A DNA stretch of 64,000 bases from Streptosporangium lutulentum (lineage in GTDB: Bacteria > Actinomycetota > Actinomycetes > Streptosporangiales > Streptosporangiaceae), in contig NZ_JAUSQU010000001.1 in the NCBI RefSeq assembly GCF_030811455.1, positions 8,184,001 to 8,248,000 on the forward strand, given 5' to 3'. Within the stretch, counting starts at the first letter, position 1, and the number at the start of each line of letters is the position of its first letter. Made by a program: the position numbers and the translations under genes. Of the stretch, positions 1-64,000 are shown in pieces. The notes beneath the pieces are model-generated. The model searched no databases. It saw only the letters and a list, made by a program, of their open reading frames with translations, and had not been told where the DNA came from.

Positions 1-39
1 GCCCCTGACCTGCTTGATCGCGAGGTGAGCCGACGATGA
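1..39 (+). CDS. C-terminal tail of an upstream gene (partial)
   Basis: Frame 1 is open from the window edge and stops at TGA 37-39, overlapping the next start as ATGA. Only 12 residues are visible (ending LLDREVSRR), so the product cannot be named. In actinomycetes the gene before an HATPase_c_2 protein is often an XRE/DUF5753 regulator, which is a guess here. Confidence 0.5.
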   Translation, partial: APDLLDREVSRR

Positions 40-440
40 TCCCACCCTCAGACAGCTGTGAAGGCGCTGGAAGATGGCACCGGACCTTTCCGGGGGAGAA
101 GGAACAGGTGCGAGCGGCCCGCCGCTTCGTGAAGGCTCACCTCCCCGACCACCCGGAAGCCGAACTCATCGCCAGCGAACTGGCGACCAACGCCGTCGAG
201 CACACGCGCACGGGGCAGCCGAGCGGACTCTTCACCGCGACCGTCAAGCGCCATCCCGACGGCACCGCCTACATAGAGATCGCCGACCAGGGCGGTCCCG
301 CCGCGTTCGGCCTCCCCACCCCCAACCGCGAAGGCGGACGAGGGCTCTACCTCGTGACCGCCCTCACCAGCGCATGGGGAGTCAAGGGCGACGCCGCCGG
401 CCGAACGGTCTGGGTCGAGCTACCCCCACCTGCTCCATGA
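36..440 (+). CDS. RsbW/SpoIIAB-like ATP-binding protein (HATPase_c_2)
   Basis: A 134-residue cytoplasmic protein of the GHKL ATPase fold used by anti-sigma kinases. The N-box is visible around residues 46-53 (ELATNAVEH), a G1-like segment as IADQGG (about 83-88), and a G2-like segment as GGRGLYLV (about 98-105). Such short stand-alone ATPases are abundant in actinomycetes; some phosphorylate anti-anti-sigma factors and most are uncharacterised. The ATG overlaps the preceding stop as ATGA, and the stop overlaps the next ATG in the same way, so all four genes here are probably co-translated. No sigma factor or antagonist lies beside it, so its partner is unknown. Confidence 0.85.
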   Translation: MIPPSDSCEGAGRWHRTFPGEKEQVRAARRFVKAHLPDHPEAELIASELATNAVEHTRTGQPSGLFTATVKRHPDGTAYIEIADQGGPAAFGLPTPNREGGRGLYLVTALTSAWGVKGDAAGRTVWVELPPPAP

Positions 441-640
441 GCAGCACGCCCCCAGCGTTACGCGCTCTCCGCGAGCGGTTCCCCGCCTGGGCGTTCCTCT
501 ACAACCCGTTCGCGTACCGGTGGTTCGCCCTTCAAGGCCGCACGATCACGCTCACCGCCGACACTGCCGCGGAACTCGCGACCCGCGTCGAGCGCTTCCA
601 GTCACGCCGCCCTCTGACCAGACCTCAACCACGGCGATGA
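437..640 (+). CDS. Small hypothetical protein coupled to the HATPase
   Basis: A 67-residue protein starting at the ATG that overlaps the preceding stop (ATGA, 437-440) and ending in a second ATGA overlap at 637-640. It reads as a compact soluble domain: an aromatic stretch (AWAFLYNPFAYRWFALQG), a strand-like ITLTAD segment and a basic Arg/Pro-rich tail. I do not recognise a family. The double overlap is the main evidence that it is a gene rather than a chance frame. Confidence 0.6.
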   Translation: MSSTPPALRALRERFPAWAFLYNPFAYRWFALQGRTITLTADTAAELATRVERFQSRRPLTRPQPRR

Positions 641-909
641 CCCGTACCCCTCACGCGATCACACTGGCCTGCCCGATCGAGTGCCTCAAGCCTGTGCTGT
701 CTGCCAGGGCTTACAACCCGCTCACGCAGGCATGCGGAACTTCATTCGACCGGCCCCATACGGTTGCAGACGTGATCACGCTGCTGCGCACACGCCAGCT
801 CGACCAGATCTGGGGCTTGGGTCCACGGCGTATCGGCGAGATCGAGGTGGCCCTGGTGTTCGTCGGCTTGACTCGTGATCACGGCGGCCCGCTCAGCGAC
901 AACCTGTGA
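637..909 (+). CDS. Small helix-hairpin-helix-like protein
   Basis: A 90-residue protein starting at the ATG in the ATGA overlap at 637. The C-terminal half contains LDQIWGLGPRRIGEIEVAL (about residues 54-72), a helix-hairpin-helix pattern resembling the alpha-CTD of RNA polymerase, where a similar GxG turn contacts DNA backbone. The N-terminal part has three Cys residues (CPIECLK, QACG) without a clear zinc-ribbon spacing. It may bind DNA or polymerase as part of the ATPase operon. Function is inferred from the hairpin only. Confidence 0.55.
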   Translation: MTRTPHAITLACPIECLKPVLSARAYNPLTQACGTSFDRPHTVADVITLLRTRQLDQIWGLGPRRIGEIEVALVFVGLTRDHGGPLSDNL

Positions 910-1230
910 AACACCAGGTGAGGGCACCATGACGGTCGCTATGGGCTCAAGATCATCGGAGTTCGCCTACTCGGGATGAGAACTTTCTCTACGTCTTCAA
1001 GGCGCGTGCCGCCTACGGCGTCCCGCGCGCGTCGGGCGGTCGCTGGCCGCGCTGCGGCTCTTCGGCCGGTCGCGGCCCACGCCGCCCGCGCAGGATGGCC
1101 CCGACAGGAGCGACCCAAAACGGCACGCCACATGCTGCAGCATAAGACCTGGTGATGAGCTTGTCAGTCTAGGTAGTGTGGCAGCTCAGCAGCCCAAAAT
1201 GCCACAGCCCAGCGGGACAAAAGGTGCAAA
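910..1230. other. Intergenic boundary into AT-rich island
   Basis: No convincing gene. Base composition falls from the GC-rich chromosome average to the AT-rich level of the next two genes between about 1140 and 1230, so a junction of acquired DNA probably lies here. No repeat or tRNA end was recognised. Confidence 0.5.
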
Positions 1231-2649
1231 TTGCAGATAATAATTAACAACATAGGCCCTATTCGGACCGCGACCATTGATATCGACCCTTTAATGGTCT
1301 TTGTTGGCCCGAATAATTCGGGGAAGTCTGTCGTGGCGACAGTCATGTACGCAGCACTTTCTCGCGTCCGCGTAGGGAGTATTGCACGCTTCTCAAATGC
1401 CTTTAGGGCTGCATTCAAAAACATTGAAGCAAATCTGGCAAACGAAGCCGAATCATTCCTTTATGAAGCATTTCTAGATAAACGTAAGCCGGAGCTTGAC
1501 GCTTTTCCTGAATACTTGGTCGACATCTATCGGGAAAGCATTAATGCGGCGTTGCAGGATTATGCGATTACCCTTACTAAAGAACTGGAGCGTGCGACTG
1601 GAACACCTATTGGCGGCTTGAGGCGTGTACAGAAGCGCGTCACCAAGGCTTCTATCGACATTGTTAGTAGTCGCCCGGGGTGGAAAGTAAACGTAACCAT
1701 CTCTGGAAAATCTCCCAAGGTTAGCTACGAGGCGCCATCTCTGGACGAAGTATGGTCGTTGATTAGCAATCAAGACTGGTCTCGCGTCCGTCGTCGCGGC
1801 GTACCGCGTAACGGTCGAAACCTATTGCGTGAACTAGGATTTGAGCTGAACCGCGCCTGCTTTCGCGAAGTTCCTCTGCATTCGAAATATTTGCCAGCGG
1901 CGCGCTCTGGCCTTATGCAATCCCATAAAGTCATTACAGGATCACTAGTGCGCGGATCCTCGCTGGCAGGCTTGCAGGAGATTCAAATCCCTACGCTCAC
2001 TGGCGTTGTGACGGATTTCCTTGGAGAAGTCCTGGAGTTAGATCCATCTGTTCAGTCTTCCCAAGGATTTGAGGAGGGGGCAAAAGAGCTGGAAAGAGAT
2101 GTCTTGCAGGGAGATATCCATCTAGTCGGGGATGCACTGGGGAATACTGAAGTTCTTTACGAAACACCTGCAGGTTTCTTTCCCGTTGGACGTACCTCTT
2201 CAATGGTCTCTGAGCTAGCACCGGTAGTTCTCTATCTTCGTCATGTCCTCCGGAAGGGCGATCTCCTGATATTTGAGGAGCCAGAGGCACATCTTCACCC
2301 TGCTACGCAAATCGTCTTGGCAAAAAATGTGGCGAAGCTTGTCAATCAAGGGCTGATTATCGCCTTGACGACTCATAGCGAATTCTTTCTCCAGCAGTTA
2401 AATAACGCCATTGTCGCATCTTCCATGGATGAACAACTAGCTATGGAGATGGGTATTGAGCCTGATGTGCGACTCAAAGCATCTAGGGTTAGTGCTTACC
2501 TATTCGAGCCTTCGACCACGGGGACAATTGTAACGCGGCCTCCAGTTGATCCGCTAGAAGGAATTCCTGAATCAAGTTTCGGTCTAATTGCTGAACAGCT
2601 GTACAACCAGAACGTGGATCTGGAAAGGCAGCTAGATGCCCCACTCTAG
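1231..2649 (+). CDS. OLD/ABC-like AAA ATPase of a candidate two-gene defence module
   Basis: A 472-residue SMC/OLD-type ATPase. Walker A is GPNNSGKS (26-33), Walker B is DLLIFEEPEAHLHP (344-357), and the switch histidine lies in TTHSEFF. The segment SSMVSELAPVVLYL before Walker B is where OLD-like ATPases carry their signature. There is no TOPRIM or HNH domain after the ATPase, so catalysis on nucleic acid is probably supplied by the next gene. The start is TTG 1231, chosen because AAAAGG at 1218-1223 is well placed and the N-terminus gives the family opening (IIINNIGPIRTATIDID). It is clearly more AT-rich than its neighbours, which suggests transfer from another genome. The stop lies inside the nuclease gene (14-nt overlap). 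Confidence 0.85.
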   Translation: MQIIINNIGPIRTATIDIDPLMVFVGPNNSGKSVVATVMYAALSRVRVGSIARFSNAFRAAFKNIEANLANEAESFLYEAFLDKRKPELDAFPEYLVDIYRESINAALQDYAITLTKELERATGTPIGGLRRVQKRVTKASIDIVSSRPGWKVNVTISGKSPKVSYEAPSLDEVWSLISNQDWSRVRRRGVPRNGRNLLRELGFELNRACFREVPLHSKYLPAARSGLMQSHKVITGSLVRGSSLAGLQEIQIPTLTGVVTDFLGEVLELDPSVQSSQGFEEGAKELERDVLQGDIHLVGDALGNTEVLYETPAGFFPVGRTSSMVSELAPVVLYLRHVLRKGDLLIFEEPEAHLHPATQIVLAKNVAKLVNQGLIIALTTHSEFFLQQLNNAIVASSMDEQLAMEMGIEPDVRLKASRVSAYLFEPSTTGTIVTRPPVDPLEGIPESSFGLIAEQLYNQNVDLERQLDAPL

Positions 2650-3118
2650 CTTAATTCCAGACCTCTCTAAAGCTCACGCTAGATGTTGTATTGTTACGCG
2701 CTGCAATGATGGAAATTGTAGTATTAAATTGCCGCGCTCTGCCGATACGTTGTCCTGTGTCTCTGGAACAAAGATGCAAGAAAATCATGATTTTGGCGAT
2801 CGAAAGCTATGCGATTTCCTTCTTTGGCTAAATAAAGAAGATGCCTTCTTGGGATGCGCGATCGAATTGAAAGGGGGCAAATCGAACATCAGTCATGTCG
2901 CCGAGCAGCTTCAAAATGGTGCTCAAATAATGGATCGACTTACAGGCGATATCAACCTGTCTTTTCATCCCATTCTGGTTCATGCGGGAATTAAGACAAT
3001 TGAGGTGCGTGAACTAGATAGAAAGAAGATAAGGTATCGCGGAAAGGATCATAGAATTGAGCTGATTCGATGCGGCATGGAATTGCTTTCGTGTAAGAGT
3101 TTAGCCTCATTTCGCTAA
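2636..3118 (+). CDS. Small PD-(D/E)XK nuclease-like partner of the ATPase
   Basis: A 160-residue protein. Residues 55-95 show the arrangement of a minimal PD-(D/E)XK core: D60 (KLCDFLL), then E77 and K79 (AIELKGG), then Q91 in HVAEQLQ. That order matches metal ligands, catalytic lysine and the helix glutamine of Mrr/RecB-like folds, though the assignment rests on pattern alone. Ser/Cys-rich residues precede it. GGAAAGG sits 6-12 nt before the ATG, and the gene overlaps the ATPase by 14 nt, so the two are co-translated. It is AT-rich like its partner. An ATPase sensor feeding a small nuclease is the usual logic of abortive-infection systems. A non-nucleolytic ligand-binding role is possible. 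Confidence 0.7.
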   Translation: MPHSSLIPDLSKAHARCCIVTRCNDGNCSIKLPRSADTLSCVSGTKMQENHDFGDRKLCDFLLWLNKEDAFLGCAIELKGGKSNISHVAEQLQNGAQIMDRLTGDINLSFHPILVHAGIKTIEVRELDRKKIRYRGKDHRIELIRCGMELLSCKSLASFR

Positions 3119-3280
3119 TGGTGTGTTTAGGTGGCGATTATGTATAGGCTTTAACTGGCATTGCGCTGGGCGGATATGCTTGATCTTCGCTTTTTCCCCT
3201 TCTGTATACTGCCGGACTAGACGCCGCACAGCAGGCGGTTCTACCTTGTAGTTAAGGGTTCAGATCCATCCCTCGAACCT

Positions 3281-4534
3281 TCAAACTTCGGCGTCCATCC
3301 TGCCAAGACCCGCCACGAACTCGACCTGAGGTGAGCCGAGAGGACCCCACTCACTGAAACTGGCCACTGCATTCTCGACCAGGATGCGAGTGGCCTGTGT
3401 CCAGTCCTCAGCTGTGGTGGCAAACAACAATCGGTCGGCGCGCAGCCAAGCGGCCGCACGGCACTTCTTAAGGATCTCCCGCTTGCGCTCCTTACCAGTT
3501 AGCTCGCCGGGCGTCTTGCACTCCGCCACGGTCAGGACATCGTCGGTGTACACCACCAGGTCCACCTCAACTTGTGGTCGATTTCCCTGCAGGAACACGA
3601 TCTCCTCCAGGTCGATGAACGCCCCACGCTGTTCCTTGCGCTGTTTCCGCAGGTACGCCGACAGTAGGGCAGATACCTCGCCGTGTTCGCTCAACACATG
3701 GCGGCCCACTGGGTGCAGGTCGTAGAACCACGTAGGTTCGTCTGCGGGAAGCTTCCACGCGTGCCGATCAAGGTCATTTAACGCGTCGCAGCGGGCACAA
3801 CGCCAGCGCTGGCCGAGTTTGTCGACCGTCTGGAACTGCTTTTGCTCACAAGTCGTGCACCTGAGCACCATTCCCCGGCGCAGCACTCCAGCGCGGAGCG
3901 CGGCATCGGCATATTCACGGACGTCAGCCAATGCCAGATCAGCCGTTCGCGCGCAAATACCAGCGAATGTCAGCACACCTTCGGTCGATGAGAGCGAGAC
4001 ACCTTCCCCATCGGGGTACGCCACATTGCTTTTGGCACTGGTCGCCAGCATGGCGCGGAGAGCCGGCAGTAACGGACCACCGAAGAGGTCGACATATCGC
4101 CGACGCCCGCCGAGCATGCCTGCCAGTAGTGAGGTGCGCCGTCCGGCATCGCTGGGCAGCGCGGAGAGGTCGTGCTCGGCCGCTTTCGCTCGAACCCAGG
4201 CAGCGAGGCTGAGGTGCCGGAGTGCGACCCGTGCGAGGGTGTTCTCCGATCGGGTCCCTGCCAGGACGAAGTCATACCGTCGTGACCCATATGTCGCGCC
4301 ATGGCGACTGCTGCGTGCCCATGTCGGCATGAACGGCAGTTGCTCGGCGAAGAGCTCCCGGCTGTCCAGTCCGCGTCGGCGCACGGCGTGGTTCGGTTGC
4401 CAATGAACGTCGACCTGCCATTCCAGATCCGCGTGCGCGGCTAGCTCGCTGTTGACGAGCACCGGTGCCGGCAACGGAGCGACCATGCGGCTCGTGCCGT
4501 CCTCCGCCACGGATATCGGCACAGTGATTTGACT
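3281..4534 (-). pseudogene. 3' part of IS-split zinc-ribbon PD-(D/E)XK protein gene
   Basis: This frame encodes the last ~416 residues of a protein whose 5' part is at 5452-6642. It carries a zinc ribbon, CTTC followed 17 residues later by CARC (Cys 622, 625, 642, 645 of the joined protein). Further on is a PD-(D/E)XK-like nuclease core: D721 in VEVDLVVY, then E734 and K736 in VAECKT. A GTG at 4522 could begin a shorter 413-residue product after the insertion, but no good ribosome site precedes it. Removal of the IS with one ACT copy joins the halves in frame as QDQWDS-QITVPIS. A restriction or defence role is inference. Confidence 0.75.
4532..4534. repeat. ACT target duplication, left copy
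   Basis: ACT here and at 5452-5454 immediately flank the IS inverted repeats. It fits the 3-bp ANT duplications known for the ISL2 group of the IS5 family. Confidence 0.75.
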
Positions 4535-4550
4535 GAGCCTTTTTCATCCT
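4535..4550. repeat. IS5-type left inverted repeat
   Basis: 16-bp terminal repeat differing from the right end at one position. Confidence 0.88.
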
Positions 4551-5314
4551 TGGGCGAGCCGGTGGTTCTGAAGAACAGCGATGGCCTTGCACAGGTGTCC
4601 CGCCTTGCTGGGGCTGCAGCGGAGCTTTCGCAGGATGCGCCAGCTCTTGAGCTGGGCGTTCGCGCGCTCGCCTGGACCGCGCAGGCGGGCGTGTGACCGA
4701 TTGGCCCGCTTCTGCGATCCGGGCTTGTTCTTGCCCTTGTATGGAGTGAGGACCGGGCCTTCGGCTCCCTGGTAGGCCTTGTCTGCGAGCGTGATGATCC
4801 CGGCCCGTTCCAGCTGGCGCAGGATGCCCCAGATCCGGGCGGCGCTCAGATCATGGGTCTTGCCCGGCAGCGCCCCGGAGGTCCATAAGATCGTCCCGTC
4901 TGGTGAGGCGATGACCTGGACGTTCATCCCGTGTACCCGGTGCTTACCGGAGAAGTACGGCCGGTCGGCCTTGACCCGGTCGGTGCGGATGAGGGTGCCG
5001 TCCAGCACCAGGTAGTGCAGGCCGTCCTTGCTCGCTTTGCGCAGCGCTTGCCGGAGCTTCGGGGAGCGTGTCGACAGCAGTTTTACCGTCTCCTCCACGT
5101 AGCGCCATGCGGTCGTGGTCGACACTCCGAACCCGGCTCCGAGCTCGCTGAAGGTATCGCCCTTGCGTAGGTAGACCAGTGTGAGCAGGGCCTGCTGTCC
5201 GGGGTTCAGCCGCCGCCAGGTTGACCCGATCGCCTTGCGACGTCTGCGGATCAGGCCGGCTACGTAGTTCAGCGTTGAACGCGACAAATCGACGGCGGCG
5301 CGATAGAACAGCAC
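4544..5314 (-). CDS. IS5-family transposase (DDE_Tnp_4)
   Basis: A 256-residue transposase, close to the usual length for this group. An N-terminal helix-turn-helix (FSELGAGFGVSTTTAWRYVEE, about 57-77) precedes a DDE catalytic domain. The first Asp is in YLVLDGTLIRTD, the second in ITLADKAYQG, and the Glu in a helix rich in Arg (RLRGPGERANAQLK). GTG 5314 is preceded by AGGAG about 8 nt upstream. No frameshift is seen, so the element could still be active. Confidence 0.92.
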   Translation of the reverse strand: MLFYRAAVDLSRSTLNYVAGLIRRRRKAIGSTWRRLNPGQQALLTLVYLRKGDTFSELGAGFGVSTTTAWRYVEETVKLLSTRSPKLRQALRKASKDGLHYLVLDGTLIRTDRVKADRPYFSGKHRVHGMNVQVIASPDGTILWTSGALPGKTHDLSAARIWGILRQLERAGIITLADKAYQGAEGPVLTPYKGKNKPGSQKRANRSHARLRGPGERANAQLKSWRILRKLRCSPSKAGHLCKAIAVLQNHRLAQG

Positions 5315-5435
5315 CCGGAGCTCCTGGTTGTGACGGGCGTGGTTGTGGTGATCAACCCGTCTACCAGGAGCTTCTCTATGTCATCAGGCGAACGGCAGGC
5401 TCGCGATCAGGCTGTGACTTGCGGACCGCCATTAG

Positions 5436-5451
5436 AGGATGAAAAAGGTTC
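5436..5451. repeat. IS5-type right inverted repeat
   Basis: Complement of the left end with one mismatch; followed by the second ACT copy at 5452-5454. Confidence 0.88.
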
Positions 5452-6642
5452 ACTGTCCCACTGATCCTGCACGGCCAAGCCCACTGTCGCACCCTGTCGC
5501 CACGGCAGCTCCGGGCCCAGGATGACTAGGATGGCGGCATCTTCGTCCCTTGGGATTCTTGTTGGATACGCCGCCAAGAGGCGTTCACGCCATAGTTCAA
5601 GATCATTTTTTGATCGCGACATCGACGTGATCACGAGGCGATTGGCGCGTTGGACGAGGTTCCGCGCGATCCTTGTCACGCCGTACCCGATGGGCCACGG
5701 CATAGCGTCCTCGTCCATGCCTAGCATGGACGGCAGCCAGTAGGCGTTGCCGTAGGTCAGTTGCCAAAGGCGAGAGAGTGCGAAATCCTCCGCGCTGTCG
5801 CCCACCACCAAGAGCCCCGTGCGACGGAAATCGAGGCCGGTGACGATCTCGACCAAATGGGCCTTGGTGCGCTCATGTGCGGTCGGCGTTGTCCGTCTGT
5901 CCACCCCAAAAGCCGGGCCCGGATGCCACACCAGCTCATTGGGTGCCACGCCGTCCGGCTGGCCTAAGAGCCAGGACGTCAGCGTTTTTCGGACATCGTC
6001 ATCAAGCTCGGGCTCCTCCGCGTCGCGCGACGGCGGAGCGGCAACCCCAGCATAGGAGGCCACCGCGGCACCGAGTACGCCACCCCAGTCTGTCGGGCAG
6101 GCGAGGACAGATGCCTGCCATGTACCCGGCATGTCGGGGACGCTTGCGAAATGACCATTCGACTCCTCGTGCAGTGACATCACGTGCTCATGCCATTCAT
6201 CATCTGGGAACCGGGATCGATAGGATGAACATGCGGCGACGACCTGCTTCCGGGCCGCCTCATCCTCAAGGCTTGGCACCTCGTCAGCACCTACCACGGC
6301 GAGTAATTGCTCCCGATCGGCTCCTTCGAGAGGTTGGCCGTCCTCTCTGTCTACGGGGATAAAGCCGGGATGGAAGTGCTCGATATCCGCAACCGTTGGG
6401 TTGTACGTCACGACGAAGTCGGGGTCGTACGCCTCGCACGCCCGTAGAAGCATTGGGTTCACCTGCCCACCCTGGTGTGGGACAACCGCGAAGCCAGCAC
6501 CGCCCCAGACCTTGTCCGCACGGTAGAGCGCGCGGCGCACCCAGTAGCTCCAATGCTTACCACCGTCGACCACGATGATGACTCGCGGCGGACGCGGGGT
6601 GATACTGACCGAGGTGTACGACAGGGTCTCGTTTGAAGTCAC
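5452..6642 (-). pseudogene. 5' part of IS-split zinc-ribbon PD-(D/E)XK protein gene
   Basis: This encodes the first ~397 residues of the interrupted protein. It opens with an alpha/beta-like strand RVIIVVDGGKHWSYWV, then Trp/Pro-rich and acidic stretches (DAEEPELDDDVRKTL) and a second alpha/beta unit (TGLLVVGDSAEDFALSRLW). I do not recognise the domain. GTG 6642 follows GGGGCGG at suitable distance and is the likeliest start, but an IS3 element begins only 22 bp upstream, so the original start could have been removed. After the insertion the frame runs 15 codons into the IS and stops at 5407. Codon use is ordinary for the host. Confidence 0.7.
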
Positions 6643-6670
6643 TTCTGGGCCGCCCCGGTGAAGTTGGAGG

Positions 6671-7540
6671 CTAGATCGCTTGGTTCTCGATCGCCAGGCC
6701 GCCGTCGGCGGTTGATCGGTGGAACGTCTCCTCGTACTCGGCCGGAGGAACGTTCCCGCAGTAAGAATGTAGCCTTTCAGAATTATACCAGGCAACCCAT
6801 TCCATGGTGGAAATCGTCACATCCATGACGCCTTTCCAGCCGCCATGGAACTCGATTAGCTCCTTCTTGTAGAGACTGTTGAGCGACTCCGCAGCGGCAT
6901 TGTCATACGAATCGCCTTTGCTGCCCACAGAACGAGCCGCACCGACCTGGTCGAGCCGTTCGGCGTAGCGGATAGAAGTATATTGAACGCCTCTATCGGA
7001 ATGGTGAACAAGGTCATCGATGACGCCTCCACGCGCCCAGATCGCCATTTCCAGGGCGTCGAGTGCCAGATCGGTGCCCAGGTGGTCGGCGACCTGCCAG
7101 CCGACGATCCGACGGGAGTACAGGTCCTGGACGAACGCGGTGTACACCCAGCCGGAGGCGGTGGCGACATAGGTGATGTCCGCGACCCATCGCAGGTCCG
7201 GCCGGCCCGCGGTGAAGTTGCGTTCCAGCAGGTCACCGGGTCGATCGGCGCCGGGGACGGTGGTCCGGGGCCGTTTGCGCGACCAGGTCGCCCCGCACAG
7301 GCCCAGCTCGCGCATCAGCCGCTCGACCGTGCACCGGGCGACCGTGACGCCCTGGCGGTTGAGCTGGCCCCACACCTTCCGCGCCCCATATAGGCCACGT
7401 CCCGGGCCGTTCCACACTTTCAGGATCTCCTTTTTCACCTCTTCGTCCCGGACCGCACGAGCCGACGGATTCGACTCCCGTTTCTTCGCCGCCCAGTACG
7501 TGGACGGCGCGAACTCCAGCACGGCACAGATCGGCTCCAC
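6671..7540 (-). CDS. IS3-family transposase OrfB (DDE integrase core)
   Basis: A 289-residue retroviral-type integrase. The HTH_21-like segment GLYGARKVWGQLNRQG is followed by the catalytic triad: D in WVADITYV, D in HHSDRGVQYTS and E in NAAAESLNSLYKKEL. The tail WVAWYNSERLHSYCGNVPPAEYE is diagnostic for IS3 OrfB. It lies in the -1 frame relative to orfA, and its frame is open upstream to about 7600, so an OrfAB fusion by programmed -1 frameshifting is expected. It appears intact. Confidence 0.93.
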   Translation of the reverse strand: MEPICAVLEFAPSTYWAAKKRESNPSARAVRDEEVKKEILKVWNGPGRGLYGARKVWGQLNRQGVTVARCTVERLMRELGLCGATWSRKRPRTTVPGADRPGDLLERNFTAGRPDLRWVADITYVATASGWVYTAFVQDLYSRRIVGWQVADHLGTDLALDALEMAIWARGGVIDDLVHHSDRGVQYTSIRYAERLDQVGAARSVGSKGDSYDNAAAESLNSLYKKELIEFHGGWKGVMDVTISTMEWVAWYNSERLHSYCGNVPPAEYEETFHRSTADGGLAIENQAI

Positions 7541-7575
7541 ACCGAACCGTTCGCGATGGGTATCGATGAACTCGA

Positions 7576-7893
7576 CTAGCGCGGCAGTCTGGGATCGAGT
7601 TCCCGGGCGAAATACGCCGAGGCGGCCTTCAGGATCTCGTTCGCCCGCCGCAACTCGCGATTCTCACGCTCGAGTTCGGTGATCCGCTGGGCGTCAGAAG
7701 TCGATGTCCCCGGGCGCTTCCCGCCATCGACCTCGGCCTGGCGCACCCAGGTCCGTAGCGCCTCGCGGTGCACCCCGAGCTGGTCTGCGACCCGGGCCAG
7801 CACGCCCGCCCCCTCACCGGCCGCACGCAGCTCGAAAACCATACGGACAGCGCGTTCCCGCAGCTCAGGGGCATACTTCCTCGGTGGTGCCAT
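7576..7893 (-). CDS. IS3-family transposase OrfA
   Basis: A 105-residue DNA-binding subunit. It opens with the characteristic PRKYAPELRERAVRMV helix, continues with an HTH (VADQLGVHREALRTWVRQAE) and ends in a leucine-zipper-like helix (ITELERENRELRRANEILKAASAYFARELD). The helix continues naturally into the OrfB frame by a -1 shift near the end. GAGG precedes the ATG. Confidence 0.9.
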   Translation of the reverse strand: MAPPRKYAPELRERAVRMVFELRAAGEGAGVLARVADQLGVHREALRTWVRQAEVDGGKRPGTSTSDAQRITELERENRELRRANEILKAASAYFARELDPRLPR

Positions 7894-7926
7894 AACTCCT
7901 CACCCTTCCAGGTATCGGAGCCTCCA

Positions 7927-8262
7927 ACTAACTCGGGGTGGCCCACTTCCGAACTAAACCACGGGTGCATTCAACCCATCAGCGCAGCAGCTTGATCTCG
8001 CGACGCAGCCGGGCCAACTCGTCCTTCTCGGCGTTGGTCAACCCGTCGGCGCGGCGACCGTCGTCCGGGTCGGCCTGGCGCACCCAGACACGGATCGACT
8101 GGGTAGAGGGGGAGAAACTCCTTGGCGAGCTTCTCCGGCGACCGTCCCGCGCGCACCAGCTCGACCATCTGCCGGCGAAACTCCGGCGGATAGTTGTTCG
8201 GCACAGTGAACTCCTTCTTCTGGGAACCAGGGTTCCTCAGGGATCAGGTGTCCACTAAACCG
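7927..8262 (-). mobile_element. Remnant of a second IS3-family element
   Basis: The stretch carries a decayed orfA and, at its right side, an IS-end-like sequence (TGTCCACTAAACCGGGTC near 8247-8264). A related motif (ACTAAACCACGGGT) occurs at 7952-7965. It abuts the intact IS3 copy and lacks an orfB. Confidence 0.6.
7979..8204 (-). pseudogene. Frameshifted IS3 orfA fragment
   Basis: From ATG 8204 it encodes MPNNYPPEFRRQMVELVRAGRSPEKLAKEF, the classic OrfA opening. A frameshift near 8110 moves the homology into another frame (SIRVWVRQADPDDG...AEKDELARLRREIKLLR), which stops at about 7979. It is not functional. Confidence 0.75.
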
Positions 8263-8490
8263 GGTCAACTCCAAGTTTTGCGGTGAGGCCGTGACGATCG
8301 CTGACTTCGGTAACCGCCATTGGGTGCTGGGGCGATCGACGCCAAGCCCCTCCTTCGTCGGAACTTGCCACCGGTGACCATGGCTGAGGTGACAGCAGCG
8401 CTGACAGCAACGTCCCCACACACGGACTCACTTCGACCACCGTCCACCACCCTCTGACCACGGTCTCCGCTACCCGGCCAGGGTGATTGG

Positions 8491-8539
8491 TCCGCCTGAA
8501 AAGCGGAAGGTCGGCGGTTCGACCCCGCCCCTGACCACC
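8491..8539 (+). repeat. tRNA-Phe(GAA) 3'-half, attachment-core copy 1
   Basis: It contains a 5-bp anticodon stem (TCCGC/GCGGA) with loop CTGAAAA, placing GAA at positions 34-36, then variable AGGTC, a perfect T-arm (GGCGG TTCGACC CCGCC) and the acceptor strand CCTGACCA. No D-arm or 5' acceptor precedes it, so this is a displaced 3' end, as left when an element integrates into a tRNA gene. Confidence 0.8.
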
Positions 8540-8554
8540 TCATCTGAACAGTGC

Positions 8555-8590
8555 AAACGCCCCGAAGCTTCATTGCTCCGGGGTGCTTTT
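8555..8590 (+). terminator. Hairpin after core copy 1
   Basis: ACGCCCCG pairs with CGGGGTGC, followed by TTTT. The same hairpin follows every core copy and is probably the original tRNA-Phe terminator. Confidence 0.65.
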
Positions 8591-8645
8591 CGTTGTGTTT
8601 GACGGCAGCGGGTGATTCCAGGTTTCTGGTGTGCCCTGCGGGCCA

Positions 8646-9050
8646 TCACACGGGCACTACGGTCACGATGCTTTCGAGCCCCTTGAAGTCGGCGTCGTTG
8701 CGTGTGTAGAGCGGCAGGCCTCGGGTGGAGGCCACCGCTGCGATCATCAGATCCATCCTGCGAGGCCGGGGGTCACGCTCGGCGGCGATGGTGAGGGCCA
8801 CCAGGGTTCCGTAGCGGGCGGCGGCGTCGCCGTCGAAGGGCAGGGGTTCGAAGTCGGCGACGGCTGCTCCCAGCTTTTCCATGCGTGCGGCTCTGATTCC
8901 GGCGTCCTTGGCCATGGCGACGCCCTGGTGGAGTTCTGCGAGAGTGATCGCGGTGATCTCGGGGATGGTCGGCAGCCGTGCCGGATCGATCAGATCCAGA
9001 TCGATGTATGTACAGGTGTCGAGCACTCCCGATTTGTCATGGTCAGTCAT
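8646..9050 (-). CDS. PIN-domain toxin, VapC-like
   Basis: A 134-residue PIN-domain ribonuclease. The acidic residues are in place: D in [12 protein letters not shown] in [13 protein letters not shown] in [12 protein letters not shown] and D in [12 protein letters not shown]. VapC toxins usually cleave tRNA or rRNA and are held inactive by a co-encoded antitoxin. Its start overlaps the antitoxin's end by 8 nt. The pair sits alone between tRNA-Phe core copies 1 and 2. Confidence 0.9.
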
Positions 9051-9324
9051 GATTGCGCTCCCAGGGATCGTCGTGGCTGCCGATGCGGTCTTCCGTACCG
9101 AAGTACTCGTCGGCCTCCTGGCGCATGAGTTCGTGATTTACACGCGGTAGTCGGCGGTGGCGAGCGACCAGTTCTTCCGCGGTCAGGCGCCGCCGGCGGG
9201 TCAGAGGTCGCAGTTCGGCGACCTCGATGCCGTTGCGCGTGATGTGGTAGACCTCGCCCGTCTCCACCGCGTCCATGACGGCTGCGGAGTTGTTGCGAAA
9301 CTCGCGCTGGGTAATCGTCTTCAT
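9043..9324 (-). CDS. Phd/YefM-type antitoxin of the first TA pair
   Basis: A 93-residue antitoxin. The N-terminal DNA-binding fold shows [20 protein letters not shown] and the beta-hairpin [19 protein letters not shown]. The C-terminal tail is charged ([19 protein letters not shown]...[11 protein letters not shown]) and should wrap the toxin. The ATG lies next to a 13-bp palindrome and has no obvious Shine-Dalgarno sequence, so a leaderless transcript is possible. A decayed relative lies at 59.4-59.6 kb. Confidence 0.9.
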
Positions 9325-9336
9325 ACATTCAATGTA
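9324..9336. promoter_or_regulatory. 13-bp palindrome at the antitoxin start
   Basis: TACATTCAATGTA is a perfect palindrome about one central base, overlapping the first base of the antitoxin start codon. It is a probable autoregulatory operator. Confidence 0.5.
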
Positions 9337-9504
9337 GCTCGTTGTGTCTCACAGTGCTACGTAAAGAAGAGCGATTTCTTCGTCGGCGGATCCGAGCTCG
9401 TCGACGGCAACTTTGACGGCAACGCCCACCACCGCGGCCGCACACGGGGCACCGTCGGCGTCCTTCTGCTTCCAGTTCCCAGTGGGTGGGCAAGGTGATT
9501 GCCA

Positions 9505-9551
9505 CGCCTGAAAAGCGGAAGGTCGGCGGTTCGACCCCGCCCCTGACCACC
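9505..9551 (+). repeat. tRNA-Phe(GAA) 3'-half, attachment-core copy 2
   Basis: Identical to copy 1 from CGCCTGAAAAGCGG through the T-arm and CCTGACCA, but the 5' side of the anticodon stem is CACGC instead of TCCGC. The shared block therefore begins inside the anticodon stem, which may mark the crossover side. Confidence 0.8.
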
Positions 9552-9566
9552 TCAGCTGAGCAGCAC

Positions 9567-9601
9567 AAACGCCCCGAGCCGATCACGGCCGGGGCGTTCT
9601 T
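9567..9601 (+). terminator. Hairpin after core copy 2
   Basis: AACGCCCCG and CGGGGCGTT pair around GCCGATCACGG, followed by a short T-rich run. Confidence 0.65.
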
Positions 9602-9615
9602 CGTTGTACTTGACG

Positions 9616-9775
9616 GGAGAGACGCCCCAGAGGAACTGGGCTCCAGGGCATTGTTGATCGGTACGGTCTTCGTCAGAGCATGGCCGAGCTTGCCGAGGGC
9701 GCGGCGCTTGTCGTCGAGGGAAGCGTGAGCGTAGATCGTCACGGTGACCTCGATGTCGCTGTGTCCGAGGATCTC
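9616..9775 (-). pseudogene. C-terminal relic of a tyrosine integrase
   Basis: The frame encodes SSEILGHSDIEVTVTIYAHA followed by SLDDKRRALGKLGHALTK. The LGH motif and the later Tyr of TIYAHA are the end of the catalytic domain of phage/AICE integrases. Everything upstream of about 9778 is lost. Integrases of tRNA-integrating actinomycete elements normally lie next to their attachment site, as here beside core copy 2. Confidence 0.82.
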
Positions 9776-9855
9776 TGACGATGGACACCCTGATTCAGCG
9801 CATGGTGACGGCTCGGCCGCTCCTCGTGCGGTGGGCTGAGCGCGGCCGATGTGAT

Positions 9856-9889
9856 TCGGTGCCCGCTCCTGCGCAGGGACGGGCACCGA
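9856..9889 (-). terminator. Hairpin after the membrane-protein gene
   Basis: TCGGTGCCCG pairs perfectly with CGGGCACCGA (10 bp) around a 14-nt loop, 16 bp beyond the stop codon at 9905. Confidence 0.6.
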
Positions 9890-9904
9890 TGGATTGCAGC
9901 GAGT

Positions 9905-10315
9905 TCACGCGGTCTTACGAAGACCGGCGAACTGCAGGCCGGTGAAGCCGGCGACCGCTACCGCCTGTGCGATCACCAGCGCGGTGCCAAAGCCGGTCAG
10001 CGGGAACCAACCGGCGATGAGCAGCTCCGCGCTCGCGGCCACCCAAGCGATGTTGACAGCCATCACGACGCCTACGGCGACCTTGCTCACCGTAGGCCGC
10101 GAGGCGAGGAAGAACAGGGCGGCTGCCCAGGCGACCAGGAACGCACCGGCCGGGTAGAGGAAGGCGGCGGGGAGGCCGAACATCTCGCCGAAGAGCGCCG
10201 CGGCGACGACGTAGACGACTCCGTTGGCGCCCGAGCCCATCGCATCCAGCTTGAGGGCGAAGCGGAGCAGCTTGGCGTCGGCGGCGAGCTTGACGGTGCT
10301 GGCGACGGTGGCCAT
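9905..10315 (-). CDS. Four-helix integral membrane protein of unknown function
   Basis: A 136-residue protein starting MATVASTVKLAADAKLLRFA, preceded by GAAGGGAC. Four hydrophobic segments are visible: GVVYVVAAALFGEMFGL, AGAFLVAWAAALFFLA, VAVGVVMAVNIAWVAAS and GTALVIAQAVAVAGFTG. No catalytic motif is recognised. It is divergent from a LuxR/LAL regulator across a 97-bp gap and is the natural candidate target of that regulator. Confidence 0.75.
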   Translation of the reverse strand: MATVASTVKLAADAKLLRFALKLDAMGSGANGVVYVVAAALFGEMFGLPAAFLYPAGAFLVAWAAALFFLASRPTVSKVAVGVVMAVNIAWVAASAELLIAGWFPLTGFGTALVIAQAVAVAGFTGLQFAGLRKTA

Positions 10316-10412
10316 TTCGGAGTCCCTTCGTAGTACTGACGTGCCTGTGACCACGAAGCTACGCAGGGCTGAACCAACCCGAATCAGTCATCGTGACGGT
10401 AGGTTCCTGACC
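10316..10412. promoter_or_regulatory. Divergent promoter region
   Basis: This 97-bp gap between two divergent genes must hold both promoters. A weak inverted motif GGTTCAGCCCTG/GGGCTGAACC-like sequence is seen around 10360-10377. No -10 element is certain. Confidence 0.35.
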
Positions 10413-13100
10413 GTGTTGTACGGACGAGCCGGGGAACAAGCGGACATCGAACGGCTCCTCGCGGAGGCCAGGACCGGCCAGAGCGGGGCCCTGGTCATTC
10501 GAGGCCAGGCGGGGATCGGCAAGTCGGCGCTCCTGGACTATGCCGCCGGGCGAGCGGAGGGCATGCGAGTGCTGCGCGGCGTCGGTATCGAATCCGAGGC
10601 CGAGTTGCCCTTCGCCGCACTTCACCTGCTTTTGCGCACTGGGCTCGACCGGATCCACGCACTGCCCGACGCGCAGGCCACGGCGCTCAACGGCGCCCTG
10701 GGCTTGGGCGACATCGCTCCAGAAAACCGGCTCCTGGTCGGGCTGGCCGCACTGAGCCTTCTCTCCGAGCTCGCAGGGGACGGCGCGCTGCTCTGCCTCA
10801 TTGACGACGCGCAGTGGTTCGATCAGGCGTCCGTCGACGCACTGGTGTTCGCCGCCCGCCGCCTCGAGGCTGAAGGCGTCGCTATGATCTTCGCTGCCCG
10901 CACGGGTTTCCCTGCCACTGGGCTGCCCGAGCTCCGGCTGGGCGGGCTGGACAGTGCAGCCGCCGCCGCCCTGCTCCCCGCCGACCTTCTACCGCAGGTG
11001 CGAGAGCGCCTCATCGAGGAGTCGGACGGCAACCCCTTGGCGCTCATCGAACTGCCCGCCGCGCTCTCCGCCGAACAGCGGGCGGGACGATTGTCACCGG
11101 TGGGTGCGATGCCCGTCGCCGATCGAGTCCAGGAGGCGTTCCAAACACAGATAGCAGCGCTTGCCGAGCCCGCGCGGATCGCGCTGCTGATCGCGGCGGC
11201 GGACGGCTCCGGTGAGCTTGAGACGGTGGTAGGTGCGGGTGCCTCCCTCCATGGCCTTGAGGCAGCCGAGCGGAGCCGGCTGATCGAGATCAGAGGGACG
11301 ATCGTCGGTTTCCGCCATCCCCTGATCAGGGCGGCTGTCTATCAGAGTGCGCCGGTCACCCAGCGTCTTGCCGTACATCAAGCCCTTGCCGACGCCCTCA
11401 CCGGCTCGGCTGCCACGGATGCGGCCGACCGGCGGGTGTGGCACCTGGCCGCCGCCGCGCTCGGTCCTGATGAGGACGTCGCACGGGAGCTGGAGGAAGC
11501 GGCGGAACGGGCACGTACCCGCAGCGGCCACGCCGCGATGGCGGCCGCTTACGAGCGGGCCGCCGAGCTCACCGCCGATCCGGTACGACGATCCGGACGG
11601 CTGGCCGCTGCCGCGCTGGCAGCGAGCGACGCCGGTCTGATGGGCCGTGCCGCTGCGCTCGCTGACAGCGCCACGCCCGAGGTGGACGACCCTGACGTGA
11701 TGGCCGCACTGATCCAGGTGCGCGCCCATCGCGCGTTCGAGTTGGGCACACCGCTCGCGGCGGGCCGGATCATCATGGACGGCGCCTCTCGCGTGGTGGC
11801 CCACTCGCAGGAGTGGGCCACCTGGCTGCTGGTGGAGGCCATCCGCTGTGCCTGGTTCGCCGGTGATGCGCGGCTGGCCGAAGAGGCGGCCGCGAGCCTC
11901 TGCGCGCTCCCCGCGGTCGACTCGCCGCTGGTCAGCGGGGCGCTCGGACTGACCCGCCTGCTGAGCGGTGACATCGGCGGTGGGATCAAGCTCATGGGCG
12001 AGGCGGTCGACGTACATGCGCCCGCCGGGCTGGGGGTGCCTGGACTGACCTTCATCGCATCTCTGTGCTTCCCGCTGGGCCGTGCCATCCTCTACGAGGA
12101 GATCACCGGCCAGGCCGTGGCGGACTGCCGGAAGAGCGGGATGATCGGCTGGCTCACATTCGCGCTCCAGGATCATGGTCTCGCGCAGGGGTGGCTCTGC
12201 CGGTATGGCGAGGCCAGGGCGGTCCTGAACGCAGGGCTGCGGCTGGCGGCGGATCTGGGTTACGAGCACCGGATCAGCCACATCACATGCTCTCTTGCTT
12301 GGGTGCTCGCTCATCAAGGGGATGCGGAGGAGTGTCGCGCGAACGCTGAGGAAGGCGTCGCGAGAGCCGACACACAAGGATTGGTTCATGCGGCAGCCAT
12401 CGGGCGGTGGGCACTCGGCCTGCTCGAACTCGGCCTGGGTCGCCCGGACGCCGCCCTCCAGCAGTTGGAGGCCATCCCGTCGACGGGCATTGCCGTCCTC
12501 TCTGCCGCCGACCAGGTCGAGGCAGCGATCCGCAGTGGCCGGCCGGAGCGGACGAAGGAGCCACTCGCCCGCTACCTGGCCTGGGCGCGGCACGTCCGTC
12601 AGCCGTCGTCGGACGCGATCGCCCTGCGCTGCCGCGCCCTCGTCGAGGAGGACGAGGCACACTTCGTGCATGCCGTACACCTCCATGAGGAAGACACTCA
12701 GCCGTATGAGCAGGCGAGGACGCAGCTCGCCTACGGCGAGTGGCTGCGACGGGCACGGCGGCGCGCAGATGCCCGCGCGCAGCTGCGCGGCGCACTGGAG
12801 ATCTTCGATCGACTCGGTTCGGAGCTGTGGGCCGAGCGCGCCCGTGCAAAGCTGCGCGCGACCGGGGACGTGCCGGCGGCGCCGCGCAGGGCCGACGACC
12901 CGCTCAGCGTGCTCACCCCCCAGGAACGCCACGTCGTACGGCTGGCGGCCAATGGCGCCTCCAACCGCGACATCGCCGCCCAGCTTTTCCTCAGCCCGCG
13001 GACCGTGGGCTACCACCTCTACAAGGCGTTTCCCAAGCTGGGTATCACCTCCCGAGCCCAATTGGCAGCCATCGCCGGGTCTTCGTCGGTGCTCGACTGA
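10413..13100 (+). CDS. LuxR-family LAL regulator with AAA/MalT-like ATPase
   Basis: An 895-residue regulator. Walker A is GQAGIGKS (31-38), Walker B-like LLCLIDDAQWFD lies near residue 130, a TPR-like helical middle follows, and a C-terminal LuxR HTH ends the protein (LTPQERHVVRLAANGASNRDIAAQLFLSPRTVGYHLYKAFPKLGI). Large LAL proteins are often pathway-specific activators that respond to small molecules and ATP. GTG 10413 fits the family opening (LYGRAGEQADIERLL); the open frame extends further upstream but would overlap the divergent gene. It lies between tRNA-Phe core copies 2 and 3. Confidence 0.9.
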   Translation: MLYGRAGEQADIERLLAEARTGQSGALVIRGQAGIGKSALLDYAAGRAEGMRVLRGVGIESEAELPFAALHLLLRTGLDRIHALPDAQATALNGALGLGDIAPENRLLVGLAALSLLSELAGDGALLCLIDDAQWFDQASVDALVFAARRLEAEGVAMIFAARTGFPATGLPELRLGGLDSAAAAALLPADLLPQVRERLIEESDGNPLALIELPAALSAEQRAGRLSPVGAMPVADRVQEAFQTQIAALAEPARIALLIAAADGSGELETVVGAGASLHGLEAAERSRLIEIRGTIVGFRHPLIRAAVYQSAPVTQRLAVHQALADALTGSAATDAADRRVWHLAAAALGPDEDVARELEEAAERARTRSGHAAMAAAYERAAELTADPVRRSGRLAAAALAASDAGLMGRAAALADSATPEVDDPDVMAALIQVRAHRAFELGTPLAAGRIIMDGASRVVAHSQEWATWLLVEAIRCAWFAGDARLAEEAAASLCALPAVDSPLVSGALGLTRLLSGDIGGGIKLMGEAVDVHAPAGLGVPGLTFIASLCFPLGRAILYEEITGQAVADCRKSGMIGWLTFALQDHGLAQGWLCRYGEARAVLNAGLRLAADLGYEHRISHITCSLAWVLAHQGDAEECRANAEEGVARADTQGLVHAAAIGRWALGLLELGLGRPDAALQQLEAIPSTGIAVLSAADQVEAAIRSGRPERTKEPLARYLAWARHVRQPSSDAIALRCRALVEEDEAHFVHAVHLHEEDTQPYEQARTQLAYGEWLRRARRRADARAQLRGALEIFDRLGSELWAERARAKLRATGDVPAAPRRADDPLSVLTPQERHVVRLAANGASNRDIAAQLFLSPRTVGYHLYKAFPKLGITSRAQLAAIAGSSSVLD

Positions 13101-13471
13101 TGTCCGCTCAGAAGTTGAAACCGCGGCGCCTCGTACCGTTCGCGTGTGGTGGCGCGCTGTTCTCGCATGCGCATTCCGGGCCCGAGAGGCCGGCTCCGAG
13201 GCCTCCTCGATGAAGGCGGGTGTGATCCTCGATCACGATCATTACGTCTCCAGTGCGAGATGCCGCCACGACCGCGCACTCGGGTTCCACGGCACGGGTT
13301 GGGCGTCGTTCATCGCCGTGGCGCGCTCTTCGTTTCCCAGGCCTTCCTAGCGATCGCGACGGTGCCATTGACGGCAACGCTGACGGCGACGTCCACCACC
13401 AGAGGCACACGCGGGACACCTTCAAGCACCCTCTACTCCTGGGCCGTCGAGGGCCGGCAGGGCGATTGCCA
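13101..13471. other. Gene-free flank of core copy 3
   Basis: No gene supported. The right part (about 13360-13470) is the ~100-bp segment, marked by TTGACGGCAACG and ACGTCCACCACC, that also precedes core copies 2 and 4 and, in a diverged form, copy 1. Confidence 0.5.
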
Positions 13472-13518
13472 CGCCTGAAAAGCGGAAGGTCGGCGGTTCG
13501 ATCCCGCCCCTGACCACC
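13472..13518 (+). repeat. tRNA-Phe(GAA) 3'-half, attachment-core copy 3
   Basis: Same sequence as copy 2, with TTCGATC in the T-loop instead of TTCGACC. It is preceded by AGGGCGATTG, as are the other copies with minor changes. Confidence 0.8.
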
Positions 13519-13531
13519 TCGTCTAAGCAGC

Positions 13532-13567
13532 AAAAACGCCCCGAGCCGATCACGGCCCGGGGCGTTT
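13532..13567 (+). terminator. Hairpin after core copy 3
   Basis: AAAACGCCCCG and CGGGGCGTTTT pair around a GC-rich loop and end in TTTT. Confidence 0.7.
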
Positions 13568-13746
13568 TGATCTCCAGTGACAGCAACGGTGCCGAGCGCG
13601 AGGTGGGATTGGCCCCGGGCTCTTGATGTCTCGGGTCTGAGATGTGCCGACTGCGTGGGTGGTTGCCGTCGTAGCGCTCATTCGAGGTGATGGTTTCGGG
13701 CGCCCGTTGAACGGGTTGCTCCACCGGGTAGGGAGCGGGCCGGTGG

Positions 13747-13834
13747 TCACCAATTGTCCCAGCCACGCCAGCCGTACCAGTTCCCGCCGAGGTGCCGGTA
13801 GCTGTCGTCCGAAGTCTCCTCGGGCTGACCTTTC
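13747..13834 (-). pseudogene. 3' fragment of an unidentified minus-strand gene
   Basis: The minus frame encodes QPEETSDDSYRHLGGNWYG followed by WRGWDNW and a stop. The Trp/Gly/Tyr-rich C-terminus looks like a real protein end, but upstream the frame runs into the antisense of the neighbouring secreted-protein pseudogene at 13835. Two truncated genes therefore appear fused head to head by a deletion. The family is not recognised. Confidence 0.4.
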
Positions 13835-14281
13835 GGTACCGCCCTGGCCGGTGCTCTGGCGGCCGGCATCGCCGCCGCCCCCGCCCAGGCCGCCACCGCC
13901 GGCACCGCGAGTGCGGCCAGCACCGCCTCGGTCGCCCAGGCCCAGTACACCAAGCACTGGTTCTCCGGCTCCTCCAGCTTCGGCTGGGGCGAATCGCGCG
14001 GCGACCGCTCCGACTACAAGGGCTACTGGTACTACTCCAATGGCCGCTACTGCTTCGACATCGAGGCCCGCGACCACGACCGCGACCGCCAGAACACCTA
14101 CATCGACTTCAGCTGGCACGACAACAACGGCTGGCACAACCGCCGTTTCTCCACCGGCGGCCACAACGAGTGGAAGTTCAGCTACAGCCGCAACAGCGGG
14201 TTCGACGGCTTCCGCACCCGCATCGGCGAGGGCAACTCCCGCGACTTCGACTGGGGCAACTACTACCGCCACTCCTTCTAA
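13835..14281 (+). pseudogene. N-truncated copy of the secreted HWFSGSS family
   Basis: From GGT 13835 the sequence follows the two intact paralogues through the signal-peptide end (GTALAGALAAGIAAAPAQA) and the whole mature region (HWFSGSSSFGWGESRGDRS ... NYYRHSF). The first ~9 codons and the ribosome site are missing, and an in-frame TGA lies two codons upstream. One conserved aromatic is now Cys (GRYCFDIE). No start codon remains, so it is not expressed as an exported protein. Confidence 0.82.
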
Positions 14282-14325
14282 CCCCGATGGCGGTGCGCGG
14301 CGCGCCACGTCCCAAGAACGCCTCG

Positions 14326-14359
14326 GCAGAAGGATCGGCAATCCAGCTGATCCTTCTGC
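14326..14359 (+). terminator. Hairpin after the secreted-family pseudogene
   Basis: GCAGAAGGATC pairs perfectly with GATCCTTCTGC around a 12-nt loop. No T-run follows. Confidence 0.5.
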
Positions 14360-14481
14360 CGGCCGACACCGCTCGACCAGGCATGGCAGGGAAGCGGCGG
14401 GCCGTTCCTCTAACGGGGAGACACCACACGGTCCTTTCACCCCGTGCCGCCGGGGTGTCCGGCGACGGATAAGTGTGATCG

Positions 14482-14532
14482 AGTCATCACCTTCATGAAA
14501 TCAGATAATCTGATTTCATGAAGGTGATGACT
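14482..14532. promoter_or_regulatory. 51-bp perfect palindrome over the antitoxin start
   Basis: Two 25-bp arms (AGTCATCACCTTCATG... and its complement) surround one central A at 14507. The start codon of the next gene (14518) lies inside the right arm. GATAAT at 14504-14509 is a plausible -10 box, 8 bp before the ATG, so the transcript may be leaderless and repressed by the antitoxin bound here. Confidence 0.8.
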
Positions 14533-14778
14533 GCCACGGAGGCATCGCGGAGCTTCGCGGTCGTTCTGGACGAGGCTGAGCGAGGGGAGACGATCGTGGT
14601 TACTCGTGGGGGTAAGCGGATCGCGGTGATCGGTCCCGCGCCCACGGCACCGGGGCGTATGGTCAAAGCTTTCCTGGCCGGAGCCGCGGGGACGCTGGAC
14701 GCCGATTTCGAGGCCGATGTCGCGGCGGCCCGGGAGGCGGTCGACGACGAGATGAGGAGCACGTGGCCCGACGCCTGA
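14518..14778 (+). CDS. Phd/YefM-type antitoxin of the second TA pair
   Basis: An 86-residue antitoxin. The N-terminal fold reads MKVMTATEASRSFAVVLDEAERGETIVVTRGGKRIAVIGP, typical of Phd/YefM, and the tail is acidic (DADFEADVAAAREAVDDEM). No Shine-Dalgarno sequence precedes the ATG, which sits inside a long palindrome. It overlaps the toxin by 16 nt. It is only distantly similar to the antitoxin at 9.2 kb, so the two modules are not recent duplicates. Confidence 0.9.
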   Translation: MKVMTATEASRSFAVVLDEAERGETIVVTRGGKRIAVIGPAPTAPGRMVKAFLAGAAGTLDADFEADVAAAREAVDDEMRSTWPDA

Positions 14779-15170
14779 TCCTGGACACCGGCGTGCTGAT
14801 CGCCGCGGAGCGGGGCAGGGCCTCCGTGGACGCGGTGATCGGGGATGCCGATGATGTGGCGATCGCCGCGATCACTGTGGCTGAGCTGCTCGTTGGCGTG
14901 GAACTGGCGGATGTGGCACGTCGTCCCGGACGGCAGGCTTTCGTGGATGAGGTTCTGGCGTTGATTCCGGTTGAGGAGTACACCGTGGACGTCGCCAGGG
15001 TCCACGCTCGTCTTCTGGCGCAGGCGCGCCGGTTGGGGAAGACGTGGGGAGCGTACGATCTGATGATCGCCGCGACGGCCGCCGTCACCGCGAGAATCGT
15101 GGTCACGATGGATTCGTCCGCCGCATTCGATGACCTACCCGGGGTCCGGGCGCAGGTTGTTCCCCGCTGA
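14763..15170 (+). CDS. PIN-domain toxin, VapC-like
   Basis: A 135-residue PIN ribonuclease. The metal-binding acids are D in LILDTGVLIAAE, E in ITVAELLVGVE, D in WGAYDLMIAATA and D in VTMDSSAAFDDL. Family knowledge predicts tRNA or rRNA cleavage when freed from the antitoxin. The gene ends 105 bp before tRNA-Phe core copy 4, so this TA pair and the secreted-family pseudogene fill the interval between copies 3 and 4. Confidence 0.92.
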   Translation: MARRLILDTGVLIAAERGRASVDAVIGDADDVAIAAITVAELLVGVELADVARRPGRQAFVDEVLALIPVEEYTVDVARVHARLLAQARRLGKTWGAYDLMIAATAAVTARIVVTMDSSAAFDDLPGVRAQVVPR

Positions 15171-15275
15171 ACGCCGCCGGCAACGCTGACGGCAACGTCC
15201 ACTGCCACAGCCACACGTCGGCCACCGCCGGCACCCCACCACTCCCAGCTCCCGGAGAATGAGCAGGGCGATTGC

Positions 15276-15322
15276 TCCGCCTGAAAAGCGGAAGGTCGGC
15301 GGTTCGATCCCGCCCCTGACCA
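15276..15322 (+). repeat. tRNA-Phe(GAA) 3'-half, attachment-core copy 4
   Basis: Full anticodon arm (TCCGC CTGAAAA GCGGA), T-arm and CCTGACCA, as in copy 1, preceded by AGGGCGATTGC. No 5' tRNA half. Confidence 0.8.
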
Positions 15323-15338
15323 GCTCGTCTAAGCAGCA

Positions 15339-15374
15339 CAAACGCCCCGAGCCGATCACGGCCGGGGCGTTCTT
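15339..15374 (+). terminator. Hairpin after core copy 4
   Basis: AACGCCCCG/CGGGGCGTT with the same GCCGATCACGG loop as copy 2. Confidence 0.65.
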
Positions 15375-15577
15375 CGTTGTGCTTGACGACAACGCCGACG
15401 ACAGCGCCTTTCATCAGGGGAGCGAGGCATGGGCTGGCGGCTCTTACGGTCTCGGAAGGTGGGTGTGTCGGCTCAGGGCGCGGTACGCCAACTGATGGCC
15501 CTGGGGCTCATGGAGATACGTTTCACGGCGCGCCTCGTGCGCCGTCACCGGCGTTCGTCGGCCACCGTGGAGCGGCC

Positions 15578-16414
15578 TCATCCGCCGAGCCGATCGGCGT
15601 AGTCGCGGGCGAACCGGGCGAACGTCCTGCCCGGACGGCCCGTCACGGCGGTGTACGTGGGCGTGGTGTAGTCGCCCCAGCCCGCGTCGTAGGCCTTCAG
15701 GTACTCCTTGGTGACCGCCGCGTCCCACTCCTTCATCCCGGCCTTCAGCATCGCGGGGTAGGCGTCGTCCGGGCTCGCCGGCTGGTAGGTGATCGGCCTG
15801 CCGTACACCTCGGACAGCGTGTCCGTCATGTCCCGCAGTCTGATGCTCTCCGGTCCGGTGATCGTGTAGGTCTCCCCTTGATGGCGCCCGGGGTCACGGA
15901 GCACGACGGCGGCGAAGTCGGCGATGTCCCGCACGTCGATCATGCCGACCCGGCCCTCCCCGGGAGCACCGTAGAAGGTGTCGCCGTTGACCGAGCCGAG
16001 GGTGTTCTGCATGAAGTACGCCGGGCGGATGATGGTCCAGCCGAGGTCCGAGGCCGCGAGTTCGATGTCCGACAGGATGTGCAGCCGGCCGTTGCGGGTC
16101 GGTGCGTCGTGTCCCGCGCCGATGGCCGACATGCGGACGATGTGCCGCACGCCCGCCTTCCTGGCCGCCCAGAGTGCGTTGCTGCTGGCATGCGTGGAGT
16201 CCGGGCCCATGGCGTTCAGCAGCCACACCGTGTCCACGCCCTCGAACGCCTGGTCCAGCGTCTCCGGGTGGTGGAGGTCACCGACCGCCACCTCGACACC
16301 TGACGGCGCTTTGGCCCTGTCACGTACCAGTACCCGCAGGTCCGCCGTGCCCTCCAGCGAGCGCAGTACCTCGCCGGAGACGTTGCCGTTGGCACCGGTG
16401 ATCAGGATGGTCAT
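15578..16414 (-). CDS. NmrA/SDR-type NAD(P)-binding protein
   Basis: A 278-residue atypical short-chain dehydrogenase of the NmrA group. The Rossmann glycine motif is TGANGNVSG (6-14), followed by VAVGDLHHPETLDQAFEGVDTVWLL and IIRPAYFMQN. It probably acts as a quinone or NAD(P)H-linked reductase or redox sensor. The ATG at 16414 overlaps the stop of the upstream monooxygenase gene (ATGA), so the two form an operon divergent from a MarR regulator. Confidence 0.87.
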   Translation of the reverse strand: MTILITGANGNVSGEVLRSLEGTADLRVLVRDRAKAPSGVEVAVGDLHHPETLDQAFEGVDTVWLLNAMGPDSTHASSNALWAARKAGVRHIVRMSAIGAGHDAPTRNGRLHILSDIELAASDLGWTIIRPAYFMQNTLGSVNGDTFYGAPGEGRVGMIDVRDIADFAAVVLRDPGRHQGETYTITGPESIRLRDMTDTLSEVYGRPITYQPASPDDAYPAMLKAGMKEWDAAVTKEYLKAYDAGWGDYTTPTYTAVTGRPGRTFARFARDYADRLGG

Positions 16415-16698
16415 CGCAATGTCCCCTCTTCCGTGGAAACGAGTTCGTCGATCAGGGCGAAGAAGGCCCGGATTCCGGGCAGATTGCCGCCCTTGGTGCG
16501 GGAGGCCGCGAAGTCGGCCGGCGAGCGCCACTCCACGATGTCCAGCCATTCGCCGTCGGACAGCTGGATCAGCTTGGCGCCCAGGAAACCGTCCCGGTCG
16601 GTCTGGAAGTCCGCGATCATTCCGCCACGGGCGGCGATGAGGTCCGTCGCGTGCTCGGAAGAGACGCGGAACCTGGTGAGTTCTACTGTCGTCGTCAC
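16411..16698 (-). CDS. Antibiotic biosynthesis monooxygenase (ABM)-like protein
   Basis: A 95-residue ferredoxin-like ABM-fold protein (TVELTRFRVSSEHATDLIAAR, DGFLGAKLIQLSDGEWLDIVEW). Members are cofactor-free oxygenases acting on quinones or heme, or stress proteins. It is first in the operon with the NmrA-type reductase and directly faces the MarR-type gene across a 62-bp gap, a common layout for electrophile-responsive switches. Confidence 0.85.
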   Translation of the reverse strand: MTTTVELTRFRVSSEHATDLIAARGGMIADFQTDRDGFLGAKLIQLSDGEWLDIVEWRSPADFAASRTKGGNLPGIRAFFALIDELVSTEEGTLR

Positions 16699-16717
16699 AC
16701 CACGACAATATAGTAAG

Positions 16718-16743
16718 AATTAGTGACAATCAAAATTAGTGAC
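16718..16743. promoter_or_regulatory. Direct repeat in the MarR/ABM divergent promoter
   Basis: AATTAGTGAC occurs at 16718-16727 and 16734-16743, one and a half helical turns apart, in an unusually AT-rich gap between divergent genes. Likely binding sites of the MarR product. Confidence 0.6.
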
Positions 16744-16760
16744 TAAGAGAGAGGCGTGCG

Positions 16761-17213
16761 GTGCGTAGGAGCGAGTGCAAGCGGGAGATGCCCGACTTGG
16801 GGATCCTGTCCAGCCGGACGCTGTTCAGCCTGCAGAAGGAGTTGTTCTTCCGGCTGTCGGAGATGGGGGAGACACAGGTCCGGCCACGGCACGGGGCGGT
16901 GCTGGCCTACCTGGACGTGGAGGGCAGCCGGGCCTCCGACCTGGCCGCTCAGTCGGGCCAGCACAAGCAGGTGATCGGCACCCTGGTGGACGAGTTGGTG
17001 GCGATCGGGTACGTGGAGCGGCAGCCGGACCCCGCCGATCGCAGGGCCAAGCTCATCGTGCCCACCGAACTGGGCCGCGATCACCTGGTGAAGTCGGACG
17101 CCGTCCTCGCGGAGATGGAGGCCGAGCACGCGCGGGCGGTCGGCGAGGAGGCGTACGCGGAGTTCAAACGCGTCTTCAAGCTGGTCGCCGAGCGCCAGAC
17201 CAGGACGAGGTGA
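16761..17213 (+). CDS. MarR-family transcriptional regulator
   Basis: A 150-residue winged-helix regulator. The core reads GAVLAYLDVEGSRASDLAAQSGQHKQVIGTLVDELVAIGYVERQPDPADRRAKLI, which contains the recognition helix and the DxR wing. GTG 16761 is the chosen start; an AGAGAGG lies upstream. It is divergent from the ABM-NmrA operon and probably represses that operon and itself. Confidence 0.9.
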   Translation: MRRSECKREMPDLGILSSRTLFSLQKELFFRLSEMGETQVRPRHGAVLAYLDVEGSRASDLAAQSGQHKQVIGTLVDELVAIGYVERQPDPADRRAKLIVPTELGRDHLVKSDAVLAEMEAEHARAVGEEAYAEFKRVFKLVAERQTRTR

Positions 17214-17540
17214 CCGTTGCCGACCCCCGGAGGGACATCACCGGGTGGCGGAAGGCCGTCCGCCCAGCCGGGTGTGCGCACCCTTTCGCGTCGCGACGAC
17301 CCTCCCCGCCACCGAGGAGGTCGGCGTGCGCCCTACGCCGACAGTGATCACCGTCGCACGAAAGGCTGTGGTGATCTTCGGGGTGTGACCGGCCCTCTCC
17401 AGCGCACGGCATGTCTGGCAAGGCCGGCGTGCGGCCAGGACTGACCAGCCCGATCAATGAGCCGACGGCCTTGCGGGGATGACTGCCCGGGTCGTCGGAG
17501 GTTGTCCGGTTCTGCCACCGCGCCGTGTCGGGAGGGGAAA
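17214..17540. other. Intergenic DNA upstream of the secreted-protein leader
   Basis: No gene supported. Frames on both strands are open but lack coding character. Confidence 0.4.
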
Positions 17541-17719
17541 GTGGGGCTGTTTGTGTGTCGTAGTGCACGCTCGGCGCTGAGTGTGCGTTTGTACGCAGAA
17601 CGGGATGTTGCGCCTGCCTAACGTGAGTGTTGTCCGGAACGAGCAGCACCAAAAAGCGCACCGGGCGCAGACTCCACACTCGCTCACCCCGAGCGTCCTC
17701 ACCCGAAGGAAGTCCCCTC
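17541..17719 (+). promoter_or_regulatory. Conserved leader/promoter of the secreted family
   Basis: About 180 bp are strongly similar to the region upstream of the paralogue at 29.5 kb, including TGTCGTAGTGCACGCTCGG, GTACGCAGAACG and the ribosome site GAAGGAAGTCCCCTC before the ATG. Conservation of the non-coding part suggests shared regulation or a structured 5' leader. Confidence 0.65.
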
Positions 17720-18193
17720 ATGAGCAAGCTTCGCAGCGTCCTGGTCGGCACCGCCCTGGCCGGCGCGCTGGCCGCCGGTATCGCCGCGGCTCCCGCCCAG
17801 GCCGCCACCGCCGCCACCGCCTCCACGGCGAGCACCGCTTCGGTCTCTCAGACCCAGTACGGCAAGCACTGGTTCTCCGGCTCCTCCAGCTTCGGCCGGG
17901 GTGAGTCGCGCGGGGAGCGCTCGCAGTACCAGGGTTACTGGTACTACTCAGGCGGTCGCTACTACTTCGACATCGAGGCCCGTGATCACGACCGTGACCG
18001 GGAGAACACCTACGTCGACTTCTCCTACCACGACAACGGTGGCTGGCACACCCGTCGGTTCGCCACCGGCGGTCACGGCGAGTGGAAGTTCAACATCAGC
18101 GCCCGGGGCGGCTTCGACGGCTTCCGCACCCACATCGGCGAGGGCACCTCCCGCGACTTCGACTGGGGCACCTACTACCGCCACTCCTTCTGA
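17720..18193 (+). CDS. Small secreted aromatic protein, HWFSGSS family
   Basis: A 157-residue exported protein. The Sec signal peptide is MSKLRSVLVGTALAGALAAGIAAAPAQA. The mature domain of ~125 residues is rich in Tyr, Arg, Gly, Asp and His (KHWFSGSSSFGRGESRGERS, YFDIEARDHDRDRENTYVD, GGFDGFRTHIGEG, TYYRHSF) and should be mostly beta-strand. I recognise no named family. A paralogue of identical length lies at 29530 and a truncated one at 13835. It is cysteine-free and has no anchor, so it is probably released. Confidence 0.85.
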   Translation: MSKLRSVLVGTALAGALAAGIAAAPAQAATAATASTASTASVSQTQYGKHWFSGSSSFGRGESRGERSQYQGYWYYSGGRYYFDIEARDHDRDRENTYVDFSYHDNGGWHTRRFATGGHGEWKFNISARGGFDGFRTHIGEGTSRDFDWGTYYRHSF

Positions 18194-18319
18194 CCCCCAG
18201 GGTGACGGTGCGACGCGCTTCGCTTACGAGGGCGATCCGGCGCCACCGCGCCGGACACGGCCCGGAAACGACGGACCGTTCCTCCGGACCTGGCCACGTC
18301 GCACGGGATGATCTCCTCC

Positions 18320-18361
18320 GCATGCCGCATGCCGCATGCCGCATGCCGCATGCCGCATGCC
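18320..18361 (+). repeat. Six perfect tandem copies of GCATGCC
   Basis: A 7-bp unit is repeated six times without mismatch in the gap between convergent genes. Each unit contains the SphI-type palindrome GCATGC. It is a slippage-prone microsatellite; no function visible. Confidence 0.9.
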
Positions 18362-18397
18362 GCGGTCTCCGGGGTACCGCGGAGTACGGCGCGCACG

Positions 18398-19387
18398 TCA
18401 TGGCGAGGTCGGCGTGAAGGAAGAGACGACGAGCCAGGCGGCCGCGACCACGATCACGACCAGTACGGCGAGGTCCTTCGGCCGACCCGGGATCTTGTTC
18501 CGCAGTGAGCGGGCGACCCCGGTCACAAAGACCGGCTCCCGGCGTCTCCACGTGGTCGCCACGACGAGAACGGCCGCGAGGAGCAGGGGCCACCTGACCA
18601 GATCGACGGGATGTGTCTGGAAGTCGCTCTCGTATCGGCTGAACTGCATCACGGCATCGATCAGGGCGAAGACAACGAGGAGCGCCCCGGCTCCGGCGCC
18701 GGCCGAGCGCCCCCACCGCGCGGAGGCGCCCGTCGCCGCCGCTGCCAGTGCGACGATCACGACCGGCAGGCCGGCCACGTCGGCTCCGAAAACCCATGCC
18801 TCAAGGGTGTCCCAGGGCGACTCCAGAGTTCCGTAACGGAGGCCGGGGGCCGGGAAGTCATCGGTCACCGTCGGAAAGCGGCAGGTCGTCGCCGTCCACG
18901 CCGCGGCGGCGACGGCGAGCGCCCAGAGGATGCCCCCACCTTCCGTCCGTGACAGCGGTGACCGGGCCGTCAGGACCAGTGACACCGTGGCCACCGAGTA
19001 GCAGACGATCAACGGCCAGGGCAGCACGACGGCGAGCTCTCGCCCGGTGCACGGGTCGGTGCCGGGCAGGAGGATCGCCGTGAGCAGCGCCGGCGCGAGC
19101 ACGGCGCCGATCGCCGAGACGGCCGTGAGCGTGGTCCGGCGTGGCGCACGCAGGACGAGGCCGGCCAGGACCACCGGCAACAGGAGCTGGGCCCAGAACG
19201 GCAGCTCCCATGACGGGCTCTCCACGAGATAGGGGTCGGACCCCGAGACGGCGCACAATCGCACGGAGCTCTCCACCCCGACCCCGAAAGCCGCCAGGAT
19301 CACCGGTCCCGACGCGGCCAGAACCGCGCCGAAGCGGAGAACCGCCGTCGTTGAGGATCGTGTTTTCGGCTGCGGCACCTGAGCCAT
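18398..19387 (-). CDS. Integral membrane protein of unknown function
   Basis: A 329-residue protein with about eight hydrophobic segments, including VLRFGAVLAASGPVILAAFGVGV, PFWAQLLLPVVLAGLVL, LTAVSAIGAVLAPALLTAILL, WPLIVCYSVATVSLVLTA and a C-terminal LAVLVVIVVAAAWLVVSSF. ATG 19387 is preceded by GAAAGGG. An extracytoplasmic loop with paired Cys (PGTDPCTGREL, TTCRFP) is likely. No transporter or enzyme motif is recognised. Confidence 0.75.
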   Translation of the reverse strand: MAQVPQPKTRSSTTAVLRFGAVLAASGPVILAAFGVGVESSVRLCAVSGSDPYLVESPSWELPFWAQLLLPVVLAGLVLRAPRRTTLTAVSAIGAVLAPALLTAILLPGTDPCTGRELAVVLPWPLIVCYSVATVSLVLTARSPLSRTEGGGILWALAVAAAAWTATTCRFPTVTDDFPAPGLRYGTLESPWDTLEAWVFGADVAGLPVVIVALAAAATGASARWGRSAGAGAGALLVVFALIDAVMQFSRYESDFQTHPVDLVRWPLLLAAVLVVATTWRRREPVFVTGVARSLRNKIPGRPKDLAVLVVIVVAAAWLVVSSFTPTSP

Positions 19388-19454
19388 GGCACCCTTTCCG
19401 TCTCGCCCCCGAAAACAGATCAACTCAGACGAGGGTAGTGGACCACCGTCAGGC

Positions 19455-19555
19455 TCCCGGAAGAGCGACGACAGCGACCCTGACGGCAACGTCCCCGCGG
19501 ACTCACTTCGGCTACCGGCCTCTGGCCGCGGTTTCCGCCGGCCGAGCGGGGTGAC
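19455..19555. repeat. Fifth copy of the att-flanking segment, lacking the tRNA core
   Basis: This stretch aligns with the segment left of core copy 1 (GACGGCAACGTCCCC, GGACTCACTTCG, CGGTTTCCGC, GGGGTGA) but stops where the tRNA-Phe core would begin. It is probably a decayed attachment site and the right limit of the accessory region. Confidence 0.6.
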
Positions 19556-19655
19556 ACGCGGGCATCCTTCCGCTCCGGGCTTTCAGCGGATGAGACCCAC
19601 GGAGCGGCGCTGTGTCACGAGCTCGGATCGCGGCGGGAGGACCCGCCGAAGGCGG

Positions 19656-20495
19656 TCAGCCTTCGAACGTCTGCCGGCCGAGGACGTCCAGAAACTCGAA
19701 GTTCTCCGCGGTGGTCGAACCGGGCTGCGGCCGGAAGATCACCATGCGGTGCCCGGTGGTGGAGCTGAGCACGACATCGCACTGCACGTCCAGCTGCCCG
19801 GCATGGGGGTGGATCAGCGTCTTGCGCGTGGACCGCAGGGGGGTGACCTCCATGTCGTCCCAGTAGCGGCGGAACTCCTCGCTGGCCTCGGCCAGATCCG
19901 TGATGAGCCGGTCGCTGACGGTGTCCCGGCCACGGTGGGCCGCGGCGGCGCGCAGGTCCGCCGTGTAGCCGCGCCCGATCGCCTCGTGCTCGGCGGGAAC
20001 GTTGAGGGCACGTGACGCCGGATCGGTGAACCAGAGCCAGGTCACGTTGCCCGCGCGGTCGTCGCCGTGTGCCCACGAGCCGATGAGCGCGTGGCTGAGC
20101 CGGTTCTGCGCGAGCATGGTGGTCAGGTCGTCGATGATGTGCGCGGGCACCGTGGTCAGCGCGTCCAGCAGGAACATCATCGCCGGGTCGACGTAGCCGC
20201 CGGTCGCGCCCGGCCGGGGCGGTGGGTAGCCCGCCAGGCGGTAGAGATGGTCGCGCTCGTCCACCGACAGCCGCAAGGCCCGCGCCAGGCTCGCCAGCAG
20301 CGCCTTGGAGGGTTTGGCGTTGCGGGACTGCTCCAGTCGCTCGTAGTAGTCCACCGACACGTCGGCCAGCAGCGCGACCTCGGAGCGGCGCAGGCCGGGC
20401 GTGCGCCGGCGGCCGCCGGGCACGAGCCCGACATCCGCCGGTCGCAGCGCCTCCCGGCGTGCTCGCAGGAAACCGCCCACGTCGTTGTGCTTCAC
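19656..20495 (-). CDS. XRE-family regulator with MmyB-like ligand domain
   Basis: A 279-residue regulator. The N-terminal HTH contains LRRSEVALLADVSVDYYERLEQSRNAKPS, and the rest is the MmyB-like domain (PAHIIDDLTTMLAQNRLSHALIG, LWFTDPASRALN, FRRYWDDMEVTP), common in actinomycete regulators of dehydrogenases. GTG 20495 follows GGAGTGAGG and lies 7 bp after the stop of the aldo/keto reductase gene, so it is co-transcribed with it. Confidence 0.9.
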   Translation of the reverse strand: MKHNDVGGFLRARREALRPADVGLVPGGRRRTPGLRRSEVALLADVSVDYYERLEQSRNAKPSKALLASLARALRLSVDERDHLYRLAGYPPPRPGATGGYVDPAMMFLLDALTTVPAHIIDDLTTMLAQNRLSHALIGSWAHGDDRAGNVTWLWFTDPASRALNVPAEHEAIGRGYTADLRAAAAHRGRDTVSDRLITDLAEASEEFRRYWDDMEVTPLRSTRKTLIHPHAGQLDVQCDVVLSSTTGHRMVIFRPQPGSTTAENFEFLDVLGRQTFEG

Positions 20496-20502
20496 GGTGA
20501 CC

Positions 20503-21498
20503 TCACTCCTGGATCGCACTCATCGCGATCGGCGTGTAACGCTCGCCCGCCACCTCGCCGGCGGGAACCGCCTCGTCGAGCGCCGTGAGCGTCTCGGCGT
20601 CCAGCACGAGGTCCGCCGCGGAGGCGTTCTCCTCCAGGTAGACCCGGCGCTTGGTGCCGGGGATCGCGGTCACCCCCTGCGCCAGCACCCACGCCAGCGC
20701 CAACCGACCAGGCGTTACACCACGATTTTCGGCGATCGCCCGGACCTTGTCGACCAGGCGGAGGTTGTGCTCCAGGTTCTCACCCACGAAGCGGGGGGCC
20801 GTGCGGCGGAAGTCGTTCTCCGGCAGTCCTTCGACGGATCGCAGACCACCGGTGAGGAACCCGCGGCCCAGGGGCGCGTACGCCACGAAGCCGATGCCCA
20901 GCTCACGCACGGTGTCCAGCACCCCGTTGGATTCCGCGGTGCGCGTGAACAGCGAGTATTCCGTCTGGACCGCCGAGAGCGGGGCGGCGGAGTGGGCCGC
21001 GCGGATGCTCTCCGCCGACGCCTCGCTGATGCCCAGGTAGCGCAGCTTTCCCTCGGTGACCAGTTCCCCCAGGGCGCCGAAGGTCTCTTCCATCGGAACC
21101 GCCGGGTCAACCCGGTGGAGGTAGTACAGATCGATGTGATCCGTGCCCAGGCGACGGAGCGATCCCTCGACCGAACGGCGCAGGTAGTCGGGCCGGCCGT
21201 TCGGACCGCCGACGAGGTTCCCCGCCTCGTCAAGGGTGACGCCACCGCCCTTGGTGGCCACCACGACCTCGTCGCGGCGGGCCGACACCGCCCGGCCGAG
21301 CAGTTCCTCTCCGCTGAACGGGCCGTACATGTCCGCCGTGTCGAACATCGTCACACCCAGCTCGATCGCCCGGCGCACCGTGGCGACGGCCTCGGCGTCG
21401 TCCGGCGTGCCGTACATCGCGGTCATGCCCATCGTGCCGAGTCCCTCGACCGAGGTCACCAGACCCTGGCCGCCGACCGGGTGCGTGTTCATGCTCAT
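20503..21498 (-). CDS. Aldo/keto reductase
   Basis: A 331-residue NADPH-dependent reductase with a TIM-barrel fold. The catalytic residues are visible: D in FDTADMYGP with Y four positions on, K in VVVATKGG and H in DLYYLHRVD. The cofactor segment is IPGTKRRVYLEENASAADL. ATG 21498 is the start; a second ATG lies two codons later. It is followed by the XRE gene that probably regulates it. Confidence 0.92.
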   Translation of the reverse strand: MSMNTHPVGGQGLVTSVEGLGTMGMTAMYGTPDDAEAVATVRRAIELGVTMFDTADMYGPFSGEELLGRAVSARRDEVVVATKGGGVTLDEAGNLVGGPNGRPDYLRRSVEGSLRRLGTDHIDLYYLHRVDPAVPMEETFGALGELVTEGKLRYLGISEASAESIRAAHSAAPLSAVQTEYSLFTRTAESNGVLDTVRELGIGFVAYAPLGRGFLTGGLRSVEGLPENDFRRTAPRFVGENLEHNLRLVDKVRAIAENRGVTPGRLALAWVLAQGVTAIPGTKRRVYLEENASAADLVLDAETLTALDEAVPAGEVAGERYTPIAMSAIQE

Positions 21499-21677
21499 GG
21501 TTCGATCGTCCGTTTCTCCTACCGGGCTCGCCCCGTCCGGCGGCCACAGCAGAAGCATGCGGCCGGGGTGGAGACTTTCCAGCGTCCTGCTCAGCCCCGT
21601 TCTCGCAGGACGACGCTACGGGCGCCGAGGCGGCTCCGGCCCCTTCGGGCGACGGGCGTCGTCGCGGTCGCCGGGGT

Positions 21678-22667
21678 TTACGGGAGGACGACGACGCGCC
21701 CGCGGGGGCGGTGAGGTTCGGCGCCTTCCTGGAGGCGGTGGGACCGGGCGGCCTCGGTGAGCGGCAGCCGTGTCCCGATCCGGGAGACCAGGGCGCCGCG
21801 GGCCAGGAGGTGATTGATCGCAGTGGCCGCCGCGGCGAGTTCGTCCACGGTGGCGTTGCTGATCACGAAGCCGCGGAGGCTGGCGTCGCGCGTGTAGAGC
21901 TGTCCGACCGGCAGCACGGGGGCGGCTCCGAGACCGGCCATGATGATCATCCGGCCGCCGCGGGCGAGCAGGGGGACGGTCCGCTCCAGGTGGTGCCGGC
22001 CGGTGTTGTCCCAGAACACGTCCACCCCGCCGGGAGCGAGCTCGGCGATCTCCGCGTACACGTCCGGGTCGTGGTGGTCGACGACCTCGTCGGCGCCGCA
22101 CCGCCGGCACCAGTCGAAGTCGTCCGGGCGTGTGGCGGCGACGACCCGCGCCCCCGCGGCCACGGCGAGTTGAACGGTGGCCGTGCCGACCCCGCCGCCC
22201 GCGCCGGTCACGACGACCGTCTCCCCGATCCGCAGACCCGCCTCCCTGAAGAGGCCGATGTGCGCGGTGGCGGCGGTGTGCAGGGAGGCGACCGCGTTCT
22301 CCGGGTCGACGCCGCCGGGCAGGGGGTAGAGCCGGTCGGCGGGCACGGCGGCGTACTCGGAGAAGGACCCCTGGCGGCCGTCGTATCCCAGGCTGTCGCA
22401 CCACACCGTGTCGCCGGGGGCGAACCCCGGCGCCGCCGTGACCACGGCCCCCACCAGGTCGCGGCCGATGACGAACGGGTACGGCAGGCGGGTCCGGTAG
22501 GCGCCGGAGCGGACGAAGGTGTCGACGTGGTTGACGGCGAGGGCCCGCACCTTCACCAGGACCGCAGGCGGGCCGGACTCGGGCACGGGGAACCGGCCGA
22601 TCCGTATCTCGTCCGCCGGGCCGGGCCGCGTGATGTACGCCGCGGTCATGGTCTCCCGGTCGCTCAT
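21678..22667 (-). CDS. Zinc-independent alcohol dehydrogenase / quinone oxidoreductase (MDR)
   Basis: A 329-residue medium-chain reductase. The N-terminal GroES-like domain reads VLVKVRALAVNHVDTFVRSGAYRTRLPYPFVIGRDLVGAVV, the nucleotide-binding motif is VVVTGAGGGVGTATVQLA, and the end is RGRVVVLP. Structural zinc cysteines are absent, as in quinone reductases. ATG 22667 overlaps the stop of the upstream flavoprotein gene (ATGA), so the pair is one operon. Confidence 0.9.
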   Translation of the reverse strand: MSDRETMTAAYITRPGPADEIRIGRFPVPESGPPAVLVKVRALAVNHVDTFVRSGAYRTRLPYPFVIGRDLVGAVVTAAPGFAPGDTVWCDSLGYDGRQGSFSEYAAVPADRLYPLPGGVDPENAVASLHTAATAHIGLFREAGLRIGETVVVTGAGGGVGTATVQLAVAAGARVVAATRPDDFDWCRRCGADEVVDHHDPDVYAEIAELAPGGVDVFWDNTGRHHLERTVPLLARGGRMIIMAGLGAAPVLPVGQLYTRDASLRGFVISNATVDELAAAATAINHLLARGALVSRIGTRLPLTEAARSHRLQEGAEPHRPRGRVVVLP

Positions 22668-23134
22668 CGTTCCTCTTCCAGGTCGGCGAGGTAGGTGCGT
22701 GCCCACGCCCGCCTGAGATCCCCCTCGTCGGCGTCGCCGAAGGTGTAGGCCGGAGACAGGATCGGCAGGGCCCTCTCCACGTGCACCAGGATCGCGTGAT
22801 GGGCGGGGTAGCCGGGACCGTTCAGGTCGAGCAGCCATGCGTGCAGCCATTCGTACACGGGGTCGCCGGGCTCGCGGAACTCCGCGGCGCCCTTGAACCG
22901 GTAGCCCCGCCTGCGGAGGACGTCAATCGAGTTGATCTCGATACGCGGATCGCGTCTGAGGTTGCCGACCGTGTTCGGGGACGCGATGTCCATGAAGGCG
23001 ATGTGCTCGTCGTCGTATACCCGCATCGATCCCTTGGGCGAGAGATTGGGCGAGCCGTCGGGGCACACGGTGGCCACGAAGGACAGCCGCGCGGTCTCCA
23101 CGATCAGGCGCATGTCGTCGTTGATCGTCTTCAT
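22664..23134 (-). CDS. Pyridoxamine 5'-phosphate oxidase-like flavoprotein
   Basis: A 156-residue split-barrel protein (RLSFVATVCPDGSPNLSPKGSMRVYDDEHIAFMD, NTVGNLRRDPRIEINSID). The fold binds FMN or F420; the substrate is unknown. GGGAGAGACG precedes the ATG. It is coupled to the quinone oxidoreductase, which suggests joint action on a small redox substrate. Confidence 0.88.
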   Translation of the reverse strand: MKTINDDMRLIVETARLSFVATVCPDGSPNLSPKGSMRVYDDEHIAFMDIASPNTVGNLRRDPRIEINSIDVLRRRGYRFKGAAEFREPGDPVYEWLHAWLLDLNGPGYPAHHAILVHVERALPILSPAYTFGDADEGDLRRAWARTYLADLEEER

Positions 23135-23603
23135 CGTCTCTCCCTCGGTGGGAACCCCGTCGGCCCCGGGATTCGTCTCGAAAGGCTTCGCGTCGATTTT
23201 GCGCGAGATTGTTCTTCATATGGAATTCCATTGCGATTTCTTCTCTTGCGCGAACGTTTAGGCCGGAGAACGGCGATGTGGTCGGGCGGCTTTCCGGTTC
23301 GCGGATACCGGGAATCGGTGCTCGCCGCCGGGATCGGTGCTTGCGTTTATCGATCGCAGGCGAGGGGACATTTGTTGTCGTAATCGCTCATTCTGGGCGC
23401 ACCGAAAGATCCGGGAGGCGTACATGAACGGATATCTACCGTATCGTGATTCCACTCCGGCTGCCCGTACTGGGGCCGTGCGCGGCTGGCAGGCGGACAT
23501 TCTTCGCGGCGAGTCGTAACTGAGTGAGCCGAGGTGCTGCGGTTCGTTCTAAGCCGCAGTGCCTCGACCCGTGGCCGGTGGGGGCAATAAATCGGGGGCG
23601 TTT
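23135..23603. other. AT-richer divergent promoter region
   Basis: No supported gene in 469 bp. A 12-bp palindrome (ATGGAATTCCAT, 23220-23231) lies 86 bp upstream of the PNPOx-like gene, within a locally AT-rich patch. A further AT-rich stretch precedes the peptidase gene. Confidence 0.4.
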
Positions 23604-25730
23604 GTGGCGCAATTATTTTACCCTTTCGCCTGGCGCGGCGATGTGGTGGAAGATCTGTTCGGATTCCCGGTTTCCGACCCCTACCGGTGGTTGGAAGACA
23701 GCGATGACGCGCGCGTGCATGACTGGGCCGGGGCCCAGGATCGTCTCTTCCGCACGCATCGCGCCGGATGGCGTGAGAGGCAGGCGTGGGCGTCCCTGGT
23801 CGATCAGGTGTCGTCCTTCGGCGTGTCGGAGCCTCCGACGGTGCGTGGTTCGGTCATGTTCCTCGCCGAGCAGCTCCGTGAGGATGAGCAGCGGCGCCTG
23901 ATCGTCGTCGACGTCGAAGGGAACAGGCGGGTGCTGGTCGATCCGGTGGAGATCGATCCGTCCGGCCGTACCGGGCTGTACGCCTGGTGGCCGTCGCGCG
24001 AGGGCGAGCGTGTGGCCGTCCAGCTGGAGGTCGCCGAGCAGCCCGGCAGCGACATCACGGTGCTGGACGTGCGTACCGGCGAGGCGGTGGACGGGCCGTT
24101 GCCGCGCGCCCGCAACACCTCGCTCGCCTGGCTGCCGGGAGGTGAGGCGTTCTACTACGTCAGCCGTGTTCCCGATGAGGAACCGGCCCCCGGTGACAAG
24201 CGTCTGCATCGGCGGGTGAGGTGGCATCGGATCGGTTCGCCCTGGCAGGCCGACGCGGTGGTGTTCGGCGGCGACGACGCCCCGGACCACTACTACGGCC
24301 TCACGGTCAGCGCCGACGGCCGTCAGCTGGCGATCACCGCGATGGTCGGGCCCGCCTCGCACAACGACGTGTACGTGGCCGAGCTCATCGATCCGGAGGC
24401 CCCGCACTTCGTCAAGATCGTGGACGGGCGCACCACGGGCGCCCGTGTCCTCCCCCGCTTCCTCCCGGACAACGATCTGCTGCTGGTCACCGACTACCAG
24501 GCTCCGTGCGGCCGCGTCTGCACGGCGCGGCGGTGCGACACCGACCCGGCCGCGTGGCGCACGCTGGTGGCCGAGGATCCCCGGGCGCCTCTGGACGAGT
24601 GTGTGGTCCTGGACGATCCGTCGCTTCCGCGGCCCCTCCTGCTGGTGGCACGCGACCGCCACGGCACCTCCACCCTGACCTCGCACGACCTGGCCGATGG
24701 CCGGCCGCTCGCCGAGCTGCCCCTCCCCGGCACGGGCGTCGTGTCGTCCCTGCGCACGAACATCCCGCACGGACGGCACGCGTGGTTCAGCTACTGCGAC
24801 GCGACCACGCCTCCGACCATCTACCGCTACGACGCCGTCAGCGGGGAGACGGCACGGGAAACCGGCGCCACGACAGCCGGGCACACTCCGGAGATCCGCA
24901 GCCGCAGCGTTCGTTGCCGCGCCGGCGACGGCACCGAGATCACGCTGTTCCTGTTCACCCCGGCTGAGGAACATCAGGGCCCCCGCCCCACCCTCCTCTA
25001 CGGCTACGGCAGCTTCGGCATGCCGATGCGCCCGTGGTTCTTCCCCATGGCGGCCGCATGGGTCGGCGCCGGCGGCACCTACGCGGTCGCCTGCGTACGC
25101 GGAGGCGGCGAAGACGGCCGGCACTGGCACGACGCCGGTCGTGGACCACACAAACAACGCGCGATCAGCGACTTCAACGACGCCGCGACCTGGCTCATCG
25201 ACACCGGCCTGACCACCCGCGACCAACTGGCGATCTTCGGTCAGTCCGCCGGCGGGCTACTGGTCACCGCCGCCGCCACCCAGCGACCGGACCTGTACGC
25301 CGCGGTCATCGCCGAAGGCCCGCTGTGTGACATGGTGCGCTACGAACGCTTCGGCCTGGGATGCACGTGGACGGACGAATTCGGTACCGCCTCCCGGCCC
25401 GAACAACTCCAATGGCTGCTCGCCTACTCCCCGTACCACAACCTCACGCACGGAGCCTCCTATCCCGCGTTCCTTCTCACCGGCGCGGTGACCGATCTGC
25501 AGACCGGAGAGGCCCACGTCAACAAAATGTGCGCGGCCCTTCAACACGCCACCGGCGGTGACCGGCCGATCCTCATGCGCCGAGAGCCCGACACCGCCCA
25601 CGCCGCCTCCCCCGCGAGCAAAAGCCGCGCCCTGACCGCGGATCTCCTGGCCTTCGCCGGAAAATACACCGGGCTGTCGCCGACAAAGACAACCCTGCCT
25701 TTTCGCGAGACCGTCACGGAATCACATTGA
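23604..25730 (+). CDS. Prolyl oligopeptidase (S9 family)
   Basis: A 708-residue cytoplasmic serine peptidase. The N-terminal part opens with YPFAWRGDVVEDLFGFPVSDPYRWLED and forms the beta-propeller. The catalytic domain contains TLLYGYGSFG, CVRGGGEDGRHWHDAGR and the nucleophile in FGQSAGGLL. The family would place the Asp in LTGAVTDLQTG and the His in PDTAHAASP. GTG 23604 is preceded by GGGGGCG. Usual preference is cleavage after proline in short peptides. Confidence 0.9.
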   Translation: MAQLFYPFAWRGDVVEDLFGFPVSDPYRWLEDSDDARVHDWAGAQDRLFRTHRAGWRERQAWASLVDQVSSFGVSEPPTVRGSVMFLAEQLREDEQRRLIVVDVEGNRRVLVDPVEIDPSGRTGLYAWWPSREGERVAVQLEVAEQPGSDITVLDVRTGEAVDGPLPRARNTSLAWLPGGEAFYYVSRVPDEEPAPGDKRLHRRVRWHRIGSPWQADAVVFGGDDAPDHYYGLTVSADGRQLAITAMVGPASHNDVYVAELIDPEAPHFVKIVDGRTTGARVLPRFLPDNDLLLVTDYQAPCGRVCTARRCDTDPAAWRTLVAEDPRAPLDECVVLDDPSLPRPLLLVARDRHGTSTLTSHDLADGRPLAELPLPGTGVVSSLRTNIPHGRHAWFSYCDATTPPTIYRYDAVSGETARETGATTAGHTPEIRSRSVRCRAGDGTEITLFLFTPAEEHQGPRPTLLYGYGSFGMPMRPWFFPMAAAWVGAGGTYAVACVRGGGEDGRHWHDAGRGPHKQRAISDFNDAATWLIDTGLTTRDQLAIFGQSAGGLLVTAAATQRPDLYAAVIAEGPLCDMVRYERFGLGCTWTDEFGTASRPEQLQWLLAYSPYHNLTHGASYPAFLLTGAVTDLQTGEAHVNKMCAALQHATGGDRPILMRREPDTAHAASPASKSRALTADLLAFAGKYTGLSPTKTTLPFRETVTESH

Positions 25731-25871
25731 GAACGGCCCGGCCGGGCTGCGCGCGGCACGTACGAGAAATTCGCCGGGTCGCTCTGTCGCATCCTGCGGG
25801 TCCGGCCCGTCGCGGCGGCGGCCATCCTGGTCGCCCGGTTCGCGCATCTGCCCGGCGAGCCCAGCCCCGCC

Positions 25872-27047
25872 ATGGCCCTGGGCCTGTCCGTGCTCGTCGG
25901 CTCCGCGATCAGAGCGCTCCCGGCCCTGCAAGCCGTCGCCGTCGCGGCCGGAGGGTTCGCGGTGGCCGCCGGCGGTCTGCTCTCCGCTCTCGCCGCCTCC
26001 TCCAACCCGGCCGTGGCCGTGCTGAACGGCCTGGGATGGCTCGCGGCCCTCGCGATCGGGCTGTGGCCGCGACTGCTCGCCGCCCGCCGCCGGGCCGTCG
26101 CCGACAGGATACGCCGCGACGAGCGCCTGATACTGGCCAGGGAACTGCACGACGTCGTCGCGCACCACATCACCAGCATCGTGCTCCAGGCTCAGGCCGC
26201 CCAACTCGTGGCCCGCAAACACCCCGAGAAGGTGGAAGGCTCCCTCATGGGCATCGAGACCACCGGCTCCGACGCGCTGGCCGCGACCCGCCGCGTCGTC
26301 GGCCTGCTGCGTGACGCCGATGACGCGGGCCCCGCCGCGCCCGGACCCGAACGGCTCAGCGAGCTGGTCGAACGCTTTGACGGCCACGGCCCCGCGGTGC
26401 GCCTGCGGTTGCCCGCCGACCAGGCGATGATCCGCACCAGCCTGCGGATCATCCTTGAGGACCAGCCCGACATCAGCGTGGTCGGCGAGGCCGCGGACGG
26501 CGTCGAGGCGATCGCGCTGGCCAGGAGGCTGCGCCCGGACGTGTGCCTGGTGGACATCCAGATGCCCCGGCTCGACGGCATCGAGGTCACCCGCGCCCTG
26601 GCCGGTCCCGGCGTCGTCAACCCGCTCCGGGTGATCGTGGTCACCACCTTCGACCTCGACGAGTACGTCTACGGAGCGCTGCGAGGCGGGGCGGTCGGCT
26701 TCGTCCTGAAAGACGCCGGCCCCGTCCTGCTCGTCGAGGCCGTCCGGGCCGCGATCCTTGGGGACGCCTTGATCTCGCCGTCGGTCACCCTGCGGCTGCT
26801 GCGCCGCCTCACGGCCGCCGGAGCACCGGCCACCCGCCGGCCCGCGCAGCCGTTGTCCGAACGCGAGACCGAGGTCGTCCGGGCCGTCGTCAGAGGCCGT
26901 ACCAACCAGGAGATCGCCGATGAGTTGTTCATCTCGCTGAGCACGGTCAAGGGCCATGTTTCCGGCATCAAAGCCAAGCTGGGGGTGCGCAACCGGGTTG
27001 AGATCGCCGTCTGGGCCTGGGAGAACCGAATCGCGGGGATCGCATAG
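25872..27047 (+). CDS. Histidine kinase-response regulator deletion fusion
   Basis: A 391-residue chimera. Residues 1-70 hold membrane segments. Residues 75-145 are a HisKA_3 dimerisation domain with the phosphorylatable H93 (LARELHDVVAHH). The HATPase_c domain is absent: at about residue 180 the frame passes straight into a NarL-type receiver (DQAMIRTSLRIILEDQP, D228 in CLVDIQMP, T258, K280) and a LuxR HTH (327-387). The receiver's first strand and one of its acidic pair are lost. A normal kinase/regulator operon has therefore collapsed by in-frame deletion. The kinase cannot bind ATP, so any output must be phosphorylation-independent. The N-terminus also looks short. Confidence 0.8.
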   Translation: MALGLSVLVGSAIRALPALQAVAVAAGGFAVAAGGLLSALAASSNPAVAVLNGLGWLAALAIGLWPRLLAARRRAVADRIRRDERLILARELHDVVAHHITSIVLQAQAAQLVARKHPEKVEGSLMGIETTGSDALAATRRVVGLLRDADDAGPAAPGPERLSELVERFDGHGPAVRLRLPADQAMIRTSLRIILEDQPDISVVGEAADGVEAIALARRLRPDVCLVDIQMPRLDGIEVTRALAGPGVVNPLRVIVVTTFDLDEYVYGALRGGAVGFVLKDAGPVLLVEAVRAAILGDALISPSVTLRLLRRLTAAGAPATRRPAQPLSERETEVVRAVVRGRTNQEIADELFISLSTVKGHVSGIKAKLGVRNRVEIAVWAWENRIAGIA

Positions 27048-27144
27048 CGCCGGCGGGACGCCGCCCGGGTTCCTCGCGTCCCACGGTGCGACGTGAAGAG
27101 GGCGCCCTCCTCGCCGGCCTGGAAGAAGGGGCTTTTCCGGCTGA

Positions 27145-27178
27145 GGGGCAGGACGCTCACTGTGAAGCGCCCTGCCCC
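27145..27178. terminator. Bidirectional hairpin between convergent genes
   Basis: GGGGCAGGACGCT pairs with AGCGCCCTGCCCC (one mismatch) around 8 nt. It lies between the fusion gene and the minus-strand peptidase. Confidence 0.6.
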
Positions 27179-27185
27179 CACCGGG

Positions 27186-28622
27186 TCAGGAGGGCAAGGG
27201 GAAGCTCGCGGGGCTGCGATGCCCGGCTCTGTCGACGGCCCGCACGCCGAAGAAGACATTGTCCTTGGACAGGTCGATGCGCACTTCGGTGACGTCGCCG
27301 ACCGGGATGACGTGGGTCCAGTCAGGGCTGGTGGTCTCACGCCAGACGACTTCGTAGCCGGCGAGGTCGGGTTCGGTGCCGCGAGTCCACACGAGGTCGG
27401 TGTCGTTGGTGAGCTGGTTGGTGCGGACCTTGACGTCCTTGGGAGTGCCGGGGGCCTGGGCGAGTGACCAGAGGGTCGCGGCGTTGACGCGGGCGACGCG
27501 GGCGATGTAGGCGAAGTCGCAGAATTCGGGGAGGTCGCCGAATTGTTTGCCGTTCTCGACGCGTACGTCCTGGTGCTGGTGGTCGAAGTTCTCGTTGGGC
27601 TCGGTGAAGCGAGCGGCGGGATAGCCCTGTTCGAGGAAACCGATGTGGTCACCGCCGCGGCGGTAACGGTCACGGCGGTAGATGATCCGGACGTTCATGC
27701 CGGTGGAGTCGTTGTCGGCGACGTTCGTGACGAAGCGGGCGAGCTGGCGGGCGGGCGAGTCGTTCTCGCCGCCGACCGAGCGGCGGGTGTTCGCCTGGGC
27801 GGGTGTCTCGGCGGTGGGCACGCCCTCGGCGAAGAGCCGTACGGTGCGGGGATCGCGGGTGCCGTCGTCGGCGGTGCTGCTGCCGACGATGTCGTTGGTG
27901 AACATCGCCTGCACGTCGGCGGCCGCGGCCTTGTACTGCCCGGCCATGTATCGCGCGCCGTACAGGTTCTGCTCCTCTCCCGCGACGGCGGCGAAGACGA
28001 TGGTGGCCTTGGGCCGGCGGCCGGCCATGACCCGGGCGAGTTCCATGGCGACGGCCACGCCGGAGGCGTCGTCATTGGCGCCCGGCGCGTCCGCGGTGGC
28101 GTTCATGACGTCGGTGACCCGTGAGTCGTAGTGGCCCGACACCACGTATATCCGGTCAGGGGTGGCGGAGCCGCGCAGGGTGGCGACGACGTTGGTGATG
28201 AGGGTGGCGGTGGGGATCCCTGAGGCGGGCTGCTGGGTGTAGGACTGCAGCTCGACGGTCATGTTCCCGCCGGACGCCGCGGCGTACCGCTTCATCTCGG
28301 CGAAGATCCAGTCGCGGGCGGCGCCGATGCCGCGGTTCGGATCGTCCTGGGTGGAGAGGGTGTGCCTGGTGCCGAAGCTCACGAGCTTGCGGACGGTGGC
28401 CTCGATGCGTCGCTCGTCGATGGTTCGTAGCAGAGCGCGCAGGTCCGCGTCGGGATGCTGCTTGGTGGCGGGCCGGCCGGGACCGGTGGGGCGAGCCGAG
28501 TCCGCTGCCGCCGGAGGCCCGGAGAGGGTCACTCCCGCGGTCGCCGCCGCCGCGGCCGCGGAGATGGAGAGAAAGACACGACGGCTGGCATGACTGGGGG
28601 GTTGAGAATCTTTGTCATCCAC
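27186..28622 (-). CDS. Tat-exported M28-family zinc metallopeptidase
   Basis: A 478-residue secreted aminopeptidase-like enzyme. The signal has a twin-arginine motif (SRRVFLSISAAAAAATAGV). The zinc ligands follow M28 order: H in VVSGHYDSR, D in GANDDASG, E in GEEQNLYGA, D in FTNDIVGSS and H in ENFDHQHQD. The last ~95 residues (PGTPKDVKVRTNQLTNDTDLVW... FFGVRAVDRAGHRSP) form a fibronectin III-like module. It probably degrades peptides outside the cell. Confidence 0.92.
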   Translation of the reverse strand: MDDKDSQPPSHASRRVFLSISAAAAAATAGVTLSGPPAAADSARPTGPGRPATKQHPDADLRALLRTIDERRIEATVRKLVSFGTRHTLSTQDDPNRGIGAARDWIFAEMKRYAAASGGNMTVELQSYTQQPASGIPTATLITNVVATLRGSATPDRIYVVSGHYDSRVTDVMNATADAPGANDDASGVAVAMELARVMAGRRPKATIVFAAVAGEEQNLYGARYMAGQYKAAAADVQAMFTNDIVGSSTADDGTRDPRTVRLFAEGVPTAETPAQANTRRSVGGENDSPARQLARFVTNVADNDSTGMNVRIIYRRDRYRRGGDHIGFLEQGYPAARFTEPNENFDHQHQDVRVENGKQFGDLPEFCDFAYIARVARVNAATLWSLAQAPGTPKDVKVRTNQLTNDTDLVWTRGTEPDLAGYEVVWRETTSPDWTHVIPVGDVTEVRIDLSKDNVFFGVRAVDRAGHRSPASFPLPS

Positions 28623-28768
28623 ATAGTGGGTTTATCCGGACTTGGAAACTTTGTCCATGACCAAATATGTCGCGCGTGAGCTTCTCCGGCCGGCCGTTCT
28701 CGTTCGAGGCCGTAGAGGTGGTGGTCGGCCGGCGGCGGCGGGCCGTGTTCTCGAGCGGGAGGGGTCGT

Positions 28769-29278
28769 TCAGAACGTGATGGTTACCTTGCCGCGGACAT
28801 GGTGTGCGGAGAAGTCGATGAGCGCCTGACGGGAGTCGGCGAAGGCGTAGTTCCCGCCGATCTCCACCCGCAGCCGCCCGTCCGCGGCCTGGGCGGCGAG
28901 TTCGTCGAGCCGCCCCTGTGGCGCGACGGTTCCGGCGTAGGTGGCCGTGACCTCCCGGTCGAAAGCCGGCGGCCCTCCCATCGGGGAGATCAGCCGCCCA
29001 CCGGGCCTGGCCGCGGCGGCCGACCCTTCGAGGCCGGGGCCGGCATTGGCCAGATCGATCACCACGTCCACGCCGCCCAGGACCCGCCGCAGCGTCTCTT
29101 CGGTGATGTCCGTGCTCGTGTAGTCGACGGTCTCGTCCGCGCCGAGGTCCTTGAGGAACTCCGCGTCGTCGGCACGCCCGGTGGCGACCACCCTCGCCCC
29201 CGCCTGCCTGGCGAGCTGGACCAGGAACGAGCCGATCCCTCCCGAGGCTCCCACCACGACCAGCGGCGAGATCGACAC
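28769..29278 (-). pseudogene. C-terminal half of a quinone oxidoreductase
   Basis: About 169 residues of an MDR-family reductase: VVVGASGGIGSFLVQLARQAGARVVATGRADDAEFLKDLGADETVDY, down to VRGKVTITF. The N-terminal GroES-like catalytic domain is missing, and at 29279 the sequence changes abruptly. Usual length would be ~310 residues. It should be non-functional. Confidence 0.8.
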
Positions 29279-29279
29279 G

Positions 29280-29348
29280 CTGGGAAGGATCTACGATCGG
29301 CTGCTCGCCGGTCTGGACGCGCATGCCTCCACCTCGGATCCCCGCTGA
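29280..29348 (+). pseudogene. C-terminal fragment of an unknown gene at a junction
   Basis: The plus frame encodes LGRIYDRLLAGLDAHASTSD, then PR and a stop, and begins exactly where the oxidoreductase fragment ends. Two truncated genes meet here, which marks a deletion joint. Family not identified. Confidence 0.4.
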
Positions 29349-29361
29349 CCCGGCGGGGAAG

Positions 29362-29529
29362 GGTTGTTTGTGTGTCGTAGTGCACGCTCGGCTTTATGTG
29401 TGTACTCGTACGCAGAACGAAGGCTTTCGTCTTCCTAATGTGAGTGATGTCCGAAACGAGCGGCCAACAAAAAAGCTCACCGGGCGCAGGTTCTCCCCCG
29501 AACGCCCTCACTCCAAAGGAAGTCCCCTC
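29362..29529 (+). promoter_or_regulatory. Conserved leader/promoter of the secreted family
   Basis: Near-copy of the leader at 17541-17719, sharing TTTGTGTGTCGTAGTGCACG, TACGCAGAACG, the GAGTGATGTCCGAAACGAGC block and AAGGAAGTCCCCTC before the ATG. Confidence 0.65.
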
Positions 29530-30003
29530 ATGCGTAAGCTCCGCAGCGTCCTGGTCGGTACCGCCCTGGCCGGCGCTCTGGCCGCCGGTATCGCCGCCGC
29601 CCCGGCCCAGGCCGCCACCGCCACCACCGCGAGCGCCGCGAGCACCGCCTTGGTGGTGCAGGCCCAGTACGCCAAGCACTGGTTCTCCGGCTCCTCCGGC
29701 TACGGCCGCGGCGAGTCACGCGGCGAGCGCTCCACCTACAAGGGCTCCTGGTACTACGCGAACGGCCGCTACTACTTCGACCTCGAGGCATGGGACCACG
29801 ACCGCGACCGGCAGAACACCTACGTCGACTTCTCCTACCACGACAACCGCGGCTGGCACACCAAGCGGTTCGCCACCGGCGGCCACAGCCGGTGGACGTT
29901 CAGCTACAGCGCCCGCGGCGGCTTCGACGGCTTCCGCACCCACATCGGCGAGGGCACCTCCCGCGACTTCGACTGGGGCACCTACTACCGCCACTCCTTC
30001 TGA
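29530..30003 (+). CDS. Small secreted aromatic protein, HWFSGSS family
   Basis: A 157-residue paralogue of the gene at 17720, with the same signal peptide (MRKLRSVLVGTALAGALAAG...AQA) and the same mature landmarks (KHWFSGSSGYGRGESRGERS, YYFDLEAWDHDRDRQNTYVD, GFDGFRTHIGEG, TYYRHSF). Differences are scattered single residues. It stands alone, next to a deletion joint, with its own conserved leader. Function unknown; likely released outside the cell. Confidence 0.85.
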   Translation: MRKLRSVLVGTALAGALAAGIAAAPAQAATATTASAASTALVVQAQYAKHWFSGSSGYGRGESRGERSTYKGSWYYANGRYYFDLEAWDHDRDRQNTYVDFSYHDNRGWHTKRFATGGHSRWTFSYSARGGFDGFRTHIGEGTSRDFDWGTYYRHSF

Positions 30004-30086
30004 AACCCCATCAGGGCACCCCACCCCGATGACCCGAGGACGACCCGGCGAAGGCGATCCACCCGAGGCCTCCGCCGGCGACGCCG

Positions 30087-31292
30087 TCAGGTGAGCCGCA
30101 GCCGGTCGCGCAGGAAACGGCGCTCGGCGTCGGTGGGTGCGAGGTCGAGCGCCGCGCGGTAGCTGTCGGCCGCCTCCTGCGCGCGGCCGGTGCGTCGCAG
30201 CAGATCGGCGCGTGTGGCGTGCAACAGGTAGTAGCCGTTGAGCTGTCCGGTCTCGGCGATCGCGTCGACCAGTGGCAGCGCCGCCTCGGGACCGCTCGCC
30301 ATGCCGATCGCCACGGCCCGGTTCAGATCCACGATCGGGCTCGGCGCGATGCGCGCGAGCTGCGTGTACAGCCCGACGATCTGCGGCCAGTCCGTCCGGG
30401 CCGCGACCGGCGCGGTGGCATGGCACGCCGCGATGGCCGCCTGAAGCTGGAACGGCCCGGCGCGGCGCCGGCGCAGTGCTCGTTCGCAGATCGCGGCGCC
30501 CTCCGTGATCTGCGCCTGATCCCACAGCGAGCGGTCCTGCTCGGCCAGGGTGACCACGTCGCCGGCCGCGTCCGTGCGCGCCGGCCGCCGGGCGTCGTGC
30601 AGCAGCATCAGCGCGAGCATGCCCTGCGCTTCGGGCTCGTCGGGCATCAGCGCCGTCACCACCCGCGCGAGACGGATGGCCTCCCGGCACAGCCGGGCCT
30701 TCCGCGGATCTCCGTATCCCTCGTTGAACAGCAGGTAGAGCACGTGGAGCACGGCGGGGAGGCGATCCGGCAGCAGGTGCGCGGGCGGCACCCGGAACGG
30801 AATGCCCGCGTGTGCGACCTTCTGTTTGGCCCGGAAGACGCGCTGGGCCATGGTGCGTTCCGGCACCAGGAACGCACGCGCGATCTCGGCGGTGCTCATG
30901 CCGGCCAGGCTCCGCAGGGTCAACGCCACCTGGGCGTCGAGATTCAGCGACGGATGGCAGCAGGTGAACATGAGCTCCAGGCGCTCGTCGGGGATCTCGC
31001 TGTCGTTCGGGTAGGGCGGCGGCTCCAGGTCCATCGCGGCCACCTTCCGCAGCTTCGCCGCCTCGGTCGACGCGCGACGGATCCGGTCTATCGCGCGGTT
31101 GCGTGCAGTGGTGGTCAGCCACGCGAGTGGCTGGTCCGGTACGCCTGATTCCGGCCACTTCTGGAGTGCCTGCGCGAACGCCTCCTGCGTGCACTCCTCG
31201 GCCAGGTCCCAGTCGCCGCCGGTGAACCGGATCATGGTGGCCACGATCCGGCTCCACCCGTCGGCGTAGATCCCGGCGATCCGGTCCTTCAC
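30087..31292 (-). CDS. ECF42-type RNA polymerase sigma factor
   Basis: A 401-residue sigma factor. Region 2 is at residues ~10-75 (GGDWDLAEECTQEAFAQAL, PLAWLTTTARNRAIDRIRR), region 4 follows (LTLRSLAGMSTAEIARAFLVPERTMAQRVFRAKQKV), and a long C-terminal DUF6596/TPR-like extension (~200 residues) ends the protein. The extension and the neighbouring YciI-like gene identify group ECF42, which lacks an ordinary anti-sigma factor. GTG 31292 is the only usable in-frame start after the upstream stop at 31325. Confidence 0.93.
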   Translation of the reverse strand: MKDRIAGIYADGWSRIVATMIRFTGGDWDLAEECTQEAFAQALQKWPESGVPDQPLAWLTTTARNRAIDRIRRASTEAAKLRKVAAMDLEPPPYPNDSEIPDERLELMFTCCHPSLNLDAQVALTLRSLAGMSTAEIARAFLVPERTMAQRVFRAKQKVAHAGIPFRVPPAHLLPDRLPAVLHVLYLLFNEGYGDPRKARLCREAIRLARVVTALMPDEPEAQGMLALMLLHDARRPARTDAAGDVVTLAEQDRSLWDQAQITEGAAICERALRRRRAGPFQLQAAIAACHATAPVAARTDWPQIVGLYTQLARIAPSPIVDLNRAVAIGMASGPEAALPLVDAIAETGQLNGYYLLHATRADLLRRTGRAQEAADSYRAALDLAPTDAERRFLRDRLRLT

Positions 31293-31324
31293 CTGAGCCG
31301 TCCCAGCGTCGTCCGTCGTGGCCG

Positions 31325-31666
31325 CTAGTCCTCGTCGTCGGGCCAGAAGGGACGCAGCTCGATCATCCCGGCCCACGCCATCGGGTGCTTGGACGCGACG
31401 TCGATGGCCTCGTCGAGATCGGCGCAATCAAGGATGTCGAAGCCGGCGATCTGGTCCTTGGTCTCCGCGTACGGGCCGTCGGTCAGCAGCACCTCACGGT
31501 TGCGGACGCGGACCGTGGTCGCGTCGCTCGCCGGGCGGGTACGGTTGCCCATCAGCCGGATCCCCTTGCCGTCCATCTCCGTGACCCAGTCCTCCACATC
31601 CGGGGCCCCGTCGTCCTGGCCGGGCGTGTAGCTCGGGTCGGTGCACACCAGCATCAGATACTTCAT
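31325..31666 (-). CDS. YciI-like (DGPF domain) protein of the ECF42 operon
   Basis: A 113-residue ferredoxin-like protein: MKYLMLVCTDP, VLLTDGPYAETKDQIAGFDILD (the DGPF motif appears as DGPY), and ASKHPMAWAGMIELRP. Such proteins are almost always encoded beside ECF42 sigma factors and are thought to be partners or targets. The ATG overlaps the upstream stop (ATGA). Confidence 0.92.
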   Translation of the reverse strand: MKYLMLVCTDPSYTPGQDDGAPDVEDWVTEMDGKGIRLMGNRTRPASDATTVRVRNREVLLTDGPYAETKDQIAGFDILDCADLDEAIDVASKHPMAWAGMIELRPFWPDDED

Positions 31667-32166
31667 CGGGTTGCTCCTATCACGGAATCGGCGGCGGCCA
31701 TCGCGGTGATCGTGGTGGTCATGTTTCGGCACAGGGTGACCAGACGGCTGTCAAGCGCCTTCGGGTCGGCCTCGGCATCCGCGCGGGCGCCGCTGGCGCC
31801 GGGGCCGTGGGTGAACGAGTGGTGGACCAGGGTGCTCCCCGGCTCCCCGCCCTCGCGCAGCTCGTAGCGCCACGCCGAGCCGACCAGGCCGGCGCCGTCA
31901 AGGACGGTCCAGGCGAAGACACTCGGCCGCTCCGCTTCGGTGACCACGCAGGTCACCATACTTTCACGTCCGTTGGGAAACCGGTTCCGGCCGATGAACC
32001 GGGCACCCGGAGCCGGGCTTCGGGTGTCGTCGCACCAGTTCCCACCGATGGTCTCCGGGCTCCATTCGCCGATCCGGTCCACCGCGGTGACCAGCTCCCA
32101 CATCCGCTCGCGTGGTATCGGGACGACCAGGGCAACCGCTACCTGTGCACCGGTGACCATGTCCAT
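31663..32166 (-). CDS. SRPBCC/polyketide-cyclase-like protein
   Basis: A 167-residue START-type helix-grip protein (VALVVPIPRERMWELVTAVDRIGEWSPE, GARFIGRNRFPNG, SAWRYELRE). The fold binds hydrophobic ligands. It is the first gene of the operon with YciI and the ECF42 sigma factor. AGGAG lies 7 nt before the ATG but is partly inside the 3' arm of a strong hairpin, so translation of the operon may be gated there. Confidence 0.85.
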   Translation of the reverse strand: MDMVTGAQVAVALVVPIPRERMWELVTAVDRIGEWSPETIGGNWCDDTRSPAPGARFIGRNRFPNGRESMVTCVVTEAERPSVFAWTVLDGAGLVGSAWRYELREGGEPGSTLVHHSFTHGPGASGARADAEADPKALDSRLVTLCRNMTTTITAMAAADSVIGATR

Positions 32167-32175
32167 GAGCGTTCT

Positions 32176-32213
32176 CCTCTCGCGTTCGTCAGATGGATGA
32201 CGAACGCGAGAGG
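32176..32213 (-). promoter_or_regulatory. 16-bp inverted repeat overlapping the ribosome site
   Basis: Two perfect 16-bp arms (CCTCTCGCGTTCGTCA and its complement) flank a 6-nt spacer, 10 bp before the SRPBCC start. In the minus-strand transcript the 3' arm ends inside the Shine-Dalgarno sequence. It may be an RNA hairpin that masks the site or a DNA operator. Confidence 0.7.
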
Positions 32214-32347
32214 CTCTCCACTACGGACTCATCTCAAGATTTTTTTGCGCGGCCGATCGGCGACAGCCGAGGCTCTCCTCAGACCCGTGAACGCCCGGAT
32301 GACCGAGGCTCTCCCCGGGCCCGGGAACGCCCGGGGGCTGAGCCGTC

Positions 32348-34522
32348 TCACTCGTCCGATGCCGTCTCACTGTCCGATGCCGTCTCACTGTCCGGCGCCG
32401 GCTGCGGAGCGTCGTCTTCGCTTTCCGCGTCGTCGGGCACCGGCTGCCGCGGCCGGCAGCTCTGCCCGCAGCCGCCGAAGCGCGCCGAGTCGATCGGGGT
32501 GAAGGAGGTGGCCCGCACCCCCTTCAGTGCGGCGATCATGGTGTCCTTCCAGATCGGCCCGGGGATGGTGGCCCCGAACACGGCGCCGTAGTACTTGTCG
32601 CCGATGGTGACGCCGTTGAGCTTGTGCGCGATGGCGCCCCGGGGGTCGCCGATGCTCACCGCGCCGGCCAGATCGGGGGTGAACCCCGCGAACCACGCGC
32701 TCGCCTGGTCGTCGTTGGTTCCGGTCTTGCCGGCGGCGTCGCGGCCGATGCCACCCACCGCCTTCATCGTGCCGTTGGTGAACACCCCCGACAGGATGTG
32801 CGACGTGGCGTCCGCGACCTCGGGATCCAGCGCCTGGCGGCACTTCGGCCGGTAGCCGGTCGCCGTGCCGTTCTGGCCGACGACCTGGGTGATGGCCATG
32901 GGAGCGCAGTACTTCCCTCGTGCGCCGATGGCGGCGTAGGCGCTCGCGACCGTCACCGGGTCCATCTCGTTGATGCCGAGGGTGAAGGTCTCGTACTCCT
33001 CCAGCTTCCGGTTGTCGGCGCGCTTGATGCCCAGCGACCTGGCGGTCTGGACGGTGTCGCACAGGCCGACGCGGCGCTCCAGTTCCATGAAGAAGGTGTT
33101 GACCGACTCCCAGGTGCCGGTCTGCAGGGACTTGAAGCCGGGAGATCCCTCGTCGTTGGTGACGGTGTGCTCCGGTGCGCCCATGTTCTCGCCCTTGCAG
33201 TTCTTGAAGTCGGAGTAGTTCGAGGCACGGTAGCCGTTGCCGACGGTGAAGCCGTCGTCGATCCTCATGCCCTGTTTCAGGGCCGTGATCAGCGTGAAGG
33301 TCTTGAACGTCGAGCCCGCCTGGAAGCCGCCGATGCCGCCGTGGTCGGTGTCGGCCACGATGTTGTACGACATCTCATTCTTGCTCGCGGAGGTGCCGTA
33401 CTCGCGGCTGGCCGCCATGGCCTTGATCATCCCGGTGCCCGGCTGGACCAGGGCCTCGGAGGCGACGGGGTTGTCGGAGGCGTGGACGTGCGCGGCGATG
33501 GCCTTCTCCGCCGCCGCCTGCATGCGGGGGTCCAGCGTCGTCTTGATCGTCAGGCCGCCGCGGTAGAGGAGCCGGGCGCGCTCCTCTTCGGTCTTGCCGA
33601 ACACGGGATCGCGCAGGAACTCCTCGCGCACGTACACGCAGAAGTAGGGGTAGGGGCTGGCCGCGCAGTTGCCGGGCAGGGGAGTGCCCTTGTAGCCGAG
33701 CTTCTTGGACCTGGCCTCGGCGGCCTGCTGCGGGGTGATCGCGCCGAGATCCACCATCCGGTCGAGGACGACGTTTCGCCGTTCCAGCAGCCGTTGCCGG
33801 TTCTTCGCGCCGCCGTCCGGATCGGTCGCGGTGGGCAGCTGTACGGCTCCCGCCAGGGTGGCCGCCTGCCACAGGTTGAGCTGGGAGGCGTGCACGCCGA
33901 AGAACCGCCGGGCCGCGGCCTCGATGCCGTTGGCCCCGGCCCCGAAGTAGGCGATGTTGAGGTACTTCTCGAGAATCTGGTCCTTGGTGTACTTCTGCTC
34001 GACCCCCATCGCGTATCGCAGCTCGTTGAGCTTGCGCGCGTAGCTGGGCTCCAGGGCCTTTTCCTTCTCCTTCTGGGTGACGGCCGTGTTGAGCAGCACC
34101 TGCTTGACGTACTGCTGGGTGATGCTGGAACCGCCCTGGCTCACCCCTCCCGAGGAGAAGTTCTTGGCCAGGGCCCGCATCGTGCCTTCGAGGTCGATCG
34201 CGCCGTGCTCGTAGAACCGGTAGTCCTCGATCGAGACGATCGCCTTTCTCATCACCTCCGACACCTGGTCGAGCGGGACGATCTCGCGGTACACGTCCCA
34301 GAACTGCGCGATCGGGTGGCCCTTGGCGTCGAGGACGGTCGTCTTCTCGGCGAGCGGGGGCTCGGTGAGCTCTGCGGGTTTGAGGTCGAATTCGTCCGAC
34401 GCGCCGACGATCGCCACCCCCGCGCCTCCGACGGCGGGCAGGGCGAGCCCGGCCGTCAGCACCCCCACCGCCACCGCGGCCCCGGCAAGGTACGCGATCT
34501 TCGACCAGCTGCCGCGTGCCAT
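32348..34522 (-). CDS. Bifunctional penicillin-binding protein (class A, GT51 + transpeptidase)
   Basis: A 724-residue cell-wall synthase. One N-terminal membrane helix (IAYLAGAAVAVGVLTAGLALP) anchors it. The glycosyltransferase shows SIEDYRFYEHGAIDLEG and GGSSITQQYVKQ. The transpeptidase shows the SxxK serine in AGSTFKTF and KTGT in AAGKTGTNDD. The tail is an acidic, repetitive linker (SETASDSETASDE). The ATG overlaps the stop of a 66-codon ORF by one base. It builds and crosslinks peptidoglycan outside the membrane. Confidence 0.95.
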   Translation of the reverse strand: MARGSWSKIAYLAGAAVAVGVLTAGLALPAVGGAGVAIVGASDEFDLKPAELTEPPLAEKTTVLDAKGHPIAQFWDVYREIVPLDQVSEVMRKAIVSIEDYRFYEHGAIDLEGTMRALAKNFSSGGVSQGGSSITQQYVKQVLLNTAVTQKEKEKALEPSYARKLNELRYAMGVEQKYTKDQILEKYLNIAYFGAGANGIEAAARRFFGVHASQLNLWQAATLAGAVQLPTATDPDGGAKNRQRLLERRNVVLDRMVDLGAITPQQAAEARSKKLGYKGTPLPGNCAASPYPYFCVYVREEFLRDPVFGKTEEERARLLYRGGLTIKTTLDPRMQAAAEKAIAAHVHASDNPVASEALVQPGTGMIKAMAASREYGTSASKNEMSYNIVADTDHGGIGGFQAGSTFKTFTLITALKQGMRIDDGFTVGNGYRASNYSDFKNCKGENMGAPEHTVTNDEGSPGFKSLQTGTWESVNTFFMELERRVGLCDTVQTARSLGIKRADNRKLEEYETFTLGINEMDPVTVASAYAAIGARGKYCAPMAITQVVGQNGTATGYRPKCRQALDPEVADATSHILSGVFTNGTMKAVGGIGRDAAGKTGTNDDQASAWFAGFTPDLAGAVSIGDPRGAIAHKLNGVTIGDKYYGAVFGATIPGPIWKDTMIAALKGVRATSFTPIDSARFGGCGQSCRPRQPVPDDAESEDDAPQPAPDSETASDSETASDE

Positions 34523-34722
34523 CAGAGCCTGCCGAGACCGAGACCGAGGCCGGGGGCGGAGGTGCGGGCCTCGTCCGGTGCCGCCCGCATCGCTGTCACC
34601 GGTGTCGTCGCCGTGGACGGAGCGGCGGACGCCTGGCCGGTCGTCGCGACCCCCGGAAGAGGGATGAGCGCGGGTGAGGCCGGAGCCGAGAGCGTGGGGC
34701 GTCGGATGAGCTGGATGGGCAT
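34522..34722 (-). CDS. Small ORF translationally coupled to the PBP gene
   Basis: A 66-residue polypeptide rich in Ala, Pro and Thr, opening MPIQLIRRPTLSAPASPALIPLPG and ending GLGLGLGRL. GGAAGG precedes the ATG by 7 nt, and its stop shares one base with the PBP start (TGATG). The coupling suggests that it is translated, either as a leader controlling the PBP or as a peptide of its own. No signal peptide or known family is evident. It is divergent from the LysR gene. Confidence 0.5.
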   Translation of the reverse strand: MPIQLIRRPTLSAPASPALIPLPGVATTGQASAAPSTATTPVTAMRAAPDEARTSAPGLGLGLGRL

Positions 34723-34815
34723 GCGATGCCTTCCGGGCGTGGATTGGATGCGACGGGAAGTATCGCGCCGTCGCTTGATGCCGTCAAAGACGGAAATAGT
34801 CGCCTCCATGCTGAA

Positions 34816-35742
34816 ATGGCATACGCTTGCGTCGTGGACGTCCTCGGAGCGTGGAGAGCGTTCCTCAACGTGAGCGAGCGGGGGAGCTTCACGGAGGGCG
34901 CGGCGGCCACGCGGGTGCCGCAGTCGGTCGCGAGCCGCCGGATCGCCGCCCTGGAGAGGCACCTCGGGGAGCGGTTGTTCGATCGGTCGTCGCGCGGGGC
35001 GATGCTCACCCAGTTCGGCCGTGACATGCTGCCCTCGGCGAAGCGTCTCGTGCGCCTGGCCGACGACATGGAGCACGAAGCGGAACGAGCCAAGCTCAAT
35101 CCCCTTCGCCTCGCCGTTCCTGACATCTGCACGGTGCACGATCTGGCACGGCTCGACGCGGAGGCGCGCCGGAACGGCATCTACCTCGATCTTCATGCCG
35201 CCGCGCCGGCCGGACGGACGGAACTCGTCCGATCTCGCGAGGTCCGCGCCGCCCTCGCGGCGGTACCGCCGACCGACGCGGTCTGGTCCGTGGAGCTCGG
35301 GCTCGCCGGGGCCACGGACCTCCCCGCGGAAACCGTCTTCGTCGAGTTCCTCCGGGTCGGCCGAGCCGCGCAGTCGTCGAGGAGGAGCCGGATCTGGATC
35401 CAGCCCGAGGACGACGTCCCCCACATCCGCGACCGGATGTTCCGGATTCGAGACGCCGTCGGTCTCCAGCCCGCGCAGGTCACCGTCTCGGCCACGCTCA
35501 CCGCCGCCACCGCGGAGGTCCTCGGCTCGGCGGACCTCCTCCTGTGCTCGCCCAAGCAGGCCGAGGAGTTGGGGCTGCACTGGCGCCCCGTCGGCGAGAT
35601 CCACCTCGTCCGCGGCTTCGACGTCTCCGCCGCCGTCGGGGACGACGCGGAGCGCATCCGGACCCGGCTGTGGCAGGCGATCGCTCGCTGCCTGGGCGCG
35701 CGTGACCAGGAGGAAGGGACACCGTCATGGTCGAGAGCCTGA
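34816..35742 (+). CDS. LysR-family transcriptional regulator
   Basis: A 308-residue regulator. The N-terminal HTH reads WRAFLNVSERGSFTEGAAATRVPQSVASRRIAALERHLGERLFDRSS, followed by a periplasmic-binding-like effector domain. ATG 34816 is used; GTG 34834 is a possible leaderless alternative. The stop overlaps the beta-lactamase-like gene by 16 nt, and the gene is divergent from the small ORF/PBP pair, a layout recalling AmpR-type control of wall enzymes. Confidence 0.87.
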   Translation: MAYACVVDVLGAWRAFLNVSERGSFTEGAAATRVPQSVASRRIAALERHLGERLFDRSSRGAMLTQFGRDMLPSAKRLVRLADDMEHEAERAKLNPLRLAVPDICTVHDLARLDAEARRNGIYLDLHAAAPAGRTELVRSREVRAALAAVPPTDAVWSVELGLAGATDLPAETVFVEFLRVGRAAQSSRRSRIWIQPEDDVPHIRDRMFRIRDAVGLQPAQVTVSATLTAATAEVLGSADLLLCSPKQAEELGLHWRPVGEIHLVRGFDVSAAVGDDAERIRTRLWQAIARCLGARDQEEGTPSWSRA

Positions 35743-36626
35743 TCCGTGAACTCCGGCGGACGCTCGACGACGCCGGGTTGAGCGGATCGTTCCTGGTCCG
35801 GGACCTGCATTCAGGCGACGAGGTCGGTATCGAGCCGGACCTGGAGTTCCCGATCGCCTCACTCGTCAAGGTCCCGCTCGCCGTCGCGACGCTGGAACGC
35901 ATCCGGAAGGGTGAACTCGACGGCTCCACGCAGATCCTGGTGCGACCAGGCCGGATCACCACTCCGGGACCGACCGGGCTGAGCAGGTTCAGGCACCCCG
36001 CCCGGATCGCCGTCGACGACCTGCTCTACCTCAGCACCGCCGTGAGCGACGGCACGGCGTCGGACGCGCTGTTCGCCCTCACCTCGCCCGCCGAGGTCTC
36101 GGAGACGCTGCGCGGGCTGGGGCTCCACGGCATCGCGGTGCGCCACACCATGCAAGAGCTGGTCGAGACCCCGGCGGAACGTCTCGACCCGGACAACACC
36201 CATCTGGCCTACTTCCTCGCCATCGAAGCGGGGACGGCCGGGAGGGGACATCGCCTCCCGCAGCTCGACGTGACCCGCGCGAACGCGGGATCCGCGCGAG
36301 CGCTCATGAACCTCCTGCAGGCACTGTGGACCCCGTCCTCGATCGACCCGGGGGTCAGCGAGCGGGTGCGGACCCTCATGGCCGCCAACCTCCTGCGGCA
36401 TCGGCTGGCGCCCGATTTCAGCTCCGACGCCTCGAAGTGGTCCTCCAAGACCGGGACTCTTCTCAACCTCCGCCACGAGATCGGCGTCGTCGAGCACGCC
36501 GACGGCCAGGTCTTCGGGGTCGCCGTCCTCACCGAGTCTCGGGTGCCGGCCATCAGCCAGCCCGGGGCCGAGGCGCTCATGGCGCAGGTCGCGCGTACGC
36601 TCCGCGATCGGCTACGACACGTGTGA
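35727..36626 (+). CDS. Class A beta-lactamase-like serine hydrolase, cytoplasmic form
   Basis: A 299-residue protein of the beta-lactamase fold. SxxK is in FPIASLVKVPLA, SDG replaces the usual SDN loop (STAVSDGTASD) and KTG is in SSKTGTLLN. There is no signal peptide, so an exported beta-lactamase is unlikely unless translation begins elsewhere. It overlaps the LysR gene and is probably co-transcribed. Substrate may be a cytoplasmic ester or amide, or recycled wall peptides. Confidence 0.85.
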   Translation: MVESLIRELRRTLDDAGLSGSFLVRDLHSGDEVGIEPDLEFPIASLVKVPLAVATLERIRKGELDGSTQILVRPGRITTPGPTGLSRFRHPARIAVDDLLYLSTAVSDGTASDALFALTSPAEVSETLRGLGLHGIAVRHTMQELVETPAERLDPDNTHLAYFLAIEAGTAGRGHRLPQLDVTRANAGSARALMNLLQALWTPSSIDPGVSERVRTLMAANLLRHRLAPDFSSDASKWSSKTGTLLNLRHEIGVVEHADGQVFGVAVLTESRVPAISQPGAEALMAQVARTLRDRLRHV

Positions 36627-36631
36627 ACGCC

Positions 36632-36659
36632 CCGTGCCGTCTCGGAACTCACGGCACGG
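36632..36659. terminator. Hairpin between convergent genes
   Basis: CCGTGCCGT pairs with ACGGCACGG around a 10-nt loop, six bp after the beta-lactamase-like stop. Confidence 0.55.
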
Positions 36660-36734
36660 CGCCCGGACCCGCGGCGGCGAACGCAGGGATTCGCACCCCC
36701 GAGGTCGATCAGGAACGGAGTCGACCGGCGCCGT

Positions 36735-38186
36735 TCATGACCGCGCGGGCGGCCGATCGGCGTCCATCAGCGGCAGGCGAAGGACGAACCGGGCTCCTCG
36801 GGCCGAGTCCTCGATCCGCAGGCTTCCGCGGTGGACCTCGGCGGCCGTCCGGGAGATGGCAAGGCCGAGCCCGTTGCCCTTGGGGTCGCGGCGCCGTCCG
36901 TCGCTCAGGCGGACGAAGGGCTCGAAGACGCGTTCGCGGTCCTTCGGGGCGATGCCGTCACCGTCGTCGGTCACGGTCACCACCGCCTGGCCGTCCGAGC
37001 CCGCCGCGGTGACCTCGACGATCGTGGCGGCGTGTCGCTGCGCGTTGAACAGGAGGTTGCTCAGGATTCCGATCAACTGGATCCGGTTGCCGAGAACCTT
37101 CACCTCACCGTGGGTGCGGACGCGCACGGGAACGTCTCCGACCCGTGCGGAGGCTTCGTCCCTCACCAGCGCGCCGAGGTCGATCGGCTCGGGCGGGGCC
37201 GGGGTGACGGTTTGGACGCGGGCGAGCGACAGCAGGTCGTCGATGATCGCCCGAAGCCGTTCCGTGGTGGACAGCGACGTCCTGATGGTGTCTCGCGGAT
37301 CCACGTCGTCCGGATACAGCAGCGCCTCCTCCAGCTGCGTCTGCAGGCCGGCGACCGGGTTTTTGAGCTCGTGGGAGGCGACCGAGGCGAAATGACGCTG
37401 GTACGTCGCCGACTCCTCCAGCCGGGCCAGGGTCTGGTTGGCGGTGTGGGCGAGCTGCGCGATCTCGTCACAACCGGGCGGCTGGGGCACCCGCAGACTC
37501 AGGTCGGTCACCGTGATCTCGGCCATCCTCGCGCGGATCGCCCTCACGGGGTCCAGCGCGCGGCCCACCGTCCACCAGGTCCCCCAGGTCGCCAGGGCGG
37601 CGATCAGCGCGACTCCGGCGGCGATGAAGAGCTCCAGGAGATGTTCGGCCAGAAGGGGCGGCTGGGCCGTTCCGGCGAGGACATAGTGGGGTTCGCCCTG
37701 CCAGAAGACGCGGGTCTCCAGGGGAGGGATCCGGAGGGCGGTGAGCACGACGCACCCGCTGCGGGGGGAACACTCGGTGCGGTGCTGGACCGGGTCGTAG
37801 AGAGGGGGCCGCAGGGTGCTCATGAACGGCCGGCTCGCCGCCTCCGGGCTGGCCGCCAGCACCCGGCCGTGGGAGTCGACGAGCTGGAGGAGGTCGATGC
37901 GGGCCTTGGGAGTCAGATGCGAGGTGCTGCCGGCCTGCCACCCGGTCACGTAGGTGGCGGCGCGCAGGGACTCCTGGAAGAGGCCATCCTCGATCTTGGT
38001 CCGGATCGCGAGGTCCAGGCCGACTCCGATCACCATGAGGACGATCAGGGACAGGATCCCGGCGACCAGAGTGAAGCGTGCCTGAATCGAGTGTGGACGC
38101 AGATGACGTAACAACGCCTGCCCTCCCAAGATGGTCCTTGCTTTCCGTCGCCCCGTCTCTTTGTCATATGTCCAGGTCAAAGGCAT
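36735..38186 (-). CDS. Sensor histidine kinase without an adjacent regulator
   Basis: A kinase of up to 483 residues. It has two membrane helices (VAGILSLIVLMVIGVGLDL, LFIAAGVALIAALATWGTWW) around an extracytoplasmic sensor with paired Cys (TECSPRSGC), a HAMP domain, the H-box SVASHELKNPVAGL, and ATP-binding boxes NLLFNAQRH, VTDDGDGIAPKD and GNGLGLAIS. The true start could lie some 35 codons inside. No response-regulator gene is adjacent: the next gene upstream is a glycosidase and the next downstream is convergent, so its partner is elsewhere. Confidence 0.9.
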   Translation of the reverse strand: MPLTWTYDKETGRRKARTILGGQALLRHLRPHSIQARFTLVAGILSLIVLMVIGVGLDLAIRTKIEDGLFQESLRAATYVTGWQAGSTSHLTPKARIDLLQLVDSHGRVLAASPEAASRPFMSTLRPPLYDPVQHRTECSPRSGCVVLTALRIPPLETRVFWQGEPHYVLAGTAQPPLLAEHLLELFIAAGVALIAALATWGTWWTVGRALDPVRAIRARMAEITVTDLSLRVPQPPGCDEIAQLAHTANQTLARLEESATYQRHFASVASHELKNPVAGLQTQLEEALLYPDDVDPRDTIRTSLSTTERLRAIIDDLLSLARVQTVTPAPPEPIDLGALVRDEASARVGDVPVRVRTHGEVKVLGNRIQLIGILSNLLFNAQRHAATIVEVTAAGSDGQAVVTVTDDGDGIAPKDRERVFEPFVRLSDGRRRDPKGNGLGLAISRTAAEVHRGSLRIEDSARGARFVLRLPLMDADRPPARS

Positions 38187-38438
38187 TAGAAAAAGATTAT
38201 CCAGAGATTTGGCGAACGACAGACAAAGAGCTGATCGTCGGCATGAATATACGATTACATGCCCTTATTTATGCCAATGTTTGGAGTGCTCTTTACCCTG
38301 GGGAGGGCCCTGTTCCAGTAAAGGGTGACATCGGCGGGCCTCCTTCGCGCGTCGGCCGCCTCGGCGTTCCGCTCGTCCGGCGGGGAGGGGCCGTGGTGCG
38401 CGTCCGGCCTCAAGCGCCGTAGGAGACCAAGAGCGGGC
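38187..38438. other. AT-rich intergenic block
   Basis: The 38187-38330 part is clearly AT-rich for this genome. A plus-strand frame here lacks a ribosome site. Probably the kinase promoter or inserted DNA. Confidence 0.4.
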
Positions 38439-38462
38439 GCCCCCGTAGGAGCCGCCCGCTCT
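38430..38462. terminator. Hairpin between the kinase and the glycosidase
   Basis: AGAGCGGGCG pairs perfectly with CGCCCGCTCT around a 13-nt loop. It overlaps the tandem repeat. Confidence 0.5.
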
Positions 38463-38519
38463 TCCTCGTCCATCGCGACGCCCCTGTAGGAGCGCCCGCT
38501 CTTCCTCGTTCGTCGCGAC
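38439..38519. repeat. Tandem duplication of a ~41-bp unit
   Basis: The unit GCCCCCGTAGGAGCCGCCCG... at 38439-38479 is repeated at 38480-38519 with a few differences, duplicating one hairpin arm. It lies in the gap after the glycosidase gene. Confidence 0.8.
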
Positions 38520-38584
38520 GCCCCCGCCACCCGGTGCCCGTGTGCGGAGGGCCGGGACCTGGGCGGCGTACGGACTCGCTCAGG

Positions 38585-40480
38585 TCAGGACATCGTCCAC
38601 TTCTGGTTCGCGCCGCCGGTGCAGTCCCACAGCTGGAGGCGGGTGCCGTCGGCGCCGGTGTTGCCCGTGACGTCCACGCACCTGTTGGTCGCGGGGTTCA
38701 CCAGGTCCCTGGTCGCCGCGTTGTAGGTCCACTGCTGGTTGGCGCCGCCGAAACACGACCACAGCTGGAGCCGGCTGCCGTTGGCCGTGCCGTTGTCGAC
38801 GACGTCCAGGCACTTGCCGAGCACGCGGAGCGTGCCGTCGCCGGGACGGGTCCACTGCTGGGCGGTGGTGCCGTTGCAGGTGTAGAGCTGAACGGCGGTG
38901 CCGTCGGCGTTGCTGCCGCCCGCGACGTCCATGCACTTGCCGGCCAGGCCGGTGACGGTGCCGCCCGTACCCCCGGGACCGCCGGGACCGCCGCTGCCGG
39001 GGGTCCCGGCCCAGGTGAAGGTGGCGGTGGTGCGGGCCGGCAGGGAGTAGACGAAGGACTGGTCGCCCCAGTTGACGCGGACGGACTGGGCCGAGGTGCC
39101 GCGGTTGTGCGCGATCAGGGCCTTGGAACCGTCGGGGTTGCGCCAGGCGACGTTCTGGATCGTGCCGTTGGCGGTGGAGTCGATCCGGTACGCCCCGGGC
39201 CTGACGAACTTCGTGAGGTGGCCGGTCGTGTAGTACTCGATGGTGTAGTCGACCTGGCCCGCGCGGGAGCCGCCCTCCTGGACGGTGATCAGGCCGGTGC
39301 AGGTGCCGCAGCCGCCGTTGTGCGGGCCCATGCCCTGGTTGAGCGCGAGGCTCCACTTGACGAGGCTGCCGCTCCAGTTGCGGGCGTAGTTGACGATGTC
39401 GGAGAGATCGTCGTTGTGCTGGTTGCCGACCCAGGTGCCGCCCGAGTGCTCGGTGCTGAACTGGCGTACGGCCGGATACTGGTTGTGGACCTGCGTGCCG
39501 ATCGCGGGGTCGCCGCCGTAGCCGTGCCAGGCGATGCCGCCGAACAGCGGGTCGTTGCGCACGGCCGCGTCGTTCAGCACGCCGGCGCCCATGCCCGCGT
39601 AGTCGCCGTAGTTCCAGTCGTGGACGAGGACCTTGGTCGTGATGCCCGCGGCCCGGAAGGCCGGGTAGACGTGGTTCTTGGTGAACTCGGCCAGCCCGGA
39701 CGAGTTCCAGCTCATGCCGGGGTAGTTCATCGCGGTCGGGTTGCCCGCCTGGCAGCAGTTGGGCTCGTTCTGCACCGAGATGTAGTTCACCGGGACGCCG
39801 GCGGCCTGGTAGCTCTGGATGTACTTGACCAGGTACTGGGCGTACATGGGGTAGTACTCGAACTTGAGCCAGCCCATCTGGTCCATCCGGCCGTTGTCCT
39901 TCATCCAGCCGGGGGCGCTCCACGGCACGCCCTTGACGCGCAGCTCCGGGTTGAGCGACCTGGCCTGCTGGGTGAGCAGGCGCACGTTGGTGTCGTACCC
40001 GTTGACTCCGAAGTCGTTGAGGTCGCAGCAGGTGTCGTCGAGGGAGACGTTGCCGGGCCGGGAGAGGTCGGAGGCGCCGATCGGGTTGCGCACGAACGAC
40101 AGGCCGATGCCGTCGGTGGGGTGGAAGAGCTTGCGCATCACGGTGTCACGGGTGGCCGCGCTGATCGGACCGCCGCGCAGCAGGTAGGCGGTGGTGTCGG
40201 TGATCGAGGCTCCGCCGCCTTCGAACTGCTGGTAGGTGGTGCCCTCGTTGACGGTGATGGTGTGGTTCGCGCCGCCGCCGGCGGGACCGAAGGCGATGGG
40301 TGACTGCTGCTGAAGACCTCGCGTGACGGTCCGGCCGCCCGCGTCGGAGGTGGTGGTGAGCCAGATGTTCACGGGCTCACCCGCGGCGAGGGCGGGTGAG
40401 GCGCCGACGGGCCCCGCCACCAGCAGGGCGGTGACGCAGGCGACGGCCAGGGTCAGAGCCCGGCGAGGAGGTCGAAACAC
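38585..40480 (-). CDS. Secreted GH30 glycosidase with CBM13 lectin domain
   Basis: A 631-residue exported enzyme. The signal peptide is LTLAVACVTALLVAGPVGASPALA. The GH30 barrel opens with YQQFEGGGASITDTTAYLL; the acid/base Glu is in ISVQNEPNCC and the nucleophile Glu in QFSTEHSGGTW. After a Gly/Pro linker, the last ~120 residues form a ricin-type beta-trefoil with QQWT/QKWT repeats. GTG 40480 follows AAAAGGA. GH30 enzymes cleave beta-glucans, glucosylceramide or xylan; the substrate here is open. A LacI gene lies just upstream. Confidence 0.92.
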   Translation of the reverse strand: MFRPPRRALTLAVACVTALLVAGPVGASPALAAGEPVNIWLTTTSDAGGRTVTRGLQQQSPIAFGPAGGGANHTITVNEGTTYQQFEGGGASITDTTAYLLRGGPISAATRDTVMRKLFHPTDGIGLSFVRNPIGASDLSRPGNVSLDDTCCDLNDFGVNGYDTNVRLLTQQARSLNPELRVKGVPWSAPGWMKDNGRMDQMGWLKFEYYPMYAQYLVKYIQSYQAAGVPVNYISVQNEPNCCQAGNPTAMNYPGMSWNSSGLAEFTKNHVYPAFRAAGITTKVLVHDWNYGDYAGMGAGVLNDAAVRNDPLFGGIAWHGYGGDPAIGTQVHNQYPAVRQFSTEHSGGTWVGNQHNDDLSDIVNYARNWSGSLVKWSLALNQGMGPHNGGCGTCTGLITVQEGGSRAGQVDYTIEYYTTGHLTKFVRPGAYRIDSTANGTIQNVAWRNPDGSKALIAHNRGTSAQSVRVNWGDQSFVYSLPARTTATFTWAGTPGSGGPGGPGGTGGTVTGLAGKCMDVAGGSNADGTAVQLYTCNGTTAQQWTRPGDGTLRVLGKCLDVVDNGTANGSRLQLWSCFGGANQQWTYNAATRDLVNPATNRCVDVTGNTGADGTRLQLWDCTGGANQKWTMS

Positions 40481-40582
40481 GGCAGGGGTCCTTTTCGGGG
40501 GGGACGATTGGGCCCGCGACGCCCCGGGCGGCTCGGATCGGATCGCGCGCGTCACCCTGGAAACCGTCGCTGTAACAAATGT

Positions 40583-40605
40583 AACAAGTAAGAAACTTAC
40601 CTGTT
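40583..40605. promoter_or_regulatory. LacI-type operator candidate
   Basis: AACAAGTAAG and CTTACCTGTT form an inverted repeat (one mismatch) around AAA, 103 bp upstream of the glycosidase. Two TGTAACAA repeats (40571-40578, 40580-40587) adjoin it. Confidence 0.6.
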
Positions 40606-40711
40606 GCAGCACAGGACAACACATAGTGAATTTGGTTGTCAAGGCCAGAGTTGACGCACTCTACGCGCGTCCCGAAGCGTGACCGCCGATGAAACAAATG
40701 AAACAAAGCGC

Positions 40712-41773
40712 TCAGCGGGGAGCGGGCCCGGTGGAGTCGCGAACGATCACGTCGGTCCCCAGGGAGACGTGCAGCGCCTCCAGCGTGTGCCGGCTGAGCA
40801 GTCGCATCAGCAGCGTGACCGCCATCCGGCCCATCTCCTGCAGAGGCTGGCGCACCGTGGTCAGCATCGGCAGGGTCGCCCGGCTGAGGTCGATGTCGTC
40901 GAAACCCGCGACCGACAGGTCGCCGGGGACGCTCAGGCCGCGCTCGGCCGCCGCCCACAGCGCGCCGACCGCCATCTTGTCGTTGAACGCGACCAGCGCC
41001 GTCGGCCGCTCCGGCAGATCGAGCAGTTCGCAGGCCGCGCGGTAGCCGTTCTCGGCGTTGGGCTCCAGCACGTTGCGGAGCAGCTCGGCCGACGGCAGGA
41101 CCCCGACGTCGGCCAGCGACGCGGTGTATCCGGCCAGCCTGGCCTCGCTGGGCAGCCACTTCACGGGACCGCCGATGATGCCGACCCGGCGGTGACCGAG
41201 CTCGACCACGTGCGCCATCAGCTTGCGCGCGCCCGCGAAGTGCGCGGCCGACACCGCCACGATGTCCTTGGGCGGAGGCGTCCTGGGGTCGATCACCACG
41301 AAGGGGAACCGGCGGTCCCGGAGCCGTACGAGCTCCTCGCCCGGCTCCGGGGGGAGGATCAGGATCGCTCCCGCGATGTCGGAGCGGCCGGGCAGGCCGG
41401 AGAGCGCCGGGCGCCGGGCCGACTCGCCGGTGCTCAGGATCATCTGCCCGCCGTGCAGCTCGACGGTCTCACCGATCGAGGAGACGATGAGCCCGAAATA
41501 GTCGGTCAGCAGATAGGGGCAGCGCACGTAGACCGTGCCGCCGGCCATCGTCTCCTGCGCGGCGCGAGGCCGGGGCGCCTGGTCCCCGAGGCGGCCGACG
41601 ACCTGTAACACCAGCTCCCGGGTGTGCGGGGCGACGTTGGACTGCCCGTTCAGGACCCGGGAGACGGTGGCGATCGACAGGCCCGTCTCCGCCGCGATGT
41701 CGCGCACGGTCGCGCGCATCCCGGGCCTAGCCAATCGTCGCCCCCTGGTAGCCGTGTCCCTGGTCGTCAGCAT
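40712..41773 (-). CDS. LacI-family transcriptional regulator
   Basis: A ~353-residue repressor. The HTH reads ATVRDIAAETGLSIATVSRVLNGQSNVAPHTRELV, followed by a sugar-binding periplasmic-protein-like domain (GHRRVGIIGGP, ALVAFNDKMAVGAL, DLSVAGFDDIDLSR, TTVRQP). ATG 41773 is used; ATG 41719 would remove an 18-residue basic extension. It lies upstream of and in the same direction as the GH30 gene and probably controls it in response to an oligosaccharide. Confidence 0.92.
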   Translation of the reverse strand: MLTTRDTATRGRRLARPGMRATVRDIAAETGLSIATVSRVLNGQSNVAPHTRELVLQVVGRLGDQAPRPRAAQETMAGGTVYVRCPYLLTDYFGLIVSSIGETVELHGGQMILSTGESARRPALSGLPGRSDIAGAILILPPEPGEELVRLRDRRFPFVVIDPRTPPPKDIVAVSAAHFAGARKLMAHVVELGHRRVGIIGGPVKWLPSEARLAGYTASLADVGVLPSAELLRNVLEPNAENGYRAACELLDLPERPTALVAFNDKMAVGALWAAAERGLSVPGDLSVAGFDDIDLSRATLPMLTTVRQPLQEMGRMAVTLLMRLLSRHTLEALHVSLGTDVIVRDSTGPAPR

Positions 41774-42038
41774 AACCACCGGCGGCGACGGGGAGCCCGG
41801 AGACGACGGGTCCGCGTTCGAACCGGTCCGCGCGGGCGTCCTTCAGGGGACGCGGCTCCCCGCCGAAGCCGGTGGTGACCGTACTCCGACGGTGGGCCGG
41901 CCGCAGTGACGTCCCAGCTCACGAGGGGTCCGGAATTGGTTGAGCTTTGCCCCGTTTTGAAGTTGTTTGTAACACTTGGGGGTCTCGGACCACTTCCTCG
42001 TGTCGGAACACAACACCCGGGACGAAGGGGGGCCGGCG
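41774..42038. other. Divergent promoter region, LacI/ECF sigma
   Basis: No gene. A TTTGTAACACTTGG segment near 41966-41980 resembles a -35-like AAC motif of ECF promoters (TGTAAC), so the sigma gene may be autoregulated. Confidence 0.35.
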
Positions 42039-42566
42039 GTGACGGATGATTCTCAGCGGTTCACCACCATGTATGACGAGTGCCGGCAGCGAGTATGGGC
42101 CTACGTGGTCAGCCAGGCGGGCCGGCAGGTGGCGGATGAGGTGGTGAGCGAGACATTCGCGATCGCCTGGCGGCGGTTCGACGATGTGCCGGAGCCCGCC
42201 CTGCCGTGGCTGCTCGGGGTCGCCCGCAACGTGCTGCGCGACAACATTCGCGCCGAGATCAGGCGCGAGTCGCTCGCCGGCGAGCTGCGTGCCTGGACCG
42301 AGGAGGATCACGCCGAGCGGGTGGCCGAGCGGCTGGCCGTTCTCAAGGCGATGACCTCCCTGACCCAGGACGAGCGCGAACTTCTGATCCTCGTGGCCTG
42401 GCAGGGACTCAGCCCGCGCGACGCGGCCCGCGTCGTCGGATGCTCTCCGGCGGCCTTCCGCGTGCGGCTGCACCGCGCCCGCAAGCGGCTGGTCCAGGCG
42501 ATGAAGGCGGCACCGTCGGTCCGCTCCCGGTCCCGGGTGCGCAATCTCAGTGAGGAGTGGTCATGA
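42039..42566 (+). CDS. ECF-family RNA polymerase sigma factor
   Basis: A 175-residue sigma factor. Region 2 contains MYDECRQRVWAYVVSQAGRQVADEVVSETFAIAWRRFDDVPEPALPWLLGVARN, and region 4 contains LTQDERELLILVAWQGLSPRDAARVVGCSPAAFRVRLHRARKRL. GTG 42039 follows GAAGGGGGG. The stop overlaps the next ATG (ATGA), coupling it to a membrane-anchored partner that probably serves as anti-sigma factor or effector. Confidence 0.93.
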   Translation: MTDDSQRFTTMYDECRQRVWAYVVSQAGRQVADEVVSETFAIAWRRFDDVPEPALPWLLGVARNVLRDNIRAEIRRESLAGELRAWTEEDHAERVAERLAVLKAMTSLTQDERELLILVAWQGLSPRDAARVVGCSPAAFRVRLHRARKRLVQAMKAAPSVRSRSRVRNLSEEWS

Positions 42567-43741
42567 ACCCGATGGATCAGCTGCGGGCGGCGCGCCCGGC
42601 CCACCTCGACACCCCGGTGGACGAGAGCACCCGGGCCGCCGAGCTTTCCCACGCCATGGCGCAGGCCAGGCCGGCGCGGCGCCGGAAGATCTCCCGGCCG
42701 GTGTGGGGCCTGAGCCTGGCCGGCGCGGCGGCGGCCGTCACCGCCGCCGTCGCGGTGACCGTGACCGGTGGAACGGCGCCGACGCAGGGCACCGCGGCCG
42801 GCGGTACGACGCCGTCGCCGAGCGCCCCGTCCGCGACCCGGAGCGGGCAGCCGGTCGTCCGGCTCTCGGCCAAGCAGATTCTTCTCGTCGCGGCCGAGTC
42901 GTCGCTGAAGGCCCGGGAGGACGACAGCGGGGCGTACTGGTACGTCGAGGGGGTGAGCGGCAACGCCAGCCGGGTGGGCACCGCGGTGCGATACACGGTG
43001 CACAGCACGGGCAGCCATCGGCTCTGGGTGGCTCGCTCGCCCAAGGGTGAGAGCTGGTTCGTCGACCAGAACCTGGGGACCAAGCCCGCCCCGGGCGAGG
43101 AGGAGGCCTGGAAGAAGGACGGCTCGCCGGCGAAGTGGACGGTGGAGATGCCGGCCCCCAAGCAGAACGACAAGCAGGGGACCAAACGCCTGGTGATCGA
43201 GGCCAAGGCGGGCAAGCCGTTCGGTAACCCGATCAACCTGGGCGACAAGGTCTTCGACCTGGCCGGGCGGAACGTGTCGGTGGCCGAGCTCCAGGAACTG
43301 CCCACGACCGCGGCGGCGCTGAAGAGGCGTCTGCTGCAGGGTTACGCCGGTCACGGCACGGAGTCGAACGAGAAGCAGGACGCGAACACCTGGCTCTACC
43401 AGGTGACCTCCGGGCTGCTGAGCGAGATGCCGGTGAAGCCCGCCGTCCGGGCCGCGGCCTACCAGGTGCTCGCCGGGATGGACGGGGTGCGGTCGCTGGG
43501 CGAGGTCACCGACGCGCTGGGCCGTAAGGGCCAGGGCATCGCGCGGCCGGAGGCCTGGTCCGACGGCCGGTTCGAGCGGCAGCTCATCGTCGACCCGGAG
43601 ACCGGGGTCCTGCTGACCGACCAGATCGTGGCCGTCCGGGCGACCGGGGCGTACGCCTGGGCGAAGCCCGGCACCGCCATCAACTGGACGTCGACCACCG
43701 AGGCCTCGTGGACCGACAAGGAGCCCGTCAAGCCGGAGTAG
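42563..43741 (+). CDS. CU044_5270-family membrane-anchored partner of the sigma factor
   Basis: A 392-residue protein. A short cytoplasmic N-terminus (MDQLRAARPAHLDTPVDES) precedes one membrane helix (WGLSLAGAAAAVTAAVAVTVTG) and a ~300-residue outer domain (YWYVEGVSGNASRVGTAVRYTVHSTGSHRLWVARSPKGESWF). The CU044_5270 family is typically co-encoded with ECF sigma factors in actinomycetes. The N-terminus may bind sigma, which remains unproven. Confidence 0.85.
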   Translation: MNPMDQLRAARPAHLDTPVDESTRAAELSHAMAQARPARRRKISRPVWGLSLAGAAAAVTAAVAVTVTGGTAPTQGTAAGGTTPSPSAPSATRSGQPVVRLSAKQILLVAAESSLKAREDDSGAYWYVEGVSGNASRVGTAVRYTVHSTGSHRLWVARSPKGESWFVDQNLGTKPAPGEEEAWKKDGSPAKWTVEMPAPKQNDKQGTKRLVIEAKAGKPFGNPINLGDKVFDLAGRNVSVAELQELPTTAAALKRRLLQGYAGHGTESNEKQDANTWLYQVTSGLLSEMPVKPAVRAAAYQVLAGMDGVRSLGEVTDALGRKGQGIARPEAWSDGRFERQLIVDPETGVLLTDQIVAVRATGAYAWAKPGTAINWTSTTEASWTDKEPVKPE

Positions 43742-43754
43742 GCCCGGAGGAGGC

Positions 43755-43784
43755 CCGCCCCGCTGTTTCCCCCCGGCGGGGCGG
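43755..43784. terminator. Bidirectional hairpin between convergent genes
   Basis: CCGCCCCGC pairs perfectly with GCGGGGCGG around 12 nt. Confidence 0.65.
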
Positions 43785-43828
43785 ACCCGGAGACGACCCC
43801 GTGTACCGGCCGCCCGTCCCGCGCCGGG

Positions 43829-44278
43829 TCAGCCGCGGGTGAGATCCATGATCCAGTTGTTCACCCAGGTCTCCCCGCCGTCCGTTGAGAACGCCTGTTC
43901 CCAGCGGGCGGACCCCTCGGTGATACCCGACCAGACGAAACGCACCCGGACCGCCTCGCCCGCATGGGTGTCGTCCCCGTAGAACTCACCACGGCCGTCG
44001 GTGAACCGGCCGACGACCGGCGGGAACAACCGGCCGGTGCGCTTGCTGGACCAGTACAGGGACCACTGCTCGCGCTCGTGGTCGTACAGCCGCAGGGTGA
44101 GCCCGGAGAAGCCCTTCGTCGGAAACTCGATCTCGTCGAAGTTCGCTCCGCCGTCGAAGTGCCGGGAGGCACGGCTGACGGCGGGAAACTCCTCCCACTC
44201 GCTCGTTTCGTCGAGGAAGTCCGTACGCCACCGGTTGGCGACGTTCCAGGTGCCGGTGAGGAAGTCGAAGTCGTTCAC
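43829..44278 (-). CDS. Small heme/lipocalin-like domain protein (DUF1579-like)
   Basis: A 149-residue beta-rich protein: FDFLTGTWNVANRWRTDFLDETSEWEEFP, LRLYDHEREQWSLYWSSKRTGRL, WEQAFSTDGGETWVNNWIMDLTR. The pattern resembles DUF1579 and related beta-barrels that bind small ligands, but the assignment is loose. It overlaps the upstream gene (ATGA) and is under the divergent WYL regulator. Confidence 0.65.
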   Translation of the reverse strand: MNDFDFLTGTWNVANRWRTDFLDETSEWEEFPAVSRASRHFDGGANFDEIEFPTKGFSGLTLRLYDHEREQWSLYWSSKRTGRLFPPVVGRFTDGRGEFYGDDTHAGEAVRVRFVWSGITEGSARWEQAFSTDGGETWVNNWIMDLTRG

Positions 44279-44754
44279 GAGCGGTCTCCCGTGGTGCCCT
44301 CGGGGAGCGAGTCGGCGAGGTAGGCGTCAAGGTCGGGGGAGCCGGGCGCGAGCATGTGCCGTACCCAGGCGTCGCGCTCGTGGAGGATGGGCGGCAGCTC
44401 CCAGACACAGCCGATCAGTGACCGGTCCAGCCGGACGAAGTTCGTCGGGTCGTCGTCCGGGCAGCCCAGCACCGGCTGGCCCGCCGCCGCCCCGCCGAAG
44501 CGCAGGACGTTGTCCCACACCCAGCTGTACGCGTTGAGGTAGGCCCCGTCGTCTCCGCCCCTGTGGAGGACGACGAAGGTGGCCGGCGGCGTGCCGTCCG
44601 GCTCGGGCAGGAGCTCGGGAAGGATCGCGTACGCGGCTTTCTCAACCTCGGGATCGATGCCGGCGGGGTCGGCGGTGACGTGGTAGCGCTTGATGTGTCG
44701 GCCGCTCATCTCGATCGGGGACGGCACCCGCAGCAGTTTCTCGGTGAAAGCCAT
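44275..44754 (-). CDS. Hypothetical protein, WYL-controlled
   Basis: A 159-residue soluble protein starting MAFTEKLLRVPSPIEMSGRHIKRYHV. Landmarks are EVEKAAYAILPELLP, TFVVLHRGGDDGAYLNAYSWVWDNVL and CVWELPPILHERDAWVRHML. I do not recognise the family with certainty; the last motifs recall proteins often annotated only as hypothetical beside YafY-type regulators. First gene of a two-gene operon. Confidence 0.75.
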   Translation of the reverse strand: MAFTEKLLRVPSPIEMSGRHIKRYHVTADPAGIDPEVEKAAYAILPELLPEPDGTPPATFVVLHRGGDDGAYLNAYSWVWDNVLRFGGAAAGQPVLGCPDDDPTNFVRLDRSLIGCVWELPPILHERDAWVRHMLAPGSPDLDAYLADSLPEGTTGDRS

Positions 44755-44775
44755 GACTGGACCGTAGGGCCGCTC

Positions 44776-44796
44776 CACTGACATCTTGTGTCAGTG
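44776..44796. promoter_or_regulatory. Operator between the WYL regulator and its operon
   Basis: CACTGACA and TGTCAGTG form a perfect 8-bp inverted repeat around TCTTG. It overlaps both candidate start codons of the regulator (44788, 44794), consistent with autoregulation of a leaderless gene. Confidence 0.75.
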
Positions 44797-45759
44797 AAGT
44801 CCAGCCGGCTCCTGTCGATCCTGCTGCTGCTCCAGACCAGGGGCCGGATGACCGCCGCCCAGCTCGCAGGGGAGCTGGAGGTGTCGGTACGGACCGTCTA
44901 CCGCGACATCGAGTCGCTGCACGGGGCGGGTGTGCCGCTCTACGGGGACGCCGGGCACTCGGGCGGTTACCGGTTGCTCGCCGGCTACCGCACCCGCCTC
45001 ACCGGGCTGAACGCCGGCGAGGCGGAGGCGCTCTTCCTCTCCGGGATCCCGGGGCCCGCCGCCGAACTCGGGCTCGGCCCGGCCCTCGCGACCGCCCAGC
45101 TCAAGCTGCGCGCGGCGCTCCCGCCCGAACTGCGCACGCAGGCCGACCGGATGCGGTCCCGCTTCCACCTCGACGCGCCCGGCTGGTACGCGGAGGACGA
45201 CGACATCCCGTATCTTCCGCGGGTCGCCGACGCGGTGTGGCACAGCCGGGTGCTCGACGTCCGCTACCGCCGCTGGAAGGAGCCGACCGACGTCGACCGG
45301 CGGCTGGAACCGTACGGCCTGGTGCTCAAGGCGGGTCGCTGGTACCTCGTCGCGGGGCCGGGGCCGCGTACGTACCGGGTCGACCAGATCCTGGAACTCG
45401 CCGTGCGGGACGAGGAGTTCCAGCCTCCCGAGGACTTCGACCTGGCCGGTTACTGGCAGCGCCATCAGGCGAACTTCCACGCCCACCTGTACCGGGGCGA
45501 GGCGGTCGTCCGCCTCTCGCCCCGGGCGGCGTCCCGTCTCACCGGAACGGTCGCCCGAGCCCTGACCGGCACCGGAACCGTCGAACCCGACGGCTGGATT
45601 CGCGCGGTGCTCCCCATCGAGTCGCTCGACCACGCCCACGGGGCGTTCCTCGCCATGGGCGCGGACGTCGAGGTCCTCGAACCACCGGAGCTGCGGGCGC
45701 GCCTCGCCGAGACCTCCCGCGCCCTGGCGGCCCGCTACGCCTCCGCCTGCCGGCCCTGA
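44788..45759 (+). CDS. HTH-WYL (YafY/DeoR-like) transcriptional regulator
   Basis: A 323-residue regulator. The HTH is in MTAAQLAGELEVSVRTVYRDIESLHGAGVPLYGD. The WYL domain contains RVLDVRYRRWKEPTDVDRRLEPYGLVLKAGRWYLVAGPGPRTYRVDQIL. The GTG at 44788 and a GTG two codons later both lie in the operator, and neither has a Shine-Dalgarno sequence. WYL domains sense ligands such as nucleotides. It is divergent from the two small genes at 43.8-44.8 kb. Confidence 0.9.
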   Translation: MSVKSSRLLSILLLLQTRGRMTAAQLAGELEVSVRTVYRDIESLHGAGVPLYGDAGHSGGYRLLAGYRTRLTGLNAGEAEALFLSGIPGPAAELGLGPALATAQLKLRAALPPELRTQADRMRSRFHLDAPGWYAEDDDIPYLPRVADAVWHSRVLDVRYRRWKEPTDVDRRLEPYGLVLKAGRWYLVAGPGPRTYRVDQILELAVRDEEFQPPEDFDLAGYWQRHQANFHAHLYRGEAVVRLSPRAASRLTGTVARALTGTGTVEPDGWIRAVLPIESLDHAHGAFLAMGADVEVLEPPELRARLAETSRALAARYASACRP

Positions 45760-46073
45760 GGCACGGGTGCGAACCGTGACGACCACCGCGGGGCGGTCGT
45801 GTCGTCCGGGGCCGAGATGAGGGCGAGCGGTGAGCCCGCTTGGCGGAGATAAATCTTTTTGTCGTATTTAAATTCATGAAATACGGCGATGAGCTGCCAG
45901 AAGATCCGATGGCAGGATTCGACCGCCGATTTGGGTTGCATGGGTCTTCTGGAAGCGGGAAGTCTTCCCCGCGCCCCTCGACGGAGGATCACCGCCGGGC
46001 AGTGGTTCTCGGTCTCGACGGGGCAGGCGGAAACGCTTCTTCACTGTCCCCCGTTCGTTCCGGATCAAGCCCG
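45760..46073. other. Promoter region of the Pro/Thr-rich exported protein
   Basis: No gene. An inverted repeat CGTATTT...AAATACG (45863-45885) lies in a markedly AT-rich patch around 45845-45890. Confidence 0.4.
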
Positions 46074-46964
46074 ATGGAGAACATGGTGACGCCAGCAAAC
46101 TCTGATAAGCCAACCGAAGTGTTGTCGAGCGGACCACGCCGGCACGTCCCACGCTCACTTGCCCTCGCCGCCGCCACCGTCGTGCTGGTGGGCTCCGGCG
46201 GGGTGTCCTCTGCGTACGCGGCGTCGCCGGCGCCCACCCCGACGGGGCCGGAGACGCCGGTTCCCAGCGTGACGGTGACCGAGACGCCCACCGAGACGCC
46301 CACCGGGACTCCCGACCCGACCCTGACTCCCGACCCGACGCTCACCCCGACCCCGACTCCCACCGCCACCACGGCGCCCCGCGTCCCCCCGCTGGCGTTC
46401 CCCGGCACGATGCACGGCGAGTTCGTCCTGCCGGCGAGGGACGGCTGCGGCTTCACGGTGTTCGCCCAGACCGGTGAGGCGACCGTTCTGTCGCAGGACT
46501 CGATCACGGTGAGAAGCCAGGACGGCTTCGAGAAGGTCTACACGATCAACGACTCCACCCGGTCCGTCACGGGCCGGCGGGGCAACGAGGTCAGGCAGGG
46601 CGACTGGGTCTCGGTGACCGCCACGACCGTGGGCGAGACGGCGACGGTCGCCTATGTCTTCGACCTGTCGCGGCCCAACAAGAGCTTCTGGCGTGGCGAC
46701 AGCTGGTGGTCCTCCAAGCAGTGGCGGTCGGGTAACAGGTGGCGCACTCCCACCCCCTGCCCCACACCGACCGTCCCGACGACGCCCCCGGAGACCCCTC
46801 CGCCCACGGACCTGCCGACGACGCCTCCGGACCTGCCGACGACTCCTCCGGAGACGCCGGTGCCCACGGAGACCCCCGTGCCCACGGAAACCCCCGTGCC
46901 CACGGTGACCCCGACTCCCACGGTGACCCCGACGACGCCCGTCGCGGGACCGACCCCGGAGTGA
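46074..46964 (+). CDS. Exported Pro/Thr-rich protein with a small beta domain
   Basis: A 296-residue protein (ATG 46074; ATG 46083 also possible). The signal peptide (RRHVPRSLALAAATVVLVGSGGVSSAYA) is followed by a Thr/Pro spacer, a ~70-residue beta domain (GEATVLSQDSITVRSQDGFEKVYTINDSTR, EVRQGDWVSVTATTVGETA) like DUF5666, and a second low-complexity tail of repeats such as PVPTETPVPTETPVPT. The spacers suggest wall-spanning or glycosylated stalks. No sorting signal is seen. Confidence 0.75.
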   Translation: MENMVTPANSDKPTEVLSSGPRRHVPRSLALAAATVVLVGSGGVSSAYAASPAPTPTGPETPVPSVTVTETPTETPTGTPDPTLTPDPTLTPTPTPTATTAPRVPPLAFPGTMHGEFVLPARDGCGFTVFAQTGEATVLSQDSITVRSQDGFEKVYTINDSTRSVTGRRGNEVRQGDWVSVTATTVGETATVAYVFDLSRPNKSFWRGDSWWSSKQWRSGNRWRTPTPCPTPTVPTTPPETPPPTDLPTTPPDLPTTPPETPVPTETPVPTETPVPTVTPTPTVTPTTPVAGPTPE

Positions 46965-47024
46965 CGGGCACCGTGCCCCTTCCGGTTCCGTCTCCCTGAG
47001 TCCATCCCTTCGAGCGCTTTCACG

Positions 47025-47058
47025 ACGGCCGCGGCACGGCTTCTCCCGCCGCGGCCGT
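47025..47058. terminator. Bidirectional hairpin between convergent genes
   Basis: ACGGCCGCGG pairs perfectly with CCGCGGCCGT around a 14-nt loop. Confidence 0.6.
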
Positions 47059-47113
47059 TCGCGTCGGGACGGCGAGCCCCACCGGAGACCGTCCCCACCG
47101 GACCGGGTGAAGG

Positions 47114-47695
47114 TCACCGCCTGGTGCTGAAGACGATCTCGACCCGCCGGTTCTTCGCCCGGTTCTCCTCGATCGGCCGCCCCTTGACGATGTTGGGCAG
47201 CTTGGGTCGTCGCTCGCCGTGGCCACGGGCCTGGAAGGTCACGTCCGGCAGCCCCTTCTGGAGGGCCTGCCGTACGGCCTGCGCCCGCTTGAGCGACAGC
47301 GCGTCGTTGTAGGCGCTGCCGCCCTGGTCGTCGGTGTGTCCCTCGACCCTGACCACTCCGCCCGCGGACTCGGCCCGGATCTTCGCGGTGACCCGCCGCA
47401 GTCGCTGCAGCGCCTGCGGCGTCAGCACGGCCTTGTCCAGCGCGAACAGCACGTCGCTGGTGAGTCCCACGACGACCTCGTCGCCCCTCTCGGACTCGCT
47501 CTCCGCGCCGTCCATGGACTCGGTCTCGGGGACGATGTCCTCAACGGGGAACACCAGGTCCTCGACGATGAAGGTCGAGCCGGCCGGCGGGGCGTCGGGC
47601 GGGACCGTGGGATCGGCCCAGGCGGCCGAGCCGGACCCGGCCGTCAGGGCTATCGCGAGCAGGACCGTCGCGATTCGCTCAGGAGATCGGGACAT
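47114..47695 (-). CDS. Exported OmpA-C-domain protein
   Basis: A 193-residue protein. The signal peptide is IATVLLAIALTAGSGSAAWA. The OmpA peptidoglycan-binding domain occupies the C-terminal half: VLFALDKAVLTPQALQRLRRVTAKIR, VVRVEGHTDDQGGSAYNDALSLKRAQAV, ARGHGERRP and ENRAKNRRVEIVF. It should bind the cell wall from outside the membrane. It overlaps the upstream lipoprotein gene by 17 nt, so the two probably work together at the envelope. Confidence 0.9.
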   Translation of the reverse strand: MSRSPERIATVLLAIALTAGSGSAAWADPTVPPDAPPAGSTFIVEDLVFPVEDIVPETESMDGAESESERGDEVVVGLTSDVLFALDKAVLTPQALQRLRRVTAKIRAESAGGVVRVEGHTDDQGGSAYNDALSLKRAQAVRQALQKGLPDVTFQARGHGERRPKLPNIVKGRPIEENRAKNRRVEIVFSTRR

Positions 47696-48314
47696 CGGTG
47701 AACACTCCCAGGTCGGGGAACTCGATGTTGACCTTCGTGACGTCGGCGGGCGGCGCGCCGTAGACCGCGTACAGCTCAAGCGAGCTGCCGCCCTTGATGG
47801 TCTCGTTGGACGGGCTGCACACGCACTCGGCGTCTTCGCCGGTGCCGTTGCGGGCGACGAGGTAGCGCTTGCCGTTGACCGGGTCGATGAGCTTGACACC
47901 CGAAACGGTGAAGTCCAGGGTCGCGCTGCTCAGGCGAGAGCCCACGTACCAGCTCTCGTTGCGCTCGTCGAGGTTGGCGATGGTCCAGGTCAGCGTGGCG
48001 ATCTTGCCCTGCCGCCTGAGGCCGGTGATGTCGACGCGCAGGTTGCTTCCGCCGTGTGCGACCTTGCGGCTGGCGATCGCCCTGAGTTCCTCGGCGGGGG
48101 CGGTCTGCGGGTCCGCGGCCGGAGCCGTGGCCGTGGCCGGCGCGTCCTCCGCCGGAGCCGTGGCCGGCTCCTTCTCCGCCTGCTCCTCGGAGGCCGTGCG
48201 CTGCTGGGAGACGGCCTGCTTCTCCTCGCCGCCGCCGCCCAGCGGGCCTGGCAGCACCCCGCAGCCTGCCAGGACGGCCGTCGCCGCGACCATGACAAGG
48301 ATCTTGATTCGCAT
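47679..48314 (-). CDS. Lipoprotein paired with the OmpA-domain protein
   Basis: A 211-residue lipoprotein. The signal MRIKILVMVAATAVLAGCG has a lipobox (LAGC, Cys18). A long Glu/Ala/Pro/Thr-rich spacer follows, then a beta domain (LRVDITGLRRQGKIATLTWTIANLDERNESWYVGS, ... CVCSPSNETIKGGSSLELYAVYG). The domain is immunoglobulin-like and unassigned. The OmpA-domain gene starts inside its 3' end. Confidence 0.85.
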   Translation of the reverse strand: MRIKILVMVAATAVLAGCGVLPGPLGGGGEEKQAVSQQRTASEEQAEKEPATAPAEDAPATATAPAADPQTAPAEELRAIASRKVAHGGSNLRVDITGLRRQGKIATLTWTIANLDERNESWYVGSRLSSATLDFTVSGVKLIDPVNGKRYLVARNGTGEDAECVCSPSNETIKGGSSLELYAVYGAPPADVTKVNIEFPDLGVFTDVPIS

Positions 48315-48499
48315 GCTTGTCGTACCTCGTGTCCTCGGTTGGCGTTGAAGACGATCCCGGCGCGCCGGCACCCGGCGCCGTTCTCCTCGACAGGACCGCC
48401 GCGGCGTGATCCCTGCTCGCATCCCGTCGCACCCCTGTCTGTCGCGGACCGTGTCGAGCTCGACCGTAGGCGGGTCACCTTCAGGATCCGCATAGTGCG

Positions 48500-51310
48500 C
48501 TATACGCGCAGACCGCGGCGCCTTCGCGCCTCGCCGGCGAGGTCCTCGGCCCTGGCGAGGCCCTGCCTGTCACCGAGAACGCTGAACTCTCCCATAGCGC
48601 GCGTTACGGCATCAACCGCCTTGTCTATCTCGTCAAGGTCCAAAAAGGCCGCAGCCAGGGTCAGCAGCGCCTGCGCGGCACCCCTGCGGTCCGCATGCTC
48701 GCGGAACGTCCCGAGCGCCTGCTCCGCGGCCCCTCTGGCGGCGTCGGGCCGGCCCTCCGCCATGGCCACCCCGGCCAGGACCACCAGTCCCTCGGCCTCG
48801 GGCAGCCGATCTCCCAGCCGTCTGACCAGGCCGAGACCGTGTTCGGCTCGCCTGCGGGCCTCGGAAGGCCGCCGCTGGTCCAGGTGGAGCCCGGCGAGGT
48901 CGAGCGAGACGGCCGCCTCGCCGCGCGGATCGCCCAGCTCGCGGTAGGTCTCCAGGCTCCTGACCAGTAGGTCCTCGGCGCGCCGTACCCTGCCGAGGGC
49001 GCGCATCGCGTCAGCCCTGCCGCGCTGGTCGCCCGCCGCGGAGAACGCGGTCAGGCAGGCCACGAAACAGGCCTCCGCCTCCGGCGACCGTCCCTGGGCG
49101 AGGTGGACCAGGCCGAGGCGGTGCCGGATGCGGGCCACCTCGCTCGCCTCCGCCAGCGGAAGCGCCAGTCGAAGGGCTTCGGCCGCCTCCGTCAGGCGGC
49201 CCTCCACGCGGTGCAGATCGGCCAGGGACCGCAGCAGCAGCGCCTCGCCGTGGCGGTGGCCCGTGCGCCGCGCGGACCGCAGGCCGAGCTCCACGGTCTG
49301 GCGCCAGTCCTCGCGGTGCGCGCCGAGGTCGAGGAAAGGCGTCAGGTAGAAGGCCAGCCGCCAGGCCGCCTCGTCCAGGCCGCTCCGCTGGAAGTCGGCG
49401 ACGGTCGCGACCAGGAACCCCCGCTCGGCGGCCAGCCAGCGGGCCGACTCCCTCAGCTGCGTGGTCTCCAGGGCGATGGCCTGCTCCGCCGTACGGGCCA
49501 AGGTCTGGCCCGAGCCCGGCTCGGAGGGCAGGAGCAGCGCCCTGGCCCGCCGGGTACGGTCGAGGATCTCGCGGGAGGCGGCGGCGAGGACCCGGGCGGG
49601 AGGCCCCTCCTCCGCGGTCAGGCGCTCGGCGGCGTAGAGCCTGGTCAGGTCGTGCCAGCCGTACCTCTCCTGACCGCTCGGGTCGAGCCCGTGCGCCTGC
49701 AGCAGGCCCGCCTCGGTCAGCGCCTCCAGCAGCGGATCGGCGGGTGCGCCCAGGACGGCGGAGGCCGCCCACGGGGCGAAGCCGGGTGTGGACAGCGCGC
49801 TGAGGCGGCGCAGCAGCAGACGTTCCCGATCCGAGAGCGCGCGGTAGCCGAGCGCCAGGCTGCTCCGCACGGTCAGATCTCCCGTGCTGAGCTCGTCGAG
49901 CCGGCCGCGCTCGTCCTCAAGGCGTCCCGCCAGGTGCTCCAGTGTCCAGCTCGGCCGCCGCGCCAGCCGGGACCCCGCGATCCTGAGCGCCAGCGGCAGC
50001 CCGCCGCACAGCACCGCGATCCGCATGGCCGCCCGCGGCTCGGCCCGCACGCGCCGCTCGCCCACCACCCTGGACAGCATCGCCACGGACTCGCCGGGAT
50101 CGAACACGTCGAGCTCGAAGGCGCGCGCCGCCTCCAGACCCGCCAGCGGCGAGCGGCTGGTCACCAGGGTCATGCAACCGGGCCCGGTGGGCAGCAGCGA
50201 GCGGACCTGGGCCTCGTCCGCCGCGTCGTCCAGCACCACCAGCAGCCGTCGCCCGCTCACCATGCTGCGGTAGAGGCGGATCCGCTCGGCCAGGTCGGCG
50301 GGCACGGCTCCCTCCGGGCACCCGAGCGAGCGCAGCAGGTCCTCTAGCATCGCGCCCGGCGTCCTGGCTCTCAGCGAGGCGTAGAGCCGCCCGTCGGGAA
50401 AGTCGAGCGCGGTGGCCGCGTGGATCGCCACCGCGGACTTGCCCGACCCCGCCGGGCCGTGCAGCACCAGATGGACGGGCGCGGTCCCGGCCGGGGGCAC
50501 GGACCGGCGGATCCAGTCCAGCACGCGCTCGCGCCCGGTGAAGTCGGCGACATCGGGCGGCGTCTCGTTCGGCACGGCCCGCGCGGGGGAGCCGCCCGCC
50601 AGCACACGCTCGTGCGCCTCCCGCAGCTCGGTGCCGGGTTCGAGCCCGAGCTCGTCGACCAGCAGCCGTCTCGCCTCCTGGTAGGCGCTCAGTGCCTCCG
50701 ACCTGCGCCCCGCCTGGTCGAGCGCCAGCATGAGCTGCCCCCATGCCCGCTCCCGCAGGGGGTGCGCCGTCACGAGCGCGCGCATCTCACCCACGACCTC
50801 CGCGCCACGGCCGAGCGTCAGGTCCAGCGCGACGCATTCCTCGATCGCGGTCAGCCGCAGCTCCTCCAGCGGTACGGCATGCGCCCGCCGTAGCTCGCCC
50901 GAGTCGATGCCGTCCAGCGCGGGCCCCCGCCAGAGCGCCAGGGCGGCACGCAGGTCGTCGGCCGCTTCGGCGGTCCTGCCGGCGTCCCTGGTCCGCCTGC
51001 CCGCGGTCACCAGGCGCTCGAACCTGTGCGCGTCCACCAGGTCGGGATCGACGTCGAGGAGATAGCCGCCGGGTACGGTGCGGATCCCGTCCACCACCTT
51101 GCGCAGCGCGCTCACGTATACCCGCAGCACCGCATCGGCCGAGGTGGGCGGCCGGTCGCCCCACACCTCGGCGATGAGCCGGTCGACGGTCAGCGGCCGT
51201 CCCGGCCGCAGCAGCAGCGCGGTCAGCAACGCGCGGTGCTTGGCGGGGCCGGGCGTCAGGTCACGCTCGCCCTCAAGGACCCGCAACGGTCCCAGCACGC
51301 CGAACCGCAC
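48500..51310 (-). CDS. AfsR-like SARP transcriptional regulator (BTAD, NB-ARC, TPR)
   Basis: A 936-residue regulator. An OmpR-type winged helix opens it (LGPLRVLEGERDLTPGPAKHRALLTALLLRPGRPLTVDRLIAEVWGD), followed by a BTAD (~95-240), an NB-ARC ATPase with Walker A GPAGSGKS and LLVVLDDAADEAQ, and C-terminal TPR repeats. This is the architecture of AfsR, which activates secondary metabolism after phosphorylation by AfsK-type kinases. GTG 51310 lies 3 bp after the stop of a Ser/Thr kinase gene, a plausible kinase-substrate pair. Confidence 0.93.
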   Translation of the reverse strand: MRFGVLGPLRVLEGERDLTPGPAKHRALLTALLLRPGRPLTVDRLIAEVWGDRPPTSADAVLRVYVSALRKVVDGIRTVPGGYLLDVDPDLVDAHRFERLVTAGRRTRDAGRTAEAADDLRAALALWRGPALDGIDSGELRRAHAVPLEELRLTAIEECVALDLTLGRGAEVVGEMRALVTAHPLRERAWGQLMLALDQAGRRSEALSAYQEARRLLVDELGLEPGTELREAHERVLAGGSPARAVPNETPPDVADFTGRERVLDWIRRSVPPAGTAPVHLVLHGPAGSGKSAVAIHAATALDFPDGRLYASLRARTPGAMLEDLLRSLGCPEGAVPADLAERIRLYRSMVSGRRLLVVLDDAADEAQVRSLLPTGPGCMTLVTSRSPLAGLEAARAFELDVFDPGESVAMLSRVVGERRVRAEPRAAMRIAVLCGGLPLALRIAGSRLARRPSWTLEHLAGRLEDERGRLDELSTGDLTVRSSLALGYRALSDRERLLLRRLSALSTPGFAPWAASAVLGAPADPLLEALTEAGLLQAHGLDPSGQERYGWHDLTRLYAAERLTAEEGPPARVLAAASREILDRTRRARALLLPSEPGSGQTLARTAEQAIALETTQLRESARWLAAERGFLVATVADFQRSGLDEAAWRLAFYLTPFLDLGAHREDWRQTVELGLRSARRTGHRHGEALLLRSLADLHRVEGRLTEAAEALRLALPLAEASEVARIRHRLGLVHLAQGRSPEAEACFVACLTAFSAAGDQRGRADAMRALGRVRRAEDLLVRSLETYRELGDPRGEAAVSLDLAGLHLDQRRPSEARRRAEHGLGLVRRLGDRLPEAEGLVVLAGVAMAEGRPDAARGAAEQALGTFREHADRRGAAQALLTLAAAFLDLDEIDKAVDAVTRAMGEFSVLGDRQGLARAEDLAGEARRRRGLRV

Positions 51311-51313
51311 CGC

Positions 51314-52963
<1,650 letters not shown>

Positions 52964-53026
52964 TAAAGTCACCTTACGGTTGAACGTTCGATTCGGGGAC
53001 AGATGCCTCGATCTCATCACCGCTCA

Positions 53027-53054
53027 CCGCTCACTGCCCGCCGCTCACTGCCCG
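53027..53054. repeat. Tandem 14-bp direct repeat
   Basis: CCGCTCACTGCCCG occurs twice in direct succession upstream of the kinase gene, with a partial third copy after it. Confidence 0.75.
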
Positions 53055-53187
53055 CCGCTCACCGGGCCGCCGGGTGTTCAAGGGGTTCGCCGGGAGGCCC
53101 TCCGAGGCCGGCGCGTTCGAGCCGCGGGCGGGGAGAGGCCCGGTCCGTCGTCCGTGCGGGAGGCCGACGAGACGGGGCGGGCGCCGT

Positions 53188-53667
53188 TCACGTCGATATC
53201 GACTCGGTGAGGTCGTTGAGGCGGGCCAGCATCTGGGCCAGCGACCGCACGTCCTTCTTCGGCCAGGTGGCGAGCAGGGCGTGGAAACGGTCCTGGCGCG
53301 CCGATCGCGCGCGGTCGAGCCGTTGCCGCCCCTCGTCGGTCAGGTTCAGGAGATGGGCGCGGCCGTCCAGGGGGTCGGGCTCCCGCTCGATCAGCCCCAG
53401 CTCCTCCAGCACCTTCAACTGACGGCTGACGGTCGCCTTGCCGACGCCGAAGTAGGCGGCCAGGTCGCTGGAACGCGCCGGTGCCACATCCCCGATGCGC
53501 ACCAGGATTCCGTACGCGCCGGGCTCCAGCTCGGGGTGCACCGCGCGCCCCATCTGCGCGGACAGTGCACGAGAACGCCGGAAGAGGACGCCGAGCTGGT
53601 GCTCGACCGCGCAGTAGGCTTCGTGCTCGTCGGCAGGGGCCGCTGTCGGCTGTGTCTCGGTCAACAT
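53188..53667 (-). CDS. MarR-family transcriptional regulator
   Basis: A 159-residue winged-helix regulator: AYGILVRIGDVAPARSSDLAAYFGVGKATVSRQLKVLEELGLIEREPDPLDGRAHLLNLTDEG. ATG 53667 follows GAAAGGAG. The open frame extends far upstream but without coding character. It is third after the MFS and YceI genes, all on the same strand, and is the likely repressor binding the palindrome at 57.9 kb. Confidence 0.92.
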   Translation of the reverse strand: MLTETQPTAAPADEHEAYCAVEHQLGVLFRRSRALSAQMGRAVHPELEPGAYGILVRIGDVAPARSSDLAAYFGVGKATVSRQLKVLEELGLIEREPDPLDGRAHLLNLTDEGRQRLDRARSARQDRFHALLATWPKKDVRSLAQMLARLNDLTESIST

Positions 53668-53837
53668 GCTCCTCTCCTTTCGGGTTCGGGTACCGGCGAT
53701 CACCGGTCGGGTTCGGTTGTGGGTTCGGCCGGCGGCCGCCGGTCGGGTTCGGTCACCGGTGGCCGCCGGGCCACCCGGGCCGGGATCCGGCAGGGCCATG
53801 CGGCGGAGCCGGTCGATCCCCCACACAGGGGGAACGG

Positions 53838-54698
53838 TCAGGTCTGCGGCGGGAGTTCCCCCTGGACAGCCTGGATGTCCAGCTCGACCCTCAGGGTGGC
53901 GCCGATCAGTGAGATGCCCGCCTGCACCACCTGGTTGTAGTTCATCGCGAAATCCTCGCGGCGCAACTCGGTGACGGCACGGAACGCGGCACGCAGGCCA
54001 CCCCAAGGGTCGGGGCTCGTGCCGAGATAGGTCAGGTCGAGATCGACCGACCGCGTGATGCCACTCATGGTCAGGACACCGTACAACGTCCACCGGTCCG
54101 GGCCCGCGGCCGACAGCCCGATGCTCCGGTAGGAGATCGTCGGATGCGACTCGACACCGAGGAAGTCCGACGAGCGCAGGTGGTCGTCGCGCGTGCCGTT
54201 GCCCGTGTCGATCGACGTCGCGTCGATCTCGGCCACGACGCCGGACGCCTCGGCGGTCGCGCCGACGTCGATCCGGCCGGAGAACGCGGAGAACCGTCCC
54301 TGCACGCTGGACAGCCCGAGGTGCTGCGCGACCGCGGACACCTTCGAGTGGGCGGGGTCGACGGTCCACACGCCGGGCGGCGGGAGCTCCACGCCGCCCT
54401 GCCGCGCGAGCACGAGAGTGCCCAGCTCGGCGGTGCCGGAGGCGGTCGCGATCGCCGTCGACGCGATGGGCGAGTACCCGGCCGCGGTGACGACGACGGT
54501 GTAGACGCCGGGAGCCAGCGGGGCGGTCAGCACCGCGCCCTCGGCGTCCGCCTCGGCCCGCAGGACCTGCCCGCCGTGCGTGTCGGTCACGGTGACGATC
54601 GCGTGCCGTACCGCCCAGCCGTCTTTCGTTCGCACCAGGGCATGCAGGCCGCGCCGCTCCGAGGGGGCGCTTTCGGGGGCCTGAGGGCTGGTGTACAT
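53838..54698 (-). CDS. YceI-like protein with N-terminal carboxypeptidase-regulatory-like domain
   Basis: A 286-residue fusion. Residues ~15-95 form a beta-sandwich of the CarboxypepD_reg type (ALVRTKDGWAVRHAIVTVTDTHGGQVLRAEADAEGAVLTAPLAPGVYTVVVTAAGYSP). Residues ~108-286 are YceI (GVWTVDPAHSKVSAVAQHLGLSSVQGRFSAFSGRID, SYRSIGLSAAG), a lipocalin-like fold that binds polyprenoids. No signal peptide is visible. The same N-terminal domain type is repeated three times on the MFS transporter encoded just upstream. Confidence 0.88.
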   Translation of the reverse strand: MYTSPQAPESAPSERRGLHALVRTKDGWAVRHAIVTVTDTHGGQVLRAEADAEGAVLTAPLAPGVYTVVVTAAGYSPIASTAIATASGTAELGTLVLARQGGVELPPPGVWTVDPAHSKVSAVAQHLGLSSVQGRFSAFSGRIDVGATAEASGVVAEIDATSIDTGNGTRDDHLRSSDFLGVESHPTISYRSIGLSAAGPDRWTLYGVLTMSGITRSVDLDLTYLGTSPDPWGGLRAAFRAVTELRREDFAMNYNQVVQAGISLIGATLRVELDIQAVQGELPPQT

Positions 54699-54866
54699 GA
54701 TGATCCTGCTTTCACTCGCTTACTGGGTGGCTGTGCACGGCGTACCGGACGCCTCGTAGCCGGGCACGGGTGCCGGGCCACCGGGTGTCCGGTTCGCGCT
54801 CCCGCCTGACGCCGGACCCCGCCGGGCCGATCCCTCTCGCGTGGGCGCGGCCCGGCGTATCCGACG

Positions 54867-57455
54867 TCATTCCGAATGACCGAGCCAGAGGTCTTGCCCG
54901 TCGTCACCCTGACCGGTCAGGCTGAGGGTGCTCGCCACGGGCGGGTACCCGGTGGCGATGACGGTGTACTGGCCGCCCGTGAGGTCGGCGAAGGCGTACT
55001 CCCCGTCCGTCCCGGTCGTCGCCGTGCCGACGACGTTGCCCGCCGCGTCGAGCAGCGTGACCCGGGCGTCGGCGAGCGGGCCGTCCCCGTTCTTGACCCG
55101 GATCGTGCCGCGGATCCGGGCGCCGGGCAGCAGTTCGACGTCCTGCGTGGTCTGGCCGGTTCCGACCTCGACCGGCACCGCCGCGGGACGGTGGGCGCCG
55201 GCGCTGACCGCGAGGGTGTAGGTGCCCGCGACGACCCCACTGAAGGCGAAGGCGCCGTTCACGCCGGTCACGCCGGTGGTGACCACCTCGCCGCGAACGT
55301 CCGTCACGATGACCATCGCCTGGGCGACCGGTGCGCCGTTCACGTCACGGACGGTGCCGGTGAGCTTGCCGGAGCCCGTGAGCATCAGGTCGAAATTCAG
55401 CGGCTTGTCGCCGACGACCAGGGTCGCGACCTGAGGGTCGTGCTCCCCGGCGGAGGCGATCAGGACGTAGGTGCCGCTGCCGGGAGTCCGCAGGCTGTAC
55501 GCGCCGTCGGCCTGTGCGACCGCCCGGCCGATCTGGTGGCCTCCCACATCGATCAGGGTGAGGGTGGCGTGGCCCACCGGAGTTCCGTTGTCGTCGCGGA
55601 TGAAGCCGCGGATCCCGCTGCCGCCGTTTCCGTTCTGCGGTTCCGCCGCGTACGCCATGCCCTGGGTCAGGTCCTGGGCCGTCATGCCGGGGGCCGCCAG
55701 ACCTCGTGCCGCCAGGCCCGGGGTCTGCATGCCCTGGGGGGCCGGGGTCTGGGCGGCGGCGAAACCGTTGAAGCCGTTCTGATGGCCGGGGCCCGTGGGC
55801 ACCGGCTCCCGCGGGTCGCGGCCGGCGTGGCCGGCGTGGCGGCCGGGGGTCGCACCGTTGGTCGCACCGTTGACGGAGGGCGCGCCGGCGTCAGCGGGGA
55901 GCGGCTCGCTGTTGGAGGTCCGCAGCGGGACCTCCCTGATGAAGAGCACGACGATCAGCGCGAGAAGCGCCAGGGGCGAGCCGTACAGGAACACGTCTCC
56001 GACACCGTGGCCGAACGCGTCCTGGACGACCCCGCGGATCGGAACGGGCAGCGCGGAGAGCTTCGGGATCGAGCCGTCGTTCGCGGTACCGCCCTGGATG
56101 CCCAGCGCGGCCATGCCGTCCGAGGTGTACTGGGCGACCCGGTTGGCCAGCAGGGCGCCGAGCGCCGCCACGCCGGCCGTGCCGCCGAGCGTGCGGAAGA
56201 ACGTGACCACCGAGCTGGCGGTGCCCAGCTCCTGGACGCGCACCTGGTTCTGCACGGACAGGACGAGGTTCTGCATGGTCATGCCGACGCCTGAGCCGAT
56301 GAGGAACATGTAGATCGCGATCTGCCAGTAGTCGGTGTCGGCGCGCAGCGTCGCACCGGTGAGGATGAACCCGGCGGTGAGGGCGACGTTGCCGATGATC
56401 AGGAAGATCTTCCAGCGGCCGGTACGGCTGATGATCTGCCCCACGATCGCCGACGACAGAGCCAGCCCGAGGATCATGGGCAGGGTCATGATCCCGGCCA
56501 TCGTGGGCGTCTCGTTGCGGGCCAGCTGGAAGTACTGGCTGAGGAACGTCGTGACGCCGTACATCCCGACGCCGACGAGCAGGCTGGCCACCACGGCCAG
56601 GGTGATCGCCCTGTTGCGGAACAGGCGCAGCGGGACGATGGGTTCGGCGGCCCTCATCTCCACGAGGATGAAGAGCAGCGCCAGCACGATCGCGCCGCCG
56701 ACCATCGCACCGGTCTGCCATGACAGCCAGTCGTACTTGGTTCCGGCGAAGGAGACCCAGATCAGGATCAGCGAGGTCGCGGCGGAGATCAGTACGGCGC
56801 CGCCCCAGTCGATCTTGACCTCGCGCTTGATCACCGGGATTCTGAGGGTCCGCTGCAGGACGATCAGCGCCAGGATGGCGAAGGGCACGCCGACGTAGAA
56901 GCACCAGCGCCAGCCGAGCCACGAGGTGTCCACGATGACGCCGCCGATCAGCGGCCCGGCGACGGTGGCGAGGGCGAAGACCGCGCCGAGGTAGCCGGAG
57001 TAGCGGCCCCGCTCACGCGGCGAGATCATCGCCGCCATGATGACCTGGACCAGGGCGGTGAGGCCGCCGGCGCCGAGGCCCTGGATGACCCGGGCCGCGA
57101 TGAGCATGCCGGGGTTCTGGGAGAGACCGGCGATCGCCGAGCCGATCACGAAGATGATCAGGCCGAGCTGGACCAGGAGCTTCTTGCTCACCAGGTCGGC
57201 GAGCTTGCCCCAGATGGGGGTGGAGACGGTGGTCGCGAGCAGGGTCGAGGTGATGACCCACGTGTACGTGGTCTCACCCGCGTGCAGGTCGGTGATGATC
57301 GTGGGCAGCGCGTTCGACACGACGGTCGACGACAGGATCGCCACGAACAGGCCGAGAAGCAGTCCCGACAGCGCTTCCAGGATCTGCCGATGCGTCATCG
57401 GGGCGGCCGGATCAGATGCCGCTTCCCGCGCTTCGGCTGGTACTGCGGTTGTCAT
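54867..57455 (-). CDS. DHA2 MFS efflux transporter with three C-terminal CarboxypepD_reg-like repeats
   Basis: An 862-residue fusion. Residues ~20-520 are a 14-helix EmrB/QacA-type drug:proton antiporter (ILSSTVVSNALPTIITDLHAG; motif A-like GKLADLVSKKLLVQLG; GLGAGGLTALVQVIMAA). After a Gly/Asn/Pro linker, three ~83-residue beta-sandwich repeats follow (IRGFIRDDNGTPVGHATLTL; LTGTVRDVNGAPVAQAMVIV; IRGTIRVKNGDGPLADARVTL). Ordinary DHA2 pumps stop near residue 520. The tail location depends on topology. ATG 57455 follows AAAGGAC. The operon continues with YceI and MarR. Confidence 0.9.
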   Translation of the reverse strand: MTTAVPAEAREAASDPAAPMTHRQILEALSGLLLGLFVAILSSTVVSNALPTIITDLHAGETTYTWVITSTLLATTVSTPIWGKLADLVSKKLLVQLGLIIFVIGSAIAGLSQNPGMLIAARVIQGLGAGGLTALVQVIMAAMISPRERGRYSGYLGAVFALATVAGPLIGGVIVDTSWLGWRWCFYVGVPFAILALIVLQRTLRIPVIKREVKIDWGGAVLISAATSLILIWVSFAGTKYDWLSWQTGAMVGGAIVLALLFILVEMRAAEPIVPLRLFRNRAITLAVVASLLVGVGMYGVTTFLSQYFQLARNETPTMAGIMTLPMILGLALSSAIVGQIISRTGRWKIFLIIGNVALTAGFILTGATLRADTDYWQIAIYMFLIGSGVGMTMQNLVLSVQNQVRVQELGTASSVVTFFRTLGGTAGVAALGALLANRVAQYTSDGMAALGIQGGTANDGSIPKLSALPVPIRGVVQDAFGHGVGDVFLYGSPLALLALIVVLFIREVPLRTSNSEPLPADAGAPSVNGATNGATPGRHAGHAGRDPREPVPTGPGHQNGFNGFAAAQTPAPQGMQTPGLAARGLAAPGMTAQDLTQGMAYAAEPQNGNGGSGIRGFIRDDNGTPVGHATLTLIDVGGHQIGRAVAQADGAYSLRTPGSGTYVLIASAGEHDPQVATLVVGDKPLNFDLMLTGSGKLTGTVRDVNGAPVAQAMVIVTDVRGEVVTTGVTGVNGAFAFSGVVAGTYTLAVSAGAHRPAAVPVEVGTGQTTQDVELLPGARIRGTIRVKNGDGPLADARVTLLDAAGNVVGTATTGTDGEYAFADLTGGQYTVIATGYPPVASTLSLTGQGDDGQDLWLGHSE

Positions 57456-57626
57456 CAAAGTCCTTTCACTGTCTGAGCCGTGCGGGGGAGATGCGGGACG
57501 CGGGCACGGTGCGCGTCGAAGCTCATGGGGAGCCTGGTGAGAAGGGCCGGAAAACCGATGATCCGGCCGTCGAGGGTCTCGGCGAGGTGACGGCGGGCGT
57601 GGGGGAGTGACGCGCCTTTCACGTGT

Positions 57627-57899
57627 TCACCGTTCGGCGCGTCGTATATGCCGGGAAGGCTCGTCGCGGGGGCGGGGGGCGCCCGGCGGGGCCGCGTGTC
57701 TCCAGGCCCGTCGGCCCGTGGCCGATGGGCCGATGGGCCGATCGCGGCTCGACCGGCCGGTACGTGGCTCGCCGCACCCGTGCGGCGTCACGAGGACTCG
57801 GGGGCCGGCGAACGGCACATCCCGCGTGACCGTCCTGGTCGCCGCGCCCGTGGCGTTCGGCCGGGCGAGTCGTTCTCCCGTGGTCTTCTCCGATGACAT
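57627..57899 (-). CDS. Doubtful small ORF after the 39-bp palindrome
   Basis: A 90-residue frame starting MSSEKTTGERLARPN, with GGAGG 5 nt before the ATG. The rest is Arg/Pro/Gly-rich and low in hydrophobic residues, so it may be chance. It lies in the 456-bp gap between the operator and the MFS gene and could instead be part of a long leader. Confidence 0.25.
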   Translation of the reverse strand: MSSEKTTGERLARPNATGAATRTVTRDVPFAGPRVLVTPHGCGEPRTGRSSRDRPIGPSATGRRAWRHAAPPGAPRPRDEPSRHIRRAER

Positions 57900-57913
57900 G
57901 GCCGCCTCCATCT

Positions 57914-57952
57914 AGTTGCCTTAGGCAAGTATAATACTTGCCTAAGGCAACT
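57914..57952. promoter_or_regulatory. 39-bp perfect palindrome with an internal TATAAT
   Basis: Two 19-bp arms around one A (57933). Each arm contains the 13-bp palindrome TTGCCTTAGGCAA or its equivalent, so there are two adjacent MarR-type half-site pairs. TATAAT at 57930-57935 is a consensus -10 box in the centre, so a bound regulator would block polymerase. Confidence 0.8.
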
Positions 57953-58171
57953 TTATTTGGGATGTGTGGCGCTATGTCTGATCTTGAGCCGGGGCGGTCT
58001 GAGGCGCCGGTTGCCCGCAGGGGATGATTCGCGTGACGTTCGGGCGGGCGATCGGAGACGCCGGTCGACGCCGCACTCAACGATCTTCTGGGAACGTCCG
58101 TTCAAGGGCTCCGGGCCGGAGGCCCGAGGAGGGGAGCCGTCCTCGGGGCGGCTCCCCTCGCGTGATCTGGG
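57953..58171. other. Intergenic DNA right of the palindrome
   Basis: No supported gene; short plus-strand frames begin near 57961 but have no coding signature. Confidence 0.4.
58129..58159 (-). terminator. Hairpin after the amidohydrolase gene
   Basis: GAGGGGAGCCG pairs perfectly with CGGCTCCCCTC around 9 nt, 13 bp beyond the stop. Confidence 0.65.
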
Positions 58172-59386
58172 TCAGACCTCGCGGTAGTAGGGGTCGACGA
58201 CCTCGCCCTCGCCCTTGTCCGCCGAGAAGGTGTAGACCTCGCGGCCCTCGATGAACACCCGGAGCGCGCGGCTCATGATGTCGAGCGGGTCGCCCGACCA
58301 GATGACGACGTCGCCGTCCAGTCCCGGCTTCAGCGCTCCGACCCGGTCGTCCAGGCCCATGATCCTGGCAGGGTTCAGCGTGATCGAGCGCAGCGCGACC
58401 GTGGCGTCCAGACCCTCCTTGACCGCGAGCGTCGCCTGGTGCACGAGGAAGTGGATCGGCACGACCGGGTGGTCGGTGGTGATCGCCAGCTCGACGCCGG
58501 CGCGGGCCAGGATGCCGGGGTTGCGCAGCGACCGCTGGCGCAGCTCCACCTTCGACCTGCTGGTGAGCAGCGGGCCGATGATCACCGGAACGTTCCGCTC
58601 GGCGATGACGTCGGCGAGCAGGTGCCCCTCGGTGCCGTGGTTGATCACCAGGCGGTAGCCGAACTCGTCGGCCAGCCGCAGGGCGGTGGCGATGTCGTCG
58701 GCCCGGTGCGTGTGCTGGCACCAGGGAACCTCGCCGTCGAGCACCTGGACGAGGATCTCCAGCGTGTTGTCGCGGTCGAACGGCTTGCCCTCACTCTCGG
58801 CGTGCGCCCGCTTGGCCTTGTAGTCCTGCGCCTTGACGAACGCGTCGCGGATCACCGCGGCCACGCCCTGCCGGGTGGAGGGCAGCTTCTTCTGGTCGCC
58901 GTAGACCCGCTTGGGGTTCTCACCCAGCGCGCTCTTCACGCTCACCGGCTGACGGACCAGCATGTCGTCGACCGTACGGCCCCAGCACTTGACGGCGACC
59001 GTCTGCCCGCCGATGGGGTTGCCCGATCCGGGCTTGATGACGGCGGTGGTGACGCCGCCGGACAGGGCGTCCGCGAAGCCCACGTCCGCCGGGTTGATCG
59101 CGTCGAGGGCGCGCAGCCGGGCTCCGTTGGGGTCGGTCATCTCGTTGGTGTCCTGGCCGGCCCAGCCCTCGGCCTCCTCGTGGACACCGAGGTGGCCGTG
59201 CGCCTCGACGAAACCGGGCAGCACCCACGAGCCGCCCGCGTCGATCGTCGTGACGCCGGCGGGCACCGTGACCTCGGCGTCGGGGGCGACGGCCACGATC
59301 TTGCCGTCCTGGATCAGGACGGTGCCGCCGTTGATCGACTCGCCGTCGACAGGTACGACAAATCCATTGGTAATAGCAATGTTCAT
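58172..59386 (-). CDS. Amidohydrolase, imidazolonepropionase-like
   Basis: A 404-residue metal-dependent hydrolase. A composite beta-sandwich (MNIAITNGFVVPVDGESINGGTVLIQDGKIVAV) frames a TIM barrel. Metal ligands are the HGH of FVEAHGHLGVH, H residues in VPWCQHTHRADD and INHGTEGH, and D in AITTDHPVVP. The end is typical (LKPGLDGDVVIWSGDPLDIMSRALRVFIEGREVY). Substrate unknown. It stands alone. Confidence 0.9.
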   Translation of the reverse strand: MNIAITNGFVVPVDGESINGGTVLIQDGKIVAVAPDAEVTVPAGVTTIDAGGSWVLPGFVEAHGHLGVHEEAEGWAGQDTNEMTDPNGARLRALDAINPADVGFADALSGGVTTAVIKPGSGNPIGGQTVAVKCWGRTVDDMLVRQPVSVKSALGENPKRVYGDQKKLPSTRQGVAAVIRDAFVKAQDYKAKRAHAESEGKPFDRDNTLEILVQVLDGEVPWCQHTHRADDIATALRLADEFGYRLVINHGTEGHLLADVIAERNVPVIIGPLLTSRSKVELRQRSLRNPGILARAGVELAITTDHPVVPIHFLVHQATLAVKEGLDATVALRSITLNPARIMGLDDRVGALKPGLDGDVVIWSGDPLDIMSRALRVFIEGREVYTFSADKGEGEVVDPYYREV

Positions 59387-59439
59387 GGGTTGAAACTTAT
59401 CGATACCCTCCCGTACCGGTACAAGGGGGCAGACACCCG

Positions 59440-59640
59440 AAAATGCGGTCTTCTGGATCGAAGAACGCGTCGGACCCCTGGCGCATGCGCTCGTAGTCCA
59501 CGCGCGGCAGCCGGCGGCGCCGGGCGGCCAGTCCCTCCGCGGTCAGGTGCGCCCGCGGGACAGGGCCGTCGTTCGGCGGCCTCGATGCCGTTGCGCGTGA
59601 TGTGGCAGACCTCCCCCGCCTCCACCGTGCCCATAACGGG
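59440..59640 (-). pseudogene. Decayed Phd-type antitoxin, relative of the 9.2-kb gene
   Basis: One frame encodes [24 protein letters not shown] and another continues HLTAEGLAARRRRLPRVDYERMRQGSDAFFDPEDRIF, together matching the antitoxin at 9043-9324 almost end to end. The first ~15 codons are gone and a frameshift lies near 59565. No toxin gene remains beside it. Confidence 0.8.
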
Positions 59641-59827
59641 CGACCTCTCCTCGATTTAGGTAAGAACCTTGACAATTAGATTTAACAGAACTTGAATTAA
59701 GCCCGACAAGAATTGCCCATGTGGCTTACCGAAATGCCGGCAGGCCTGGTTGTCGTCATGCCCGTGGGCAGGACGGATTCCGCTGTCATTCGGTGATGTC
59801 GTCCATCACGAGTAGAGGGCTACCTAC
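59641..59827 (+). promoter_or_regulatory. AT-rich promoter region of the ThuA-CBM13 gene
   Basis: A pocket of low GC (59655-59710, TTGACAATTAGATTTAACAG) includes TTGACA, a consensus -35 box, at 59670-59675, with TTAACA/AGAACT-like sequences about 17 bp later. Strand of use is most likely plus. Confidence 0.45.
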
Positions 59828-61147
59828 ATGATCAGGGACAATACGGCGGGCACGATGCGGACGTGGATGAGGCTGACCGCCATGTTCGCCGTCATGCTCG
59901 GCCTCACGGCCATCCCGATCCACGGCACCGCGCAGGCATCGGCCGCTCCGAGCTTCAAGGTGCTCGGTCTCTACAGCGGCACCTGGGACGCGGCCCACAT
60001 CAACTTCGTGCAGGACGCCAACAAGTGGTTTCCCCAGGCCGCCGCGGAGAACAACTTCTCCTACACCTCGACCAATAACTGGAGCCAGCTGAATACGGCC
60101 AACCTCCAGCAGTATCAGGTGGTGCTGTTCCTGGACGACCTGCCCCAGACCGCCGCTCAGCGATCGGCGTTCGAGCAGTACGTGCGCAACGGCGGAGGGT
60201 GGATGGGATTCCACGTCTCCGCGTTCAACACCGACCCCCAGAGCTGGTCCTGGTACCACAACGAGTTCCTGGGCACCGGGGCGTTCAAGTCCAACACCTG
60301 GGGCCCCACCTCGGTCACCCTGCGCACGGAGGGTGGGACCCACCCCTCCACCGCGCGGCTTCCCGCCACCTTCACCTCCTCGATCAGCGAGTGGTACAGC
60401 TGGAACAACGATCTGAGGAACAACCCGAACATCAAGATCCTCGGGTCCGTCGACCCGTCGAGCTTCCCCGTCGGAACGGACCCCAACCAGTCCTGGCGTA
60501 GCGGCTACTACCCGATCATGTGGACCAACAAGAACTACAAGATGCTCTACGCGAACTTCGGCCACAACGACATGAACTACAGCAACAACACCGGACTGTC
60601 GTCCACCTTCTCCAGCGAGGTGCAGAACCGGTTTGTCATCGACGGCCTGAAGTGGCTGGGCGGTGTGACCGCCCCTCCCACCACTCCCCCCACCGATCCC
60701 TCGGACCCCATCTCGCCGACCGCCTGGTACACCCTCGTCAACAGCGGAAGCGGCAAGTGCGTGGACGTCCGCGCTGCGGCCGTGACCAGCGGCGCCGCGA
60801 TCCAGCAGTACGCCTGCAACGGCACCCTCGCCCAGCGGTTCCAGGTCCAGCCGACCAGTGGCGGCTTCGCGCGGATCAACAACCGCAACAACGCCGCCCA
60901 GTCCATCGACGTGACCGACGTCTCCCTGGCCGACGGCGCTCCCCTCCAGCAGTGGACGTACGGCGGCGGCAACAACCAGCAGTGGCAGGCGGTCTCCGAA
61001 GGCGGCGGCGACTACCACTTCGTCAGCCGCCTCAGCGCCAAGTGCATCAGCGTGCCGAACGCCTCGACGGCCGACAGCGTCCAGCTGGTGCAGCGGACCT
61101 GCGACGGCACCTCCGCGCAGTCGTTCCGGCTCACCCGGCAGTCTTAG
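59828..61147 (+). CDS. Secreted ThuA-like protein with CBM13 lectin domain
   Basis: A 439-residue exported protein. The signal peptide is LTAMFAVMLGLTAIPIHGTAQASA. Residues ~42-280 form a ThuA/glutamine-amidotransferase-like domain (FKVLGLYSGTWDAAHINFVQDANKWFP, YQVVLFLDDLPQTAAQRSAFEQYVRNGGGWMGFHVS). After a Pro/Thr linker, residues ~305-438 form a ricin-type trefoil (GKCVDVRAAAVTSGAAIQQYACNG, PLQQWTYGG). ThuA proteins are linked to sugar metabolism; the lectin suggests polysaccharide binding outside the cell. Confidence 0.9.
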   Translation: MIRDNTAGTMRTWMRLTAMFAVMLGLTAIPIHGTAQASAAPSFKVLGLYSGTWDAAHINFVQDANKWFPQAAAENNFSYTSTNNWSQLNTANLQQYQVVLFLDDLPQTAAQRSAFEQYVRNGGGWMGFHVSAFNTDPQSWSWYHNEFLGTGAFKSNTWGPTSVTLRTEGGTHPSTARLPATFTSSISEWYSWNNDLRNNPNIKILGSVDPSSFPVGTDPNQSWRSGYYPIMWTNKNYKMLYANFGHNDMNYSNNTGLSSTFSSEVQNRFVIDGLKWLGGVTAPPTTPPTDPSDPISPTAWYTLVNSGSGKCVDVRAAAVTSGAAIQQYACNGTLAQRFQVQPTSGGFARINNRNNAAQSIDVTDVSLADGAPLQQWTYGGGNNQQWQAVSEGGGDYHFVSRLSAKCISVPNASTADSVQLVQRTCDGTSAQSFRLTRQS

Positions 61148-61166
61148 TCCCGAGCCTCCACAGGAA

Positions 61167-61200
61167 GGGGGACCATCGCCGGGGGCGGCGATGGTCCCTT
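61167..61200. terminator. Bidirectional hairpin between convergent genes
   Basis: GGGACCATCGCC pairs perfectly with GGCGATGGTCCC around 6 nt and is followed by TT. Confidence 0.75.
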
Positions 61201-61209
61201 CCGTTCGGC

Positions 61210-62358
61210 CTACCTGAGCATTTCCGGTAGGACGGCGAGGTCCTGAAACCCGATCTTCCTTAGCTCCCTGGCCTTGCCGGTGTGGACGTTCACCGCGTAG
61301 AGCTTCGGCGTGAGGCCTGGCTCGGATGATCCGGGTACGGTGCGCAGGGCCACCTCCGTGTCGCTCACCCAGGCGCCCAGGTCGCGGAGGCTCTGCTCCT
61401 CCGGGATGTCCTTGACCGGCACCGGCCTTCCGCCGCCGTCGACGGCGTCAAGCACGATGATCTTCCGAGAGAACGGGCCCGTGGTCCGCCCAGAGGCGGC
61501 GCCGAGCCTGACAAGGGTGCGCCCATCCGGGCCGAGGGCGCTGAACTGGTATACGGAATCCTTGATGGTGATCGGCTTGTTGCCCAGAACCCAGATTTGA
61601 GTGGTCTTGCCGCGCCGCTTCGTCAGCGTGACCGGACTGCCGCCGTCGCCGACGCTCAGGGGAAACCAGTCGGCGCCCAGCGTGGTCGTCCTGCCCGTCT
61701 CCATGTCGACCAGGACGCTGGACCACTTGGACCCGTTGTTCCAGCTCGTGTGGATCAGGTGCAGGCCGTCGGGGGACAGGCGCAGGACGTGATTGCCGTC
61801 GAGGTCGCCGTCGCCGATCTTGAACGGCGCCTTCCAGATCCGGCCGCTCGCGAGGTCGCGCACCTCGATGGCTCGCTGCTTCTCGCTGTAGTAGGCGATC
61901 CGCCGGCCGTCCTGCGTGATCGTCACGGGGCCGATCACGCGCTTGGAGTCCGCGAGCGCGAGGCCCATGGCCTCGGTGAGTTCGTAGGTCGCACCGGAGG
62001 AGGTGGACACCCACCACCGGCCGCCGACGCATGCCTTGGAAGTGTCGATCGAGAATCGGCACGGAGAGGAGTAGGCGCGGACCAGCGGGCCGACGCCCTT
62101 CTTCGGCAGCGCGGGAACGACCTCGGGGACAGCGGGAACGGCCTCGGGGACAGTCGTGAACACGACGGACCTTTCGGTGCGCGGGGCGCCGTTGACCAGG
62201 ATGGTCGTGCCGCACGTCACCACGGCCACGGCGGTGGCGACCGCCAGTGCCATCGCGCCCGCGCGCCTGCGCCTCGCACCCCTGATGGCACGTTCGGCCA
62301 GATCGATCTGGGGGACCTCGTCGGCGATCCCGTGCAGTTCGTCACGGAGCAGGTTCAT
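61210..62358 (-). CDS. Membrane-anchored partner of the ECF sigma factor
   Basis: A 382-residue protein. A ~35-residue cytoplasmic N-terminus (MNLLRDELHGIADEVPQIDLAERAIRGARRRR) precedes one membrane helix (AMALAVATAVAVVTCGTTILV) and an outer beta-propeller-like domain with WD40-type repeats (VTITQDGRRIAYYSEKQRAIEVRDLASG, VLRLSPDGLHLIHTSW). It overlaps the sigma gene (ATGA) and is the probable anti-sigma factor. Confidence 0.85.
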   Translation of the reverse strand: MNLLRDELHGIADEVPQIDLAERAIRGARRRRAGAMALAVATAVAVVTCGTTILVNGAPRTERSVVFTTVPEAVPAVPEVVPALPKKGVGPLVRAYSSPCRFSIDTSKACVGGRWWVSTSSGATYELTEAMGLALADSKRVIGPVTITQDGRRIAYYSEKQRAIEVRDLASGRIWKAPFKIGDGDLDGNHVLRLSPDGLHLIHTSWNNGSKWSSVLVDMETGRTTTLGADWFPLSVGDGGSPVTLTKRRGKTTQIWVLGNKPITIKDSVYQFSALGPDGRTLVRLGAASGRTTGPFSRKIIVLDAVDGGGRPVPVKDIPEEQSLRDLGAWVSDTEVALRTVPGSSEPGLTPKLYAVNVHTGKARELRKIGFQDLAVLPEMLR

Positions 62359-62870
62359 AGGTGCACCTCCGTCGGTACGTCGGCGAGCAGGTCGGCCAGG
62401 TCGGGAGCCAGGACACGCAGTCGCGAGAGCGCGTGATGGGTCTGGCTCTTGACCGTGCCCGGCGAGCAGCCCATGAGCTGGGCGGTCTCGTGCTGGGTAC
62501 GGTCTTCGAAGAAGCGCAGGACGAGCACCGCGCGCTGGCGTGGGGTCAGCCTGCCGAGCGCCTGGCGCAGGGCCAGGCGGCGTACGGTCACCTCGTCATG
62601 CGAGCGGCCGTGTTCGGGCAGCGCGACGCTCGGTAACTCGACGTGTTTTCGCCTGCGCCACGAGAGGTACTGGTTGACCATTGCCTTGCGGGCGTATGCC
62701 TCGCTGTTGCCGTTTCTGGCGAGTTTGGGCCAGTGGGAGGCGACCCTGGTGAGGACCGTTTGCAGCAGATCCTCGGCAAGGTGGGTGTCTCCGGTGAGAA
62801 GGTACGCCGTCCGCATCAACGATTGCTGACGGGCGTGAACGAACTCCCGGAACCCCTCATAACGGTCCAT
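62355..62870 (-). CDS. ECF-family (SigE-like) RNA polymerase sigma factor
   Basis: A 171-residue sigma factor of the SigE/SigM-like actinomycete group. Region 2 contains FREFVHARQQSLMRTAYLLTGDTHLAEDLLQTVLTRVASHW, and region 4 contains LTPRQRAVLVLRFFEDRTQHETAQLMGCSPGTVKSQTHHALSRLR. ATG 62870 is used. It is coupled to the membrane partner by an ATGA overlap. Confidence 0.93.
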   Translation of the reverse strand: MDRYEGFREFVHARQQSLMRTAYLLTGDTHLAEDLLQTVLTRVASHWPKLARNGNSEAYARKAMVNQYLSWRRRKHVELPSVALPEHGRSHDEVTVRRLALRQALGRLTPRQRAVLVLRFFEDRTQHETAQLMGCSPGTVKSQTHHALSRLRVLAPDLADLLADVPTEVHL

Positions 62871-63168
62871 GCAATAAACAACTCCGCTGAGGGGGCCGGC
62901 GTTGGAAGTGAATGCCGGAAAAGTTTGCGCGAACCCGCCGTGGCCTCGGGACGCCGATCGTGTCCGCTCATCGTCCCTCTTCGCCCGAGATTGACAGGAA
63001 TTTTTCCTCCTTACTCCCACAGAAACCCGCTAAGTAGGTACAAAAGCGACATTTAGCGTTTAGTGCGACGGTCCGGGAGGTCGTAGGCGCGCATCAACCG
63101 ATTGGATGAGTCGGTTTCGAGCGTGATGAACGATGTGCGGGGCCGCCGCCCGAGGAGATCCTCGGGGC
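62871..63168. other. Divergent promoter region, sigma/ABC transporter
   Basis: No gene in 298 bp. An AT-richer patch with CATTTAGCGTTTAGTGCG lies near 63050-63067 between the divergent starts. Confidence 0.35.
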
Positions 63169-64000
63169 ATGGCAATCATCGAAGTCAACGGGCTGCGCAA
63201 GGCCTACGGAGGCAGGCCCGTCGTCGACGGGGTGTCCTTCGCCGTGGACGAAGGGGAGATCTTCGGGATCCTCGGCCCGAACGGCGCGGGCAAGACGACG
63301 ACCGTCGAGTGCGTCGAGGGGCTGCGCGTGCCCGACGCCGGCACGGTCCGGGTGGCGGGTCTCGACCCGGTCGCCGACCACGAGCGGCTGACCCGGATTC
63401 TCGGCGCGCAACTGCAGGAGAGCGAACTGCAGGAGAAGCTCACCGTGCGCGAGGCGCTGGAGCTCTACAGCGCCTTCTACCCCAAGCCGGTCGACTGGCG
63501 GCCCCTCGCCGAGCGGCTCGGTCTCACCGACCGGCTCACCGCCCGCTTCGGCAAACTCTCCGGCGGCCAGAAGCAGCGTCTGTTCATCGCGCTGGCCCTC
63601 GTCGGCAATCCCAGGGTCGTCGTGCTCGACGAGCTCACCACGGGCCTGGACCCGCGCGCCCGCCGCGACACCTGGAAGCTGATCGAGGACGTACGGGCCT
63701 CGGGCGTGACCGTCCTGCTGGTCACCCACTTCATGGAGGAGGCGCAGCACCTGTGCGATCGCGTCGCCGTGGTCAACGCGGGCAGGATCGTCGCCCTGGA
63801 CGCCCCGGCGGCCCTCATCAGCCGCGCCGCGCACTCGACCGTCATCTCGTTCACGCCCTCGCGGCCGCTCGACGACGGTGAGCTGGCCACGCTCCCCGCG
63901 GTCGCCTCCGTGGAGCGCAAGGACGGACGGCTGGTCATCAACGGAACGAACGAGACCGTCAACGCGGTGCTCTCACTGCTCGCGCGGCATGGGATCACCG
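63169..64000 (+). CDS. ABC transporter ATP-binding protein (partial, runs off the window)
   Basis: The first 277 residues of a DrrA/CcmA-type ATPase. Walker A is GPNGAGKT, the Q-loop is in LGAQLQESELQEKLTVREAL, the signature is LSGGQKQR, Walker B is VVVLDELTTGLDP and the switch His is in LLVTHFMEEAQ. Q-loop and signature fit antibiotic-exporter ATPases. The membrane subunit presumably follows beyond the edge. GAGGAG lies upstream at 63152-63157, farther from the ATG than usual. Confidence 0.92.
   Translation, partial: MAIIEVNGLRKAYGGRPVVDGVSFAVDEGEIFGILGPNGAGKTTTVECVEGLRVPDAGTVRVAGLDPVADHERLTRILGAQLQESELQEKLTVREALELYSAFYPKPVDWRPLAERLGLTDRLTARFGKLSGGQKQRLFIALALVGNPRVVVLDELTTGLDPRARRDTWKLIEDVRASGVTVLLVTHFMEEAQHLCDRVAVVNAGRIVALDAPAALISRAAHSTVISFTPSRPLDDGELATLPAVASVERKDGRLVINGTNETVNAVLSLLARHGIT

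Follow-up and report, generated by a model that had tools for sequence, protein, structure and literature searches.

A divergent PD-T4-4/WonAB-type ATPase and nuclease gene pair carried by a putative integrative and conjugative element of Streptosporangium lutulentum

In the 64,000-nucleotide stretch of Streptosporangium lutulentum DNA analyzed here (the window), two overlapping foreign genes, A and B, probably form one operon (Table 1). The pair very probably belongs to the PD-T4-4 superfamily, in which an OLD-ABC ATPase is combined with a PD-(D/E)xK nuclease. It is a divergent actinomycete member of this known kind, with archaeal affinity and cysteine variation, and it probably serves in anti-phage defense by an ATPase-gated nuclease of the PD-T4-4/WonAB kind. 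A recently characterized abortive-infection family is thereby extended to a mobile element of a high-GC actinomycete. An earlier note on this DNA had described two AT-rich genes with a 14-nt overlap, encoding an OLD/ABC-type ATPase without TOPRIM and a small PD-(D/E)XK-like partner, next to a broken nuclease-like gene and IS elements, and this description was upheld in all these points. The GC content is 0.494 for gene A and 0.435 for gene B versus 0.684 for the whole window, and third-position GC is 0.48 and 0.42, respectively, versus 0.80 for another window gene, of the luxR type. The TTG start codon of gene A is preceded by an AAAGGTG stretch and, in an alignment, falls where five relatives begin. 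The A/B junctions of related loci are commonly short overlaps or gaps, too.

Table 1. Coordinates of the gene pair and of features of the putative element (window positions, unless locus L142 is named)
Feature	Position	Strand	Remarks
Gene A, OLD-family ABC ATPase of PD-T4-4_A/WonA type, without TOPRIM	1231..2649	+	472 aa, TTG start
Gene B, small PD-(D/E)xK-like nuclease of PD-T4-4_B/WonB type	2636..3118	+	160 aa, ATG start
A/B overlap	2636..2649	+	14 nt; GGAAAGG stretch immediately 5′ of the B start
HATPase_c_2 regulator-like gene	36..440	+	within the putative element
Split neighbor, C-terminal piece, zinc-ribbon-like, nuclease-like	3281..4522	-	same element, outside the pair
DDE transposase of an IS	4544..5314	-	between both neighbor pieces; DDE_Tnp_4, E 2.8e-28
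Split neighbor, other piece	within 5407-6795	-	
Right-hand copy of 52-bp repeat, putative attR	8490..8541	+	identical to the left copy
Left copy of 52-bp repeat	L142:3978-4029		upstream of the window
tRNA-Phe gene	L142:3952-4027		last 50 bp covered by the 52-bp repeat

The Walker A motif of the gene A product, GPNNSGKS, covers residues 26 to 33, and E349-E350 close the Walker B stretch. Pfam searches assigned the protein to AAA_15 (E 1.6e-21) and AAA_21 (E 5.7e-9) and found no TOPRIM match in it. Among the 106 PADLOC families matched up to E 1, PD-T4-4_A ranked first (1.5e-35), followed by PDC-M47A (9.3e-27), AriA (5.4e-23), NsnB (2.6e-18), and GajA (1.3e-12). NCBIfam contained 31 families matching up to E 1 (best 5.3e-5), and the 25 listed were all below their cut-offs. 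When a three-row profile of the gene A lineage was compared by hhalign with 12 ATPases of the PD-T4-4_A/PDC-M47A type, a probability of 100 and an E value of 1.7e-41 were obtained over 419 columns. The AlphaFold2 model of A had a mean pLDDT of 85.8, and Foldseek searches with this model returned Septu PtuA and the heads of Rad50 and SMC. Residues G26, K32, R225, E350, E352, H356, Q360, and H382 were invariant in 60 aligned A-type rows. K32 belongs to Walker A, E350 to Walker B, and H382 to the H-loop, and we infer that they match positions mutated in WonA, for which the accessible text of the WonAB paper names K34, R182, E300, and H333 (PMC12137116).

Gene B codes for D60, E77-L-K79, and Q91, at the positions given in the earlier note. 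In an alignment of 90 B-type rows, which included window B and one split gene entered as two rows, the D60 column held D in 86 rows, position 77 held E or D in 88, position 79 held K in 84, and position 91 held Q in 74. When window B was aligned with the downstream genes of six plasmid ATPases, the three invariant columns were D60, K79, and Q91. The AlphaFold2 model of B had an overall pLDDT of 58.6 and was confident solely for residues about 51 to 112. It places D60 just ahead of a first strand (61 to 67), E77-x-K79 at the end of a second (70 to 79), and Q91 within a helix (85 to 104) that is followed by a further strand (110 to 118); the D...(E/D)xK motif is thus present in the core strand order of PD-(D/E)xK nucleases. 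Foldseek and VIA searches with this low-confidence model gave weak, mixed matches.

The sole PADLOC family matched by B up to E 1 was PD-T4-4_B, and the match was weak (E 0.014). An hhalign comparison of an eight-row B lineage profile with 15 partners of the PD-T4-4_B/PDC-M47B type gave a probability of 94.5 over 64 core columns and an E value of 8e-8, calculated for one profile versus one. With a profile built from those 15 partners only, window B scored 22.7 bits, the partner in L180 19.1, and a copy from the thaumarchaeal genome G679 (L153:4946-5431) 14.8, compared to a maximum of 11.5 among 1600 shuffled sequences; the five remaining rows of the lineage did not score above this maximum. 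Of the B proteins of five relatives, the L010 piece matched PD-T4-4_B (0.0027) and the L043 partner matched PDC-M29B (1.2e-5), and the partners in L011, L012, and L161 had no PADLOC match up to E 0.05. NCBIfam contained no family for B up to E 1, and window B had no match among PDB sequences, plasmids, and genome contigs; profile A3 gave no match to PDB sequences either. The Pfam families Tautomerase_3 (E 0.18) and DUF2726 (E 0.22) were rejected, as their matches to B were below the cut-offs. Within the eight lineage rows, C23 is conserved in all and C28 in seven, and of the seven rows long enough to reach C146, which lies in an RCG motif, six have this residue. An N-terminal C-x(3-9)-C was found in 4 of 75 other B-family rows; for the Bacteroidota/Armatimonadota/phage branch the count was 3 of 11. 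Judged by these alignments, B is part of a branch whose cysteines C23, C28, and C146 are absent from most family rows, and these cysteines might form a metal site. The analysis also yields a short list of testable residues in this small nuclease.

The A and B gene families recur as a pair. Among 132 loci collected for their similarity to the ATPase (L010-L141), 105 had an ORF that matched the B profile and adjoined gene A downstream, and the same was true for 97 of the 109 loci in which A scored at least 90 bits; the genome-contig ATPase scan feeding this set contributed the best 80 of 133 loci. Among the 12 misses in 109, L020, L024, and L086 have a longer overlap with B, L107 has a longer gap, L060 and L084 stop at the contig edge, and L031, L032, L058, L077, L080, and L098 have no B. 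The count of 105 in 132 is partly circular, because the B profile was built iteratively from downstream ORFs. Independent of this profile are the PADLOC searches of plasmid partners, the hhalign comparison of B, and the shuffle test of B. For the plasmid ATPases, of which 6 of 23 matched records were examined, a downstream gene was present in all six loci and matched PD-T4-4_B or PDC-M47B in all six. In the reverse direction, the B profile had four matches in 196 archaeal genomes; A adjoins three of them, and the fourth is located where its contig begins.

PD-T4-4 came out of a functional selection with phage T4 and sits in an integrative-conjugative-like element, as stated in the accessible text of its description (PMC9519451). 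This E. coli system and the window pair have in common the order of ATPase and small nuclease, the homology of A and B, and a mobile-element setting. They differ in the size of B, which is 160 aa in the window versus 210, 209, and 198 aa for PD-T4-4_B in L004, L006, and L007, and in sequence, as the window proteins show only 21-22% (A) and 14-19% (B) identity and the lineage cysteines are absent from the rows of these three loci. Membership in PD-T4-4 in the narrow sense, meaning the clade of E. coli-type plasmid pairs, was rejected: window A groups with archaeal rows, and L004 and L006 are placed elsewhere in the trees.

According to the accessible text of PMC12137116, WonAB from the WASA-1 prophage of V. 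cholerae consists of an OLD-ABC ATPase without TOPRIM and the 16.1-kDa PD-(D/E)xK nuclease WonB, requires both genes, the ATPase residues, and the nuclease lysine, and occurs mainly in Gram-negative bacteria; its authors liken it both to PD-T4-4 and to an operon termed "OLD-ABC ATPase + novel REase." Compared by description only, the window pair shares with WonAB the combination of a TOPRIM-less OLD-ABC ATPase and a small PD-(D/E)xK nuclease. The PADLOC candidate PDC-M47, for which we know of no phage data, has the same architecture and is matched by A and, at 2.8e-61 with PDC-M47B, by the partner in L008, but window B had no PDC-M47B match. The archaeal pairs L010/G678, L180/G1069, L181/G903, and G679 differ in their archaeal hosts and, in G679, in the presence of eight A copies. 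Septu, Gabija, and PARIS likewise contain an OLD-type ATPase, and the matches of A to AriA and GajA were weaker than that to PD-T4-4_A. The partner is an HNH protein in Septu, the UvrD-like helicase GajB in Gabija, and the TOPRIM-type AriB in PARIS, and GajA carries a TOPRIM. Membership in Septu was rejected, since B had no HNH match (Pfam up to E 1) and has a D/E-x-K motif, as was membership in Gabija (A lacks a TOPRIM match and B a helicase match) and in PARIS (no match of B to the TOPRIM-type AriB).

The earlier note had put the pair forward as a candidate new defense system and had held that known two-gene relatives lack such a small partner. The co-occurrence of the two families, which it had suggested checking in gene neighborhoods, was confirmed by the counts given above. 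The claim of novelty was not: PADLOC already contains PD-T4-4 and PDC-M47, and its profiles, the hhalign comparisons of A and B, and the plasmid partners place the pair with the PD-T4-4 kind. With PD-T4-4 and WonAB published, the architecture was already known, and a small partner is not new either, given the size of WonB described in the accessible text of PMC12137116. What is new is smaller, namely the pSAM2-type carrier, the archaeal grouping of the ATPase, the cysteine branch of B, and the rarity among sampled actinomycetes. Among the matches listed in a literature search that left most subscription journals and all of bioRxiv outside, none concerned the PD-T4-4/WonAB family in Actinomycetota or archaea. 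The accessible main text of PMC12137116 does not mention "Actinobac," "Actinomyc," or "archae," and a survey of Actinobacteria, in its accessible text, names PD-T4-3 and not PD-T4-4 (PMC10482375).

WonAB causes abortive infection and acts after the onset of phage DNA replication and before capsid assembly, according to the accessible text of its description; translation is inhibited, genomic DNA is not degraded, and phage DNA replication continues at a 2.7-fold lower level (PMC12137116). WonB is toxic in excess, its toxicity depends on WonA and on the ATPase activity of WonA, and the authors propose rRNA or tRNA as the target (PMC12137116). By analogy with WonAB, A would dimerize and serve as sensor and switch, and B would dock on A and be kept inactive or unstable before infection. 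Phage infection would then release or activate B, and active B would cut a host target, with RNA (tRNA or rRNA) as the leading guess, so that growth would stop and the infected cell would yield no phage. Cleavage of tRNA or rRNA by B, a proposal drawn from WonAB alone, is the least certain part of this reading, with a chance slightly short of even. The likelihoods that we attach to this reading and to its rivals overlap and do not sum to one.

Direct restriction of DNA is the strongest rival, though an unlikely one. Here A would recognize foreign or replicating DNA and B would cut that DNA without a suicide step, a scheme that differs from the ATPase-gated abortive response only in target and outcome. 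DNA is most often the substrate of PD-(D/E)xK enzymes, and the fold of A resembles Septu PtuA and the Rad50/SMC heads. Against this, phage DNA still replicates under WonAB, host DNA stays intact, and it is translation that halts, as far as the accessible text of that paper goes.

The 12 kb upstream of the window (L142) contain genes for a tyrosine integrase, a pSAM2-type RepSA (3e-164), an FtsK/SpoIIIE-type protein, and an HTH regulator. The features of a pSAM2-type AICE are all present: the integrase, RepSA, the FtsK-like transfer gene, and a tRNA 3′-end repeat at both edges. From the integrase, RepSA, the FtsK-type gene, and the tRNA-Phe repeats it follows that the pair lies within a putative actinomycete integrative and conjugative element of 16.5 kb and of the pSAM2 type, inserted in tRNA-Phe and reaching from L142 to window position 8541, of which A and B would be cargo. 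The window also contains 49 bp of the repeat at 9505 and fragments of it at 13472 and 15276, which points to tandem insertions at a single site or to remnants left there. Two small adjoining ORFs at 8646-9328 (minus strand), with a copy of the att repeat on either side, could be toxin-antitoxin-like, which is a guess from the sequence. The location in such an element, at a tRNA-Phe site with extra whole or partial repeat copies, also fits competition among mobile elements, in which the pair, possibly with the same biochemistry, would keep out other integrative elements, plasmids, or related phages, and not lytic phages at large. This is quite improbable, however, as PD-T4-4 and WonAB were both discovered via protection against lytic phages according to the accessible text of the source papers.

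The C-terminal piece of the split neighbor, a large nuclease-like gene, contains a CxxC...CxxC stretch, a D...ECK motif, and a weak match to CARF_PDDEXK (E 0.013). A search of 79 other genomes for this gene, at a threshold of E 1e-10, gave no relative. No second copy of the pair was found with B in 99 relatives, with A in 395 other sampled Actinomycetota, with the PD-T4-4_A model in 391 other Actinomycetota of the sample, or with the lineage profile in 249 other family members; as most of the ATPase genome searches scored the top 4-8 candidates per genome, this absence is provisional. A single copy among the genomes sampled, with IS elements and a split gene alongside, might indicate a decayed remnant without function, but this is highly improbable, because both frames are open and the motifs, start codons, and ribosome-binding-like stretches are present. 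A toxin-antitoxin module retained for element maintenance, with B as toxin and A as antitoxin, is suggested by a small nuclease beside a larger partner and by the toxicity of excess WonB, but has the least to recommend it, as A, at 472 aa, is an ATPase whose motifs are intact and as WonB toxicity, in the accessible text, requires WonA and its ATPase activity, so that the role of WonA is opposite to that of an antitoxin.

The top genome-contig matches of A, among the best 80 of 133 loci, were L010 from a Methanosarcinales archaeon (E 4e-59) and L011 from a thaumarchaeon (3e-34), with E values computed within the candidates only. In a 112-row tree window A grouped with L010 and L011 (SH-aLRT 96), and in a 49-row tree it was sister to 11 archaeal rows with support of 94/88; its branch is long (1.54), and the archaeal grouping is just below the bootstrap mark of 95. 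The E. coli plasmid rows L004 and L006 were placed apart from it. Window A and L010 share 34% identity in a 3-row alignment, and the relatives listed as closest, again from the best 80 of 133 loci, are the archaeal pairs named above. Most archaeal B rows have cysteines at the same places and an RCG/KCG-like motif at the C terminus. Matches to the lineage ATPase profile occurred in 4 of the 196 genomes searched from the G678 phylum (E 1e-40) and in 13 of the 200 from the G679 phylum (E 1e-20). Of 36 loci found with this profile in viral contigs, 31 were already in the set and none was closer. Window A gave partial matches to three Vibrio phage records in a phage collection, and tblastn with the archaeal A from L180 found the same kinds of plasmids as window A (12 of 21 records listed). 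The family is thus tied to an archaeal branch whose nuclease is hardly recognized by PADLOC models, as seen for window B (0.014) and for the L011 partner (none up to E 0.05). A tentative and rather doubtful extension of these results is that the pair represents in actinomycetes an otherwise archaeal branch that spread between domains and is now moved by a conjugative element. In this extension, a cysteine site of B, possibly with zinc, would link the N-terminal region with the RCG motif at the C terminus and set a docking mode, switch, or target unlike those of WonB and PD-T4-4_B.

Several of the related loci deserve mention in their own right. The 1.4-Mb genome G679 (L153-L157) carries eight paralogous A genes, seven of them with an adjoining B-profile match, and two A/B pairs lie in tandem on one contig; four of the seven B matches were used in the profile, and three (L155, the second copy in L156, and L157) are independent of it. 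By gene content, this is a large expansion of one defense type. At L155:195-3458 (minus strand), an ATPase domain stands in frame behind Peptidase_M3 in one ORF of 1087 aa, possibly an assembly error. In L010, the closest relative among the best 80 of 133 loci, the nuclease gene (L010:5173-5660, from a metagenome assembly) is divided between two reading frames. In the B-type proteins of L053, L073, L074, and L078, E-T-Q replaces E-x-K at the active site (alignment A3); L073 is from Caldilineaceae and the other three are from Poribacteria. At 11 loci in other genomes of the G679 phylum (L160, L163-L171, and L173), the gene following the ATPase codes for 118-138 aa and, by eye, has E-x-T, E-x-V, or E-x-A at the place of the catalytic lysine, so that the partner is perhaps inactive or different. 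In the Methanothrix locus, the match of the partner (L043:5418-5903) to PDC-M29B hints that PDC-M29 is part of the same superfamily.
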